Shown here one piece after another: positions 1 through 51,327 of a stretch of 51,327 nucleotides of DNA. The notes beneath the pieces were generated by a model. It made no database searches. It was not told the DNA's origin and was given only the letters and a program-made list of their open reading frames with translations. Position numbers and translations under genes: made by a program. Where the stretch lies: IMG/VR virus record IMGVR_UViG_3300036781_000817, positions 1 through 51,327 of that record; one strand, given 5' to 3'. The DNA comes from a virus. Positions within the stretch are counted from its first letter, which is position 1. Each line of letters opens with the position of its first letter.

Positions 1-702
1 TTAATGATTGTGCTTTTTATGAATATCCTTTACAAGGCAAAGTTTCTTAATGTCGGCAATCTTAATAACAAATGGTGCATATTTAAGCCTGTTGCCTATC
101 ATCTCCGTCGAATTATCTGAATGTGCAATAACTTCATCCTCGTTGTCTCCTGCAAGCAATCTTTTATACATACGATAATCACCCCACTCAATATAGTAGA
201 CCTCTCCCGGAAGTATTTTTTTATCATGGATAATCTTCAACGCCACCCAGCAACCGTTTTCGAGATAGGGATACATGGAATGACCCCAGACTGGCAGCGC
301 AAAATCACAGTCCTCAATGCCTGGAAAATTCATACGGCCCACAGGCTCTTTATCATTAATATCATTATAAACCTCAACTCCTGTGGCGGTAGCGGTTATT
401 TCGTACATTGGAATACCTTCCGATACTTTCGAAATCATCTCATTTTTAGAAATTGCTGTATATTTTTTTCCCGACAAGAAATCATTGTATTTTTCTTTGA
501 ATATCTTTAGCTTTTCTGTATCTATGTTTTGCCGGCTCTTTATAATTTCAGTAATAGAGCTTGGCGAGTTGAATCCCAATACTTCGGCCAGTTGGGTGTT
601 TCCGCTAAAAGCCTTTCCTTTAAGTTGATTATATAATATAATGAACTCCAGCGTTTCGGGCCGGATAGTTTTAATTTTAGCGGGTTTCGACACGTAATCC
701 AT
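1..702 (-). CDS. S24-family (LexA/CI-like) phage repressor, prophage A
   Basis: 233 aa, complete. The N-terminal ~75 residues resemble a Cro/CI-type DNA-binding domain. The C-terminal half is an S24 peptidase domain with the nucleophile in GHSMYP (Ser142) and the general-base Lys180 in RMYKRLL. Proteins of this family hold the lytic promoters of a prophage off and cut themselves when RecA filaments form after DNA damage. No obvious Ala-Gly or Cys-Gly cleavage pair is visible, so self-cleavage is inferred from the intact Ser/Lys dyad only. It is divergent from the small early gene at 915, the usual genetic-switch arrangement. The C-terminal ~100 residues closely resemble those of the second repressor at 30799-31539. 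Confidence 0.9.
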   Translation of the reverse strand: MDYVSKPAKIKTIRPETLEFIILYNQLKGKAFSGNTQLAEVLGFNSPSSITEIIKSRQNIDTEKLKIFKEKYNDFLSGKKYTAISKNEMISKVSEGIPMYEITATATGVEVYNDINDKEPVGRMNFPGIEDCDFALPVWGHSMYPYLENGCWVALKIIHDKKILPGEVYYIEWGDYRMYKRLLAGDNEDEVIAHSDNSTEMIGNRLKYAPFVIKIADIKKLCLVKDIHKKHNH

Positions 703-751
703 AACAATAATAAATTTAAATATTTTCTTGATTATATTAAAGATATTTCTT

Positions 752-783
752 TATATTTGTTGTGTTAAATCGTACTAAAGTAC
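752..783 (+). promoter_or_regulatory. Predicted early rightward promoter and operator of prophage A
   Basis: TATATTTG at 752-759 matches the Bacteroidota -7 consensus TAnnTTTG, with a weak CTTG -33 at 727-730. Just downstream, at 772-783, lies the palindrome GTACTAAAGTAC, a candidate repressor operator. The intergenic stretch 703-914 otherwise holds only an 18-codon ORF from 807 that I do not trust. Confidence 0.5.
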
Positions 784-914
784 CTAAATTTATTTTACAA
801 ACAAATATGAATATTACAGAATATAAAGAAAATTTATTTATAGGCAGATCACCGCCGTTTTGACCAAATTGTAGCGTAACAAAACAAAATCTTAAACCTT
901 TAAATAATAAAACA

Positions 915-1109
915 ATGCATATAGCCTATTTTTCTGTCGACACAATTGATTCAAATTTAATTTCACCAGGGAATGAGCCAGATAAACAAATTAGTAGCGA
1001 AGCGCAGCTTCGTTATTTGGCCTATCAAGCCGTTTGCAGTAAATACAGCGATGAAATAGCTTCTATACAGAAATACATTCCTGGTTGGATGCCAAAGTTT
1101 TGCCGATAA
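915..1109 (+). CDS. Small early phage protein with PGWxPKF C-terminus
   Basis: 64 aa, no recognised domain. Its last ~20 residues (IASIQKYIPGWMPKF) closely match the end of the 64-aa protein at 31915-32109 (IAEIQKTFPGWEPKF). Both are short genes on the far side of an S24 repressor, so this looks like a conserved first-position early gene of this phage group. Function unknown. The two N-termini are not alignable by eye, which suggests the C-terminal motif is the functional part. Confidence 0.6.
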   Translation: MHIAYFSVDTIDSNLISPGNEPDKQISSEAQLRYLAYQAVCSKYSDEIASIQKYIPGWMPKFCR

Positions 1110-1199
1110 CAACACTTACCGCACCAAGCATTCTCGGGGACTACTCATAGGATCACAATTAATAAGTGCAATCATTATATAACAAACAAACCAATTAAA

Positions 1200-1616
1200 A
1201 TGATAAAGATACCTCAAAAACTAAAGGACAAATTGTGGTGGCTCATAATTTCTGTTGATTATGATTACAGCCGCATTACAATAGCCGAGAACGAACTAGA
1301 CGAAGATATTTTAACGCTGTGGCTGGAAGACAAGCAAGATTTTAAAAACTCGCTCAACGAATGTTTGAAGATTGAGATCCCAGCAAAACAATTTGCGAAA
1401 ATAATCAAGGCCGAAGACTTGAACAGTTACGAAGGTGCCAAAATGCATCCCACTAAGAACTTTGTTTATAAAACGCGGATTGAAATAAATAACCCTATTG
1501 ATTGGTATAAAGATGATGCCTCCCTCACAGAAAGGCAGTGGGCTCGTGAAGCTGTATTAAAATTATTACTTACCCAGCTTGTTGAGACTGAAGCCATGAG
1601 TATTGATGAGTGGTAA
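1200..1616 (+). CDS. Hypothetical early phage protein
   Basis: 138 aa, acidic, no signal peptide, membrane segment or family that I recognise. It lies in the short early block between the repressor and the terminator at 1871. Start chosen at the ATG preceded by an A-rich leader, as usual in Bacteroidota, which do not need a Shine-Dalgarno site. Probably expressed together with the 64-aa gene upstream. Confidence 0.55.
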   Translation: MIKIPQKLKDKLWWLIISVDYDYSRITIAENELDEDILTLWLEDKQDFKNSLNECLKIEIPAKQFAKIIKAEDLNSYEGAKMHPTKNFVYKTRIEINNPIDWYKDDASLTERQWAREAVLKLLLTQLVETEAMSIDEW

Positions 1617-1630
1617 ATTATAACTTAATT

Positions 1631-1644
1631 ATGCCAAATGGCAT
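1631..1644. promoter_or_regulatory. 14-bp palindrome ATGCCAAATGGCAT, copy 1 of 4
   Basis: A perfect 5-bp-arm palindrome in an AATT-rich context, 39 bp before the small gene at 1684. The identical 14-mer recurs at 3235. Variants fitting ATGCyawwyrGCAT occur at 11296 and 15236, all intergenic and all in prophage A. Candidate binding site of a phage regulator or an RNA hairpin. Confidence 0.5.
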
Positions 1645-1683
1645 TTAATTCATATTGATAGATAAAAACGAAAAACATACACC

Positions 1684-1833
1684 ATGCAAATGAAACACCT
1701 AAAAACCTGGCTTATAGTTATTTTTATGGCCGCAATTCTGGCTTTGATGTTAATAATTACAAAACACTATAATGTTGAAACGGAATTTCAGCAAAAGATT
1801 TATGACCACTCAGAAATAAAAGATACGGTTTAA
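1684..1833 (+). CDS. Small single-pass membrane protein
   Basis: 49 aa. One hydrophobic helix covers about residues 9-26 (WLIVIFMAAILALMLII) after a short basic N-terminus, followed by a polar tail of ~20 residues. It starts shortly after palindrome copy 1 and is the last rightward gene before the terminator at 1871. A similar short gene with one N-terminal membrane segment occurs in prophage B at 46860. Function unknown. Confidence 0.5.
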   Translation: MQMKHLKTWLIVIFMAAILALMLIITKHYNVETEFQQKIYDHSEIKDTV

Positions 1834-1870
1834 AACGGTTGGCTTATTTCAGGGTAGGGCAACTTAACAA

Positions 1871-1902
1871 AAAAGCCCCCCGATATATCCCGGGGAGCTT
1901 TT
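1871..1902. terminator. Bidirectional intrinsic terminator
   Basis: A GC-rich stem (AAAGCCCCCCG / CCGGGGAGCTTT) around ATATATC, with an A-run on the left and a T-run on the right. It sits between the rightward early block ending at 1833 and the leftward RRM gene ending at 1930, so it can serve both strands. Confidence 0.8.
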
Positions 1903-1929
1903 CAAATAAAAAAATACGATGAGTAAAGA

Positions 1930-2217
1930 TTAATTTTTTCTAAAATTTCCTTTGCCAGCGCTATTAAAACCAGGGCCTTTGTCTTCTGCTATATTTACTG
2001 TTATTCTGCGGCCATAGTAACTCGCGCCATTCATACACCTGATTGCTTCTTTGGCTTCATTGTCGTTTACCATTTCAACAAAACCAAAACCCTTACTCTC
2101 TTTTGTTTCACGATCTTTAATAATTCTGAGCGATTTTACCGGCCCAAAATCACCAAAAACAGCTGTTAATTCAGCCTCATCCACTTCTAGTGGGAGTCCT
2201 GCAATAAATACTTTCAT
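1930..2217 (-). CDS. RRM-domain RNA-binding protein
   Basis: 95 aa, a single RNA recognition motif followed by a short Gly/Asn/Lys-rich tail. RNP2 is KVFIAGLP near the N-terminus and RNP1 is KGFGFVEM at about residues 42-49. Single-RRM proteins of this size are common in Bacteroidota, where they are thought to bind single-stranded RNA, often in cold or stress responses. ATG at 2217 is preferred to the TTG one codon upstream. It faces against the late operon between a terminator and the terminase promoter, so it is either host-derived cargo or a displaced chromosomal gene. A role in controlling phage or host RNA would be inference. Confidence 0.85.
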   Translation of the reverse strand: MKVFIAGLPLEVDEAELTAVFGDFGPVKSLRIIKDRETKESKGFGFVEMVNDNEAKEAIRCMNGASYYGRRITVNIAEDKGPGFNSAGKGNFRKN

Positions 2218-2429
2218 CAATGTTTTTAAATTTATGTAAATGTACGCAAAAAGCCGGAATATTCAGCGTTTCAGGTCCCAAAAACAGCTTCTGTAAGGTT
2301 ATTATTACTTAGTGATTACTAATTCAGAGGTAGTCTTTTTTGTCTCGATGTGAAAATATCTTCCATAAAAATAGCTGTAGAGGGAAGACAATGATTGAAT
2401 CAAAAATCGTATAATTATAAATATTGGTG

Positions 2430-3029
2430 TTATTTTAAATGCAAATCAAAGCTACCCTCAATTTTATAGAAAGGTGTATTTGCTTTGTCGTCTTTAGCCA
2501 AAAAAGTAACGAAAGTTCCTTTGGCGAGTTCGTTTCCCTGGTTGTATTGAATGATGTTAATATTTCCGAAATCTTTTTGACCAGTGTACCGGCTTAAAGA
2601 ATATTGTAGACCTGATTTATTTTCGTCGGGCTTTAATAAAAGCTGGCTCCCTGCGATTGTACGGATAGTATTACTGCTTACAAAACCGGCTGAGCTGACA
2701 CCGAAGCTCAAGGTGTGCTCTTTATTAATAGCTGTAATGCCAAAATACCTGTCAGTGTCATCAGTTTGCACATTAACAAAAGCGATAGAATCCCGGCTGG
2801 CATCAAAAACATAGGTTGAATCTTTAAATTTAACGGTAAGAATGCCGGCGGTGGCAAGATAGTTACCAGACGAGGTAGTAATGGTACTTATTTTTATGCT
2901 ATCAGTATTAAGGTTTGCTTTTTCCATGCTATTATCCTTTAAATCAGGATCTTTCTGGCATGATGAAATCGCCACCAGAAGAGCCATGAAAAAGAAAAAT
3001 AACAGCTTAGTAAACCTTACCTTTTGCAT
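2430..3029 (-). CDS. Secreted lipoprotein, unknown family
   Basis: 199 aa. A hydrophobic signal (KLLFFFFMALLVAI) ends in a lipobox before Cys24 (SSCQKD), so it should be lipid-anchored in the envelope. The remainder is beta-rich with no motif that I recognise. It is divergent from the terminase operon, with its own leftward expression from the 3030-3234 intergenic region. Together with the RRM gene it forms a reverse-oriented pair inside prophage A, consistent with lysogenic-conversion cargo expressed from the silent prophage. A surface-exclusion role is possible but not shown by sequence. Confidence 0.7.
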   Translation of the reverse strand: MQKVRFTKLLFFFFMALLVAISSCQKDPDLKDNSMEKANLNTDSIKISTITTSSGNYLATAGILTVKFKDSTYVFDASRDSIAFVNVQTDDTDRYFGITAINKEHTLSFGVSSAGFVSSNTIRTIAGSQLLLKPDENKSGLQYSLSRYTGQKDFGNINIIQYNQGNELAKGTFVTFLAKDDKANTPFYKIEGSFDLHLK

Positions 3030-3192
3030 ATTTAAATTATTAATTAAATCTACTAATAACTAACGAATTTAAAAAATCAATGGTTGCCCTAAATTATAAT
3101 TTAACTCAAGTTTTAACATTATTTAACTTTATTACACAACCCATAAAGTTAAATTAAATTTTAGCCAGGATTTAAATTATTTGCTAAAAATA

Positions 3193-3224
3193 TTTGCATT
3201 TAACGTCAATTAGTCGTATCTTTA
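3193..3224 (+). promoter_or_regulatory. Predicted late-operon promoter
   Basis: TTTG at 3193-3196 and TATCTTTA at 3217-3224 with a 20-bp spacer fit the Bacteroidota -33/-7 pattern except for the final G. The predicted start lies near 3231, so palindrome copy 2 (3235-3248) would be at the very 5' end of the transcript or overlap the initiation region. Confidence 0.45.
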
Positions 3225-3234
3225 CATATGTACT

Positions 3235-3248
3235 ATGCCAAATGGCAT
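3235..3248. promoter_or_regulatory. 14-bp palindrome ATGCCAAATGGCAT, copy 2 of 4
   Basis: Identical in all 14 bases to copy 1 at 1631. It lies between the predicted late promoter and the terminase start codon. Its first ATG is in frame with the terminase gene, which can mislead start calling. Confidence 0.55.
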
Positions 3249-3267
3249 TTTAATCATAATCGTCACA

Positions 3268-3729
3268 ATGCCTAAACATCCTTTTAAAACTTCAATCGAA
3301 TTGAAAGAACGTATTGATGCCTATTTCGACTATATAAAAGGTGAACCTGATTTAGAACACAGTTCGGTTACTGAATCTAAAGCTAAGGCCAGTTCAAAAC
3401 AAAACGTGTGGATACGCGAACCCGAACCGACAACTTTTACAGGGCTTGCAATTTTTCTTGGTTTTCACAGCAAAGAGGCTTTTGAAGGATATGAGCAGAA
3501 TGGCAGGTTTGCAAGTGTTTTGAAGCAGGGCCGTTTGCGCGTAGAGGAGGCATATGAAAAGAGACTTCTTTCATCACCCGCAGGGGCGATATTTGTGTTG
3601 AAAAGCGAAGGTTGGAATGAAAAAGCCAAACCCAAAAAAGAAACTAAATCAGGCTCAAAAAGCTTAAAAGTAAAAATTTTTGAAGCAGGTCCAAAACCGG
3701 CAGAAACAGAAAAGGATGTTACCTTATAA
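3268..3729 (+). CDS. terS: Terminase small subunit
   Basis: 153 aa from ATG 3268. I prefer this to the in-frame ATG at 3235 because that one lies inside a palindrome, and MPKHPFKTSIEL is a typical N-terminus. The protein has an N-terminal helical region (ELKERIDAYFDYIK), a central segment with TFTGLAIFLGFHSKEAFEGYE characteristic of Bacteroidota phage small terminases (DNA-binding helix-turn-helix part), and a basic Lys-rich tail. It recognises the packaging site and regulates the large subunit encoded immediately downstream. It is the first gene of the late operon. Confidence 0.8.
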   Translation: MPKHPFKTSIELKERIDAYFDYIKGEPDLEHSSVTESKAKASSKQNVWIREPEPTTFTGLAIFLGFHSKEAFEGYEQNGRFASVLKQGRLRVEEAYEKRLLSSPAGAIFVLKSEGWNEKAKPKKETKSGSKSLKVKIFEAGPKPAETEKDVTL

Positions 3730-3774
3730 TCAAGACGGGGAACTAGAATTTCAACTTAAACAAAAATAAATAAT

Positions 3775-3780
3775 AGGAGG
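3775..3780 (+). promoter_or_regulatory. Strong Shine-Dalgarno site for terL
   Basis: AGGAGG, with four bases between it and the ATG at 3785. Full-strength Shine-Dalgarno sequences are unusual in Bacteroidota and no other late gene here has one this good. Confidence 0.6.
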
Positions 3781-3784
3781 CTAA

Positions 3785-5011
3785 ATGACTATTTGGAAGG
3801 AATTTGCGGCTTCCGTTCTCTTTAAACAAAACTACAATGCTGTGGCTTATATTGTGGTTGATCAGGGTGGCACGAGCTCGGGTAAGACCTATTCTATTTT
3901 ACAAGTTTTATTTAGCCTCGCATGCGAAACAGAAAAACAGGTAATAACAGTTGTAGGACAAGATTATCCCAACCTTAAAGCCGGAGCATTGAGAGACGCG
4001 ATGACTATTTATTATTCTTCTGAAATTTTGCAAGCTATGGTAAAAAGCATAAATAAAACAGACCGGATATTTGAATTTACCAATGGCTCGATAGTAGAAT
4101 TCAAAAGCTATGGTGATTCGCAGGGCGCCAAATCGGGCAAGCGGGACTACTTATTTATAAATGAGGCTAATGGGGTGGATGTTGCTGTTTTTAATGAATT
4201 GGCATTGCGGACGAGAAAAAGGATATTTATAGATTATAACCCCAATTGTGAGTTTTGGGTACATGATACTTTATTGGGAAGACCTGATGTTCAACTAATC
4301 ATATCTGATCACCGGCATAATCCTTTCTTGGAAAAGCACGCAAGGGACAAGATAGAATCATTAAAAAAAACGGACATAGAACTTTGGCGTGTTTATGCCC
4401 GGGGACTTACCGGAAAAATAACGGGATTAATTTTTAACAACTGGCATATCTGCGAAAAAATTCCCGAAAACGCCAAGTTACTTGCTGCCGGCCTGGACTT
4501 TGGTTTTACCAACGACCAAACAGGTTTTTTACTAGTCTACCGCCAAAACGGTGAGCTATGGATTGACGAGATATTGTATGAAACAGGGTTAACAAATCCT
4601 GATATATCTGCCAAACTAATAAACGCCGGAATAAGCAAAAACGTTGAAATTATTGCAGACAGCGCTGAACCAAAATCAATAGAAGAGTTGCGTCGGCTTG
4701 GGTGGCGAATTTCGGGCGCCAAGAAAGGAGCGGATAGTATTAAAAACTCGATAGATATTCTTAAGCGTTATAAGCTAAATATTACCCGGCAAAGTGTCAA
4801 CCTGCGAAACGAATTGGGACGCTACAAATGGAAAACGGGAAAGTCAGGAAAAGTTGTAAATGAACCGGTTGGCGTGTGGAACCACCTAGTTGATCCATTG
4901 CGTTATGTTGCACTAAATAAATTGAAAATCAATAATCTTAAGACACCAACAAGCCGGCTACCCTATAAAAATGAAAAGCCGGCAGCTTCAAACGATATGG
5001 AGCTTTTATAA
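3785..5011 (+). CDS. terL: Terminase large subunit (ATPase/nuclease)
   Basis: 408 aa. N-terminal packaging ATPase: Walker A GGTSSGKT (28-35) and Walker B YLFINEA (122-128) with the catalytic Glu. C-terminal RNase H-like nuclease: acidic residues Asp238 (GLDFGF), Asp292 (IADSAE) and Asp370 (HLVDPLRY). It cuts concatemeric DNA and pumps it into the prohead through the portal encoded at 18801. Length is normal for the compact Bacteroidota type. The separation of terminase from portal by ~14 kb of tail genes is odd, because terminase and portal are usually adjacent. All key residues are present, so it should be functional. Confidence 0.95.
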   Translation: MTIWKEFAASVLFKQNYNAVAYIVVDQGGTSSGKTYSILQVLFSLACETEKQVITVVGQDYPNLKAGALRDAMTIYYSSEILQAMVKSINKTDRIFEFTNGSIVEFKSYGDSQGAKSGKRDYLFINEANGVDVAVFNELALRTRKRIFIDYNPNCEFWVHDTLLGRPDVQLIISDHRHNPFLEKHARDKIESLKKTDIELWRVYARGLTGKITGLIFNNWHICEKIPENAKLLAAGLDFGFTNDQTGFLLVYRQNGELWIDEILYETGLTNPDISAKLINAGISKNVEIIADSAEPKSIEELRRLGWRISGAKKGADSIKNSIDILKRYKLNITRQSVNLRNELGRYKWKTGKSGKVVNEPVGVWNHLVDPLRYVALNKLKINNLKTPTSRLPYKNEKPAASNDMELL

Positions 5012-5069
5012 AAATATTCGGAGAATATAATGAAAGAGCACACGAGTTAAACCACAAGCAAAAACCAGA

Positions 5070-5762
5070 ATGATTCAGAAAACACTAAAAACTATTGGTA
5101 GTAAGCTTACCATCAGAATACCGACTTTGTTAAATGAGGTTACATTAGGACAGATGACGGCGATGCAGGAGATACCTGATCTCAACGATCTGGATGCAAT
5201 TTCGGTCCTGTCGGGAATACCCATTGAAGAGCTACATAATGTACGAAATATCAGTGATTTTGATGTGTTTCAGGATCCTGTTCAGTCGCTCTCACATCAA
5301 ATCAAGCATCTTTATAATAGCGATGCGGTCCCAGCCAAAGTGAATTTTTACTCAGACGAAGGAGATTCGGAAGTAAACGTTATGAGTAATCTATCAGTGG
5401 AGCCTTCTGGCGCTTTTATGGCAGCCAGGGAGATAATTGCTGAAGAAATAAATAAGCACATAGAGCGATATGGTGAAGCCGATTGGAAGGAGAACTTTAA
5501 TCCCTCATTAAAATCTTGTTGCCAAATACTTGCCCATTACTTTTTTTGCAGGGTAACCAAAAAAAGATATAATGAATATGAAGCTGAGGAATTTATTAAC
5601 AAAATAAAAAAGCTTAGGGTAACGGAGGCGCTGCCCATTGCCAAACATTTTTTTACCTCTTATCCCAGCTTATCGAAGCAGAAAACAAGCTTTTGGCTTC
5701 TTTTCCGTCTCAATTGGAGAGAAAGGCTGGGATTAAGTCATTCGAGAAGTTTAAATATATAA
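5070..5762 (+). CDS. Tail assembly chaperone, short (G-like) product
   Basis: 230 aa. The N-terminus (KLTIRIPTLLNEVTLGQMTAMQEI, then LDAISVLSGIPIEELHNV) resembles phage tail assembly chaperones, which coat the tape measure protein before tube polymerisation. The 3' end overlaps a second frame open from 5618 to 5914, and a T TTT TTT slippery heptamer lies in the overlap. The pair therefore has the lambda G/GT architecture: a common short product and a rarer frameshifted long product. Family assignment is by motif and architecture, not by database match. Confidence 0.65.
   Translation: MIQKTLKTIGSKLTIRIPTLLNEVTLGQMTAMQEIPDLNDLDAISVLSGIPIEELHNVRNISDFDVFQDPVQSLSHQIKHLYNSDAVPAKVNFYSDEGDSEVNVMSNLSVEPSGAFMAAREIIAEEINKHIERYGEADWKENFNPSLKSCCQILAHYFFCRVTKKRYNEYEAEEFINKIKKLRVTEALPIAKHFFTSYPSLSKQKTSFWLLFRLNWRERLGLSHSRSLNI
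5648..5654 (+). other. Candidate -1 programmed frameshift site T TTT TTT
   Basis: In the reading frame of the 5070 gene the codons are CAT TTT TTT ACC, so bases 5648-5654 form a perfect X XXY YYZ heptamer. Slipping -1 enters the frame open to the stop at 5912-5914. The downstream frame has no ATG near its beginning, which argues against independent initiation. Confidence 0.65.
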
Positions 5763-5914
5763 ATACCGTTAATTCTTTGGCAGGAGGCGACATTACCAAA
5801 TGGGCCGAGATATTAAATATGCCTTATGAACGGGTGCTAACCAAACTTTTGCTTAATAAAACAGAGGCAGAATATCAACGGCGATACAGCGAACTTTTGA
5901 ATACACAAAATTAA
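5654..5914 (+). CDS. Tail assembly chaperone, frameshift extension (T-like part)
   Basis: After a -1 shift at 5648-5654 the ribosome would read YLLSQLIEAENKLLASF and continue to residue ~281 of a fused product (195 residues of the upstream frame plus 86). The extension is helical and charged (YERVLTKLLLNKTEAEYQRRY), as expected of the tape-measure-binding T domain. The only in-frame start nearby is TTG 5693, which is weak. Expected product: a small fraction of G-like chaperone carrying this tail. Confidence 0.6.
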   Translation, partial: YLLSQLIEAENKLLASFPSQLERKAGIKSFEKFKYINTVNSLAGGDITKWAEILNMPYERVLTKLLLNKTEAEYQRRYSELLNTQN

Positions 5915-5936
5915 ATAACCATTAATCAATCAACCT

Positions 5937-6386
5937 ATGCCCATCCGAAACCAAATTGAAGCCGTAGTTCAAACATTGACCGAAACCCCAACGTTCATTT
6001 ATGGCACCGTTAACGAATTAAATACGCTGGCTGATGACAGCACGTTTCCTTGTGTATTTATGTATCCCCTGCAACCCATTAGTGTATCGCCGCAGGTAAA
6101 TGGATCAGTCGACAATACTTTTTCAATTTATCTTGAATTTCTGTTCAAAACGGAATTTGATCAATACACCGCCAACAATGAGGTGTATGTAAATCTGGCA
6201 CTATCAATGGCAAACGAATTTATTGTCAAAGCTTCAAAATACCGGGAGGGGCAAGGCCGGTATTTCAGGATTAAAGCCGGCGATCAGGCAAAATGTCTTC
6301 CGGTATATAATAAGTTCGATGTCAATACCACAGGGATAAATTTGACAATCAATTTAGCAACAATGTATTTCGACAGTTTTGGATGA
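5937..6386 (+). CDS. Probable tail terminator/completion protein
   Basis: 149 aa. The beginning (IEAVVQTLTETPTFIYGTVNELNTLADD) and the beta-rich remainder ending in a conserved-looking NLTINLATMYFD strand resemble small head-tail joining or tail-terminator proteins of Bacteroidota siphophages. Context supports this: it lies between the tail chaperone and a gp10-like protein. The exact ring it forms cannot be decided from sequence. Confidence 0.45.
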   Translation: MPIRNQIEAVVQTLTETPTFIYGTVNELNTLADDSTFPCVFMYPLQPISVSPQVNGSVDNTFSIYLEFLFKTEFDQYTANNEVYVNLALSMANEFIVKASKYREGQGRYFRIKAGDQAKCLPVYNKFDVNTTGINLTINLATMYFDSFG

Positions 6387-6451
6387 TATTAACGCTCAAT
6401 ATTTTAACCGACCTAGCCTAGCCGAAATCTTCATTAAATGATTAGTAACAA

Positions 6452-6886
6452 ATGACCAAGGACAAAATAGTAGAGATGCTTGAATTACTCAAAACAGATG
6501 TAATAAATTCTATGCAAGCCAATGACAAATTTGTAACTGGGCAAACCGAGAAACAGATCACAGTAGTAGCAGAAGGCAATAGCGTGCAGCTTCAACTTCC
6601 AGAATATATGCTTGTTCTGGAGACAGGCAGAGGACCGACAAGTAAAGATGCAGCAACTGGAAATCCATCAATGATACAGCGGATACACCAGTGGTGCCGG
6701 GCGAGGGGGATTCCGGATAAAGCCGCCTGGGCAATAAAAAAGTCGATTGATAAAAAAGGATACCCGGGAAAACCAGGGATTTTCTCCGGGCCTCTTGGCG
6801 ATGACAACATTAACCTGAGACTTGAACCGGTACTGGATGACATAGCCTCAATAGCCTGCGATGAATTGGTAAAATCATTGGCTTAA
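6452..6886 (+). CDS. HK97 gp10-like tail completion/neck protein
   Basis: 144 aa. The stretch LPEYMLVLETGRGPTSKDAATGNPS followed by IQRIHQWCRARGIPDKAAWAIKKSIDKKGYPGKPGIF is the hallmark of HK97 gp10-type proteins, which join capsid and tail. It is immediately downstream of the probable terminator gene, and both are short as expected. The key Gly-rich GRGPT and GYPGKPG segments are present. I am fairly sure of the superfamily and less sure of the position in the neck. Confidence 0.55.
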   Translation: MTKDKIVEMLELLKTDVINSMQANDKFVTGQTEKQITVVAEGNSVQLQLPEYMLVLETGRGPTSKDAATGNPSMIQRIHQWCRARGIPDKAAWAIKKSIDKKGYPGKPGIFSGPLGDDNINLRLEPVLDDIASIACDELVKSLA

Positions 6887-6933
6887 ACCATAAAACCCTA
6901 ATTCAATCAACAATATATTCTTAATTATCCAAA

Positions 6934-9048
6934 ATGATAATAGCTAAAATTACTCCCGAAAATACCAGTGTCAACGGCACCCAGATAAATGGGATTATGG
7001 TTATTTCGCTTTACGACGCGATTACTGGACAACTTACAAATGGCAATAACATCATTGTGAGCTATACGCAAAATATTAACGGCGTAATTTCCAATCAGCA
7101 GGTAACAATTCCCGGGCAAGCTACAACAGTATACAGCGGTTTACTTAGTGATCAGGATCCACTAAGCCCATTTTTCACCACGTTTCAAATTACCAACGTC
7201 GGCGCTGTACCTGATCCCTCGCCACCTGTAAATACGTGTGACCTAATTATAAATTATGTCAACGTTGACAGTCCTGAATCAGCATCAGGTGCGACAGACG
7301 GCCAAATCACCGTAACAGCGACGTCAAGTTATTCGCCGATAACATATAGTCTCGACAATATTACTTTTCAGTCGTCGCCAACATTTGCCGGTTTGATCGG
7401 AGGCGTAAAAACAGTTTACGTTACTGATGCGAATGGCTGCAGCAATACTTTAGCAGTTACTGTTCCCTCAGTAAATAATTTGTTGGTTAGCGATCCGTCG
7501 GTTACTATAATTGGAGGAAACATATCTAGATGGAACTCCGCTTTTAATCCAATAGTTTTTACTTATCAGCGCAAGGACTTTGAAGTAACTTCGATTAGTT
7601 TAGACACCGTTAGCGGAAACGCCCAAGTAAATGTTAATTGCGATACAATACTTATAGCAAATGCCATTATTGCAAATAATCAAGCAATGGCAAACGCAGC
7701 ACTTTTGAACATTGTATTAACAAATAATAATGCGGTATATGTTTACGTCAAAGCAGGACCTTATGACGGTGTATTCCAGGTCTTATCCGTACCCTCAATG
7801 GGAGTTTTGATATTAAACACACCATATATCTCAACAGCAACGGGCTTTATCAATATTAATTTATTGCGGCCATATTACCAGGTGCGAATGAAAATAACTT
7901 ATCAGGACAATACTGGTCGGCAAAACAATATAACATCCACTAACCGACCTGATAACATCGGCTTAATTAAGGCCGACATCTCCAATTTTCTGCAAAGTTT
8001 ACTTTCTCCAAAAGACGCTAGCGGCTATACACAACTCAACTTTCGCGATAATAACCTGAGCGCAAGTTATCAAATTGAATACGCCGAATATTGGGATGGT
8101 AAATTAAGCAGCAATCAAACGTTGAGTTATACGCCAATTTCAAACCCATATTATGTGTTATATGCGGCAAAACAATTAGGTGAGCGTTATGGCGGAAACC
8201 TGGCGGCTTATGTGCCATTCCAAACTGTAGCAGATAGCAGTCAATTAGCGAAATGGGTGACAGATTTTTCTGAACCAACTTATTCAAATGGTTATCCTTT
8301 TGATATTGGTTTTATTTACAGCGATGATCTCGTGGGCCAGCAATTGTATTGTGTGCTTACACCTTTGGATATTAATCGAAACCTGATAGTCGGGGGCTCA
8401 CAAACCAGTTATTTATTAAATGATGACGACTCCTGGCTGCTAAATCAGGATGGCAGTAAATTAATTATTGCTGATCAGACACTGCTAAATATTCCAGTAC
8501 CGGCGCAACTTGGCTTAAACAGGTTGCTTATCAATACAGATTTTGCCGATGATGTATATTATTTTACGCTGGCGCTTAAATATGAAAGCGGAGGTTTTAC
8601 GTATACCGTTACGCAGACCCAGACGGTACGGATTGATGACGCTATAGACGAACAATCTGTTTACTTACGCTGGATAGGCTTAAGTGGAAGCTGGAATTAT
8701 TACCGGTTCGTTTACAACCAGGAAGTTTCGCTCGATGTTCAAAATGCGGTGATTATAAAGAATTACGTGTTTGATTGGGAAAATCAGGACGGTATAGAAG
8801 AAGTGATCGGAAAAAGTGCGGGCCAAAAAATAAAGGTTATGGCCGAAGATATCTCCGTAGCTGACATAAAAGGATTACAATCACTAAAATATTCGCCAAA
8901 GGTTCAAATGCTGTTAAACAAAAATCCGGTTAAGTGGCAAACAATTGTCCTCAACACGGCCACGTTTGCCGAATATGAAACATTGAATGGTCAGGGGCCT
9001 TTTAGTGTGACGTTTAACCTGCCATCAATAAATATACAGACACAGTAA
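6934..9048 (+). CDS. Large tail/baseplate protein with a SprB-like repeat
   Basis: 704 aa, beta-rich. Residues ~100-180 contain a module (DGQITVTATSSYSPITYSLD, then FAGLIGGVKTVYVTDANGC) that fits the SprB repeat, an Ig-like unit best known from the Bacteroidota gliding adhesin SprB. The remainder alternates beta sandwiches and ends in a region (GIEEVIGKSAGQKIKVMAEDI) that could bind the baseplate. Position between neck genes and the next ~700-aa protein suggests a distal tail or adhesion component. The SprB-like unit could contact host surface polymers, which is inference. Confidence 0.5.
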   Translation: MIIAKITPENTSVNGTQINGIMVISLYDAITGQLTNGNNIIVSYTQNINGVISNQQVTIPGQATTVYSGLLSDQDPLSPFFTTFQITNVGAVPDPSPPVNTCDLIINYVNVDSPESASGATDGQITVTATSSYSPITYSLDNITFQSSPTFAGLIGGVKTVYVTDANGCSNTLAVTVPSVNNLLVSDPSVTIIGGNISRWNSAFNPIVFTYQRKDFEVTSISLDTVSGNAQVNVNCDTILIANAIIANNQAMANAALLNIVLTNNNAVYVYVKAGPYDGVFQVLSVPSMGVLILNTPYISTATGFININLLRPYYQVRMKITYQDNTGRQNNITSTNRPDNIGLIKADISNFLQSLLSPKDASGYTQLNFRDNNLSASYQIEYAEYWDGKLSSNQTLSYTPISNPYYVLYAAKQLGERYGGNLAAYVPFQTVADSSQLAKWVTDFSEPTYSNGYPFDIGFIYSDDLVGQQLYCVLTPLDINRNLIVGGSQTSYLLNDDDSWLLNQDGSKLIIADQTLLNIPVPAQLGLNRLLINTDFADDVYYFTLALKYESGGFTYTVTQTQTVRIDDAIDEQSVYLRWIGLSGSWNYYRFVYNQEVSLDVQNAVIIKNYVFDWENQDGIEEVIGKSAGQKIKVMAEDISVADIKGLQSLKYSPKVQMLLNKNPVKWQTIVLNTATFAEYETLNGQGPFSVTFNLPSINIQTQ

Positions 9049-9056
9049 GAGTTTTA

Positions 9057-9165
9057 AAGTTGAAATGTTGGATTTTCAGCCTCACAACTTGAAAAGCTGA
9101 AACGACTTTCCAATTTATCCAATCAAAAAACATTACAACTTTCCAACCTTACTACATTTCAACTT
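9057..9165. repeat. Intergenic inverted repeat, host-type
   Basis: AAGTTGAAATGT at 9057-9068 is exactly inverted at 9154-9165 (ACATTTCAACTT), with an internal TTTCAGC/GCTGAAA hairpin (9074-9080 / 9096-9102). It fills the only gap between the two large tail genes. Of the same general kind as the TTGATCAGGT inverted repeat at 18031. Confidence 0.55.
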
Positions 9166-9171
9166 CACCCA

Positions 9172-11265
9172 ATGGACCAACTCCAATTATATTTAAACGA
9201 TGAGTTAGTGGACTTAAGCAACGACAGCCCGATTGCGCTTACTTTTCAAATCAATGATCTGGCCGATGTGAAAAACCAGCAAGGAAACACATCAAACCAG
9301 TTTAAACTGCCGCTTACGCAACGTAACCGACGCATACTTGGCTTTCCCGATGATATAGCGGTTACCACCAATCTGCCCTATCAGAAATACCAGGCGAAGC
9401 TTATCCAAGACGGCCTGGAAATAATACCCTATGGTATAGGTGAACTAAATGGAATAGACCAGGATACAGCAAATATTACCATCCTTTCGGGTAATGTAGA
9501 TTTTTTCGACGCGATAGATGGCAAGTTGTATGATATGGGCGACAGCACTTCTCAATGGAGTAGTTACGGTCAGAATTTAGTATGGCGGCCCTATGACCAT
9601 ACCTGGAGTTTAGATAATGCAGCAAATTCGCAAACTAAAACTGATGGCTGGATTTGGCCTGTAATTGATTACGGCTTAATGACTGATGATTTTACCCAAC
9701 CCATCAACGTTCGGAATATGCGCCCGGGATTTTTCATCAAAACGGCTATTGATTTGTTATTGCAATCAGCAGGATATAAAGGTACTGGCTCGTTGCTGGT
9801 CGACCCACTTTATCCTTTATTAATTGCACAATTTTCAAACGGAAACTTTGAGCACGGTACTGACTACCAGAATCAACCTGATAACTGGGGGATTGCCGTC
9901 GAGAACTTAATGCAAACCTATTTAAATTATCCGAACGTTTTAAATCCAGCCGGCACGTTAAACTGGAATTCAATTAATAGCGACCCTTCTCAGCAATTTT
10001 CAGGGAATACTACTTTCACATCTAAACAGATAAATAATGTTATAATTACCGTGACATTACCTCATGTTCTTTTATATGGACGTATAACACCTCCTGATTT
10101 TTCGAGCACATTAAGCGTTTTTATAAGAATACATCGACCTGGGTTACCCGATATAACCCCAGCACAATTAGATTTCTCTTTTAACGGTTATGGCCCATAC
10201 CCGCGCGATCCAAACGGATGGACAAGAGTGCTGGGTACAAACGGGAATAAAATTATCGGGTCGATGTCTTTTTATAATTCTGTACTCTCGTTTCAAACTA
10301 CGTTGCCCGCCGGTGCAAGCGTTGATATTTATTATGAGTTTACTGGTTTTACCGGATCGCATGCCTACATATATCCAAACGCTACGTTTTCTGTTAAGAG
10401 CCAAAACGGGACGGTTCAATTTGGGCAAACGCTTCAATGTGAACGTATTTTTCCTGACATTTCACAAAAGGACCTCCTTAAAGATACCCTACAGCGATTT
10501 GGAATAGTTTGCCAAACAGACAACAATAATAAAACCATATCTTTCAATTCGTTTAAAGACATTGTAAATAATATCCCTATTGCCAAAGATTGGACAACCA
10601 AATGCCTGGATCAAGGTAAGCAGGTCACATTTCAACTAGGCAATTATGCGCAGGTAAATTACATGCAATACCAGGAAGATGCGAATATACTCCCATCGAA
10701 ATTCGGTTGGTCGCAAATAAATATTGCAAACCAAACATTGGCAGCAAGTGCGCAATTGTTTGTGAGTCTTTTTGGAGTTACCTTAAATCGCCCGTTTTAC
10801 GGGGGAACTATTTCACAAATCACTATGATTGACAATACAAGTGGCAGTGATGACTTTTCTATTGGCGTTACACCACGGATACTGATAGATCAAAAATTAA
10901 ACATTGGCGCTTTAGGCAAAACTATTACGTTTACAGATGGCTCTGGAAATAATCGTTATATAAACGATATAATAAGTACACCGTACTTCTATAAACCCGA
11001 CGCGCCGGAGCCACAAACTGGTTATGGTGCAGCAAGTTTATTATTTGATGACTTGAGAAAAAAATATTATCCCGACCTGGAAAAAGTACTTATGCAAACC
11101 AAAAAAGTGGTTCGGTTTATATCACTTACACCAAGAGATATATTGGAACTGGATTTGCTGACTCCTATTTATATCCAACAAGATAGTTCATATTATTATA
11201 TCAATAAAATAAGCGCCTGGCGCAAAAGGCAGCCGACAAAAGTGGAATTGATAAAGCTGGGATAG
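9172..11265 (+). CDS. Large tail (distal tail/hub-like) protein
   Basis: 697 aa. The N-terminus (LQLYLNDELVDLSNDSPIAL, then VKNQQGNTSNQFKLPLTQRN) is a recognisable beginning of Bacteroidota phage tail proteins upstream of the tape measure. A central carbohydrate-binding-like beta region (~300-420) is followed by a hub-like C-terminus (KDLLKDTLQRFGIVCQ, YYINKISAW). Likely forms part of the tail tip with the 704-aa protein upstream. No lytic or protease motif seen. Assignment depends on context and N-terminal pattern. Confidence 0.5.
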   Translation: MDQLQLYLNDELVDLSNDSPIALTFQINDLADVKNQQGNTSNQFKLPLTQRNRRILGFPDDIAVTTNLPYQKYQAKLIQDGLEIIPYGIGELNGIDQDTANITILSGNVDFFDAIDGKLYDMGDSTSQWSSYGQNLVWRPYDHTWSLDNAANSQTKTDGWIWPVIDYGLMTDDFTQPINVRNMRPGFFIKTAIDLLLQSAGYKGTGSLLVDPLYPLLIAQFSNGNFEHGTDYQNQPDNWGIAVENLMQTYLNYPNVLNPAGTLNWNSINSDPSQQFSGNTTFTSKQINNVIITVTLPHVLLYGRITPPDFSSTLSVFIRIHRPGLPDITPAQLDFSFNGYGPYPRDPNGWTRVLGTNGNKIIGSMSFYNSVLSFQTTLPAGASVDIYYEFTGFTGSHAYIYPNATFSVKSQNGTVQFGQTLQCERIFPDISQKDLLKDTLQRFGIVCQTDNNNKTISFNSFKDIVNNIPIAKDWTTKCLDQGKQVTFQLGNYAQVNYMQYQEDANILPSKFGWSQINIANQTLAASAQLFVSLFGVTLNRPFYGGTISQITMIDNTSGSDDFSIGVTPRILIDQKLNIGALGKTITFTDGSGNNRYINDIISTPYFYKPDAPEPQTGYGAASLLFDDLRKKYYPDLEKVLMQTKKVVRFISLTPRDILELDLLTPIYIQQDSSYYYINKISAWRKRQPTKVELIKLG

Positions 11266-11295
11266 TGAGAAACAGGACTTTTTATAGAATTAATT

Positions 11296-11309
11296 ATGCT
11301 ATTCAGCAT
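11296..11309. promoter_or_regulatory. 14-bp palindrome ATGCTATTCAGCAT, copy 3 of 4
   Basis: Same design as copies 1 and 2 with a variant centre, extended to TATGC...GCATA. It is 24 bp before the tape measure start codon in a 68-bp intergenic gap. Confidence 0.5.
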
Positions 11310-11333
11310 ATAAATCATTTTTAACTAAAAAAT

Positions 11334-12560
11334 ATGACAGACGACATTAACAAAAAAATACTGATCCAGGTGGAGGCCGAAACCAGCCAACTAAAGCAAA
11401 ATGTGAGCGATTTAAACCAAACGCTTGATAGTTTACTCCAAAAGCAAAAACAGCTAAGTGATGCCGGCAACGAAAATACAAAGGCCTTCCAGGATATGGC
11501 AATGCAGGTTAAAACTGTGCAGACAGCAATTGACAACCACACCAAAGCAATCGATAATAATGTAAAATCGCTCAATACATCAAATGCTGCTTTAAATACA
11601 TTAAGTTCAAGCTTTGTTAAGCTTAAAGATATATCTGGTACATTTGGATCAAGCTTGCAGGAAGCAGCGAAGGGATTTAATGCCTTAAAGAATAGCTTAT
11701 CAAATACCGCAAATGAACAAAAAGCCGCCGACCAAACAGTTGCCATAAGAAAAACTGCTTTGCAGCGTGTTGAAGATTATGCCAGGCAGTCGGCCAATAA
11801 AATAGCTGCCAGTACGCTTAGTATACTTACAGGCAGCATAAAACGCCAAAGCGATACAAAAGTCGCCGCACTTGAAAAAGATAAAACTGCTGAATTAAAT
11901 AACAGCAGCTTAACTTCTTCACAAAAGTTGGCTATTGAACAAAAATTCAAACAGCAGGAAGGACAAATCAAAGCAAAGGCGTTTAAAGGGGAGCAGGAAG
12001 CATCCATAGCGCAGGCTGTGATTAATGGCGCATTGGCAGTAACAAAAGTTACCGCGCAAAGCGGCGTACTTGCTCCACTTGAAGTAGGCGTAGTAATAGC
12101 CGAAACAGCCGCGCAGGTTGCTAAAATAACGGCACAAAAACCGCCCGCTTATGCACGGGGTGGTTTGCATTATTCGTCCGATGGGCGTGGAGGTGCATTG
12201 CCGGGATTTAGCAAAACTGATAATACAAATGCCTTTCTTCGTTCCGGCGAAGGTATCGTAGTTTCCGAGGCAATGCAGGTTCCGTGGGCACGTAACCTGG
12301 TAAGCGCAATAAATGTCGGCTTTGGCGGTCGTGATTTTTCAATAGCGAATACAGGCAGGGGTTATGCGATAGGCGGTATATTTACAGATGGCGGAGATGC
12401 AAACCGCTATTACAACCAGCCGGTAACCGATCAAAAAAATCTCGCCAATACCATTGCCTACCAGATGATCAATAATTTTCCTCCGGTTTATGTGGATGTT
12501 AAAGACGTGAATAATCAGCAAAATATATTGGCGCAAACTATTAACAGGGTGAATTTATGA
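11334..12560 (+). CDS. Tail tape measure protein (short)
   Basis: 408 aa. The first ~260 residues are nearly all helical and Gln/Lys/Ala rich with heptad character (SQLKQNVSDLNQTLDSLLQKQKQL). An Ala-rich hydrophobic stretch follows (~225-270). The C-terminus YARGGLHYSSDGRGGALPGFS / NAFLRSGEGIVVSEAM is the GRG...L..GE.VV motif typical of Bacteroidota tape measures. It sets tail length and guides DNA exit. At about 1.5 angstrom per residue it predicts a tail of only ~60 nm, short for a siphophage, so it may be a reduced version. It is the partner expected for the tail chaperone at 5070. Confidence 0.75.
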   Translation: MTDDINKKILIQVEAETSQLKQNVSDLNQTLDSLLQKQKQLSDAGNENTKAFQDMAMQVKTVQTAIDNHTKAIDNNVKSLNTSNAALNTLSSSFVKLKDISGTFGSSLQEAAKGFNALKNSLSNTANEQKAADQTVAIRKTALQRVEDYARQSANKIAASTLSILTGSIKRQSDTKVAALEKDKTAELNNSSLTSSQKLAIEQKFKQQEGQIKAKAFKGEQEASIAQAVINGALAVTKVTAQSGVLAPLEVGVVIAETAAQVAKITAQKPPAYARGGLHYSSDGRGGALPGFSKTDNTNAFLRSGEGIVVSEAMQVPWARNLVSAINVGFGGRDFSIANTGRGYAIGGIFTDGGDANRYYNQPVTDQKNLANTIAYQMINNFPPVYVDVKDVNNQQNILAQTINRVNL

Positions 12561-12616
12561 GGTGAAAGGTTAAAGGCGAAAGCTGAAAGGTTGTGCCAGC
12601 TTCAAAACAATATTGG

Positions 12617-12910
12617 CTATTTGAAACTCCAGTTATTAGTTATGCCAGCGTACTCATATTCTGCCTGGTCTTTGGCGTCATCAGTTGTTTCATGCCAGGT
12701 GTCTGCAAACTCAACCCACTGATCATCGCAATAAAAAAGATAACAACCGTCATCATTCTCGTATTTACAAATGACCAGCCCGTAAGCAACCCCCAATAAC
12801 TCGCCATTTGCATAATGTTGAGTATTATAAGTCGGCAAACATAGGTTAACCACAGCGTAACAGATAACGTTGGCACTGCCAATAACATCAGGTACATCTA
12901 TTTTAAACAT
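12617..12910 (-). CDS. Small reverse-strand cargo protein
   Basis: 97 aa on the strand opposite the late operon, convergent with the tape measure gene. The C-terminal half (GCYLFYCDDQWVEFADTWHE, then AKDQAEYEYAGITNNW) has the Trp/Tyr-rich pattern seen in small Bacteroidota proteins often annotated as hypothetical or immunity-like. This frame reads as a real protein whereas the overlapping reverse frame at 12640-12897 does not. Expression would be independent of the late promoter, so it may be made in the lysogen. Function unknown. Confidence 0.5.
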   Translation of the reverse strand: MFKIDVPDVIGSANVICYAVVNLCLPTYNTQHYANGELLGVAYGLVICKYENDDGCYLFYCDDQWVEFADTWHETTDDAKDQAEYEYAGITNNWSFK

Positions 12911-12934
12911 TAACTAAAACTACCAAACTAAAAC

Positions 12935-13171
12935 ATGACTATCAAACTTGCAAATACATTATTCGACGATGGTATATTCTCAGCCATGTACAAAGCCGGG
13001 TTTATCACCGACAAAGTTTTTATATATCGTGAGATATATCTGTGGGTAAACGCACAGGTTAATGCTCGTGGAATCAAAAAGAACCAGGCTGTATTGGAAG
13101 CTGAAATAAAATTTATGAAAGATGAACGCACCATTTGGCGGGCGATGAATAGTTTTGAGGACGGTCAATAA
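12935..13171 (+). CDS. Small hypothetical phage protein
   Basis: 78 aa, helical and charged (NQAVLEAEIKFMKDERTIWRAMNSFE). It may have a recognition-helix-like segment near the C-terminus, but no family is recognised. A-rich leader with ATG at 12935. It lies between the reverse-strand cargo gene and the TPR lipoprotein. Confidence 0.45.
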   Translation: MTIKLANTLFDDGIFSAMYKAGFITDKVFIYREIYLWVNAQVNARGIKKNQAVLEAEIKFMKDERTIWRAMNSFEDGQ

Positions 13172-13229
13172 ATTAAATCTGCTTTTTTATTTTCTTATTA
13201 GTAGCTTAGTTTTCTAAATCCTTTATCAC

Positions 13230-13898
13230 ATGAATAAAGTTTCATTATTAATCCTGCTGTTAATTTTTTGTTACGGCTGTTCACATTCACAGGTAACACA
13301 AGTACAAGCGAAGGTGAATCCTGAAGCCTTAAAGCTAAATAATCAGGCTATGCAATTGTACGCCAACTCCCTTGGGATAAATGATCGTAACAAGACATTA
13401 GAGCAGGCGGTAAATCTGCTCAATAAGGCAGTAAAGATAGATAGTGGCTATTTTAGAGCCAATTGGAATAAATGTCTTATTCAAAATACTATGAAACAAT
13501 ACGATAGTGCGCTCGTGACAAGTAAACAAATTTTAAAACTTAGACCGAAAAATGTTGACATCCAATTGATGGTTGGAACGGCATATGAAAGAGCGGGAGA
13601 TACCGTATCTGCAGCAAAATATTATACAAGCACGTTATTAACGTATAATAATATACTTGACACAATGAGTATTAAAAATGAAGCATATAAAACCTTGAAA
13701 GTGGGAAAAGCCATTACCCTGATTATGCTACATCAAGATAAGAAGGGCTACGATATGTTTAAAGAACTTTATACAACGGAAACCGACCCAAATTATAAGC
13801 CGATGTATCAAAATTTTATAGGTTTGACCAGGCACGATTTTCTATATGGACCGGAGGAAAAGGTAACGAGTGAGGATCCAATTCCAATAACCCATTAA
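13230..13898 (+). CDS. TPR-repeat lipoprotein (cargo)
   Basis: 222 aa. The signal MNKVSLLILLLIFCYGC ends in a lipobox with Cys17. The mature part has tetratricopeptide-like helix pairs: AVNLLNKAVKIDSGYFRANW, then ALVTSKQILKLRPKNVDIQ and VGTAYERAGDTVSAAKYY. An envelope-anchored TPR scaffold has no place in virion assembly, so it is most likely a lysogenic-conversion gene carried inside the late operon next to the Fic gene. Partner unknown. Confidence 0.7.
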   Translation: MNKVSLLILLLIFCYGCSHSQVTQVQAKVNPEALKLNNQAMQLYANSLGINDRNKTLEQAVNLLNKAVKIDSGYFRANWNKCLIQNTMKQYDSALVTSKQILKLRPKNVDIQLMVGTAYERAGDTVSAAKYYTSTLLTYNNILDTMSIKNEAYKTLKVGKAITLIMLHQDKKGYDMFKELYTTETDPNYKPMYQNFIGLTRHDFLYGPEEKVTSEDPIPITH

Positions 13899-13931
13899 AT
13901 AGAGGATGTCAATCCGAAGGAGTTATTTTAC

Positions 13932-14095
13932 AGCTCAAAATTGGGTTGATTTAAGCTCAAACTTATACAATTCTGACCCACAAATTAAAATTATTTGAGC
14001 TCTATTTCCTTGATTCTAAAAATATAGCTCAAAACACCCAAGAATAAAGCTCAATTTTTAGATTTTTTGAGCTATATTTGATTGCACAATGAGCT
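13932..14095. promoter_or_regulatory. Operator array: seven AGCTCA/TGAGCT boxes upstream of the Fic gene
   Basis: Boxes begin at 13932, 13954, 13996, 14026, 14048, 14068 and 14090. Four read AGCTCA and three TGAGCT, most with A/T-rich flanks such as TAGCTCAAAA. Start-to-start distances are 22, 42, 30, 22, 20 and 22 bp, so most boxes lie on one face of the helix about two turns apart. The last box is 13 bp before the Fic ATG. A likely cooperative binding site for the helix-turn-helix domain of the Fic protein itself (autoregulation is inference). Confidence 0.65.
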
Positions 14096-14108
14096 TTAAA
14101 GTATTCCA

Positions 14109-15146
14109 ATGATTGATTTTAATAAAGACATACTAAAATTCATTACTGATTATCCATCGCGTTCCTCTAAAGAAATACATGATGGATTGAATGCAGCCAT
14201 AGGATATGCCACCGTAAAGCGAATATTAACTAAGCTTACGTCCGATGGTCTAATCGCCCCAGAAGGAAAAGGAAAAGGAACAAAATACCTGATCAGTCCG
14301 TCGTACGAATTATTAAGTCCCATTGATATAGATGAATATTTTAAAAAAGAACAGGACGAACGAGAGATTAAAGACGGGTTCAACCTATTACTCATTACAA
14401 ATGTTTTAAGTAAGGCCAAGTTATTTACCAAAGAGGAAGAGAAGAAACTTGAGACATTGCACGAGAAATTTAAAAATAATATCTCCGGCATGTCTACAGC
14501 GGAATATGATAAGGAATTGGAACGTTTAGCGATAGATTTAAGCTGGAAGTCATCTCAAATAGAAGGCAATACCTACTCGCTCTTGGAAACAGAGCGCTTA
14601 CTTCTCGAAAAAGAAACGGCTGCCGGAAAACCGAAGGATGATGCAATTATGTTACTAAACCATAAGGACGCAATAAATTTCATTGTTGCTCACCCTGATT
14701 ATGTGGTACCTTTAACTATCCGTGGAATAGAGGATATCCATAGCATATTAATTAAAGAGCTTGGCGTCAACCGCAATATCCGCCAGAGGAGGGTAGGTAT
14801 TTCCGGCACTAACTATAAACCCCTGGATAATGAACACCAGATTCGCGATGCTTTAATTGATATGTGCAATTTGATTAACAACAAGGAAAATGTGTTTGAA
14901 AAATCCCTCCTTACCTTAGTTTTACTTTCCTATATCCAGGCATTTGCCGACGGGAACAAACGAACAGCCCGTATAGTAAGTAACGCAATATTGATTGCAT
15001 ATAAGTATTGTCCCATTTCATTCAGGACCGTTGATTCCATAGAATACAAAAAGGCCATGCTGATATTTTATGAACAAAACAACATTAGCGCCATTAAAGA
15101 AATATTCAAAAGTCAATTTGAATTTGCGGTCAATACTTATTTCTAA
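14109..15146 (+). CDS. Fic-domain protein with N-terminal winged helix; catalytic His replaced
   Basis: 345 aa. Residues ~1-65 form a winged helix (SSKEIHDGLNAAIGYATVKRILTKL). An inhibitory-helix motif SSQIEGN (148-154) matches [S/T]xxxE[G/N] of autoinhibited class II Fic proteins. The Fic core is QAFADGNKRTAR (277-288): compared with HxFxDGNxRxxR every position is kept except the catalytic His, which is Gln277. Canonical Fic enzymes transfer AMP to protein hydroxyls using that His, so this protein may be inactive, have altered chemistry, or act mainly as a nucleotide-sensing transcription factor on the phased boxes upstream. It is probably cargo with its own promoter. Confidence 0.85.
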   Translation: MIDFNKDILKFITDYPSRSSKEIHDGLNAAIGYATVKRILTKLTSDGLIAPEGKGKGTKYLISPSYELLSPIDIDEYFKKEQDEREIKDGFNLLLITNVLSKAKLFTKEEEKKLETLHEKFKNNISGMSTAEYDKELERLAIDLSWKSSQIEGNTYSLLETERLLLEKETAAGKPKDDAIMLLNHKDAINFIVAHPDYVVPLTIRGIEDIHSILIKELGVNRNIRQRRVGISGTNYKPLDNEHQIRDALIDMCNLINNKENVFEKSLLTLVLLSYIQAFADGNKRTARIVSNAILIAYKYCPISFRTVDSIEYKKAMLIFYEQNNISAIKEIFKSQFEFAVNTYF

Positions 15147-15182
15147 GAAGACTCTATTCGTCAAATAGTATTTAGAACAATA

Positions 15183-15280
15183 ACCGACAAAACACTGTCA
15201 CCATCTAATAAAATAAGTATCCTGACCTTTGAATTATGCCAATCAGCATAATAATCATTACTGACAAAACGCTGTCACCA
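15183..15280. repeat. Pair of 21-bp direct repeats flanking palindrome copy 4
   Basis: 15183-15203 and 15260-15280 share 19 of 21 bases (core GACAAAAC-CTGTCACCA). Between them at 15236-15249 lies ATGCCAATCAGCAT, the fourth member of the prophage A palindrome family (extended to ATTATGC/GCATAAT). No gene in this gap. It may be a regulatory region for the head-gene segment. Confidence 0.5.
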
Positions 15281-15391
15281 CCGGGTTAAAAGATTGTCCC
15301 GATATTTGAATAAACCAAGTCGCTATTCTGACTTCAATTTTCAGAATCAATTTTCACAACCAATATTAACATTCAACTTTCGGACTTTTCG

Positions 15392-15409
15392 TCCCGATAA
15401 TTGTCGGGA
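15392..15409. repeat. Intergenic hairpin TCCCGATAATTGTCGGGA
   Basis: An 18-bp near-perfect palindrome flanked by directly repeated CGGACTTT. This type of hairpin is common in intergenic DNA of Sphingobacteriaceae. It argues that the in-frame sequence upstream of 15438 is non-coding. Confidence 0.5.
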
Positions 15410-15437
15410 TCCGGACTTTCCGACTAAACCCAAATCA

Positions 15438-16634
15438 ATGAACTATAAAATTTACCTGTACGATACCGACACAGACTGCATCGGCTCCGGCGGCCTGTCA
15501 TCTTCAAGTGTTCAGCAACAATTAGAAGCTGCTGCAGGCCAGGATGTGGACGTTCACATCAGTTCAGTAGGTGGCAGCGCATTTGATGCTATTGCCATCT
15601 ATGATCTGCTTAAGAAATATCCGGGTACGGTAACAACCTACATCGACGCCCTTGCTGCCTCCGCAGCTTCTATAGTAGCCATGGGCGGTAAAAATGTGGT
15701 AATGAGCAAATATGCCCTCATAATGATTCACAAACCAATGGTTGGCTCTGGTGGCAATGCTGATGAGCTTTTAAAAGATGTGCAACTGTTAAACATAGTC
15801 CAGTCGCGCCTGGCGCAGATATATATTGATAAAACAGGGTTGGACGGAGTCACCGTTAATAGTTTAATTGACTCCGTCACCTGGCTATCTGCCGACCAGG
15901 CGCTCGATCTGGGTTTTATTGATCAGATAGAGGATTACAGTTCATCTGTGTCAAACAGCGCTATAATTGAAAAATACATAAGTACAGCACCTGTATTTTA
16001 TAAAAGGTATATCAACAAAATCTTAACCAAAAACAGCAACATGAACATTGAAAACAAAGAACTTATCGAAAAAACCACGTCGGTTTTAGATAAGATTGTG
16101 AATTTCTTTAAAAAGGTGGTAAACAAACAAACCATTACCGACAAAGGCGCTCTGCACCATACCGGAGAACTTGATGAGGGCACAGAAGTTTACCAGGATG
16201 AAGACATGAGTAGTCCCGCACCCGAAGATTGTTATACCACGTCGGATGGCAGCAAAATCGCTGTAAAAGGCGGCCAGGTACAAAAGGTTTTGCCGTCAGA
16301 AACTGACCCCAATGCTACTGATGATGATGATGACAGCGAAACCATTGACAAGCTTAAAAACTCAAAAAAGCCTTTTAACGTTCAAAATAGGTTGAACCAG
16401 GTAAGAGCAAAGCTTCACGCTCAGAACGCATTGTTAAATGAAGCTAAAGAAGCTCTTGAAGCCGCCAATATACGCCTGGAGAAAACTCGTGAAGATATAA
16501 AAAACGAAATCCAGTCGAACTTTACTCCCGAAGGCTCCAAACGCAGCAACAAAGCAAAATCAGAACCTGTACCATTCTTTGCTCCTCAAACCACACTCGC
16601 TCAAAATGCGGTGAGAAAAGCGGTTGCCCCCTAA
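15438..16634 (+). CDS. ClpP-like head maturation protease with scaffold-like C-terminus
   Basis: 398 aa from ATG 15438. A TTG start at 15294 would add 48 residues translated from a hairpin repeat and is rejected. The N-terminal ~190 residues are an S14 ClpP fold: ISSVGGSAFDAIAIYDLL, nucleophile region ALAASAAS (Ser75) and MIHKP (His98). The C-terminal ~190 residues are acidic (DDDDDSE) and coiled-coil (LHAQNALLNEAKEALEAANI), like a scaffold domain. This matches lambda C/Nu3, in which the protease gene contains the scaffold in frame. It processes the prohead before packaging and precedes the capsid gene. The stop codon lies inside a GC-rich repeat. Confidence 0.8.
   Translation: MNYKIYLYDTDTDCIGSGGLSSSSVQQQLEAAAGQDVDVHISSVGGSAFDAIAIYDLLKKYPGTVTTYIDALAASAASIVAMGGKNVVMSKYALIMIHKPMVGSGGNADELLKDVQLLNIVQSRLAQIYIDKTGLDGVTVNSLIDSVTWLSADQALDLGFIDQIEDYSSSVSNSAIIEKYISTAPVFYKRYINKILTKNSNMNIENKELIEKTTSVLDKIVNFFKKVVNKQTITDKGALHHTGELDEGTEVYQDEDMSSPAPEDCYTTSDGSKIAVKGGQVQKVLPSETDPNATDDDDDSETIDKLKNSKKPFNVQNRLNQVRAKLHAQNALLNEAKEALEAANIRLEKTREDIKNEIQSNFTPEGSKRSNKAKSEPVPFFAPQTTLAQNAVRKAVAP
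16041..16634 (+). CDS. Possible internally initiated scaffold protein (nested in protease gene)
   Basis: ATG 16041 is codon 202 of the protease gene and begins MNIENKELIEKTTSVLDK, exactly at the domain boundary. It would yield 197 aa: acidic linker then coiled coil, with a basic Pro-rich tail. An A-rich leader (CCAAAAACAGCAAC) precedes it. Internal starts of this kind produce scaffold in lambdoid phages. Here it is inferred from domain layout only. Confidence 0.4.
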   Translation: MNIENKELIEKTTSVLDKIVNFFKKVVNKQTITDKGALHHTGELDEGTEVYQDEDMSSPAPEDCYTTSDGSKIAVKGGQVQKVLPSETDPNATDDDDDSETIDKLKNSKKPFNVQNRLNQVRAKLHAQNALLNEAKEALEAANIRLEKTREDIKNEIQSNFTPEGSKRSNKAKSEPVPFFAPQTTLAQNAVRKAVAP

Positions 16635-16792
16635 CCCCCTAAAGGGGGAATAATTAATTCCAGTTCAAAAAAATTCGTCCCTACAAATAAATTAATTAAT
16701 CAAAAGCTCCCCCTTTAGGGGGTCGGGGGGCAAATAATCAAATCCCTATAAATTAACCAATCAAAAGCTCCCCCTTTAGGGGGCTGGGGGGC
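16626..16792. repeat. GC-rich inverted repeat cluster between protease and capsid genes
   Basis: Three 24-bp arms share the core CCCCCTAAAGGGGG or its complement: 16626-16649 (left), 16708-16731 and 16769-16792 (right, inverted). The left arm contains the protease stop codon and the last arm ends 14 bp before the capsid ATG. The DNA between the arms is AT-rich with no ORF. The same element recurs at 18701-18798. Confidence 0.75.
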
Positions 16793-16806
16793 AAACATTT
16801 TAAAAC

Positions 16807-18015
16807 ATGGCTCAATTTACATTTACAAACAATACCTATGCCGGCGAAGCGTTGGCCGGGTTTATGGCAAGCACGCTCCTGGAAGCTGATTCAGTAAAGC
16901 GCGGATTGTTAACCGTTATTAACGACGTGAAAGCACGAAAAGTAATACTCGATGTTGATGACAACGTCGTGCTACAAAATCCTTCGGGCATATTTAATGA
17001 TCAGGGAACAACGGCGCTGCAAAATGAAAGTTACCTGGATCCTGTAGTGTACGAATTTATGAAACAGGAACAATGGGATAAACTTATCCAATCTTGGGAA
17101 GCGCAAAGTTTAAAACCCGGTGCATTTTTGGATTACGAAGGAGTGGTAGACTTGTCCGACTTTATGGTACAGCGTTATCTCACCAAAATACAGATCGCTA
17201 ATGAGCGCTTATATTGGTTAGGTAAAGGATCGACGAAAGAGGCTACGTTTACAGCTTCGTTTCCGGGGTTGCTCCCAACTATTGCAGCGGCCTCCGGAGT
17301 TTACAAAGTAACCTTAGGAAAACCGGTAACCTCCATGGCAGCCACAGCCATTGATGCTACCGGGTTAGTAACAGTAGCCGACACATCAACACTATCTGAT
17401 GGCGATGTTGTAACTATTACCAACTTAACCGGTACCAGCAAAGACACTACCAACGGTACACCGGGTATTGTGTTGCAAGGGCAATCGTACTTTATTCAAA
17501 TAGCAAGCGCTACTACTTTTAAACTGGTGCGCAACTACAATGAAATAAACAGTCGCCTTGCTGCAACTTTCTCCGGTACTTCAACCGCGGCTACTATCAG
17601 CTATATCAATGTAAGCAATGTACTGCAGGTTTTGGGAAGCGTTTACGCACAACTTGACCCGGCAGACCGTATCCAGGAAGACTTTAACCTCCAGGTGCCG
17701 TTACACGTTGGTTATGCTTATGCCCAGGCCCAGGCTAACAAAGCGCTAAACGTTATCAACGCCTTTACCGATATGAAAAAGATGGACTACCTCGGTTTAC
17801 CGTTACAGATCATGAACCACTGGCAGGCAAATACCATACTCGGCGCACGTTCATCAAACTTGTTTTTAGGGGTAGACTTATTGGGCGATGCTTCAGAATT
17901 GTCGACCGTTTACCTGAAACCGTATACCAACGATAACGTGGTTAGGATGAAAGCCCGTATGAAGGCCGCCGTAAATTACAAATTTGCCAACGAGATTTTT
18001 TACTTATCGGCTTAG
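16807..18015 (+). CDS. Major capsid protein (HK97-fold) with inserted beta domain
   Basis: 402 aa. It directly follows the protease/scaffold gene. The N-terminus (AGEALAGFMASTLLEADSVKRG) and the C-terminal section (ELSTVYLKPYTNDNVVRMKARMKAAVNYKFANE) fit a Bacteroidota capsid protein. Residues ~175-270 form a Thr/Ser/Gly-rich module (TGLVTVADTSTLSDGDVVTI ... YFIQIASATTFKLVRNYN) that looks inserted, similar to FCCH/Ig-like add-on domains whose pattern is VT-GL-GD-V-I then F-L. Such insertions usually sit on the capsid surface. No separate decoration gene is obvious. Confidence 0.75.
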   Translation: MAQFTFTNNTYAGEALAGFMASTLLEADSVKRGLLTVINDVKARKVILDVDDNVVLQNPSGIFNDQGTTALQNESYLDPVVYEFMKQEQWDKLIQSWEAQSLKPGAFLDYEGVVDLSDFMVQRYLTKIQIANERLYWLGKGSTKEATFTASFPGLLPTIAAASGVYKVTLGKPVTSMAATAIDATGLVTVADTSTLSDGDVVTITNLTGTSKDTTNGTPGIVLQGQSYFIQIASATTFKLVRNYNEINSRLAATFSGTSTAATISYINVSNVLQVLGSVYAQLDPADRIQEDFNLQVPLHVGYAYAQAQANKALNVINAFTDMKKMDYLGLPLQIMNHWQANTILGARSSNLFLGVDLLGDASELSTVYLKPYTNDNVVRMKARMKAAVNYKFANEIFYLSA

Positions 18016-18021
18016 TGAGCT

Positions 18022-18113
18022 GTTGATTGGTTGATCAGGTGAGTGGTTAAAACCTAAGCTTTATCAACCCAATTCAACCTGATCAACTTAATCAACAATC
18101 TAACTTAATCAAC
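18022..18113. repeat. Intergenic inverted and direct repeats
   Basis: TTGATCAGGT (18031-18040) is inverted at 18077-18086 and GTTGATT (18022-18028) at 18090-18096, forming a long imperfect stem. AACTTAATCAAC is directly repeated at 18085-18096 and 18102-18113. It fills the gap between capsid and the next gene. Confidence 0.55.
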
Positions 18114-18119
18114 CAACTT

Positions 18120-18701
18120 ATGTCAATTTACACTAAAATAAATGCGGGGTTCAGTTTGGCAACTTCCCCGCCCGTTACGGCGGGAATTGAAGATGTGATT
18201 TACATCTTTAACCAGGCCGACTTTACACTTACATACAGTACCATTAACCCACTAATTGTTACTGGAATAGCGGCCATCGGTAGCGCAAACATATATAAGT
18301 TTGAAGGCACCAACAATAGCTTCAACACCTTGTCGAAACTTGCAAAAACTTCCGTTGGGCCACGCTATACAGAAGAAATAGATTTTAACGTGGCAGGTTT
18401 ATCGGTCGATATCAAAACACAGCTGATGGCAATGGGCTACGGCCGCGTTTGTGCCATCGCGGTAAATAACTACAATTCCAGCGATTCGGCAATAGAATTA
18501 TTCGGGGCCGTTAATGGTTTGATCCTCACAGATGCCGAACGCAGCGCTGCTGATGAAACACTTGATGGCGGTTATAAATTAAAACTAACAAACCCCGATA
18601 AGCTAAGGGAACCATACCCACCGCGTGCCGTTTCAATCGCCCCAACAAGCGGCACTGCCACCTATGCTACCACAATAGCAGCTATTGAGGCGTTGGTATA
18701 G
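18120..18701 (+). CDS. Virion protein, possible tail tube
   Basis: 193 aa, beta-rich. Features such as IYKFEGTNNSFNTLSKLAKT, a central EEIDFNVAGLSVDIKTQLMAMGYGRVCAIAV and a late variable loop fit a small tube-type structural protein. No other candidate major tail tube is visible even though a tape measure and tail chaperone are present, which favours this role. Its position between capsid and portal would be unusual for a tube and also allows a minor capsid or decoration role. Confidence 0.4.
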   Translation: MSIYTKINAGFSLATSPPVTAGIEDVIYIFNQADFTLTYSTINPLIVTGIAAIGSANIYKFEGTNNSFNTLSKLAKTSVGPRYTEEIDFNVAGLSVDIKTQLMAMGYGRVCAIAVNNYNSSDSAIELFGAVNGLILTDAERSAADETLDGGYKLKLTNPDKLREPYPPRAVSIAPTSGTATYATTIAAIEALV

Positions 18702-18798
18702 CCCCCTGGCCCCCTAAAGGGGGAAGTATTATTTTGATCCAATTAACTACATGAATAAAATAACAATTAAAAACTCCCCCTTTAGGGGGATGGGGGGC
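18701..18798. repeat. GC-rich inverted repeat between tube-like and portal genes
   Basis: 24-bp arms at 18701-18724 and 18775-18798 built on CCCCCTAAAGGGGG, inverted around 50 bp of AT-rich DNA. The left arm begins with the final base of the upstream stop codon (TAG 18699-18701) and the right arm ends 2 bp before the portal ATG. Same element as at 16626. Confidence 0.75.
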
Positions 18799-18800
18799 TT

Positions 18801-20135
18801 ATGAAAACTTACCTGCCTCAAATTGAGCGACGAATATTAGTGAGGCCGAATCAAACATTTGGCATACTCAATTACGATCTGGATAATGCATATCCGCAGC
18901 GCATGCTCGAGTTGGTTGCCGCTTCGCCTACAGCTAAAGACTGCTGGAACAAGCGGGCAAAATTTATTTCGGGAAATGGTTTTAAAGAATCGGCTCTTGG
19001 AAAGCAAATTATTAATCCTAAGGGACTAACCCTTGCAAAATTATTAAAGGCAGTAGCTGCTGATAAAGCATTATTTACAGGTTTCGGCATACATGTGAAC
19101 TACAATGCGAATTTTCAAATAGCATCAGTAAATTATGTAAAATTTGAAGACATCCGCATGGCTGACGCTGATAACCCGGATACCTCAGACAAGTATGCTA
19201 TATACCCCGACTGGGGACGTAAAACCTGGAAAAACATCACCCGAAGCAAAATCGTTTTTATTGATAAATACGATCCCGATAAGAAGGTAATAAAAAACCA
19301 GGTAATTGCCGCGGGGGGATGGGAGAATTATAAAGGGCAACTATATTACTTCAATCCCGAAGTAGATGACTATCCACTGATTGAAGCCGATTCTGTATGG
19401 GAGGATTTTGAAACCGAGGCCGGGATCAAAATATTCAATAATCGTGAGGTAACCACCGGTTTTTTACCTTCCACCATGCTTTTCATGAAAGCAAGACGCG
19501 AGGAGGCAGACAATTCATCGGCCGATGACAAAAACGCTTATAGCAACGTCCCATCTCAATTAGAAAAAGATCTGGGAACCTTCCAGGGAGCCAAGAGCGC
19601 CCAAAAAATTATCGTTATTGAATATGAGGACGAAACTTCAAAACCTGAGTTTCAACCATATTCTATTCAAAACAACGACAAGCTTTTTAATGCAACCGAG
19701 AAATCAGTAGAGGCGCGGATTATAAAAGGTTTTTCAATTCCTAAAGAACTGATCAATTCAGATAACGCATCAGGATTAAGTAATGGTGGAGAAAAAAAGG
19801 AAGCTATAAGGGAATTTAATAATAACACTGCGCCCGACCGCCTCGAACTTTCTGAAGCTTTCGCTGAGATATTTGGCCGTTTCGCTACGAAAATTAACCC
19901 GTCTGGAAATTGGGAAATACTGGATATACCTGATGAAATAGCCGATGATGTGATAGGAAAATCTGCAGGTGCGAATATCAATCAGTTATTGCTGATGGGT
20001 ATCCCTAAAACCAATAAAATCCAGATTCTTATTTCAGTATACGGCTTCAAGCCGGATGAAGCCAAGAGCATGGTTCCGGATAATGATAAAATTATACAGG
20101 CGCACACCGCGCCAACAAAACCTATCCCAGCATGA
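18801..20135 (+). CDS. Portal protein
   Basis: 444 aa. Portal-like features: N-terminal YPQRMLELVAASPTAKDCWNKRAKFISGNGF, a middle region with ALFTGFGIHVNYN, and the tunnel segment FNATEKSVEARIIKGFSIPKELI followed by GLSNGGEKKEAIREFNNNTAPDRLELSE, a common late-portal signature in Bacteroidota phages. The dodecameric portal is the DNA gate for terminase. The stop overlaps the next start (ATGA), implying coupled translation with the connector. The position far from terL is unusual. Confidence 0.75.
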   Translation: MKTYLPQIERRILVRPNQTFGILNYDLDNAYPQRMLELVAASPTAKDCWNKRAKFISGNGFKESALGKQIINPKGLTLAKLLKAVAADKALFTGFGIHVNYNANFQIASVNYVKFEDIRMADADNPDTSDKYAIYPDWGRKTWKNITRSKIVFIDKYDPDKKVIKNQVIAAGGWENYKGQLYYFNPEVDDYPLIEADSVWEDFETEAGIKIFNNREVTTGFLPSTMLFMKARREEADNSSADDKNAYSNVPSQLEKDLGTFQGAKSAQKIIVIEYEDETSKPEFQPYSIQNNDKLFNATEKSVEARIIKGFSIPKELINSDNASGLSNGGEKKEAIREFNNNTAPDRLELSEAFAEIFGRFATKINPSGNWEILDIPDEIADDVIGKSAGANINQLLLMGIPKTNKIQILISVYGFKPDEAKSMVPDNDKIIQAHTAPTKPIPA

Positions 20136-20764
20136 CACAGATATATTTAATTGATCAAACCATTTTTCAGAATTACGAGGATATCTCAATCAATATAAAA
20201 CCCGAGCGGATAAAAGCATTTGTAAAGAAGGCTCAGGATTTAGATTTGAAACCGTTTTTAGGTCATGCATTGTACTACGATTTTCTTCAAAATTTCAATG
20301 ATGATGGTACCATAAAAACCACTGCTCCGCAACCATATATTGATTTGCTAAACGGTAGTGAGTACCTGGATAAACGCGGTAATATTGTTCTATATGAAGG
20401 CTTACTGCCAACGTTGGTGTATTTTACTTTTGCACGTTTTATAGAGGCCGATGCAGTGCACTATACCGCAACGGGTCCCGTTGTAAAACATCATGACAAC
20501 GGCGACCCGGTTGCCCCCAAAGACATTGTAAAGCTTGTTCAACAACAGCGCAGTGTTGCTAATGCACACGCCAATGAGGTGGAAAAATTTCTATGGGATA
20601 ACAAAAACGATTTTCCGCTATGGCATTTTAATGGCAAAAACAAAAGCAGCCGTCAATCAGGTCCACGCATCAGAAGTGTGGATAAAACAGATTTCAACTA
20701 TCCTTCAGGATTTAGCCAATTGGGGTTGGATGACTTTTTACCGCTTAACGAATTCACGAATTAA
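20132..20764 (+). CDS. Probable head-tail connector (DUF6712-like)
   Basis: 210 aa. The N-terminus INIKPERIKAFVKKAQDLDLKPFLGHALYYDFLQ and the motif LPTLVYFTFARFIEADAVHYTATGPVVKHHD resemble the short adaptor proteins encoded after portals in Bacteroidota phages. It is translationally coupled to the portal by a 4-bp overlap. It would form the ring below the portal. Family name given from memory of the pattern, so moderate confidence. Confidence 0.55.
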   Translation: MTQIYLIDQTIFQNYEDISINIKPERIKAFVKKAQDLDLKPFLGHALYYDFLQNFNDDGTIKTTAPQPYIDLLNGSEYLDKRGNIVLYEGLLPTLVYFTFARFIEADAVHYTATGPVVKHHDNGDPVAPKDIVKLVQQQRSVANAHANEVEKFLWDNKNDFPLWHFNGKNKSSRQSGPRIRSVDKTDFNYPSGFSQLGLDDFLPLNEFTN

Positions 20765-20786
20765 GTGAATTTGGAACGAAATTGTC

Positions 20787-20880
20787 TCGCCTCACCCCAA
20801 ACCCCTCTCCAAGAGAGAGGGGCTTAAAACAGCTGAATTTTATAAAAGCGCGAAGCTCAAGTCCTCTCCTTTGGAGGGTA
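20787..20880. repeat. Left boundary repeat of an AT-rich cassette
   Basis: CTCACCCCAAACCCCTCTCC (20791-20810) runs into a GAGAGAGGGG hairpin, and CCTCTCCTTTGGAGGG lies at 20863-20878. The mirror-image sequence (GGAGAGGATGGGTGAGG) occurs at 22124-22140, on the other side of the AT-rich genes 20945-22163. Confidence 0.6.
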
Positions 20881-20944
20881 TTTATATACTATCCTACACT
20901 AATTTAAAAATGCTTTGTGTAGATTTGAGAATAAACCCTAAATC

Positions 20945-21415
20945 ATGCTTTTTGAACAAAATTATATTCCTATTTTAAATTATTTAAAAGATAAAGGTCA
21001 TATTTCAATATCTACAATTTCAATACCTAATATTGAAAATAATGATTTATTCGACACCCTTTTGGAATTAAATGATAAAGAATTTGTTAAAGTTTCTATT
21101 GGTCAAGTGATTATAGAACCTAAAGGAGAAGCTTATTTGCGTTTGTATAACAAAGGTGAATTGCCAAAAGAGTCTCCATTAATTAATATAGGGCATATAG
21201 GTAATATTATCACTGATAGTAAAATAAGTCATTCTGATTTATCCATTGAAGCTCTAAACCATTCTATTGCACCGCCTAACAATACACAGCCCAAACAAAC
21301 TATCAAAAATGGTAGCAAGTCCATATTTATTTTCATTAGAAAAAATGTTTGGAAATTCATACTCGGTACAGCCATAACATTAACAGCTTATTTCTTAAGC
21401 AAGAAATATCTATAA
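20945..21415 (+). CDS. Tail-anchored membrane protein, AT-rich cargo
   Basis: 156 aa. The N-terminal ~75 residues (YIPILNYLKDKGHISISTI ... FVKVSIGQVIIEPKGEAYLRL) look like a small winged-helix domain. A linker follows, then one C-terminal hydrophobic helix (WKFILGTAITLTAYFLS, ~135-151) and a Lys-rich end. Base composition is clearly more AT-rich than the structural genes. It lies inside the inverted-repeat-bounded cassette, so I read it as acquired cargo. A membrane-tethered regulator or abortive-infection component is conceivable, but nothing proves it. Confidence 0.55.
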   Translation: MLFEQNYIPILNYLKDKGHISISTISIPNIENNDLFDTLLELNDKEFVKVSIGQVIIEPKGEAYLRLYNKGELPKESPLINIGHIGNIITDSKISHSDLSIEALNHSIAPPNNTQPKQTIKNGSKSIFIFIRKNVWKFILGTAITLTAYFLSKKYL

Positions 21416-21521
21416 GTACAAATCTATATCAATTCATATCACATATAAAAATATTTCATCAATAAATTATTGACAATCAATTTATTATGCTTTATTTTAC
21501 ACACAAAGTTTTAATCTATTT

Positions 21522-21944
21522 ATGGAATTTATAATAACTGAATTACCTTTTAATGAAAAGCCTATCATAAATGATAGCTTAAAAGATTATCCTATGAATC
21601 ATCCAGAAATGGATATTGGCGTTGGTTGTTCGGCAAAAAATAACGGTATGATTCCTTTATTTATCACATATTCAATAATAGTTTATAGTCCTGATAAAAG
21701 CGTTGTACTTAAAAAGTACCAAAGATTATGTGCGAGTGTCGTAAAGCTAAATAATCATTCAGCTACTAATGAGATAATTGAACTATATGAGCATTTTAAA
21801 AGTGAATTAGAGAAGGTTTTACTTGAAATGGGTGAAGGTTGGAGAGAAGGTCAACAACATGAACTTGTTACTCGTTTAAGATTTAAAAAATGGCATAATG
21901 TAATAGAAAATTGCTATCAGAAATTAACTAACGCGGGACTTTAG
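21522..21944 (+). CDS. Hypothetical cargo protein
   Basis: 140 aa, no signal peptide or membrane segment. The first half is beta-rich (DIGVGCSAKNNGMIPLFITYS) and the second half helical (NEIIELYEHFKSELEKVLLE, then RLRFKKWHNVIENCYQKL). AT-rich like its neighbour. Its 3' end overlaps the convergent frame at 21924-22163 by 21 bp. Family unknown. Confidence 0.5.
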   Translation: MEFIITELPFNEKPIINDSLKDYPMNHPEMDIGVGCSAKNNGMIPLFITYSIIVYSPDKSVVLKKYQRLCASVVKLNNHSATNEIIELYEHFKSELEKVLLEMGEGWREGQQHELVTRLRFKKWHNVIENCYQKLTNAGL

Positions 21945-22163
21945 ATATTCATCTATGTCACCAATATATTCATCTCCATCATCCATAGATATATGGACAG
22001 TACTATCCTTAAGTTTTTGCATGAATTCAGGGTCATTTAATGGCTTTTTAATTAATCTTTGATATTTATTAGGAAAATATAACCATTTTACCTTTAGTGT
22101 AATATTAGATATAAACGCCCTTTGGAGAGGATGGGTGAGGGCTTCGCCGTTTAGGTGAAGCAA
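21924..22163 (-). CDS. Possible reverse-strand small gene or gene remnant
   Basis: 79 aa. The C-terminal half (LNDPEFMQKLKDSTVHISM / DEYIGDIDEYLKS) is protein-like, but the first ~15 residues are encoded by the boundary repeat at 22118-22160. This suggests a fragment whose original N-terminus was lost when the repeat junction formed. It is convergent with the 21522 gene. Could equally be non-coding. Confidence 0.3.
   Translation of the reverse strand: MLHLNGEALTHPLQRAFISNITLKVKWLYFPNKYQRLIKKPLNDPEFMQKLKDSTVHISMDDGDEYIGDIDEYLKSRVS
22118..22160. repeat. Right boundary repeat of the AT-rich cassette
   Basis: CCCTTTGGAGAGGATGGGTGAGG is inverted relative to the left boundary at 20791-20810, followed by GCTTCGCCGTTTAGGTGAAGC, itself a hairpin. 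Together the two ends bracket about 1.35 kb of low-GC DNA. Confidence 0.55.
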
Positions 22164-22226
22164 ACAAATGATTTCAACTACTAAAGGTTATATGGAACCA
22201 AAATTTAATTAATAACCAGGAACACA

Positions 22227-23132
22227 ATGCCAACCGATAAAAAAATAAGCGAATTACCTGCAGCGTCTTCTATAAATGGATCTGATATATCCATACTTGT
22301 GGATAGTGGAACCGATTACCAATATACTTTTACTTTATTACTGCAGTTTCTGCAAACTTACCTCGCTGTTGGAGCCAACATTTCTTTTGGTACTGTTCTA
22401 CCTCAAAATACCAGTGGCAATAATGGCGATGTATTTGTAAATACAACAGCTGGATCATTCGCTCAAAAAGTTTCCGGTACCTGGACAATTGTTTATACCC
22501 TGCCTGCTGCCAATGCCGCCGATGGAACTTTGCTCTATGGCACAGGCTTGCCGGCATCGTCGACTGGTAAAAATTCCGATAGCTACATTAACACCTTAAC
22601 CGGTGTATTTTATTACAAAATATCAGGATCGTGGAACCAAGTGTTTTCAATGGCTACGGGCCCCCAGGGGCCACAAGGTACTCCCGGAACCAATGGCACA
22701 AACGGATCTAACGGTAACACAGTTTTATTTGGAATTACCAACCCGTCAAACAGCGCGAACGGCGTTAACGGCGATTTCTATATAAATACATCCACATCTA
22801 CTTTGTTCGGCCCTAAGGCCTCGGGTGTGTGGCCGGCAGGTGCTTCTTTGGTTGGTGATGATGGATCTGCGGGGCCATCCGGTCCCGCAGGCCCTGCCGG
22901 CCCGGACGGGGCTGATGGATTAACCGGACCGACAGGTGCAACTGGTCCAACTGGTTCTGCTGGATCGATTGGTGCGACCGGAGCAGCGGGGCCGACTGGC
23001 CCCTCTGGCCCTGCCGGCGCTGATGGAGCGACTGGGGCAACAGGTCCTGCCGGGCCAGCTGGACTGACGGGTGCTACGGGAGCAGACGGTGCAAAAAAAA
23101 TATCATATAACTTTTTTCAATCAACATTATAG
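22227..23132 (+). CDS. Collagen-like tail fibre protein
   Basis: 301 aa. The N-terminus ([21 protein letters not shown]) is the usual virion-attachment segment of Bacteroidota phage fibres. Two Gly-X-Y tracts follow, a short one (~149-165) and a long one (~211-291, [16 protein letters not shown] and onward), which should form a collagen-like triple helix. Between them are repeated short beta modules ([49 protein letters not shown]). The C-terminus stops abruptly after an A8 run. The +1 frame beyond it reads a plausible C-terminal cap ending [14 protein letters not shown], so the gene may be frameshifted. Confidence 0.75.
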
Positions 23133-23226
23133 CGGCGGAGCCCTATGGCGTGTAAATAAAAACAAATAATAAAACGAAAACGGCGCAGCCCTCTTGAGCG
23201 CCTTAGCAAAATAAACAAAACGAAAA

Positions 23227-23661
23227 ATGGATAGTTCATCAAATCAAACAAGTTTCGCAACCTTAACAGGAACCTACCCGGCAACTAAGTGCGCATCAGG
23301 ATTAGCTGCTAATACAGATACATTGGTTGCAACAGGAGCTTCACATGCCAGTATTGTAACCGATATCCTTTTCAGAAATACAGATAGCAGCAACATCCGC
23401 AACTTTGATATTGTTATCTGCGCAACCGGTTCAAATTCCACAGTCGAAAACAACCGGGTGCAAATAGCCGTCCCCGCAAATGCGGGAAACAACGGCAGTG
23501 TTCAACTAGCTTCATTAGCAGCGCTTGCATCACAGTTATTTGATCTTGACTTAGCCGGAAACCGGGTATTGACATTAGAAAGCGGTATATCCATATATGT
23601 GAGAAATAAGGCTGCATTAACAGCCGACGTTTATATAAACGTAAAACTGAGGAGTTTCTAA
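23227..23661 (+). CDS. Small beta-rich virion-associated protein
   Basis: 144 aa, no signal peptide. The Thr/Ala/Asn-rich sequence is built of beta strands (ASHASIVTDILFRNTDSSNIRNFDIVICAT) and ends in DVYINVKLRSF. It lies between two fibre genes, and two bases separate its stop from the next ATG. A fibre accessory or receptor-contact subunit is a reasonable guess. Family not recognised. Confidence 0.45.
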   Translation: MDSSSNQTSFATLTGTYPATKCASGLAANTDTLVATGASHASIVTDILFRNTDSSNIRNFDIVICATGSNSTVENNRVQIAVPANAGNNGSVQLASLAALASQLFDLDLAGNRVLTLESGISIYVRNKAALTADVYINVKLRSF

Positions 23662-23663
23662 AA

Positions 23664-25496
23664 ATGTACGAAATAGGGAATATAGCCACTTCACCATTTA
23701 AGCTTTTTTTAACACGAAAGGTAAATGTTTGGTATACTGTGTGCGACGGTAATTGGAACGACCCCAATGTTTGGATTTCAAACAGTTTGGATAAGAGGTC
23801 GGTTACACTTCCACAGCCTGGTGATGATGTTTATATAAATCATATCATGGTATTTGATACGGGAATAGGGATTACTACAATTGTTAACAATCTTTATATA
23901 TCGGGTAAATTAACGAGTTTATCTAATCAAGCAATCTTACAGGTTAATGGAGATTTACAAGCAACTGGATTTATAGATTTTTCAGGTTCGGTATTGGTTA
24001 CTTTAATTTTAAATGGCGTGAATAACTCTATTGTAAGTAGTTATTTTAATGGAGGTACAAGCTCTATGATACAATACAGCGGCTCACAAGATCAACCTAT
24101 TTTAGATATTCCTTATAGGCATTTAACAACAACGGGATATATAGGAACTAAGTATCCGGCTGGGAACTTGTCGGTAGCTGGTAATTTTAATATGCAAAGC
24201 TTTTTTGATTGTAAATCAGCTAATATTACTATAACAGGAACCTCATTGATTGGTTTAGTTGGGGCTGGAGGCTTTAAATCAACTGGCACAGCTAATTTAT
24301 TATTTATTGGTCCTGTTGATTTTGAAAGCAATACAGATCTAAGCGGGGGCAATCCGAATATTGAGTTTAGGGGCGGGGTTACAGTGCATACATTTTTCTT
24401 TGAAACAGGTACTGGTAACATATCATTCACCACCAATAATCAAAATTTAAATCCGAGCGCGTTTTTAGGTACCGGAAAATGGAACGCGCCCACCACAATA
24501 GTAGGAGCTATAACTGTAACTATAACAGCGGGTTCGCTGCCATTAAATACCACGATAAACGGAACTGTAGCGGGGTCTACACTTAATAATTCTGGCACTA
24601 TAAATTATTATACTTATTCATTATTAATGAGTACCGGGGTGTTTAATTATAAATTTACTACAACATCCGGTATAGGGTATTATCAGAACGGGAACTTTAC
24701 ATTGCCTTATACATCTTATGCAAATCTCGCCATAGATGGAACAGGAGTAAAAAAAATAGGTGCAAATACCGTTGTTGGTCAGAGCTTTAATATAAATGGC
24801 TCTACAGTATTATCGACTTTCGATTGTAATGGCTTTGATTTAACTGTTACAAGCACGTTCGTAAATAACGGTTTATTTACAGCAACTTCTTTTAGTAATA
24901 TTTTATTTGCAGGGTTTACCTCATGGACAAATGGACCAACAGGGGGTTACATTGACCTGCGTACAGGTAATCCGAATATTGAATTTAGAGGTGGATTAAG
25001 CATACATGCTAATGCTACATATACAGGAACCGGAACGTACACATTCTCAACAAGTAATCAAAACTTCGATATGCAAGTGAATAACGGAGGTGTCTGGGCG
25101 GCGAATATCTTGATAAGTGGTGCCATAACGGTTACATTTTTGGGTGGATCGCAATCCCTTGGTATATCACAAACGATATTTACTGGTACTTTAAACGGCG
25201 ATAATGCCAATTCAACTTTTGTAAACAAGGGTGTGGTTGGATATAATAATGCGACTGCACCAATGTCAACTGGCAGGTTATATTGTAACCAGGCATCAAA
25301 TACGTTTATTTACGGACTAGTGGGAAATCAGGACATAACAGCACCCGCCGATCCTACATTTCCGGGGTATTCAAATCTAATTCTCAACGGATCAGGTGCA
25401 AAGGGACTTTTAGGCAATGTGTCTGTAAAGGGAACATATACATTAACATCACCGGCGACACTTAATTCCCATGGATTCGCGCTTACTAATCCTTAA
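23664..25496 (+). CDS. Beta-solenoid tail fibre/adhesin
   Basis: 610 aa, rich in Gly, Thr, Asn and Ser with recurring short strands, as in right-handed beta-solenoids. It begins with a virion-attachment-like segment, then GNWNDPNVWISNSLDKRSV, a pattern seen at the start of Bacteroidota surface solenoids. There is an internal duplication: GNPNIEFRGGVTVH (~230) and GNPNIEFRGGLSIH (~441), each followed by TGTG...F.T.NQN. No enzymatic motif seen. Likely the receptor-binding fibre of prophage A, last gene before the lysis cassette. Confidence 0.6.
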   Translation: MYEIGNIATSPFKLFLTRKVNVWYTVCDGNWNDPNVWISNSLDKRSVTLPQPGDDVYINHIMVFDTGIGITTIVNNLYISGKLTSLSNQAILQVNGDLQATGFIDFSGSVLVTLILNGVNNSIVSSYFNGGTSSMIQYSGSQDQPILDIPYRHLTTTGYIGTKYPAGNLSVAGNFNMQSFFDCKSANITITGTSLIGLVGAGGFKSTGTANLLFIGPVDFESNTDLSGGNPNIEFRGGVTVHTFFFETGTGNISFTTNNQNLNPSAFLGTGKWNAPTTIVGAITVTITAGSLPLNTTINGTVAGSTLNNSGTINYYTYSLLMSTGVFNYKFTTTSGIGYYQNGNFTLPYTSYANLAIDGTGVKKIGANTVVGQSFNINGSTVLSTFDCNGFDLTVTSTFVNNGLFTATSFSNILFAGFTSWTNGPTGGYIDLRTGNPNIEFRGGLSIHANATYTGTGTYTFSTSNQNFDMQVNNGGVWAANILISGAITVTFLGGSQSLGISQTIFTGTLNGDNANSTFVNKGVVGYNNATAPMSTGRLYCNQASNTFIYGLVGNQDITAPADPTFPGYSNLILNGSGAKGLLGNVSVKGTYTLTSPATLNSHGFALTNP

Positions 25497-25741
25497 TAGG
25501 CTTTTTGTTTTCTAAAGATTGCCATTTGCAAACATATACGCCAGTTTGGCCAAAATTAAAAACAGCTGAAATGTCAGAACCAAAATGACAAAATACAACA
25601 CCTAACGCAGCCAACCCCCTCAAATATTGAATACTTAGAATTTTATCTTTTGCCATGCGACGTCAAATAAACAAAAAATAAATTAACCGTCACACAAATA
25701 AAGAATCACTAACACACATAAAAACTTTAAAAACAAAATTC
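25497..25741. other. Intergenic gap before the lysis cassette
   Basis: 245 bp, AT-rich, with no ORF I would call and no strong hairpin. It may hold a promoter for the lysis genes, but I see no clear TAnnTTTG element. Confidence 0.4.
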
Positions 25742-25963
25742 ATGAAAACCTCAACATTATTCAGCCTTAACTTTCAAGATTTAGCCAAAGGACTTTTAGT
25801 CGCCGTTGGCGGCGCAGTTATCGCAGCGATCGAAACCAGCGTTCAGGCCGGTTCACTTACATTCAACTGGAAAACAATTGGCGGTGTTGCCCTGGCATCC
25901 GGACTATCTTACCTGGCAAAGAACTTCTTTACGCCTGCTCAAACCATTACACCCGCTCAGTAG
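25742..25963 (+). CDS. Small two-helix membrane protein, holin candidate
   Basis: 73 aa with two hydrophobic segments (LLVAVGGAVIAAIE, ~19-32; and TIGGVALASGLSYLA, ~45-59) joined by a short polar loop, and a polar C-terminus. Size, topology and position upstream of the lysozyme gene fit a holin or holin antagonist. A second candidate is at 26546. Which one makes the hole cannot be told from sequence. Confidence 0.5.
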   Translation: MKTSTLFSLNFQDLAKGLLVAVGGAVIAAIETSVQAGSLTFNWKTIGGVALASGLSYLAKNFFTPAQTITPAQ

Positions 25964-25992
25964 GGATAAGCTGAAACCTGAACCAAGGATGC

Positions 25993-26024
25993 CCTCCCCG
26001 TCCGCAAGTTGGCGGATGGGGGAT
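25993..26024. repeat. GC-rich intergenic hairpin
   Basis: CCGTCCGC / GCGGATGG around a short AAGTTG loop, extended by C-runs and G-runs outside. It lies between the holin-like gene and lysozyme. Similar in style to the CCCCCTAAAGGGGG elements but not the same sequence. No T-run follows, so it is not a classical terminator. Confidence 0.5.
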
Positions 26025-26060
26025 TGAGCGGGAATTATAAACCAATAAATTCTAAAAAAA

Positions 26061-26525
26061 ATGATGCAATTAAGTAGCACGGGGCTAACTATTATCAAAA
26101 ATTTTGAAGGCCTCAGATTGGAGGCCTACCGCGACGTTGCAGGCGTTTGGACAATAGGTTATGGTTCAATACGATACCATGATGGCAAACGAATAAAACC
26201 AGGCGATAAACTCGCAAGCGAAGCACAGGCAGACGCACTGTTCCGCAATACACTCGGCCAATATGAGTCGGCCGTTAATGAGCAGGTAAAGGTGTCAATT
26301 ACCCAAAATCAGTTTGATGCGCTGGTGTCATTCTCTTATAATGAAGGGACTGGGGCGTTGAAAGAATCGACTTTACTGGTTAAACTGAATGAAAAAAATT
26401 ACGCTGAAGCTGCTGCTCATTTTTTGGCATGGGATAAGATTACCGACCCTCATACAGGCAAAAAAGTAGTGTGCGATACGCTGGTGCAGCGCCGTAGAGA
26501 GGAAAGCCGTTTGTTCCTGTCGTAA
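26061..26525 (+). CDS. Endolysin, T4/lambdoid-type lysozyme (GH24)
   Basis: 154 aa. It cleaves the glycan strands of peptidoglycan at lysis. The GH24 catalytic triad pattern E-8x-D-5x-T is intact: Glu16 (NFEGLRLEAYRD), Asp25 and Thr31 (VWTIGYG). The C-terminal RRREESRLFL helix is also typical. There is no signal peptide, so a holin must release it. The next gene encodes a two-helix membrane protein and the one after that a spanin-like protein, making a complete lysis cassette. Complete length for the family. Confidence 0.93.
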   Translation: MMQLSSTGLTIIKNFEGLRLEAYRDVAGVWTIGYGSIRYHDGKRIKPGDKLASEAQADALFRNTLGQYESAVNEQVKVSITQNQFDALVSFSYNEGTGALKESTLLVKLNEKNYAEAAAHFLAWDKITDPHTGKKVVCDTLVQRRREESRLFLS

Positions 26526-26545
26526 CCTAAAATTCCAATAAAAAG

Positions 26546-26746
26546 ATGATAGATATTTTAAACCAGAAGCCGGTGATAGGTATTGCCGGCGGCTTAACCA
26601 GCGGCATTTTGTATTTATTAAAAGAGCTGTTTACCAACGACCTGGTCTTAAAGTGGGTCGCGGGCATGGGGATCTGGATGGGTCTGATAGTAGCCGCGCT
26701 TACCGTTTGGCTGAGGGTTATTGAGATAAGGAAAACGGACCGTTGA
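26546..26746 (+). CDS. Probable holin
   Basis: 66 aa with two hydrophobic helices (PVIGIAGGLTSGILYLL, ~9-25; and WVAGMGIWMGLIVAALTVWL, ~37-56) and a basic C-terminus (RVIEIRKTDR), the profile of a class II holin. It follows lysozyme by 20 bp. It would collect in the inner membrane and open at a set time to release the endolysin. Confidence 0.6.
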   Translation: MIDILNQKPVIGIAGGLTSGILYLLKELFTNDLVLKWVAGMGIWMGLIVAALTVWLRVIEIRKTDR

Positions 26747-26787
26747 TTAGAATGATTGATTTGATTAAACTGATTTAAGATTAAAAA

Positions 26788-27429
26788 ATGAAGAAAATAT
26801 TATTGTCATTAACGGTCTGCATTGCAGCAGGATGTTCATCTGCCGACAAGGAGGTTTTTAAAGCCCGGCAAATTTTCGATAAATATCCTAATGAAGCTGC
26901 TAAATATTGCGGTGATAAATTTCCTGTCGCCGATAGCACTATTAGTACAAAAACTGATACCATCAAAGGCGCGGTAATAAATTATAGGCCGGCGCTTGTA
27001 GATCTTGAGCTACTGTTGGATTCGGCTAAAGATGTGCTGAATCAAAAACAAGAAAAACTCACCGATTTGAACGGACAATTTAATTTCGCAAAAATGCAAT
27101 TAGGAAAAGCAAACGACCTAATAAATATTCTATCAGGTCAAATCGATGGTATTCAAACAAGTTACAAACCTTGTGGAGTCGACACGATAAAAAACACTGT
27201 GATAAAAACGAGAGATAATACTGCCAGGATATCAGCATTGACAACTCAAATTATGATGGATGGTCGGGATAAAGAAAATATGCAAAATACACTCAAAAAC
27301 GAAAGCACTAAGTCATCACACCGGCTATACTGGATAATAGGACTAACTATTTTTGTGATTGTTTATTTTGGTATCAAGGTCTATAAATTTCTTACCGGAG
27401 GAACGATAGTCAGCAGCTTCTTGCATTGA
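26788..27429 (+). CDS. Candidate unimolecular spanin (lipoprotein with C-terminal membrane helix)
   Basis: 213 aa. The N-terminal signal MKKILLSLTVCIAAGC gives a lipidated Cys16, directing it to the outer membrane. A periplasmic helical section (LDLLLDSAKDVLNQKQEKLTD-like, ~70-175) follows, then one strong transmembrane helix near the C-terminus (WIIGLTIFVIVYFGIKVY, ~182-199). Outer-membrane lipid at one end and inner-membrane helix at the other is the topology of u-spanins such as T1 gp11, which fuse the two membranes in the last lysis step. Position directly after lysozyme and holin supports this. No separate Rz/Rz1 pair was found. Confidence 0.6.
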   Translation: MKKILLSLTVCIAAGCSSADKEVFKARQIFDKYPNEAAKYCGDKFPVADSTISTKTDTIKGAVINYRPALVDLELLLDSAKDVLNQKQEKLTDLNGQFNFAKMQLGKANDLINILSGQIDGIQTSYKPCGVDTIKNTVIKTRDNTARISALTTQIMMDGRDKENMQNTLKNESTKSSHRLYWIIGLTIFVIVYFGIKVYKFLTGGTIVSSFLH

Positions 27430-27468
27430 CATTGCAGATGTGAAAGCCTTTAGAAAATAATTTTGAAG

Positions 27469-27552
27469 TGCCCGGAACGAGATTCGAACTCGTACATCCT
27501 TACGAATGCCACCCCCTCAAGATGGTGCGTCTACCAATTTCGCCACCCGGGC
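27469..27552 (-). tRNA. tRNA-Leu (GAG)
   Basis: 84 nt on the minus strand. Acceptor arm GCCCGGG pairs with the 3' CCGGGC, followed by A. The anticodon loop TTGAGGG in a CCATC/GGTGG stem gives anticodon GAG. It has the long variable arm expected of leucine tRNAs and GTTCGAATC in the T arm. CCA is not encoded. Its 3' end faces prophage A, 39 bp from the spanin stop, making it a plausible attachment site. Confidence 0.93.
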
Positions 27553-27646
27553 TTTTTTTAAGTCCTAAGCCTTAAGTCAAAAGTTCTAAGTCAAGTAATT
27601 CCGACTATAGGCTCTCGACTCAAGACTTTGAACTTTCCAATGGATG

Positions 27647-27730
27647 TGCCCGAAGAGAGACTCGAACTCTCAAGAGACAATTCTCAACGGCTTCTGAGAC
27701 CGCAACGTTTACCAATTTCGCCATCCGGGC
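27647..27730 (-). tRNA. tRNA-Leu (CAG)
   Basis: 84 nt on the minus strand. Acceptor GCCCGGA pairs with TTCGGGC. Anticodon loop CTCAGAA in a GCGGT/GCCGT stem gives CAG. Long variable arm, T loop TTCGAGTC. It is upstream of the other leucine tRNA and likely in the same transcript. CCA not encoded. Confidence 0.92.
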
Positions 27731-27797
27731 ATTTTGTCGTGTCAAGTATTTGCTGCCAGTGTAACCCGTTAACCGTTTTTTGATCCGAACAAGGGTG

Positions 27798-27805
27798 CAA
27801 ATATA
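27798..27805 (-). promoter_or_regulatory. -7 promoter element for the tRNA-Leu pair
   Basis: On the minus strand TATATTTG (followed by C) matches the Bacteroidota -7 consensus, 68 bp before the first tRNA-Leu. A TTG about 22 bp upstream could serve as -33. A divergent gene starts at 27904. Confidence 0.55.
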
Positions 27806-27903
27806 ATCGTTTCGAGCAAAACGCCTTCAATAAAATATAAAAATAGGCAGCGCTTTGTAGAAATCGATATAAAGATTAATTTCGGAAGTCAATTGATCGA
27901 TTT

Positions 27904-28338
27904 ATGTTGAGGAAGATAGGCTTTTTATTGCTTTTGTCAATAACATTCAGTATTGCAGCATCGGCTCAGAATGCGGATGCAATTTTAGGTAAATGGCTCA
28001 ATCCGACAGGCGAAGGCCAGGTATTAATTTATAAAAAAGAAAATAAATACTTCGGCAAACTTGTTTGGATCAAGGTCCCGGACCGTGATGGCAAACCCAA
28101 AACCGATATACATAATCCTGATAAAGCCCTGCAATCCAGACCCGAACTTGGCCTCGAACTTTTACAGAATTTTACATTTAAAGGTGACGATGTTTATGGA
28201 GATGGTACCATTTACGACCCAAAGAGCGGTAAAACATACAGCTGCAAAATGACGCTGAATGATAACAATTTAAAAATACGCGGATACATAGGTATCTCCT
28301 TATTTGGCCGTACCGAAGTTTGGACAAGAGTAAAATGA
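27904..28338 (+). CDS. DUF2147-family secreted protein
   Basis: 144 aa. A Sec signal peptide (KIGFLLLLSITFSIAASAQ) precedes DAILGKWLNPTGEGQVLIYK, and the family-typical YDPKSGKTYSCKMTLNDNNLKIRGYIG / SLFGRTEVWTR close the protein. DUF2147 proteins are small beta-barrel-like periplasmic or secreted proteins of unknown function, common in Bacteroidota. This is a host gene, which marks the sequence between the tRNAs as chromosomal. Its stop overlaps the next start (ATGA), so the two form an operon. Confidence 0.88.
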   Translation: MLRKIGFLLLLSITFSIAASAQNADAILGKWLNPTGEGQVLIYKKENKYFGKLVWIKVPDRDGKPKTDIHNPDKALQSRPELGLELLQNFTFKGDDVYGDGTIYDPKSGKTYSCKMTLNDNNLKIRGYIGISLFGRTEVWTRVK

Positions 28339-29348
28339 ACAGAACACATTTAAAATCACTGGTGCTTTTATTGAGCGTATCCTTTGCCATAAATTTACAT
28401 GCGCAAACCATTACTATTTTACAACAAGGTAAACCTACAAGTATCCGGGGATTATCGGTAGTCGACGACAACGTTGCGTGGATTAGCGGCAGTAAAGGCT
28501 ATATCGCGATCACAACCGACGGAGGGAAAAACTGGACGTGGCAACAAGTAAAGGGATTTGAAAAATCTGATTTTAGGGATATTGAAGCTTTTTCGGACAA
28601 GGAAGCTATAATCATGAGCTCCGGAACACCTGCGGTAATATTAAAGACTACCGACGGCGGATCAAACTGGCAGATGGAATATAGCAACGCAGATACTGCC
28701 TGGTTTTTTGATGCGATGGATTTTGCCGATCCAAAACACGGTTATGTTCTGGGCGATCCGATTAATGGCAAATTCTTGTTAATGGAAACTAAAAATGGTG
28801 GAGAAACCTGGGATATGTTTAAAAACAGACCTGATGCATTGCCTGGGGAGGCAGCGTTTGCTGCGAGCGGTACTTGTCTGCGTCTTTATAATGGGGAAAT
28901 TGATATAGCTACCGGTGGAACGAATGCCCGTTTATTATCGTATCAGCACAATAATACGTGGAATTATTCAAATATCCCAATATTACACGGAAAGCAAAGC
29001 CAAGGCGCTTTTTCATTTGCTTTTGGCAAAAACAATGGCATTATCGTTGGAGGGGATTATGCTAATGATAAAAAAACTGATTCTATTGCAGCTATTCACA
29101 AAGTACACCCCATTTTATTTTTTTATACTCCTTCTAAACAACCTTCTGGTTTTCAATCGTGTGTTGAATGGATTTCAGCGGATATTTTCCTTTCTACGGG
29201 CACTCCCGGCAGCAATATTACTATGGACGGTGGCAAAACCTGGACGAAAATTGACGATACCAGTTATAACGTTTGCCGCAAGGCAAAGCACGGAAAACTT
29301 GTTTTACTGGGGGGCAACGGTGGTAAAATAGGTGTTTTTAAAATGTAG
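28335..29348 (+). CDS. Secreted Ycf48/BNR-like beta-propeller protein
   Basis: 337 aa from ATG 28335, with 4-bp overlap with the DUF2147 gene. An upstream in-frame TTG is rejected. Signal peptide MNRTHLKSLVLLLSVSFAINLHAQ. Repeated propeller blades contain Asp-box/BNR motifs: TTDGGKNWTWQQV, TTDGGSNWQMEY, TKNGGETWDMF and TMDGGKTWTKI. Proteins of this kind are often annotated as oxidoreductase or YCF48-related. The blades suggest a binding scaffold rather than an enzyme. Host gene. Confidence 0.8.
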   Translation: MNRTHLKSLVLLLSVSFAINLHAQTITILQQGKPTSIRGLSVVDDNVAWISGSKGYIAITTDGGKNWTWQQVKGFEKSDFRDIEAFSDKEAIIMSSGTPAVILKTTDGGSNWQMEYSNADTAWFFDAMDFADPKHGYVLGDPINGKFLLMETKNGGETWDMFKNRPDALPGEAAFAASGTCLRLYNGEIDIATGGTNARLLSYQHNNTWNYSNIPILHGKQSQGAFSFAFGKNNGIIVGGDYANDKKTDSIAAIHKVHPILFFYTPSKQPSGFQSCVEWISADIFLSTGTPGSNITMDGGKTWTKIDDTSYNVCRKAKHGKLVLLGGNGGKIGVFKM

Positions 29349-29399
29349 ATTATTGATAATTAAGTGCTTAAAATCGCTAAAAAATAAATTAAAATAGCA

Positions 29400-29431
29400 C
29401 TTGCGAACAATGCTCAATACTCCTATATTTG
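29400..29431 (+). promoter_or_regulatory. Promoter of tRNA-Lys
   Basis: CTTG at 29400-29403 and a consensus TATATTTG (followed by C) at 29424-29431 with a 20-bp spacer. The predicted start lies ~25 nt before the tRNA. Confidence 0.65.
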
Positions 29432-29461
29432 CACCACTTTAAACAAAAGCGTTTAAAGTAC

Positions 29462-29534
29462 GATTCCGTAGCTCAGCCGGTAGAGCATAACACTTTTAAT
29501 GTTGGGGTCCTGGGTTCGAATCCCAGCGGGATCA
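29462..29534 (+). tRNA. tRNA-Lys (TTT)
   Basis: 73 nt. Acceptor GATTCCG pairs with CGGGATC, discriminator A. Anticodon loop CTTTTAA gives TTT. T arm GGTTCGAATCC is canonical. CCA not encoded. The 3' end faces prophage B, whose first gene starts 267 bp downstream. Confidence 0.95.
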
Positions 29535-29538
29535 CTAG

Positions 29539-29571
29539 AAAAGCCTCTCTAATCAAATAGAGGGGCTTTTT
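29539..29571 (+). terminator. Intrinsic terminator after tRNA-Lys
   Basis: AAAGCCTCTCT pairs with AGAGGGGCTTT around AATCAAAT, followed by a T-run. It lies 4 bp after the tRNA, so if the tRNA is an attachment site this hairpin may belong to either prophage or host DNA. Confidence 0.8.
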
Positions 29572-29766
29572 GCATTAATGGTGAACGAAAAATGAACTAA
29601 AATATCGATAAAGCTTAAATAACTCACATGATTGTTATTAAGGCATAAAAAATTGTAAGCCGTTATTTTTACTTAATTTTTAAACCAAAAAACACTCTAA
29701 AATAAATTGTAATTCTTTGGTTAATAAATACTTACTGAAATATTTATTAAAATATTCACGTAAAAA

Positions 29767-29797
29767 TATGTGAAATCACATAGTTTACATACTTTTG
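29767..29797 (+). promoter_or_regulatory. Operator TATGTGAAATCACATA overlapping a promoter, copy 1 of 3
   Basis: A 16-bp palindrome (7-bp arms, 29767-29782) is followed by TTTACATA and a perfect -7 element TACTTTTG (29790-29797). The ATG at 29801 begins only 3 bp after the -7 element, so the transcript should be leaderless or nearly so. The palindrome would block RNA polymerase when occupied. The related sites are at 36451 and 50633. Confidence 0.65.
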
Positions 29798-29800
29798 TGC

Positions 29801-30073
29801 ATGGAAAAATTATATACCGTTTCAAGGTCTGAAATTTTAGAACTCGTCGCTGAAGGTGTAAGGCTTGCATTTAGTCAACTTCCTGAAAAAAGCAAACAAG
29901 ATAATTTAAATCCAACAGGTACCAGGCAGGAAGTAGCAGAATATCTAAAAATATCGCTGTCAAAGCTAGATACTTTAACGCGTACCGGTGAGTTAAAATC
30001 TTTCAAGTTAGGAGGCCGGCAAGTGAGATATAAATGGAGCGAAATATCATCATATTTAACTGAAAGGGGCTAG
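29801..30073 (+). CDS. MerR/excisionase-like helix-turn-helix protein
   Basis: 90 aa from ATG 29801 (an upstream in-frame TTG lies inside the -7 element and is rejected). The C-terminal ~55 residues form a HTH_17-type domain: TRQEVAEYLKISLSKLDTLTRTGELKSFKLGGRQVRYKWSEI. Such proteins bend DNA as excisionases or act as small regulators. A location next to the presumed attachment site at tRNA-Lys and separate from the repressor operon favours an excisionase role for prophage B. No integrase is found beside it. Confidence 0.7.
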   Translation: MEKLYTVSRSEILELVAEGVRLAFSQLPEKSKQDNLNPTGTRQEVAEYLKISLSKLDTLTRTGELKSFKLGGRQVRYKWSEISSYLTERG

Positions 30074-30094
30074 CCTTTATAACATGTAACTAGT

Positions 30095-30490
30095 TTACAT
30101 TGCTTTTTTATTGAATTCATGACTTTTCTCCTCTAGAAGATCTTCTGTATATTTCAAACGAGATGCCAGGATATCAATACGTGTATTAACTATATCGATA
30201 TCGGTCTTTAATTCTGAAATATCCATGATCAGTTTACAGGCCTTTTCACCTTTATTTTTCTTTGGTCCTTCGCCCCTTAGAAACCAATCCGGAGTATATC
30301 CTAATTTATAACAAACAGCTTTGGCCACTTTTAAAGTTATCGGATATTCTGATTTTAACATACGTGAAACTGAACCCTGTGTGACATCCAGTATTTCGGC
30401 AAAAGATTTTTGAGTGCCACCGTAGTCTTTAAAGACAACGCTTAACCTTTTCGCCTCGGGGCTGATCTGTGTCTTTGCTATTACAGACAT
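30095..30490 (-). CDS. XRE-family regulator with C-terminal coiled coil
   Basis: 131 aa. The helix-turn-helix part is GTQKSFAEILDVTQGSVSRMLKSEYPITLKVAKAV (~25-62), followed by LGYTPDWFLRGEGPKK, a linker typical of Bacteroidota XRE proteins. The last ~45 residues form a probable coiled coil (SELKTDIDIVNTRIDILASRL) for dimerisation. It is the last gene of the leftward lysogeny operon. There is no peptidase domain, so it would not be cleaved in SOS. It may bind the TATGTGA palindromes. Confidence 0.8.
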   Translation of the reverse strand: MSVIAKTQISPEAKRLSVVFKDYGGTQKSFAEILDVTQGSVSRMLKSEYPITLKVAKAVCYKLGYTPDWFLRGEGPKKNKGEKACKLIMDISELKTDIDIVNTRIDILASRLKYTEDLLEEKSHEFNKKAM

Positions 30491-30491
30491 A

Positions 30492-30782
30492 TTAAGTATT
30501 TAATAATTTTGCTTTTTGTATATTGTACTCAGCTTCATTTATGGCACCCGAATCAAGTAAATCTTTATATTTCTTTAGTTGATCGGTAACAGGCTCTGGA
30601 GAATAATAAGGCTGATCATCCATACGTTTTGAGCAATAAACAATTATGATACCCACAAAGTTTAAAAATAATCCTAAAAACAACCCGGCTGTTTGCCCTA
30701 TGTTCCTTTTTGCTCCGGCTCTATAGCCCCAAGCTGCAAAAGCCGCTACATACAATAAAATGATTAATTCAGGTGCACCCAT
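30492..30782 (-). CDS. Membrane protein with SHOCT-like C-terminus
   Basis: 96 aa. Two hydrophobic helices (LIILLYVAAFAAWGY, ~6-20; and LFLGLFLNFVGIIIVY, ~34-49) precede a C-terminal SHOCT motif (LKKYKDLLDSGAINEAEYNIQKAKLL), a short amphipathic oligomerisation element. It lies between the two regulators in the lysogeny operon, so it should be made in the lysogen. A superinfection-exclusion role is a plausible inference from membrane location and expression timing. Confidence 0.7.
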   Translation of the reverse strand: MGAPELIILLYVAAFAAWGYRAGAKRNIGQTAGLFLGLFLNFVGIIIVYCSKRMDDQPYYSPEPVTDQLKKYKDLLDSGAINEAEYNIQKAKLLNT

Positions 30783-30798
30783 AGTTTTAAAATTTATA

Positions 30799-31539
30799 TT
30801 AATAATTAGGTTTTTTCAAAATATCCGTTAACAAGCAAAGCTTTGTAATTCTTTCAGTCTTTATGGTTTTTGAGGCATATTTTAACCGCTCACCTACCTT
30901 TTCAGAGATATTATCACTAAATAAAATAACGCTGTCCGGCTCTTCGTCTGCTTTTATCAACCGTTTCCAAACCCGGTAATCTCCATACTCTATATAATAA
31001 ATTTGTCCCCAATCAATATCATTGATATCATTAATAGGCCTGACAACTCCCCAGCTCCCATTTTCCAAAGTTGGGTACATAGAATGGCCATGGACCGGCA
31101 ATGCAAAACTATTAATGGCCGCGCCTGGTATATTCAGGTAACCGACAATTTTAACATCTGCATCATCACCGTACATCTTAACCATTGAGGCGCTTGCAGG
31201 CAAATTATACATAGGAATATTTTGTTTGATAAGGGTAGAGGTTGTTTGCATTTTAGGTTTTGAACGATTATAGGTTGCAGCTTCTTCATTTAACATATAA
31301 ACAGAATTTGTGTATGGGGTTCCTTGGCCTGTTTCATAGAACCTTTTACTTAAACCAAACTTGTTTATAAAATCTTCAACGAATTTTTCGGGGGCTGGTC
31401 TTTTTGGGTTAAAGTTATTTCCAAAAGCTTGAGGAGATAGGCCCATTTGTTCAGCTAGAGCCGCTTTTGTCGTTTCCGGCCTAGCTTCTAAGACCGCATT
31501 TAGCATAGCAATTAATCGTTCTTTTAATACATCTTTCAC
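30799..31539 (-). CDS. S24-family phage repressor, prophage B
   Basis: 246 aa. The N-terminal helix-turn-helix (TKAALAEQMGLSPQAFGNNF, ~24-43) is followed by a linker and an S24 peptidase domain with Ser153 (GHSMYP) and Lys192 (RVWKRL). It is the first gene of a leftward operon with the SHOCT protein and the XRE regulator. The divergent early promoter at 31600-31630 carries paired repeats suited to this protein. The C-terminal half aligns closely with the prophage A repressor, while the N-terminal DNA-binding halves differ, so the two probably do not cross-recognise operators. Confidence 0.92.
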   Translation of the reverse strand: MKDVLKERLIAMLNAVLEARPETTKAALAEQMGLSPQAFGNNFNPKRPAPEKFVEDFINKFGLSKRFYETGQGTPYTNSVYMLNEEAATYNRSKPKMQTTSTLIKQNIPMYNLPASASMVKMYGDDADVKIVGYLNIPGAAINSFALPVHGHSMYPTLENGSWGVVRPINDINDIDWGQIYYIEYGDYRVWKRLIKADEEPDSVILFSDNISEKVGERLKYASKTIKTERITKLCLLTDILKKPNY

Positions 31540-31578
31540 CTATAATGTTTAGATAAATTTTTCACCATAACTTTTTTT

Positions 31579-31630
31579 AACAAAAATTGTTTACAAAAAT
31601 TTGGAAATAAACAAAAACTGTTTATATTTG
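31579..31630 (+). promoter_or_regulatory. Early rightward promoter of prophage B with paired operators
   Basis: TTTG at 31600-31603 and TATATTTG at 31623-31630 are separated by exactly 19 bp, a perfect Bacteroidota promoter. Two copies of AACAAAAAyTGTTTA lie at 31579-31593 and 31610-31624, 31 bp apart. The second fills the spacer between -33 and -7, so binding there should block transcription. Confidence 0.75.
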
Positions 31631-31671
31631 TATAACAATATTATATACAAAAATAAAACATTATTTCACAA

Positions 31672-31914
31672 ATGATACAGGATATTGTAAAAAACAGTAA
31701 AAATACGTATCAGGACTTGCGGGATTTACGCGGATTAAACCTAAAAGAAATTTTATCAAACATGCCGATATGTAAAAAAGATAGCGGCTATAGCATCGAC
31801 CTTGAAACCGGGATGTCTGTTCGATCTATAATTTATAAAATAAATTCGGATACAACGATGGAATTTGAAACTGCCAAAGAAGGTGGTCTTATCATTATTT
31901 GGAGGAACGCTTAA
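31672..31914 (+). CDS. Small early phage protein
   Basis: 80 aa, first gene after the early promoter of prophage B. It contains a helical N-terminus (YQDLRDLRGLNLKEILSNM) and a beta C-terminus ending EGGLIIIWRNA. No family recognised. It is directly adjacent to the next gene (TAA then ATG), and a GGAGG near its end at 31901-31905 can serve as ribosome binding site for that gene. Confidence 0.55.
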   Translation: MIQDIVKNSKNTYQDLRDLRGLNLKEILSNMPICKKDSGYSIDLETGMSVRSIIYKINSDTTMEFETAKEGGLIIIWRNA

Positions 31915-32109
31915 ATGTATATAGCTCATTCCAACATTACACCGGTTAGCCAGGCCGAACCGGTAAAGCAAAAAAAACAAGCATCACAATTCGCCATTAA
32001 GATGGCCAAAAAAGGTTTCGTAAGATCTTGTAAAAAAAATGCTGGTCGGATTGCTGAGATACAAAAAACTTTCCCGGGATGGGAGCCAAAATTTAACTAC
32101 CCTTCTTAA
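31915..32109 (+). CDS. Small early phage protein with PGWxPKF C-terminus (paralogue)
   Basis: 64 aa. The C-terminal IAEIQKTFPGWEPKF matches the protein of identical length at 915-1109 in prophage A. The N-terminal half is basic (KQKKQASQFAIKMAKKGFVRSCKK) and unlike the acidic counterpart. The gene begins directly after the preceding stop. Function unknown. Conserved position near the repressor suggests a role in the early switch or against host functions. Confidence 0.6.
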   Translation: MYIAHSNITPVSQAEPVKQKKQASQFAIKMAKKGFVRSCKKNAGRIAEIQKTFPGWEPKFNYPS

Positions 32110-32120
32110 AATAAGAAAAA

Positions 32121-32136
32121 CCCCGCTGTAACGGGG
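32121..32136 (-). terminator. Hairpin CCCCGctgtaaCGGGG with A-run on the left
   Basis: A 5-bp GC stem preceded on the plus strand by AAAAA, so it reads as a minus-strand intrinsic terminator. It could stop antisense transcription entering the early region or simply be an mRNA hairpin. No minus-strand gene ends here. Confidence 0.35.
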
Positions 32137-32165
32137 CCATTCAGTAACAATTAAATATTAAGACG

Positions 32166-32804
32166 ATGCAAACTTACACAGAAAAAGCAAGAAATCAAAA
32201 AACGATGAATGTCGCAATGGCGAACTTCTTCACTCAGTTACTAACAAACAAAAAAGCTATTCATGTTGAACAAGCTGAATTAGTTGGCGGTAGCTACTTT
32301 GTTGATCATTGTCCGGAATACACCTTGAACGAAGGTGAACCCGATTGGCAACAAACAACAATCTCTTTTAAAGACCTTTTAACCTTTGTTATCAAAAACA
32401 AGCTGAACACTTGGAATTCCGCCTCAGTGATCGCTGGCGTTATCGTTAATAACGAGATCGAGGCGGACGCTGAAACGATGTTAAGAGAATTAACCTCGTT
32501 TGATTTGTACGGCATTATCCGCGAGTACTTAGAGAGTGGAAGGGTTCTAAAAATGCCTAATTACAAATGGGGTAGCCTTGAACAAAAGGTATCAGACACT
32601 TACCAAAGAATGGAAGCTCATTTAATTCAACCGCTTTTACATCTTTCTGACTATGAGCGGACACAGGTTAGAATTTTTCAACATATGATGTTTAACACTT
32701 TCAAAAATCAATTTGGAAAAGAAATAACTGCATTAGGTTTTAATGCTCAAATGAGTTTTGAAACTGGTCCGCTGGCTAACGAAAGGGAGTTTGAACATGC
32801 TTGA
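32166..32804 (+). CDS. Hypothetical early phage protein
   Basis: 212 aa, mostly helical, no recognised motif. The middle part (LRELTSFDLYGIIREYLESGRVLKM) and the C-terminal HLIQPLLHLSDYERTQVRIFQHMMFNTF look like compact helical domains. It is the first longer gene after the small early genes, and its stop overlaps the next start. Possibly involved in host takeover or recombination, given the RecT gene shortly downstream. Not assignable. Confidence 0.55.
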   Translation: MQTYTEKARNQKTMNVAMANFFTQLLTNKKAIHVEQAELVGGSYFVDHCPEYTLNEGEPDWQQTTISFKDLLTFVIKNKLNTWNSASVIAGVIVNNEIEADAETMLRELTSFDLYGIIREYLESGRVLKMPNYKWGSLEQKVSDTYQRMEAHLIQPLLHLSDYERTQVRIFQHMMFNTFKNQFGKEITALGFNAQMSFETGPLANEREFEHA

Positions 32805-32898
32805 GCTTATTTTATATGTGGCATCCATTTTATTAAGTGGCCTGTCGTTCGGAGCCTGTCTTTATTTCAAACCTAAAAAAGTAACCAGTCATGTTTAA
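32797..32898 (+). CDS. Very small membrane protein
   Basis: 33 aa: one hydrophobic helix (LILYVASILLSGLSFGACLYF) and a basic tail KPKKVTSHV. It overlaps the 3' ends of both neighbours in different frames, typical of compact phage operons. Too short for family assignment. Confidence 0.45.
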   Translation: MLELILYVASILLSGLSFGACLYFKPKKVTSHV

Positions 32899-33067
32899 AA
32901 GCTTAATACTCAAAACCGAAAAAGATAGGGTTGCAAGCGAGATCGGAAAACGTTGCGGTTTGATGCAAGACTATGCCCTAGAGTGTGGCGACACTGATAT
33001 GTTTTTCAAATACCACGCAATGGCCTTACGCCTAATCCAGTACAGAGTAAACCTAAGAAATAGATGA
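32891..33067 (+). CDS. Small hypothetical phage protein
   Basis: 58 aa, helical and basic (LKTEKDRVASEIGKRC, YHAMALRLIQYRVNLRNR). It overlaps the start of the next gene by an ATGA junction (33064), so translation is likely coupled. Unknown function. Confidence 0.5.
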   Translation: MFKSLILKTEKDRVASEIGKRCGLMQDYALECGDTDMFFKYHAMALRLIQYRVNLRNR

Positions 33068-33372
33068 AGCATTACAGAGAAATTATTAATCACCTTGATT
33101 GGAACGTTGACGGCAAATTTGAGGCCGTTTTAGTAAACGGTCAAATCACAAAATTAAATTTTTGCGAGCCAGGCAAGGGGGCAAATGATTGCGGTAAATG
33201 TTTAACAAGTACCGACTTTAAATATCTGCAAGCTGTTCATCATTGTCTTACAGAACTGTTCAAGTTCATTGAAGATGAAAACAGGCGTCACGGTTATTCT
33301 TATGCTATCGGCGAAGCCAAACAATCAACAGAAGTAAAGTTGCCTGAATTTGAAGAGGCGACTAACATTTAA
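33064..33372 (+). CDS. Small hypothetical phage protein
   Basis: 102 aa. It contains four Cys/His-bearing positions (FCEPGKGANDCGKCLTS ... AVHHC), possibly a metal site, between a beta N-terminus and a helical C-terminus. It directly precedes the recT gene. No family recognised. Confidence 0.5.
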   Translation: MKHYREIINHLDWNVDGKFEAVLVNGQITKLNFCEPGKGANDCGKCLTSTDFKYLQAVHHCLTELFKFIEDENRRHGYSYAIGEAKQSTEVKLPEFEEATNI

Positions 33373-33383
33373 TCATTAAAACA

Positions 33384-34346
33384 ATGTCAAACGAAATACA
33401 ATTAACAGCTAAATCCTTATTTAACAAAGAGGATATAAAAAAGCGCTTTCAAGATATGCTCGGGACGAAAGCCCAGGGTTTCATTTCATCTGTGTTACAG
33501 ATCGTGTCACAGAGTGCCGATCTTGCAAAGGCTGACCCCAATAGTGTACTACAGGCGGCGGCAATGGCTGCAACTTTAGATTTACCATTAAATAAGAATT
33601 TGGGGTTTGCTTATATCATTGCCTATAAGACAAAGGTAAAAGGCTTAAACGGCAAGCCTGACACATACAATGTTGTTGCTCAGTTTCAAATGGGGTACAA
33701 AGGTTTTATTCAACTGGCACAAAGGACCGGCACTTTTAAATCTATTGGCGTATCAGCCATTTATGAAGGGCAGTTAAAAAAACAAAACCCTTTGACCGGG
33801 TTTGAATTTGATTTTGATATCGATATCAAAGAGAACGCCCCTGTTATCGGGTATGCCGCTTACTTTCAGTTACTAAACGGTTTTGAAAAAACTTTTTACA
33901 TGCCCATCGATAAATTATTAAAACATGGCGCCAAATATTCAAAAAGCTTTTATGATAAAAACGGTCGTTGGACGACTGATTTTGATGCCATGGCTGAAAA
34001 GACCGTTTTAAAATTATTGCTTTCAAAATTCGCTCCGCTATCCATTGAAATGCAAAAAGCAGTTATAAGCGATCAGGGCGTTATCAACAATTTCGAAACA
34101 GATGATTTTACATACATCGATAACGAAAGCGACGAAGATGAAAAAATCGACGTTGACCAGGTGGCTTTAATGATAAAAGAAGCGGATACCTTAGACAACC
34201 TTTTTGCTTTGAAACATTATCTATCAGCCGCCCCGGAGTTAACCGACCTTTTTAACTCCCGGGAACTTGAACTCAAAGAATCCGCGGTTAACAAGAAAAA
34301 GGATACTATCAAAAATAATTCACAAACCAAAGTAACCTTACTATAA
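33384..34346 (+). CDS. recT: RecT-family single-strand annealing protein
   Basis: 320 aa. The RecT core is clear: KKRFQDMLGTKAQGFISSVLQIV, NSVLQAAAMAATLDLPLNKNLGFAYIIAYK, VAQFQMGYKGFIQLAQRTG and WTTDFDAMAEKTVLKLLLSKF. RecT proteins coat single-stranded DNA left by an exonuclease and anneal it to its complement during phage recombination. The last ~70 residues are acidic and variable. The stop codon overlaps the start of the nuclease-FtsK gene (TAATGAG), the usual annealase/exonuclease pairing, although here the partner is unusual. Confidence 0.95.
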   Translation: MSNEIQLTAKSLFNKEDIKKRFQDMLGTKAQGFISSVLQIVSQSADLAKADPNSVLQAAAMAATLDLPLNKNLGFAYIIAYKTKVKGLNGKPDTYNVVAQFQMGYKGFIQLAQRTGTFKSIGVSAIYEGQLKKQNPLTGFEFDFDIDIKENAPVIGYAAYFQLLNGFEKTFYMPIDKLLKHGAKYSKSFYDKNGRWTTDFDAMAEKTVLKLLLSKFAPLSIEMQKAVISDQGVINNFETDDFTYIDNESDEDEKIDVDQVALMIKEADTLDNLFALKHYLSAAPELTDLFNSRELELKESAVNKKKDTIKNNSQTKVTLL

Positions 34347-36427
34347 TGAGTATATACAAATCATACAGCCCCGAGAAAATGGAAGAGTTGCTCTCCAATT
34401 TCTTAATTAGCAGCTGGAGCTATAGTAAGGTTGCCCAGTTTGCCCGGAACGAAAAGGCATTTGAAATGAGTTACATTTATGGTATAAAATCTAAAAGCTC
34501 AGCGACAACCATAGCGGGCCAGGCTTACCATGATGCTCTTAAAAACTTTTTCCGGGAACTAAAAAAGGACGGCACACAGCTTGAATTACCTGAATTGCAA
34601 AAAATAGCCTATGACTTTATAGAAGATCAACCGGCCAATTACTGGAAGCTTCAAAAAACCACGCCAACAATGGTAGAGGCGAAGCAAAAAGCAACCGACG
34701 ATGTTAATGCATTTCTTAATAATTTCTATGGAGAGTTAGGCACTTACATTGACTACATCGACGAGGTTATAGACGTTGAGCTTTATTGTGATGAATTCCT
34801 TACCATCAATGGCGTTGATATCCCTATGCCTTGCCACCTTCAAATTGACTTGGTTGTAAAAACCACTTATGGAGCAATAGCTGTTTTAGATCATAAAACA
34901 AAGAGATCCTTTACTGATCAAGATGAATTAAAATTATCAGGGGGCATACAGGCTATAACCTACGTAAAGGGCTACGAATCAAAAACAGGTATTAATGTTG
35001 ACGAGGTTTGGTTCATCGAAAATAAGGTATCGAAAAACAAAGACCGTTCCCCGCAGCTAAACGCCTTCAAAATCAAAATCAACAAAGATATAAGACGGCT
35101 ATATGAAGCCATTTTATACGAACCGTTAAAACGGATGGTTGAGGCGGTGAGCGACCCGGACTATTGTTATATCATTAACGAATCTGACAACTTCGTTGAC
35201 AAAGCCGAAATCTACGAGTTTTGGGCAAAGACAATGATTGCAGAGGTCGAAGAGTTCAATATTGTACCGGAAAAGCGTAACCTGATTGTAAGACGGCTTA
35301 GAAAAATCAGGGATGCTTCGCTAGCTACCATCAACCCCAAAATTATCAGGGACTTTCAAAAGAATGCAGCCGAATTTATTCAATACGATTTAAGTAACAA
35401 AAACATGACTTCACAAGAAAAAATAGAACATATTTTAAGGAGCTTCGGAATACTTGTCCAGGTTGCTCATAAATTTGATGGGTATTCCTGCAATACCTTT
35501 TTACTGGAAATATCTGCAGGAGTTAAAATCTCTTCTATTCACGGCCATAAACTGGACATTGCTAACGCGTTGGACGTTCCGACCGTCCGTATTCCTAATG
35601 AATTATTAGTGCATGAAGAAAAAGCATATTTGGCAGTTGAGTTTTTAAAGAAACGAGAAAAAAATCTTTTCTTTGACCCCTCTGCTTTGGTTGGTAGAAA
35701 AATACCGATCGGTAAAGACAATTTCGACAATACCATTGTTTGGGATTTGGATAATCAATCTACGCCACACGTTTTAATTTGCGGCGCAACCGGAAGCGGC
35801 AAATCAGTTTGCATACGTGCAACAATCGAATATGCTTTACAATCAGGCATAGACGAGGTTATAATCTTTGACCCTAAATATGAATTTTTAGCTTACGACA
35901 AGCATCCGAAAGTTTCTGTTTACAATGAGATCATTGCCATTGAGGAAGAAATGGCAAACTTGGTAAAAGCTATGAATACGCTTGTTAAACAGGGCAGGAA
36001 AACAAGAACACTTGTTATAACAGACGAGTTCGCCGACGCTGTTTCAGCTTCAAGAAAGGGACCTGAGCTTAAAATTTATGAAGATGTTATGGTTGGCATG
36101 TATGCCAATGGTGCACCCAAAGTAAAACGCGAATGTACCGGAGAGTTAAAGTCACTTGAAGAAAACCAAAAGATATTGTTACAGAAAGGGCGCTCAGTCG
36201 GTTTCAGGATTATGTCAGCCACGCAAAGGGCATCTGTTAAAGTTATTACCGGCGACGCAAAAGTAAACTTCCCTGTTCAGATATGTTTTCGGGTACCCAA
36301 AGAGACTGATAGCCGGGTTGTACTTGATGAACCAGGCGCGGAATCATTGGCAGGAGCTGGCGACGGCTTAATGAAATCTCCTGAATATAAAAGTATCGTA
36401 AGGTTTCAGGGCTTTTACAAGGACTAA
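34346..36427 (+). CDS. PD-(D/E)XK nuclease fused to FtsK/SpoIIIE-type DNA translocase
   Basis: 693 aa. Residues ~1-330 form a RecB/Cas4-like nuclease: His62 (GQAYHDAL), Asp168 (CHLQIDLVV), Asp182-x-Lys184 (VLDHKTKR) and Gln202 (IQAITY). Residues ~354-693 form an FtsK-type motor: alpha-like segment (TSQEKIEHILRSFGI), Walker A GATGSGKS (480-487), Walker B LVITDEFAD (Asp560-Glu561), then SATQRASVKVITGDAKVNFP and ETDSRVVLDEPGAESLAGAGD as in FtsK. There is no membrane domain or gamma winged helix. It follows recT and precedes the parB gene. An in-frame ATG at 35405 sits at the domain boundary (MTSQEKIEH) and could yield the motor alone. Likely a motor-driven end-resecting nuclease for RecT. Role inferred. 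Confidence 0.85.
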   Translation: MSIYKSYSPEKMEELLSNFLISSWSYSKVAQFARNEKAFEMSYIYGIKSKSSATTIAGQAYHDALKNFFRELKKDGTQLELPELQKIAYDFIEDQPANYWKLQKTTPTMVEAKQKATDDVNAFLNNFYGELGTYIDYIDEVIDVELYCDEFLTINGVDIPMPCHLQIDLVVKTTYGAIAVLDHKTKRSFTDQDELKLSGGIQAITYVKGYESKTGINVDEVWFIENKVSKNKDRSPQLNAFKIKINKDIRRLYEAILYEPLKRMVEAVSDPDYCYIINESDNFVDKAEIYEFWAKTMIAEVEEFNIVPEKRNLIVRRLRKIRDASLATINPKIIRDFQKNAAEFIQYDLSNKNMTSQEKIEHILRSFGILVQVAHKFDGYSCNTFLLEISAGVKISSIHGHKLDIANALDVPTVRIPNELLVHEEKAYLAVEFLKKREKNLFFDPSALVGRKIPIGKDNFDNTIVWDLDNQSTPHVLICGATGSGKSVCIRATIEYALQSGIDEVIIFDPKYEFLAYDKHPKVSVYNEIIAIEEEMANLVKAMNTLVKQGRKTRTLVITDEFADAVSASRKGPELKIYEDVMVGMYANGAPKVKRECTGELKSLEENQKILLQKGRSVGFRIMSATQRASVKVITGDAKVNFPVQICFRVPKETDSRVVLDEPGAESLAGAGDGLMKSPEYKSIVRFQGFYKD

Positions 36428-36450
36428 TAATTAACAAGTTTTCAATTAAT

Positions 36451-36466
36451 TATGTGATCTCACATA
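36451..36466. promoter_or_regulatory. Operator TATGTGATCTCACATA, copy 2 of 3
   Basis: A 16-bp palindrome with 7-bp arms, followed after 3 bp by TACATA as in the other two copies. It sits in the gap before the small winged-helix gene, at the start of the ParB/methylase segment. Confidence 0.65.
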
Positions 36467-36523
36467 TAATACATAAAACTATGCAGACCATCCAACAAAA
36501 CGAAAACAACCTTAGGACAGCTT

Positions 36524-36709
36524 ATGGCTGGCAGACGGATAACTGTACAGAGTGTTTTGAAATCAGTAGGAACGCAGGAATTACGTCATTATATTTCTAT
36601 CATCCGGCGCGAACAAGATTTTAAAATTACCACTACCTGGGTTTCCAAAAAAGGTAAGCGATTCAAGGAATATTTCATTGAGAAACAAACAACTCAACAA
36701 GTAGCATAA
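36524..36709 (+). CDS. Small winged-helix protein
   Basis: 61 aa. ITVQSVLKSVGTQELRHYISIIRRE followed by a wing-like FKITTTWVSKKGKRFKEYFI matches the short winged-helix proteins found in Bacteroidota and other phages. ATG 36524 is the only start in this frame. An overlapping 47-codon ORF from ATG 36481 is less protein-like. A DNA-binding role is inferred. It lies just downstream of an operator palindrome. Confidence 0.55.
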   Translation: MAGRRITVQSVLKSVGTQELRHYISIIRREQDFKITTTWVSKKGKRFKEYFIEKQTTQQVA

Positions 36710-36739
36710 CAAAACTAATCAACAATTAAATTTTATTAC

Positions 36740-38566
36740 ATGGCCACTAAAAAAGCAACCAAAACGAGCAATCAGCCTAAGACAACTGAAAGCCCGGCTA
36801 ACGAAATCCCGATATTGGAAAATTTACATTTATCGGCTATCGTTCCGAGTCCATTAAACCCTCGCAAAGAAATCGATCAGCAAGCCATTAACGAGCTTGC
36901 AGAATCAATTGAAAAAGTCGGGCTGATTCAACCTATCGTCGTACGTAAAAAAGCAGGAGAGCCCGGCGTTTATGAACTGATTTGCGGAGAGCGCAGGTTT
37001 TTGGCATCGAAGATTGTAAACGAACGTAATCCAAAGCGTGAAACTATTGCCGCCAGTATCAGAACATTAAATGACGCGGAAGCCATGGAATGTATGATTA
37101 CTGAAAACTTACAGCGCAAAGATGTTCACCCATTGGAAGAGGCTAACGCTTTTAAACTAATGATTGATCACATGAATTATACGATCACCGATATTTCGGC
37201 TAAGATCGGAAAGAATGAGCCGTTTGTAAATCGCAGGCTGCAGCTGATCAATTTAATTCCTGATCTTAAACTTATATTTCATACCGGCGAATTGCCGATA
37301 GGCCATGCCGAATTATTAAGCCGCCTTGAACCGTTAGACCAAACGTTATTCTATAATAACAAATTTGGCAATAGTAGCTATAACTCCGGGGCTGGAACAT
37401 TGCGCGAACTGAAAAACTGGCTTAACAATAACACTAACAAAGAATTGTCGAAAGCTATTTTCGATCTTTCCGAAGAGAATTTAGGGACTATTCGCTGTAT
37501 AGCTTGCACCAATTGCCCAAATAACACTTCTGTTTCAAACTCTATATTATTTCCTGATTCCACGGAAGAGGCAACTTGTACTTTCAAGGCTTGTTTTCAG
37601 GATAAAACAAAACAATATTTTAACCGGGAACTGGAAGTTGCCTTAAAAAATCCGGATATTATTATTGTATGTGATTCTTACGGCGAAAATGAGATTACGA
37701 AATCGTTGAAAGCTCAGGGTTATACTGTTTATTTTAGGTATAGCGATTATTCAACTCTTGGCGCAATTCCTGAACTTAAAGACTTTACGGAAGATATCGA
37801 CCGGGACGACTACGAAACGGAAGAGGATTACCAACACGATATAAATTCAGCAAACACACAGTTTGAAGCAGAGTTAAACGAGTACAATGAAAACGCAGAA
37901 ACATACAAAAAAGCATTCGACGTTAATTCCGGTAGGTATATTTATGTTCAGCTTACCGAAAAAAGCAGATCATCAAACTGCGACAGCCCCGGCGTTGAAA
38001 ATTCACGAAATGAACTTGTGGCCAAAATCGAACAAAAAAGGACCCGGGGGCGCGAATTAGATCAGGAAAAAATAATGAAACGCCTGGTTGATCATGTTAA
38101 AGAGTTACCAATAACCAAACAGCCAACAGCACCCGATTTAACACCCGAAGAGCTTAACGGGCTTATTGCTTTGGCCTTTGAAAATGTTGGCTATGGTGAG
38201 CGTAAAAAATCAATGTTAGAAGCCTTGGGACTGCCTAAAGATTACTCCGACTATCACAAAGGCCCGGAAACGGTTCGCGCTATAAGCAAAGCTTCTAATG
38301 AAGCTCGCGCCTTTGTCGTTCGGCTTGCCCTGCTAAACAAATTCAGCAATATAGCACCTACAAGCATCAGCGGGGGCGTAATGTTTCACATAGCTAAAAG
38401 CTGGTGCCCGGAAGAGTTTGACGAAATGGTAAAAGATCAGGGCGGTGTACGCCAAAGGAGAGAGGCAAAGCTGGACAGCAAGCTAAAAGATTTTGACAAA
38501 CAAAACGACCCTGCCAAAGAAGCCCAGGAGCAACCCCAACCGGAAGTACAGGAACAAGAAGCATAA
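36740..38566 (+). CDS. parB: ParB-like partition/nuclease-fold protein
   Basis: 608 aa. The N-terminal ParB/Srx domain carries the CTP-binding motifs GERRFLAS (83-90) and ENLQRKDVHPLEEA (122-135), followed by a helix-turn-helix (TITDISAKIGKNEPFVNRRL, ~148-167). A Cys cluster (CIACTNCPN ... TCTFKACF, ~253-293) is probably a metal-binding insertion seen in plasmid and phage ParB. The remainder is helical with an acidic Gln/Glu-rich end. ParB proteins load as CTP clamps at parS sites. No ParA ATPase lies nearby, so a role in partition, replication or transcription is open. Confidence 0.88.
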   Translation: MATKKATKTSNQPKTTESPANEIPILENLHLSAIVPSPLNPRKEIDQQAINELAESIEKVGLIQPIVVRKKAGEPGVYELICGERRFLASKIVNERNPKRETIAASIRTLNDAEAMECMITENLQRKDVHPLEEANAFKLMIDHMNYTITDISAKIGKNEPFVNRRLQLINLIPDLKLIFHTGELPIGHAELLSRLEPLDQTLFYNNKFGNSSYNSGAGTLRELKNWLNNNTNKELSKAIFDLSEENLGTIRCIACTNCPNNTSVSNSILFPDSTEEATCTFKACFQDKTKQYFNRELEVALKNPDIIIVCDSYGENEITKSLKAQGYTVYFRYSDYSTLGAIPELKDFTEDIDRDDYETEEDYQHDINSANTQFEAELNEYNENAETYKKAFDVNSGRYIYVQLTEKSRSSNCDSPGVENSRNELVAKIEQKRTRGRELDQEKIMKRLVDHVKELPITKQPTAPDLTPEELNGLIALAFENVGYGERKKSMLEALGLPKDYSDYHKGPETVRAISKASNEARAFVVRLALLNKFSNIAPTSISGGVMFHIAKSWCPEEFDEMVKDQGGVRQRREAKLDSKLKDFDKQNDPAKEAQEQPQPEVQEQEA

Positions 38567-38572
38567 TATTTT

Positions 38573-41278
38573 ATGATCTACGACGATTTTTTGAAATCAA
38601 AGGTGAGGTTTGCAGAAACGACCGGGTTTATCATTTCAGATGAAGAGATAAACCCGGCGCTGAAGCCTCATAACAAATTAATGGTTAAATGGCTTGTAGA
38701 GGGCGGTCGCCGCGCTTGTTTTGCAAGCTTCGGATTACACAAAACCGTTACACAGCTTGAAACCATTAGATTAATATTAACCCGTACAGGCGGACGCGGG
38801 TTAATTATTTGCCCTTTGGGTGTCCGTCAGGAATTTATTAAAGACGCCCTCAATATTTTGGGTTGGTTAGTCCCGCCTAAATTTATACGCAGGATTGAAG
38901 AGTGTGAAGAAACCGGCATCTATTTAACCAATTATGAAACGGTCCGCGACGGCAAACTTGACCCACGGCTATTTGAAGCCGTATCGCTGGATGAAGCTTC
39001 TATATTACGGGGATTAGGCGGCTCGAAAACATTCCGCGAATTTATGCGCCTGTTCACCGGTGACGCTGGCCCCAATGGTAATAGGAGAGGCACAGAATGC
39101 GTAAATTATCGTTTTGTAGCAACCGCGACACCATCACCAAACGATTATATAGAATTATTGGCTTATGCCGACTTTTTGGGAGTTATGGACGTTGCCCAGG
39201 CTAAGACACGATTCTTTAAACGTAACAGCACGAAAGCCGATAAACTGACTATTCATGCACATAAAGAAGAAGAGTTTTGGCTATGGGTGGCTTCATGGGC
39301 TTTGTTTGTAAATAAACCATCCGACATTACTAATAACGAGGCTGACGATATTGGTTATAATATGCCGGCTATGGATTTACGCTGGCAGGAAATACCGTCA
39401 GATCATACACAGGCAGGCGCTGAAAAATGGGGGCAACACAAAATATTTGCTGAAACTGCTATTGGTCTATCCGGTGGAGCTAAAGAAAAGCGCAATAGTC
39501 TTATTGCTAGAGTAGGTAAAATGATGGAATTGCGCGAAGAAGATCTTTCTGCACATCGTATCATTTGGCATGACTTAGAGGACGAGCGTCGCGCGATCAC
39601 TAAAGTTATTCCTTCCTGCAGGGCTGTTTATGGCTCTCAAAAGAAATTGGAAGAGCGTGAAGAGATAATAAAAGCTTTTTCATGCGGTGAATTGCAGGAG
39701 CTTTCCGGTAAGCCCTCAATGATAGGTTCCGGGACAAACTTACAGATGTATTGCTCATGGGCTATTTACTTAGGTATCGGCTTTAAATTCAACGACTTCA
39801 TACAGTCATTACACAGGCTGTTACGCTTTGGACAAAAAAACCGTGTCCGTGTCGATCTGATATATACCGAAGCTGAGCGTCAAATCAGAAAACAACTTGA
39901 AAGAAAATGGTCACAGCATAATAAAATGGTTCAAAAGATGATTGAAATAAATAAAAAATACGGCCTTTCTCAACAGGCCATGGCTCAGATGTTAACCCGT
40001 AAAATGGGCGTGGAACGGGTTGAAATAACCGGAAAAAATTACACGATCGTTCAAAATGATAATGTTAAAGAAATGCCGAGGATAGAAAGTAATTCGATCG
40101 GCTTAATATTAACATCAATCCCCTTTGCAACCCAATATGAGTACTCCCCTAATTATGCTGATTACGGTCATAGTGAAAATACTGGCGAGTTTTTCAGGCA
40201 AATGGATTATAGCACACCCGAAGCATTTCGCGTTCTTATGCCCGGACGTATTGCAGCTATTCACGTTAAAGATAGGATAGTACCAGGTGGTTTAACCGGC
40301 TTAGGGTTCCAAACTTCTTATCCGTTCCATTTGGACGTTATTGAGCATTACAGCACTTGCCCTGATTGCCGACTACGTATAGCAATTTCAAAATCGAAAG
40401 GTGAAACTTTTAAGCCATGCTCGCACCGTTTCGCCTATTTGGGTATGAAAACTATTGTTACAGACGTTGTACGTGAAAACTCGCAGACCTACCGGTTAGG
40501 CTGGACCGATCAATGCAAGGACGGTTCAAGAATGGGAGTTGGTATGCCTGAATATCTATTATTATTCCGTAAACCACCTTCTGATAATTCTAATGGTTAT
40601 GCTGATTTGCCAGTATTTAAGGAAAAACCATTACAAAGGTTACCTGACGGAACGACAAGGAAATTCATAAACAAAACAAAAGAGCCTATCGTCCCGGACA
40701 CAGGTTATTCGCGCGGCCGTTGGCAGTTTGACGCTCATGGATATACAAGGAGTTCCGGCGATAGGTTACTCAATGTCGAAGAAATTATAAAGCTTGCTCC
40801 CGATGTAATATTTAAACTCTTTCGGGATTATTCACTTAATGAAATTTGGAATTTCGATCATATTGTCAAAATAGCCGAAACATTAGAATGCCACGGTAAG
40901 TTACCACCCGGATTTATGTTATTGCAACCGCAGAGCTGGACAAATGAGGTATGGACAGACGTTGTAAGAATGCTTACCCTGAATGGCTCACAATGGAGCA
41001 TGGGCAAAGAAATGCACATCTGCCCGATGCAATTTGATATAGCTGATCGGGTTATTGAGCAAATGAGTAACCCAGGCGAAATAGTACTTGATTATTTCGG
41101 TGGATTAATGACAGTCCCCTACAGGGCAATATTAAAAGGTCGTTATGGTTATGGCATCGAACTTAACCAACCATACTTTGTTGATGGGGCTCATTATTGC
41201 AAGGCCGCGGAAAATAAGGTATCAGCTCCTACACTTTTTGATTTGGCCGATATTGAAAAAGGAGAGGATGCAGCATGA
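38573..41278 (+). CDS. SNF2-like helicase fused to N6-adenine/N4-cytosine DNA methyltransferase
   Basis: 901 aa. The N-terminal ~450 residues are an SF2 motor: Q-motif-like LKPHNKLMVKW, modified Walker A FGLHKT (53-58), DEAS (140-143), TATP (184-187) and HRLLRFGQ (414-421). The C-terminal part is a beta-class methylase with motif IV SIPF (515-518) and a motif I-like LDYFGG (839-844). A Cys cluster (CPDCRL ... CSHRF) lies within the methylase. The SNF2 Gly is replaced by His in Walker A, and SIPF differs from the usual [DNS]PPY. Probably modifies phage DNA while translocating. Four-base overlap with the next gene. Confidence 0.82.
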   Translation: MIYDDFLKSKVRFAETTGFIISDEEINPALKPHNKLMVKWLVEGGRRACFASFGLHKTVTQLETIRLILTRTGGRGLIICPLGVRQEFIKDALNILGWLVPPKFIRRIEECEETGIYLTNYETVRDGKLDPRLFEAVSLDEASILRGLGGSKTFREFMRLFTGDAGPNGNRRGTECVNYRFVATATPSPNDYIELLAYADFLGVMDVAQAKTRFFKRNSTKADKLTIHAHKEEEFWLWVASWALFVNKPSDITNNEADDIGYNMPAMDLRWQEIPSDHTQAGAEKWGQHKIFAETAIGLSGGAKEKRNSLIARVGKMMELREEDLSAHRIIWHDLEDERRAITKVIPSCRAVYGSQKKLEEREEIIKAFSCGELQELSGKPSMIGSGTNLQMYCSWAIYLGIGFKFNDFIQSLHRLLRFGQKNRVRVDLIYTEAERQIRKQLERKWSQHNKMVQKMIEINKKYGLSQQAMAQMLTRKMGVERVEITGKNYTIVQNDNVKEMPRIESNSIGLILTSIPFATQYEYSPNYADYGHSENTGEFFRQMDYSTPEAFRVLMPGRIAAIHVKDRIVPGGLTGLGFQTSYPFHLDVIEHYSTCPDCRLRIAISKSKGETFKPCSHRFAYLGMKTIVTDVVRENSQTYRLGWTDQCKDGSRMGVGMPEYLLLFRKPPSDNSNGYADLPVFKEKPLQRLPDGTTRKFINKTKEPIVPDTGYSRGRWQFDAHGYTRSSGDRLLNVEEIIKLAPDVIFKLFRDYSLNEIWNFDHIVKIAETLECHGKLPPGFMLLQPQSWTNEVWTDVVRMLTLNGSQWSMGKEMHICPMQFDIADRVIEQMSNPGEIVLDYFGGLMTVPYRAILKGRYGYGIELNQPYFVDGAHYCKAAENKVSAPTLFDLADIEKGEDAA

Positions 41279-41655
41279 AACTAAATCCCAAAAACAATAT
41301 TTTAAAAGGTGAAGCTCCTGAAATTGGCAACCCTACACAAATTAAGAAACTGCAAGATCATGAACGTTATGAAAATGAATTTTATGAATGGGGTATAGAA
41401 TTACGTGATCATAAACATGTTAAATGTTCGGCGAGGTTTCAAATTTACTTTACCTGTGCCGAATGCGGCAACCCTGATGTAAATATCGAAATTGAAATGG
41501 ATAGTATTACAGAAAGCGAAATGGCAATTGACGATAGTGACAACAACGGAAAATGTAATTTTTGCAATACTGAATATGAGTTTGAAGATGGCTTAATACA
41601 AGTTGTTAAAAATCCCCTTCACCCTGAAAAATTAAACAAGGAGGATGCAGCATGA
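41275..41655 (+). CDS. Zinc-ribbon phage protein
   Basis: 126 aa. Two CxxC knuckles (FTCAECGNP, ~61-66; and GKCNFCNTEYEF, ~96-99) should bind zinc, between an acidic beta-rich middle. It overlaps both methylase genes by 4 bp (ATGA junctions), so it is translated with them. It could be a subunit that guides one of the methylases or binds nucleic acid. No known family. Confidence 0.6.
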   Translation: MKLNPKNNILKGEAPEIGNPTQIKKLQDHERYENEFYEWGIELRDHKHVKCSARFQIYFTCAECGNPDVNIEIEMDSITESEMAIDDSDNNGKCNFCNTEYEFEDGLIQVVKNPLHPEKLNKEDAA

Positions 41656-43406
41656 GAAACCTTTTTCTACATTCTGAGGGTGGCGGCTTTAGTACAATAA
41701 GCTCTTGGGAAATAAATGATATACTATCTAAACTTCCGCAAGAAATAGATGAAAGTATCGAAGCATTCGTCGTTGATTTATTTAGTGGATTCGGGGGAAC
41801 CAGTTTTGGGTATGAGGATGTTGAGGTTGACGGAAAACACATTATTAAAGTTATATTTTGTGTGAACCATGACAGCGTAGCAATTAAATGCCACATGCTT
41901 AATCATCCCCATGCTTTACACGCAATTGAGGATATAAGAACATTAAATCTCGACGTCTTAAAAGCCGTTGTCTCTCATTATCGTAAAATATACCCAAATG
42001 CTAAATTAAAGCTATGGGCATCCCTTGAATGTACAAATTTTAGTAAGGCTAAAGGCGGTTTATCACGCGATCCTGACAGTCGGACGCTTGCAAATCATTT
42101 ATTTAGATATATCGAAGCTATTAACCCTGATTATGTAATGATAGAAAATGTGGTCGAATTCATGTCATGGGGACCTGTCAAGATCAGGATTAAAAAACAT
42201 ATAAAAGAAGATTTGGCAAATTGTATTTATGCCAATACTGAACTTAAAACCGGGATAGACAAAAAAACAAAGCTCGAGTGCTATTGGTGGCAACCGATAT
42301 CCACCTTAAATGGTTCAAAATGGATGCAGTGGTGTGAACGCGTTGAATCTTATGGTTATGAATCACAATGGAAAAGGCTTAATAGTGCTGATTATGGAGT
42401 AGCTCAAACCAGGGACCGTCTTTTTGGGTGCTTCGCAAAGAAAGGGTTACCAATAGTATGGCCTAAGCCAACCCACTCCAAAAATGCCAAGCCTGATATG
42501 TTCAGTGACTTACAACAATGGAAAGCTGTCAAAGAAGTTCTTGATTTAAAAAACATAGGAGAAAGTATATTTAATAGGGACTTGAATACAAATTTACGTA
42601 AGCAGGATAGAAAACCGCTTTGTAAAAATACCATGAAGCGGTATTATAAAGGTTGCATTAAAATTATTGCCGGTGGAGAGAAGAGATACCAGCAATTGAA
42701 AGATCAATATCAAAAGAATTTTCCTACACAGTTTGTCGATAATTATTACGGAAATGGTGAATGTAGATCGATTGAGGAACCAAATGGTACGGTGCCCACT
42801 CATGACAGGTTTTCTTTATTTACGGCTGAACAGTTTATAGATGAAGCGTATTCATGCAGTGATGGAAAGTCAATTAATCAACCGTCTGGCACGCTTTTAC
42901 AGGTTCCAAAACAATCGTTGATGACAATGCAGCCCGTAATAATAAATACAAGCTATAGTAATAATGGATCATCAATAGATGATCCAGCACCTGTAGTTAC
43001 AGCAGACCGCCATTATCATTATATACTTAATCCATCACATGGTGGTCACTGCACAAATATTGAGAGACCGAGCCCGGTAGTAATTGCAAGACAAGATAAG
43101 GCGCCTCTTTACTTAATAACTGCAACTACAGGTAAATTTCAAATTCCTGTTTATAAAACAGATTGCGAGTATACAATTAAGTTAAAAGAATTCATGGCGG
43201 TCATGGGGTTTTCAAATATCTATATGCGGATGTTTGAGATAATTGAACTATTACTTATTCAAAGCTTTCCTAAAAATTATAAAATGATAGGCTCAAAATC
43301 AGAGCAAAAGAAATTTATAGGGAATGCCGTGGCTTGTGCAGTAGTTACCGCAATGGGTAAAGAATTTATTTATGAATGGAGATATTTAAGGGGGTTAGCA
43401 GCATGA
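41652..43406 (+). CDS. DNA (cytosine-5) methyltransferase
   Basis: 584 aa. C5-methylase motifs: I VDLFSGFGGTS (41-51), IV LECTNFSKAKGG with catalytic Cys127 (Glu-Cys instead of Pro-Cys), VI YVMIENVVEF (165-167 ENV), VIII AQTRDRLFG and X KKFIGNAVACAV. Between VIII and X are four tandem units of ~25-37 residues, each with an S/N-I-x-x-P core: CRSIEEPNGTV, KSINQPSGTL, SSIDDPAPVV and TNIERPSPVV. They lie where the target recognition domain should be. Probably protects phage DNA from restriction. Part of the modification cluster. Confidence 0.9.
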   Translation: MRNLFLHSEGGGFSTISSWEINDILSKLPQEIDESIEAFVVDLFSGFGGTSFGYEDVEVDGKHIIKVIFCVNHDSVAIKCHMLNHPHALHAIEDIRTLNLDVLKAVVSHYRKIYPNAKLKLWASLECTNFSKAKGGLSRDPDSRTLANHLFRYIEAINPDYVMIENVVEFMSWGPVKIRIKKHIKEDLANCIYANTELKTGIDKKTKLECYWWQPISTLNGSKWMQWCERVESYGYESQWKRLNSADYGVAQTRDRLFGCFAKKGLPIVWPKPTHSKNAKPDMFSDLQQWKAVKEVLDLKNIGESIFNRDLNTNLRKQDRKPLCKNTMKRYYKGCIKIIAGGEKRYQQLKDQYQKNFPTQFVDNYYGNGECRSIEEPNGTVPTHDRFSLFTAEQFIDEAYSCSDGKSINQPSGTLLQVPKQSLMTMQPVIINTSYSNNGSSIDDPAPVVTADRHYHYILNPSHGGHCTNIERPSPVVIARQDKAPLYLITATTGKFQIPVYKTDCEYTIKLKEFMAVMGFSNIYMRMFEIIELLLIQSFPKNYKMIGSKSEQKKFIGNAVACAVVTAMGKEFIYEWRYLRGLAA

Positions 43407-43933
43407 TACAGTTAAAACCTCTTAAACTGGAATTATCTGAAAAGAAACGTCAGGATGTGGTCAACTCTATAAAAATCATCGGCGTGTTGGCTGAAATGAT
43501 TAAAGTTGAACATCAGAGTGAGCTCGTTGATAGTACTTTTAAAAACGCTATTGTAAATCAAAAGGCCAAAAGAATCAAAGAAGATGCAATCGGCATTATC
43601 CGGGACCTGTCAACTAATCAGCGCGTAAACATCCGTTTCCTTGATGATAATTATATCGAAGATTACGCATGTGAATTGCACCGGGTATTTACCTTTTTTG
43701 TTGGGTTGCCGCTTGACCAGGTTAAAGAGGCAATGGATAATTTGATCACTGCAAAAATATCTATTGAGGCAGAAAGCAATAATAGTCCTTCCGATTTATG
43801 GCAGGTTGTTCATGATACAATAGTGGGCGGCTTACAAGGCGCTGAACTTGAAAATAAAACCCAAGAACAAGGTATTGCTTACGCGACCGACGCAATTTGT
43901 GAATTGGTTAAACATAGTGTAACTGATATTTAA
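43403..43933 (+). CDS. Hypothetical phage protein
   Basis: 176 aa from ATG 43403, which overlaps the methylase stop (ATGA) and is preferred to an ATG 27 bp upstream. Helical throughout, no motif recognised. The order methylase - this - radical SAM enzyme with minimal spacing suggests common function or at least co-expression. Confidence 0.55.
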   Translation: MIQLKPLKLELSEKKRQDVVNSIKIIGVLAEMIKVEHQSELVDSTFKNAIVNQKAKRIKEDAIGIIRDLSTNQRVNIRFLDDNYIEDYACELHRVFTFFVGLPLDQVKEAMDNLITAKISIEAESNNSPSDLWQVVHDTIVGGLQGAELENKTQEQGIAYATDAICELVKHSVTDI

Positions 43934-43936
43934 AAT

Positions 43937-44860
43937 ATGAGAATCGGTATTGTACAAGTCGACGGCGATATGCCGAACATGGCATTGATGCAAATTTGTG
44001 GCTATCACGAAGCGTTAGGCGATAATGTTGAATGGTGGCAAGGTCCGTTATTTAACGAGCGCTACGATAAAATATATGCTTCAAAGATTTTCAGTTTTTC
44101 AAAATTACCGCAATTACCTGATAATGCCGTTATAGGCGGTACCGGTATTGATTATAAAAACAAGCTTCCAATAGAAATGCAAGGTAACTTACCGTCATAT
44201 ACTTTATATCCTGATTGCAATTTTCACATTGGTTTTTCAATGAAAGGCTGTAGGTATAAATGTGAATTTTGCTGTGTGCCTCAAAAAGAGGGACGGCCAT
44301 ATTTTAACAGTTCGATCGCTGATTTACTGTTAAATCCAAATGGCAAAAACCGGTTAATGTTACTTGATAATGATTTCTTTGGTATAACCAATTGGGAGGA
44401 AAATCTACAGGAGATAAACCGGCTTAAATTAAAAGTTTGCTTTGCTCAGGGCATAAACATTCGTATAATTTCAGATCGGCAAGCAAAAGCATTAGCGGAA
44501 ACTAATTTCTATAATACAAAGTTCGACCAGCGATACGTAACATTTGCTTGGGATGTTTTCGAAGATGAAAGGCCAGTAATGCGAGGTATTAAAAGGTGTA
44601 ACGATGCCGGCATACCCTGCAATAAAATGCAATTTTTCGTACTTATCGGACATAAAAGCACACACGAACAAAATATAGAGAGAATTACCAAGCTTAAAAA
44701 TATGGGTTGCCTGCCGTTTGCAATGCCTTATGATAAAAGTGATCCTTATCAAAAAGCATTTGCCAGGTGGGTAAACCAACGTGCCGTATTTAATAGCTGC
44801 TCATGGGATGATTACAAATACAATAAGTTTCAATTTAAAGCTACTATACAAGCCAATTAA
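43937..44860 (+). CDS. Radical SAM enzyme
   Basis: 307 aa. The cluster motif CxxxCxxC is present as Cys105-Cys109-Cys112 (KGCRYKCEFCCVP). The first ~90 residues (MRIGIVQVDGDMPNMALMQICGYHEALGD) resemble the Rossmann-like N-terminal region of B12-binding-type radical SAM proteins, without the DxHxxG cobalamin motif. The TIM barrel is short. The enzyme should cleave S-adenosylmethionine to a 5'-deoxyadenosyl radical. The substrate is unknown. Its place 531 bp after a C5 methylase and downstream of an adenine methylase suggests a nucleobase or tRNA/DNA modification, which is inference. Radical SAM genes are uncommon in phage replication operons. Confidence 0.85.
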   Translation: MRIGIVQVDGDMPNMALMQICGYHEALGDNVEWWQGPLFNERYDKIYASKIFSFSKLPQLPDNAVIGGTGIDYKNKLPIEMQGNLPSYTLYPDCNFHIGFSMKGCRYKCEFCCVPQKEGRPYFNSSIADLLLNPNGKNRLMLLDNDFFGITNWEENLQEINRLKLKVCFAQGINIRIISDRQAKALAETNFYNTKFDQRYVTFAWDVFEDERPVMRGIKRCNDAGIPCNKMQFFVLIGHKSTHEQNIERITKLKNMGCLPFAMPYDKSDPYQKAFARWVNQRAVFNSCSWDDYKYNKFQFKATIQAN

Positions 44861-44872
44861 TAATATAACTAT

Positions 44873-45268
44873 ATGGAAACCGAATTAAAAACAGAAAACA
44901 ACTTTTTAAAATTAGTTGAATCTCAACCGCCACGTCTAGTTTATCAATATCATTTTTCCGGCGCGGAGGATACAGTTAAAAGGATTCTTGATTATTATAA
45001 TGTAAGTCATGAGTTCATAAAAACGCCATGCCGGCAACCTGATGTTGTCGAAGCTAAAAGAAAAGCAATGTACATTCTTTGCAAATATTTCGATTGTAAG
45101 CTTATAGAAATTAGTGGAATGTTTGGCGTTGATCATTGTACGGTTATCTATCACCGGGAACGGTTAGAGCAACTCATATTCGTCTATGCAAAAGAAAAAC
45201 GAGAGCTAAACAAGCTTATAGAATTTTTACAACTGGAAAAACCAGTGGCTGAATTACCGGGAGAATAA
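44873..45268 (+). CDS. DnaA domain IV-like DNA-binding protein
   Basis: 131 aa. Residues ~54-108 (VVEAKRKAMYILCKYFDCKLIEISGMFGVDHCTVIYHRERLEQL) match the helix-turn-helix of DnaA domain IV, including the DH-TV signature of the origin-box recognition helix. There is no AAA+ ATPase domain, so it binds DNA but cannot melt it. It is located just before the replication initiator and helper genes and may mark the phage origin or compete with host DnaA. Role inferred from domain and context. Confidence 0.75.
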   Translation: METELKTENNFLKLVESQPPRLVYQYHFSGAEDTVKRILDYYNVSHEFIKTPCRQPDVVEAKRKAMYILCKYFDCKLIEISGMFGVDHCTVIYHRERLEQLIFVYAKEKRELNKLIEFLQLEKPVAELPGE

Positions 45269-45311
45269 AAAGTACTGACCCTAATATCTAACTAATTAAA
45301 CTTATACCATA

Positions 45312-46076
45312 ATGGGCAAGGAGACTTTTTATTTTTCCCATGATTACGGCTCTCGTAATGACCCCAAATTAATTAAAGTCCTGATGAAGCTTGGACAAGC
45401 TGGCAAGGGTGTTTATTGGGACTTGGTCGAGATGCTTTATGAACAGGATGGACAATTAACTTTAGTAGAAATAGAAAGTTATGCGTTCGCATTGCGAGTG
45501 GATTGCGACATAATAAGATCACTTGTTAATGACTTCAATTTGTTCGAAACTGATGGAGAATTCTTTTGGTCTGCGAGCGTAAACCGCCGCTTAGATCAAC
45601 GAAAAGAGAAATCAGATAAGGCCGCAAAAAGTGCAAATGAGCGATGGAGTAAGCCTAAAAATTCGAACGCAATGCGAACGCAATCCGATAGCAATGCTAT
45701 AAAGGAAAGTAAAGTAAATAATAATAAAGAAAAGGATAATAAAGAAAATAATACTTCTGAAAAATTAGTAGTAGTCGATTTTGAGGTAGCCAATAATTTT
45801 TTTATTGAATCAAGAAATTGCAGGGTATTGCAGGAAATAAATAAAATACCTCAGGATGATATATCAATTTATTTCAAGCGGTTTTTTGATGAAAAAATTG
45901 ATATTGGGGAGTTAAATAATAAATCACCTGGTGACATAGTAAAGCATTTTACAATGTGGTTACCTAAAATTTTATTATCAGAAAAAAATAACTCCAACCC
46001 CTTCAAAAAAAACAATGACCGGGCGACGGCAGTAACCGAAAGCTTTTCACAAGTACAAAGGAGATCAACAACATGA
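45312..46076 (+). CDS. Phage replication initiator (Lin1244/Lin1753-like N-terminus, DUF4373)
   Basis: 254 aa. The N-terminal ~95 residues (FYFSHDYGSRNDPKLIKVLMKLGQAGKGVYWDLVEMLYEQDG) are a winged-helix typical of Lin1244/Lin1753 or DUF4373 replisome organisers. A low-complexity Asn/Lys/Glu linker (NNNKEKDNKENN) follows, then a C-terminal helical domain with IYFKRFFDEKIDIGELN. Such proteins bind the phage origin and recruit a helicase loader. The next gene overlaps by 4 bp and may be that partner. Confidence 0.8.
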   Translation: MGKETFYFSHDYGSRNDPKLIKVLMKLGQAGKGVYWDLVEMLYEQDGQLTLVEIESYAFALRVDCDIIRSLVNDFNLFETDGEFFWSASVNRRLDQRKEKSDKAAKSANERWSKPKNSNAMRTQSDSNAIKESKVNNNKEKDNKENNTSEKLVVVDFEVANNFFIESRNCRVLQEINKIPQDDISIYFKRFFDEKIDIGELNNKSPGDIVKHFTMWLPKILLSEKNNSNPFKKNNDRATAVTESFSQVQRRSTT

Positions 46077-46858
46077 ACAATCTAAACAATAGCCAATCAA
46101 AACAAAACGCCGAAGAAATGGTCGGACAGGAAATATTTGATATAGTAAAAACCTCAATATCCAAATGTTTTCTTGATCTTAATAAAGAGCCCCTTCCAAA
46201 AAATTCATCTGAACATTTAATAAACGGTATTACAGACACTATAATTAAGTTTTTTCCGTCATTAAAAACAAAAGAGATCCCGGAGATATTCGCTAACGGT
46301 GTGCGCGGCGAGTATGGGGATTATTACGGGTTAAGCGTGATAACGTTTGAAAACTTTATCAAAGCTCATTTGGCCCGGGTTAAAAGCAAAACTAAACCAA
46401 CAGCTGAGCCATCACCGGAGCCGACGCCTGATGAAAAATTCGATACCGGCAAAGCTTTGTTTGTAAAACTTATAAAAAAGTATCAGGCATCCGGAACAAT
46501 AGATATTTCCGCATCAGCTATTTATGAATTTATTAAGCCTTTGGGTTTAATAGCTAGTTCTTACAAGCAGGGAGTTTACCGGGAAGCCATGAATAAAACC
46601 ATAGCTCAAAAAGAAATAGAGTTAATCAACTGTACGGATTTGATTCGCCGAAGGTTACTTAACGGCGCTTTAGAATGCCTAAAAAGTAATATCGAAAAGG
46701 ATATGATCACCGTTGAGCAAAATAATGAAATCGTAAGGACCGGTAAAAGTATAATTCTACAGTACTGGTTTAATGATTTGCTTATTGATGATACTGACAT
46801 TGATCAGTTGATCGAAGAGAAACGGTCCTATTACGTTGAAACCCTAATTAATAAATAA
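46073..46858 (+). CDS. Replication helper/helicase-loader candidate
   Basis: 261 aa, coupled by a 4-bp overlap to the initiator. The segment IFANGVRGEYGDYYGLSVITFENFIKAHL is typical of proteins following Lin1244-type initiators in Bacteroidota phages. A Pro/Glu linker (TAEPSPEPTPDE) divides two helical domains. There is no Walker motif, so it is not a DnaC-type ATPase. A loader or adaptor role is inferred from its position. Confidence 0.5.
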   Translation: MNNLNNSQSKQNAEEMVGQEIFDIVKTSISKCFLDLNKEPLPKNSSEHLINGITDTIIKFFPSLKTKEIPEIFANGVRGEYGDYYGLSVITFENFIKAHLARVKSKTKPTAEPSPEPTPDEKFDTGKALFVKLIKKYQASGTIDISASAIYEFIKPLGLIASSYKQGVYREAMNKTIAQKEIELINCTDLIRRRLLNGALECLKSNIEKDMITVEQNNEIVRTGKSIILQYWFNDLLIDDTDIDQLIEEKRSYYVETLINK

Positions 46859-46859
46859 A

Positions 46860-47039
46860 ATGAAAAAGCTAATTTATATCCTTGTCATAGCTTTAATAGC
46901 TACTGCAGTAATCGAACGCCGGCAGAAACAAAAAGTCCAAAGTCAATTACCTGTAAAAACGTCACGCGTCGATACAGGTGATTTCGAGCCAGGCGATACG
47001 GTAAACTGGAATGACGATCATTCGCCAATAAGGAAATAA
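46860..47039 (+). CDS. Small single-pass membrane protein
   Basis: 59 aa. One N-terminal hydrophobic segment (KKLIYILVIALIATAVI) followed by a polar tail with acidic end. Starts 1 bp after the previous stop. Similar in design to the 49-aa protein at 1684 in prophage A. Unknown function. Confidence 0.5.
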   Translation: MKKLIYILVIALIATAVIERRQKQKVQSQLPVKTSRVDTGDFEPGDTVNWNDDHSPIRK

Positions 47040-47042
47040 GTA

Positions 47043-47495
47043 ATGAAACGCCGTGAAGTATTTACGGAAGATCTGCTGAAACAACGCGGCTTCGTCGAAT
47101 ATGAACTGGATAAGTTCGGACCCGCGGCCCGCGTAACTGAAATAGAAAAAACAGTTACCAAAAAGCGAAAGAAAGCTAAAGGGGAAAAAGAACAAAGGTT
47201 TGACCCGTTCATGATGTTATGTGAAATAGAGCTCAAAGTCAAACCGGTCCCTGAATATAAATTTAGCAAAGACCGAAAGTGGAGAATGGATTACGCTTTT
47301 ATTAAGCAAATGGTCTTTTTGGAAGTTGAGGGCGGCGTTTGGACAAATGGCCGGCATACACGCGGTAAAGGATTTATAAAGGATATGGAAAAATACAATG
47401 AAGCCGCGGCGCAAGGTTGGTCACTTATCAGGTGTGTACCGTCCGACCTGGTTAATGGTAAAGCAATTAAACAACTAAAACAAATCATAAAATAA
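47043..47495 (+). CDS. PD-(D/E)XK-superfamily phage nuclease (VRR/Vsr-like)
   Basis: 150 aa. The nuclease core is RKWRMDYAFIKQMVFLEVEGGVWTNGRHTRGKGFIKDMEKYNEAAAQGWSLIRC: Asp82 in RMDYAF and a second acidic pair Glu92-x-Glu94 in FLEVEGG, with the GW.L.R terminal strand. This form occurs in phage replication regions and resembles small Holliday-junction or VRR-NUC-type nucleases. Basic N-terminus (TKKRKKAKGEKEQ). Activity on branched DNA is likely but not established by sequence. Confidence 0.7.
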   Translation: MKRREVFTEDLLKQRGFVEYELDKFGPAARVTEIEKTVTKKRKKAKGEKEQRFDPFMMLCEIELKVKPVPEYKFSKDRKWRMDYAFIKQMVFLEVEGGVWTNGRHTRGKGFIKDMEKYNEAAAQGWSLIRCVPSDLVNGKAIKQLKQIIK

Positions 47496-47498
47496 AAC

Positions 47499-48215
47499 AT
47501 GGAAAACTTAAACATTACAATCGACAAAATTCTATTAGAGGAAAAATCAAGAGAGTTTGCAACAAAAGGGGCTCTTAAAGCAATCGAAGAATATTATACC
47601 GGTTATGATTCTCCTTATAAAAAAGCTATCAGCGAAAACTTATCGAAGAACACAATTGATAGCTATTCTTTCAAGTTACCTGATATAATTGCTTTGGTGA
47701 ATGAACATTTGACTATAGAAATAGATAAAATAGCTAATACGGCTGTAGCAAAAACATTTATACCGCTGGTTGCTCAGCTGCTTACCCGGCAAGCAAAGGA
47801 AGCTAATTTTTCGGATATTCTTAAAAAGTTCATAGAAACAGCCGGTTACGACAGTAAAGAAATAGACAACTTTTCAGTAAATATAAAAAAGGAAGCAAAA
47901 TGGGGTTGGCTTAGTATAACAATTGAGGATGATAAGCGGGAATATTCATTCACCCTTCATGAAGAACATGACTCTAAAAAAACCGGCAATCTTAAATATC
48001 AGCTTTTATCGTTACCGTCTTGTGAAAAAACTGATAATAGAATGATGCGATTACAGCTTGAAGGGGCGTCGCTGGAGCTGCCTTTTACACGCGACATCTT
48101 AAGAGACAACTTTGTTACGTATCTCGCTGGCTATGTAATTTCAGATACTATTATCACCATTGATACAGACGAATTTGATAATAATATGTTTCCTGAAACC
48201 TGTCATTGCCATTAA
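47499..48215 (+). CDS. Hypothetical phage protein
   Basis: 238 aa. The first half is helical (KIADTAVAKTFIPLVAQLL-type region) and the second half contains beta strands (WLSITIEDDKREYSFTL). It ends in CHCH. No motif allows assignment. It lies between a nuclease and the MazG-like gene in the same rightward operon. Confidence 0.5.
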   Translation: MENLNITIDKILLEEKSREFATKGALKAIEEYYTGYDSPYKKAISENLSKNTIDSYSFKLPDIIALVNEHLTIEIDKIANTAVAKTFIPLVAQLLTRQAKEANFSDILKKFIETAGYDSKEIDNFSVNIKKEAKWGWLSITIEDDKREYSFTLHEEHDSKKTGNLKYQLLSLPSCEKTDNRMMRLQLEGASLELPFTRDILRDNFVTYLAGYVISDTIITIDTDEFDNNMFPETCHCH

Positions 48216-48242
48216 TTAAAACATTATCACTAAAAATAAAAC

Positions 48243-48602
48243 ATGCAGACATATCAACAAAGAGTGCAACAATGGGTAACCGAAGCTTTCGGCCCAAAGG
48301 TTGCCAACGATAAAAAAGAACGTGCTTACCGGTTTATTGAAGAAAGTATAGAGCTTGTTCAATCAACCGGCCTTACCAAAGAAGATGTATTAACCATGGT
48401 CGATTATGTTTTTGGCCGGCCTGCAGGAGAGCCTTATCAGGAAATCGGCGGCGTAATGGTTACGCTGGCTTCATTAACGGAAGTGCAAAATCTTGACTTA
48501 ACCGAATGCGCAGAAATGGAGCTCGAGAGAGCAATTCTTAAAACCGATAAAATCAGGGCAAAGCAAAGGAGTAAACCACATTCCATAAAAACAACAGCAT
48601 AA
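48243..48602 (+). CDS. MazG-like nucleotide pyrophosphohydrolase
   Basis: 119 aa. KKERAYRFIEESIELVQSTGLTKEDVLTMVDYVFGRPAGEPYQEIGGVMVTLASL is a phage MazG-like signature with the EExxE metal-binding helix (RFIEESIEL, ~31-39). Such enzymes hydrolyse (d)NTPs to monophosphates and may adjust nucleotide pools during phage replication or modification. Full length for the phage type. Confidence 0.75.
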   Translation: MQTYQQRVQQWVTEAFGPKVANDKKERAYRFIEESIELVQSTGLTKEDVLTMVDYVFGRPAGEPYQEIGGVMVTLASLTEVQNLDLTECAEMELERAILKTDKIRAKQRSKPHSIKTTA

Positions 48603-48606
48603 AGCT

Positions 48607-48912
48607 ATGGCATTTAAAAGTTATCGAAAAGAAAGCCGGGATAATAATTACGGCACGAGTTCGGGCGAATCGCTAACAAATGAGCAAATTAATTTAGGCT
48701 GCAACCTGCGTATTGCTGATGCCTTGGAAACAATCGCCCAGGATAAAAAAATCCTTGAAAGCGAAATTAAACATTTGCAATCCAGTAATGATTTTTTGAG
48801 AATTAGAAGAGATCAATTACTGGACGAACTTAAAAGCGTAACGGCGTCCCGAAATACTTACCGGTCACTTTACAATAAAACAAAAACAGAATTATCTAAA
48901 CTCAAACAATAA
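48607..48912 (+). CDS. Small coiled-coil phage protein
   Basis: 101 aa. Residues ~35-100 form a continuous coiled coil (ADALETIAQDKKILESEIKHL, then RRDQLLDELKSVTASRN). The N-terminus is charged and disordered. Common in phage early regions as an unassigned protein. No function known. Confidence 0.5.
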   Translation: MAFKSYRKESRDNNYGTSSGESLTNEQINLGCNLRIADALETIAQDKKILESEIKHLQSSNDFLRIRRDQLLDELKSVTASRNTYRSLYNKTKTELSKLKQ

Positions 48913-48915
48913 CCA

Positions 48916-49434
48916 ATGAACTTAGGATTTAAACAACAAATAAACGGCAAGCCGACTTTCTTTCCTGAAAAGATAATAGCCGGCATTGATTTATACGATC
49001 ATCAAAAAATGACGCTTAATGATTCATTAGGAGATGTCATCAACCCAACTGACGATCAATGGGACGCGGGAAGCTGTAACCCACTATTTGAACATCAGCC
49101 AAAATTACACACTATCCGGGAAGATAAACATAACCGCTGGAAAGCAGGCAATTTAATTCACTTCGGTATCAATATCAGAACCCCTAATTATTTAAGGTTT
49201 GCCCCTGTGACAGAATGTAAAAGCGTTCAGCAATTTGAAATCATTTACTATGAATGCATAGACCCAGGAGAGGGAGAGTTATTTGAAATCAAAATTGATG
49301 GCCGAGTACTTAATATGGCCGAACAAATAACATTAGCTATTAACGATGGGTTTGAAAATCTCGGTGATTTCTTAGAATTTTTCAATAAAGATTTCACCGG
49401 CAAAATAATTCATTGGACTGATTTAAAATATTAA
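48916..49434 (+). CDS. ASCH/PUA-like phage protein
   Basis: 172 aa. LHTIREDKHNRWKAGNLIHFGI, VTECKSVQQFEI and NDGFENLGDFLEFFNKDFTGKIIHWTDLKY follow the pattern of phage ASCH-like domains, a PUA-related beta-barrel that binds RNA or modified nucleotides. In some families ASCH proteins act on modified nucleosides, which is of interest beside the radical SAM and methylase genes. Catalytic function not predicted. Confidence 0.6.
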   Translation: MNLGFKQQINGKPTFFPEKIIAGIDLYDHQKMTLNDSLGDVINPTDDQWDAGSCNPLFEHQPKLHTIREDKHNRWKAGNLIHFGINIRTPNYLRFAPVTECKSVQQFEIIYYECIDPGEGELFEIKIDGRVLNMAEQITLAINDGFENLGDFLEFFNKDFTGKIIHWTDLKY

Positions 49435-49435
49435 T

Positions 49436-49666
49436 ATGCAAAAGATAAAAATAGAACTATCGCCGCATGATGCTATGTTATTGGCATCGTTCCACGCCGA
49501 ATTTGCAGGCGACCTGGTAGGTGATAACCGCTTTATATCTCTCAACGTAGCAATTAATAATTATTTCGAACAGGTCGTTAAGAACATGGATGATACCAAG
49601 CTAGATGATGCTATGGCTGAAATAGAAGTAAATATTTTATTAGGAAGATCACCCGAACGCCCATAA
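49436..49666 (+). CDS. Small hypothetical phage protein
   Basis: 76 aa, acidic. Sequence MQKIKIELSPHDAMLLASFH begins with a beta strand, followed by helices. The gene starts 1 bp after the ASCH-like gene stop. No recognised family. Confidence 0.5.
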   Translation: MQKIKIELSPHDAMLLASFHAEFAGDLVGDNRFISLNVAINNYFEQVVKNMDDTKLDDAMAEIEVNILLGRSPERP

Positions 49667-49685
49667 ATAATCAACATTAACAAAG

Positions 49686-50114
49686 ATGAACACACAAGAA
49701 GCAAAAGCTATTTTTTTCGCACAATATTATAACCAAAAAGTACTTTACTATCCTGAAAAGATCGGCATTGGTGATTGTGTTATAGGTGGAATTATCGAAA
49801 TGGTTGAATACGAGTATTTTGATGACGCTTATTTACTTCTTCGCTCACTAGAGCAATTGACGGATGAAGAGAAAATAATGTTTTCTTTTATGAATGGAGA
49901 TACTGATGATGAATGGGAAGAAGATCAACTCATAAGTATAGCCACCCATCACTTAAAGGATTTTAAAAGGGGGCTGGATTTTTCAATAAATATTTACCAA
50001 TACCTTTTAAGAATCGGAATCCTTTTACCGTTCACCTACCTTGACACCGAACAAAAACCAATAACACTGCAGCCGAATCAGATTATAGAAATGGGTTGGG
50101 CAAAAATAAAATAA
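49686..50114 (+). CDS. Hypothetical phage protein
   Basis: 142 aa. DDAYLLLRSLEQLTDEEKIMF and the ending YQYLLRIGILLPFTYLD ... QIIEMGWAKIK match a widespread but uncharacterised phage protein pattern (DYLLRPLS.IT and LR..GY.LPF...GW.K). It belongs to the tail end of the early operon. Confidence 0.6.
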   Translation: MNTQEAKAIFFAQYYNQKVLYYPEKIGIGDCVIGGIIEMVEYEYFDDAYLLLRSLEQLTDEEKIMFSFMNGDTDDEWEEDQLISIATHHLKDFKRGLDFSINIYQYLLRIGILLPFTYLDTEQKPITLQPNQIIEMGWAKIK

Positions 50115-50127
50115 TCAATAAACAGAA

Positions 50128-50328
50128 ATGATAACAGAAGAACAATTTAAAAACTACATCGACCAGCTATCAGATAGCTACGAGAAAATTAAAGATATAG
50201 CTCAAAAAGGCGATTATTTCATTACACCGACTGTTCAGGACATGTTGGGTGAACTAGCGAACTTTAGAGATATAGCTTGTACCGCGTTACGCGAATCTCA
50301 CATTACTAAAAACTTTAACGACAATTAA
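50128..50328 (+). CDS. Small hypothetical phage protein
   Basis: 66 aa, helical and acidic (YIDQLSDSYEKIKDIAQKGDY, MLGELANFRDIACTAL). No family. It lies in sequence with the next gene without spacing signals. Confidence 0.45.
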   Translation: MITEEQFKNYIDQLSDSYEKIKDIAQKGDYFITPTVQDMLGELANFRDIACTALRESHITKNFNDN

Positions 50329-50340
50329 TAAACATTAATC

Positions 50341-50628
50341 ATGAAAACTGGAATAGAACTAATCACAATTAAACGGGAGTCGCACCCAGCCAAGGGCTTT
50401 GATAGCGAACATGACAAACAGCACACTCCTATGGATTTTATAAATGCCGCAAAAGCATATATGTATGGAGAGAGGTATTCATGGCCATTTGATAGACAAT
50501 CTTTTAAATTAGGAAGTCGAGAGGAAAATTTAGCTAATGCCGGTTCAATGATTGCAGCTGCCATCGATCGTTTACAAAGTCAGGACAACTTTGACGATTT
50601 GGACTTATCCATCCCTTGTTACAGCTAA
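50341..50628 (+). CDS. Conserved phage hypothetical protein
   Basis: 95 aa. IELITIKRESHPAKGFDSEHDKQ, FINAAKAYM, WPFDRQSFKLGSREENLANAGSMIAAAIDRL is a recurrent phage pattern (HD...L..AA..Y...WP...FKP.....NL..AGA.I.AEIDRL). No biochemical function known. It precedes operator copy 3. Confidence 0.65.
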   Translation: MKTGIELITIKRESHPAKGFDSEHDKQHTPMDFINAAKAYMYGERYSWPFDRQSFKLGSREENLANAGSMIAAAIDRLQSQDNFDDLDLSIPCYS

Positions 50629-50632
50629 TTAT

Positions 50633-50648
50633 TATGTGAAATCACATG
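50633..50648. promoter_or_regulatory. Operator TATGTGAAATCACATG, copy 3 of 3
   Basis: Same palindrome as at 29767 with one changed end base, followed by TATACATACC. It starts the 216-bp gap before the leucine-rich-repeat gene, so that gene may be controlled separately from the early operon. No ORF that I trust lies in the rest of the gap (50649-50844). Confidence 0.6.
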
Positions 50649-50844
50649 GTATACATACCAACGATTCCGACAAAACCGACAACTTAAAAAAATGGCAGAA
50701 ATAATTCGGAATTGGCAACCAAATTAATAAACGTTTAAGCAAATAATCTAACATAATATATTGATAATTAACTAGATAACACTTGGTTTCTGTCAATATA
50801 TTCCTTAAATTGAGAGAAATAACCATTAAAACAAAGCAATCAAA

Positions 50845-51327
50845 ATGAAAATTACAAACAAAAAACTAATGTCAGTTAGTGAATCTGACCTTAAGAGTGG
50901 CGTTTTCTTTAACGACCAGGTTACCGAAGTAGCCGATAAATGCTTTTTAAATTTATCAGGACTTACAAAAGTTCTTTTACCTAACGTTACCAAAATAGGC
51001 AGCTACTGTTTCCGCTCAAACCCTCAATTAACCTCTGTCAGCTTACCGGCATTAACGACAGCAGGCAGCTACTGTTTCAGCTACAATGATAAATTAACCT
51101 CTGTCAGCTTACCGGCATTAACGACAGCAGGCAGCTACTGTTTCAGCTACAATGATAAATTAACCTCTGTCAGCTTACCGGCATTAACGACAGCAGGCAG
51201 CGACTGTTTCCGCTCAAACCCTCAATTAACCTCTGTCAGCTTACCGGCATTAACGACAGCAGGCAGCTACTGTTTCCGCTCAAACCCTCAATTAACCTCT
51301 GTCAGCTTACCGGCATTAACGACAGCA
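50845..51327 (+). CDS. BspA-like leucine-rich-repeat (LRR_5) protein, 3' end outside window
   Basis: At least 161 residues, running off the window. After ~51 N-terminal residues (KKLMSVSESDLKSGVFFND, then ADKCFLNLSGLTKVLLPNVT) come five 22-residue LRR_5 units of the form GSYCFxxNxxLTSVSLPALTTA. No signal peptide is seen, so it may act in the cytoplasm or be secreted by another route. BspA-like repeats mediate binding to proteins or surfaces. The preceding operator suggests independent regulation within prophage B. Confidence 0.75.
   Translation, partial: MKITNKKLMSVSESDLKSGVFFNDQVTEVADKCFLNLSGLTKVLLPNVTKIGSYCFRSNPQLTSVSLPALTTAGSYCFSYNDKLTSVSLPALTTAGSYCFSYNDKLTSVSLPALTTAGSDCFRSNPQLTSVSLPALTTAGSYCFRSNPQLTSVSLPALTTA
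50998..51327 (+). repeat. Five tandem 66-bp repeats in the LRR gene
   Basis: Units begin at 50998, 51064, 51130, 51196 and 51262. All share the second half (encoding LTSVSLPALTTA) exactly at DNA level. The middle segment is one of two versions, RSNPQ (units 1, 4, 5) or SYNDK (units 2, 3). Unit 4 has Asp for Tyr in GSYCF. The window ends at the exact unit boundary. Confidence 0.9.

Follow-up and report, generated by a model that had tools for sequence, protein, structure and literature searches.

Which enzyme accompanies the annealing protein of the virus recorded as IMGVR_UViG_3300036781_000817, and how might the two work together? The window (the whole stretch of DNA analysed, the 51,327 bases of that record) carries a repressor gene on the minus strand at 30799–31539. 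The gene in question follows recT in a plus-strand operon downstream of the repressor, the usual site of recombination genes in temperate phages. The initial annotation had read the open reading frame at 34346–36427 as a nuclease fused to an FtsK-type motor, and our analysis agrees: its product is a RecB/Cas4-type nuclease and an FtsK alpha-beta motor in one polypeptide of 693 residues. With a probability of roughly 0.77, we consider this protein to supply the nuclease of a two-component phage recombinase as one piece with a ring translocase, while the annealing partner would dock by its C-terminal tip and a motor-only form would be made alongside.

33384–34346, plus strand: recT, single-strand annealing protein and partner gene, 320 aa (Pfam RecT E 3.6e-42; phrog_148 E 1e-73)
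34346–36427, plus strand: nuclease-translocase fusion gene, 693 aa, with its ATG at 34346 and its stop ending at 36427
34379–35233, plus strand: RecB/Cas4-type PD-(D/E)XK nuclease domain, residues 12–296 (PDDEXK_1, AdnA structural match, Foldseek)
34529–34531, plus strand: His62, nuclease motif I (H in 110/112 members, D in 2/112)
34847–34849, plus strand: Asp168, nuclease motif II (112/112)
34889–34897, plus strand: Asp182-x-Lys184, nuclease motif III (112/112)
34949–34963, plus strand: Q202-x3-Y206, RecB-type QxxxY motif (Q 112/112, Y 110/112)
35783–35806, plus strand: Walker A GATGSGKS, residues 480–487 (G480, G485 and K486 each 112/112)
36023–36028, plus strand: Walker B Asp560-Glu561 (D 109/112, E 112/112)

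A RecB-type nuclease joined to an FtsK-type motor

Pfam assigns residues 23–213 to PDDEXK_1 (E 7e-9), 350–418 to FtsK_alpha (E 1.5e-7) and 452–583 to FtsK_SpoIIIE (E 1.5e-10), each above the curated cut-off. The AlphaFold2 model (mean pLDDT 88.5) has two domains, with a flexible, low-confidence hinge between them at residues 344–348. Model residues 353–693 match FtsK motors at Z 31–33 (rmsd 2.2–2.6 over about 304 residues), among them the DNA-bound rings 6t8b, 6t8g and 6t8o, and these alignments begin at residue 353–355. For HerA structures the Z score against the motor is about 20, and the DndH C-domain is also among the structural matches, at Z 22.4. Residues 12–296 match the nuclease region of AdnA (Z 17.1, rmsd 3.8, 240 residues), and Foldseek with the nuclease domain returned ACE1/Cas4 and AdnAB.

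The nuclease half carries the His, Asp, D-x-K and QxxxY elements of RecB/Cas4-type nucleases within the core fold. A search for the four Fe-S cysteines of the Cas4/AddB type found no Cys in this half that is fully or almost fully conserved. The motor half has the alpha domain, RecA-like beta domain, Walker A and B motifs and Gln sensor of an FtsK alpha-beta motor. Both the membrane segment and the gamma domain of full-length FtsK/SpoIIIE chromosome translocases are absent, as had been claimed: Pfam gives no gamma match and the protein ends at the motor, and no membrane helix is apparent (largest 19-residue Kyte-Doolittle mean, 1.15).

Residue conservation was counted over 112 distinct full-length members. 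D168, D182, K184, Q202, G485, K486, E561, Q613, Q627 and R628 are invariant, and D560 is kept in 109. Position 62 is His in 110 members and Asp in two, a point against the recombinase reading. The nuclease residues and Walker motifs singled out in the initial annotation are thus invariant or nearly so, and homologues retain the active site.

A rare, phage-borne gene that is never found split

A scan with the single protein as query returned 51 loci with the fusion, an alignment query of IMG/VR gave 137 confirmed relatives, and 84,980 scanned genomes held 38 fusion loci. The carriers are nearly all Bacteroidota phages or prophages, with hosts that include Flavobacterium, Tenacibaculum, Chitinophaga, Dysgonomonas, Prevotella and Muribaculaceae; laboratory isolates such as Flavihumibacter petaseus and Chryseobacterium aquifrigidense also have a member. 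The farthest relatives are a Puniceicoccaceae member (44%) and a member from a Caldisericia metagenome-assembled genome (25–28% identical over the full length); a few matches in short contigs of assemblies labelled as other phyla may be misbinned phage. Among 50,697 annotated phage records, no place covered 80% of the fusion and the nuclease half was unmatched, and among 72,556 plasmids no match reached 80% cover. Because the seed genome was the only carrier among 395 evenly drawn Bacteroidota genomes queried with the nuclease half, we regard the fusion as a rare, accessory, phage-borne gene.

Could the two halves be separate genes elsewhere, joined here by error? A search with the nuclease half alone recovered no split form: in all 81 of its 81 loci the halves are fused in frame. 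Together with the 112 distinct full-length members, this rules out a sequencing or assembly artefact. In one relative, the Walker A motif is interrupted by an intein.

The fusion neighbours recombinases of eight families

In nearly every locus whose contig extends there, a co-directional gene lies directly upstream of the fusion. Across 107 loci this partner belongs to one of eight dissimilar, BLAST-separable recombinase families.

phrog_3657: 34 of 107 partners, the largest family
RecT: 18 of 107 partners, plus the window's own
Sak4-like AAA: 15 of 107 partners
RecT-like phrog_561: 15 of 107 partners
Unnamed family: 10 of 107 partners
ERF: 7 of 107 partners
Rad52/Sak: 5 of 107 partners
phrog_15333: 3 of 107 partners

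Partner and fusion genes overlap by 4 bp in 63 of the 107 loci and by 1 bp in 15; the window is of the latter type, recT and the fusion sharing the base at 34346. All 107 loci show the arrangement of a two-component recombinase, a nuclease gene adjoining an annealing-protein gene. Profile comparison of five pairs of partner families revealed no fold-level link, with phrog_3657 linked to neither RecT nor ERF; several such comparisons matched at the tail only, and some families may be remote relatives of one another. In other phages, relatives of two partner families stand beside plain RecE-type or other exonucleases. The fusion stands in for a plain exonuclease beside an annealing protein, as first proposed. 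The proposed pairing with RecT held in part: recT adjoins the fusion here, but RecT is not its specific partner, being one of eight families.

No other constant neighbour emerged among the window genes tested across loci. The initial annotation had also raised parB as a possible constant neighbour.

36740–38566: ParB gene, two genes 3′ of the fusion in the window

ParB does follow in the window, but the linkage fails, since just 2 of 118 fusion loci have a ParB homologue, and we rejected a ParB partnership. Membership of the FtsK family and the nearby ParB gene would suit a motor that positions chromosomes or genomes, for segregation or in support of packaging, and bears a nuclease only incidentally. 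Given the ParB count, the missing gamma and membrane domains and the phage's own terminase, this idea is very improbable. The identity of a packaging ATPase was likewise discarded: because the window phage encodes a terminase, a portal and a head protease of its own, the fusion is not a packaging motor.

A defence or counter-defence effector is a further candidate, in which the motor would scan and pump competing DNA into the nuclease in the manner of DndH and other HerA/FtsK capture systems, and the recombinase next door would be coincidental. DndH and its relatives place a nuclease domain N-terminal to a HerA/FtsK motor, REase-HerA/FtsK proteins are known from defence (PMC10853773), the DndH C-domain is a structural match, and PADLOC gives weak-to-moderate motor matches to Mad8, SspH and HerA. 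Those PADLOC matches, however, span the generic motor only, and the nuclease is RecB/AdnA-like. DndH-type capture proteins are large multidomain proteins, whereas the fusion is a compact phage protein of 693 residues beside a recombinase, and a scan of the window genes found no DndF/DndG or Orc/Cdc6 neighbour. Set against a recombinase directly upstream in 107 loci, drawn from eight families and bearing the fusion-dependent tail described below, with no other constant neighbour among the tested window genes, a defence role is quite unlikely.

Dissimilar partners share a C-terminal tip

The partners have one short feature in common, their C-terminal tip.

34293–34343, plus strand: C-terminal tail of RecT, KKKDTIKNNSQTKVTLL, the predicted docking tail, with the tip [LM][P/L/M/A]-COOH

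Of the 107 partners, 101 end in the tip [LM][PLMA]-COOH, against 17 of 915 other ORFs from these loci. Among 108 partners, 105 have L or M as the penultimate residue (−2) and 83 have P as the last one (−1), where L, A and M account for most of the others; the residue at −3 is often D or E, and that at −4 is often hydrophobic or P. A by-product of CCATGA gene overlap was ruled out: where a gap lies between partner and fusion genes the tip is present in 25 of 27 cases, three loci retain it despite an intervening homing endonuclease or other genes (L027, L041, L061), and among control ORFs with an ATGA overlap into the following frame 6 of 125 have it.

As controls for the tip we took IMG/VR relatives of five partner families that lack the fusion; those of RecT were gathered with a single RecT as query. 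Pooled over the five families, 40/42 proteins with the fusion have the tip versus 12/275 without it. By family, the counts with and without the fusion are 15/15 and 0/54 for the Sak4-like proteins, 4/4 and 7/59 for RecT (five of the seven being near-identical 'EVLP' tails), 17/18 and 3/47 for phrog_3657, 3/3 and 0/55 for ERF, and 1/2 and 2/60 for phrog_561.

This pattern suggests that the shared tip is a docking tail for the fusion protein, and its dependence on the fusion hints at physical contact between the two. Docking on the fusion is the best explanation because dissimilar families converge on one tip mainly in the company of this nuclease. Against docking stand the six partners without the tip, the Caldisericia locus (the most distant relative), whose upstream ORF lacks it, and two fusion-free loci (L300 and L357) with 'KLL' or 'TLL' tips and a YqaJ-like protein downstream. 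The tip could also bind something other than the fusion.

In one such alternative, the tip would mimic the C-terminal tip of SSB or bind a host factor, the fusion merely travelling along. The partner pattern (hydrophobic, D/E, L/M, P-COOH) resembles the SSB tip minus its last Phe, and some fusion-free annealing proteins have other, aromatic tips (PGF, EGF, DPFA). Such a role, however, sits poorly with a tip that, within the same families, falls from 40/42 beside the fusion to 12/275 away from it, and we judge this explanation unlikely and less well supported than docking on the fusion.

A constrained, probable internal start codon at the motor boundary

The initial annotation had noted an in-frame ATG at 35405 that might yield the motor alone. 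This ATG is indeed in frame, as codon 354, and in the model alignment it coincides with the start of the motor fold.

35375–35422, plus strand: constrained stretch, codons 344–359, predicted internal translation start region (synonymous identity, context, pairing)
35405–36427, plus strand: FtsK alpha-beta motor, residues 354–693, also the predicted motor-only product (FtsK structural matches)

Met354 is kept in 110 of 112 members. In a codon-level synonymous test normalised per amino acid, windows centred on codons 344–354 show excess synonymous identity (z 2.7–2.95; the rest of the gene ≤1.2), stable at falling redundancy with 112, 70 and 37 sequences. Relative to family usage the favoured codons are TAC GAT TTA ... 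AAA ... ATG ACA ... GAA AAA. From −15 to −1 of codon 354, A makes up 48% and G 11%, close to annealing-protein starts (56% A, 7% G), compared with 34% A and 28% G at other conserved Met codons; A occurs at −6 (86%), −13 (79%) and −12 (59%). Predicted mRNA pairing at codon 354 is the lowest in the gene, 0.34 versus 0.54 ± 0.05 elsewhere. Initiation in Flavobacterium johnsoniae draws on A at −3, −6, −12 and −13 together with low structure (PMC6847099). A Shine-Dalgarno search found one motif at 104 internal ATGs and six at 104 gene starts, and is uninformative because Bacteroidota rarely use Shine-Dalgarno sequences.

The motor-only product proposed at the outset thus gains support from constraint, A-rich context and low pairing, and we consider the predicted isoform likely. 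The same constraint might instead mark a promoter, or some other element acting in the DNA or RNA, and no translation start. It extends 10 codons upstream and takes in the conserved TACGATTTA, whose similarity to the Bacteroidota −7 element (TAnnTTTG) is loose and whose spacing is wrong. The constraint is nonetheless centred on a Met codon that nearly all members retain and that opens the motor fold; the preference for A at −6, −13 and −12 with 11% G fits the F. johnsoniae determinants (PMC6847099), and local structure is lowest here. A promoter or similar element is accordingly a possible but doubtful reading, weaker than that of an internal start.

A proposed mechanism for end resection and strand loading

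By analogy with HerA-NurA, we infer that the fusion is an ATP-driven end-resection nuclease that takes the place of RecE, Exo or YqaJ; homology points to the 'processive, ATP-driven' character first suggested for it. The FtsK-type motor domains would encircle the end of a double-stranded DNA as a ring and draw the duplex through by ATP hydrolysis, and the RecB-type nuclease domains, on the alpha-domain (N-terminal) face, would cut one or both strands during passage, leaving single-stranded DNA. The annealing protein, product of the upstream gene that overlaps the fusion gene, would be drawn in by its C-terminal tip and placed on the exposed strand. That strand would then anneal to a homologous one, and the phage genome could in this way undergo recombination-dependent replication, concatemer formation or break repair. 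Such a tail would allow unrelated annealing proteins to be swapped while the nuclease-motor stays unchanged. Since the start at codon 354 would probably add motor-only subunits, mixed rings with fewer than six nucleases may form.

Red-alpha/Red-beta, RecE/RecT and YqaJ with its annealing protein likewise place a nuclease gene beside an annealing-protein gene, and the same RecT and ERF families recur. The fusion differs from these two-component recombinases in that its nuclease is RecB/Cas4/AdnA-like and joined to an FtsK ATPase motor, and in that one nuclease family serves at least eight partner families with a common C-terminal tip. AddAB, RecBCD and AdnAB also resect DNA with a RecB-type nuclease linked to an ATP-driven motor, but that motor is an SF1 helicase rather than an FtsK ring-type double-stranded DNA pump. 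HerA-NurA couples a ring pump of the HerA/FtsK superfamily to a nuclease for end resection, with NurA atop the HerA ring (PMC9960219). The HerA-NurA components are separate polypeptides, whereas the fusion is a single polypeptide with an FtsK-type alpha-beta motor and a RecB-type PD-(D/E)XK nuclease, is phage-borne and has an annealing-protein partner. HerA-NurA has two nucleases, whereas the fusion ring would carry six, a point against the model.

T7 gene 4A/4B provides a precedent for the short form: full-length and motor-only proteins arise from an internal start and can mix in one ring. The T7 primase-helicase is a different enzyme, and the short form of the fusion is predicted. Because nuclease-HerA/FtsK fusions are known in defence (PMC10853773), joining the two domain types is not in itself new; what is new is the anatomy and the pairing with an annealing protein of a phage. 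The open-access literature we searched held no description of a fusion with an annealing partner, common tip and short form, in line with the initial annotation, and an exchangeable linear docking tip is new to us. The fusion looks like a recombination engine for virus DNA that has not been described before, one that probably grips its partner by a single shared tail motif; the complete picture, an FtsK-ring-powered RecB nuclease with a universal docking tip and mixed full-length and motor-only rings, we hold at even odds.

If this reading is right, a ring-pump machine joins Exo, RecE and YqaJ as a route by which phages prepare DNA ends. Specificity between annealing protein and nuclease is known from lambda Red and RecET, and the tip would be a rare handle on how such recognition works. 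Since at least eight dissimilar families converge on the same last residues, the contact could be probed with a short peptide, and the same logic may reveal partner codes in other phages. Native fusion-partner pairs could also serve the genetics of Bacteroidota, where recombineering is hard.

A Rad52-like fold predicted for the largest partner family

In PHROGs, phrog_3657 has no assigned function. Foldseek alone found no significant match for its predicted structure (pLDDT 83). VIA-align matched it to RAD52 (Z 7.0), Mgm101 (6.3), Sak (5.7), the RAZR-activating Gp77 (5.4) and Red-beta (5.0), with the best unrelated fold at 4.7; the best 14 structural entries are all annealing proteins or Gp77, at Z values of a size that is merely suggestive. 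The model flags phrog_3657 as a probable Rad52-type annealing protein with a Rad52-like fold. In other phages, its relatives adjoin genes annotated as RecE or exonuclease.

Annealing-protein families upstream of the fusion

The largest partner family of the nuclease-translocase fusion, phrog_3657 (for example L012:3854-4678), has no function assigned in PHROG. Its members are predicted, on modelling grounds, to be Rad52-type annealing proteins. In Gordonia, Rhodococcus and Blautia phages, the genes adjoining phrog_3657 members are annotated as RecE or exonuclease. The C-terminal tail, the predicted dock for the fusion, is also present in partner families without usable database annotation, comprising L014:3457-4197 and nine relatives, the proteins of L006, L007 and L101, and L029:5186-6001. 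These tailed families are candidate new annealing proteins.

Annealing proteins from loci that lack the fusion (L257, L261, L265, L359-L438 and L599-L678) frequently carry different tips, namely PGF, PGY, PEF, IEGF, DPFA and ELPL, which may be codes for different partners. At L041:3623-5993, the tailed protein upstream has the C-terminus PPQMP and is followed by a gene with a DnaQ-type exonuclease-like start, two more open reading frames and then the fusion.

A distant relative and mobile elements

A full-length fusion is encoded on a Caldisericia metagenome-assembled genome contig (L089:1493-3538), with an identity of just 25-28%. Because the open reading frame upstream of it does not carry the tail, the fusion may be older than the tail system, or independent of it.

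Mobile elements occur both within and beside the fusion gene. One relative (L047:3784-6687) is interrupted by an intein bearing an HNH endonuclease (Pfam Intein_splicing, E 6e-13; HNH_3, E 2e-9), positioned precisely within the Walker A loop (GATG|C...HN|SGKS). In another locus, a free-standing HNH endonuclease gene (L027:5477-6004) separates the annealing-protein gene from the fusion; the annealing protein retains its MEMP tail despite the intervening gene.

In Mycobacterium phage Thibault, a stand-alone FtsK-like gene (L169:4589-7281) lies three genes past a Ku gene; here, too, a phage combines DNA-end processing with an FtsK pump.

Other genes of the window

Further features of the window are as follows.

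1-702, minus strand: repressor-like Peptidase_S24 protein, at the start of the window
27468-29535: three tRNA genes
30799-31539, minus strand: CI-like repressor, preceding the recombination operon
36740-38566: ParB-type protein of 608 aa that has a long C-terminal region and an end-to-end match to phrog_18726
38573-41278: single 901-aa protein, matched over its length by phage DNA helicase and, close to the C terminus, by an N6/N4 DNA methylase
43937-44860: early-operon gene for a radical-SAM phage protein of family phrog_9298 (E 4e-65)

The ParB-type gene has no link to the fusion in the other loci. Helicase and methylase within one protein form an unusual combination.
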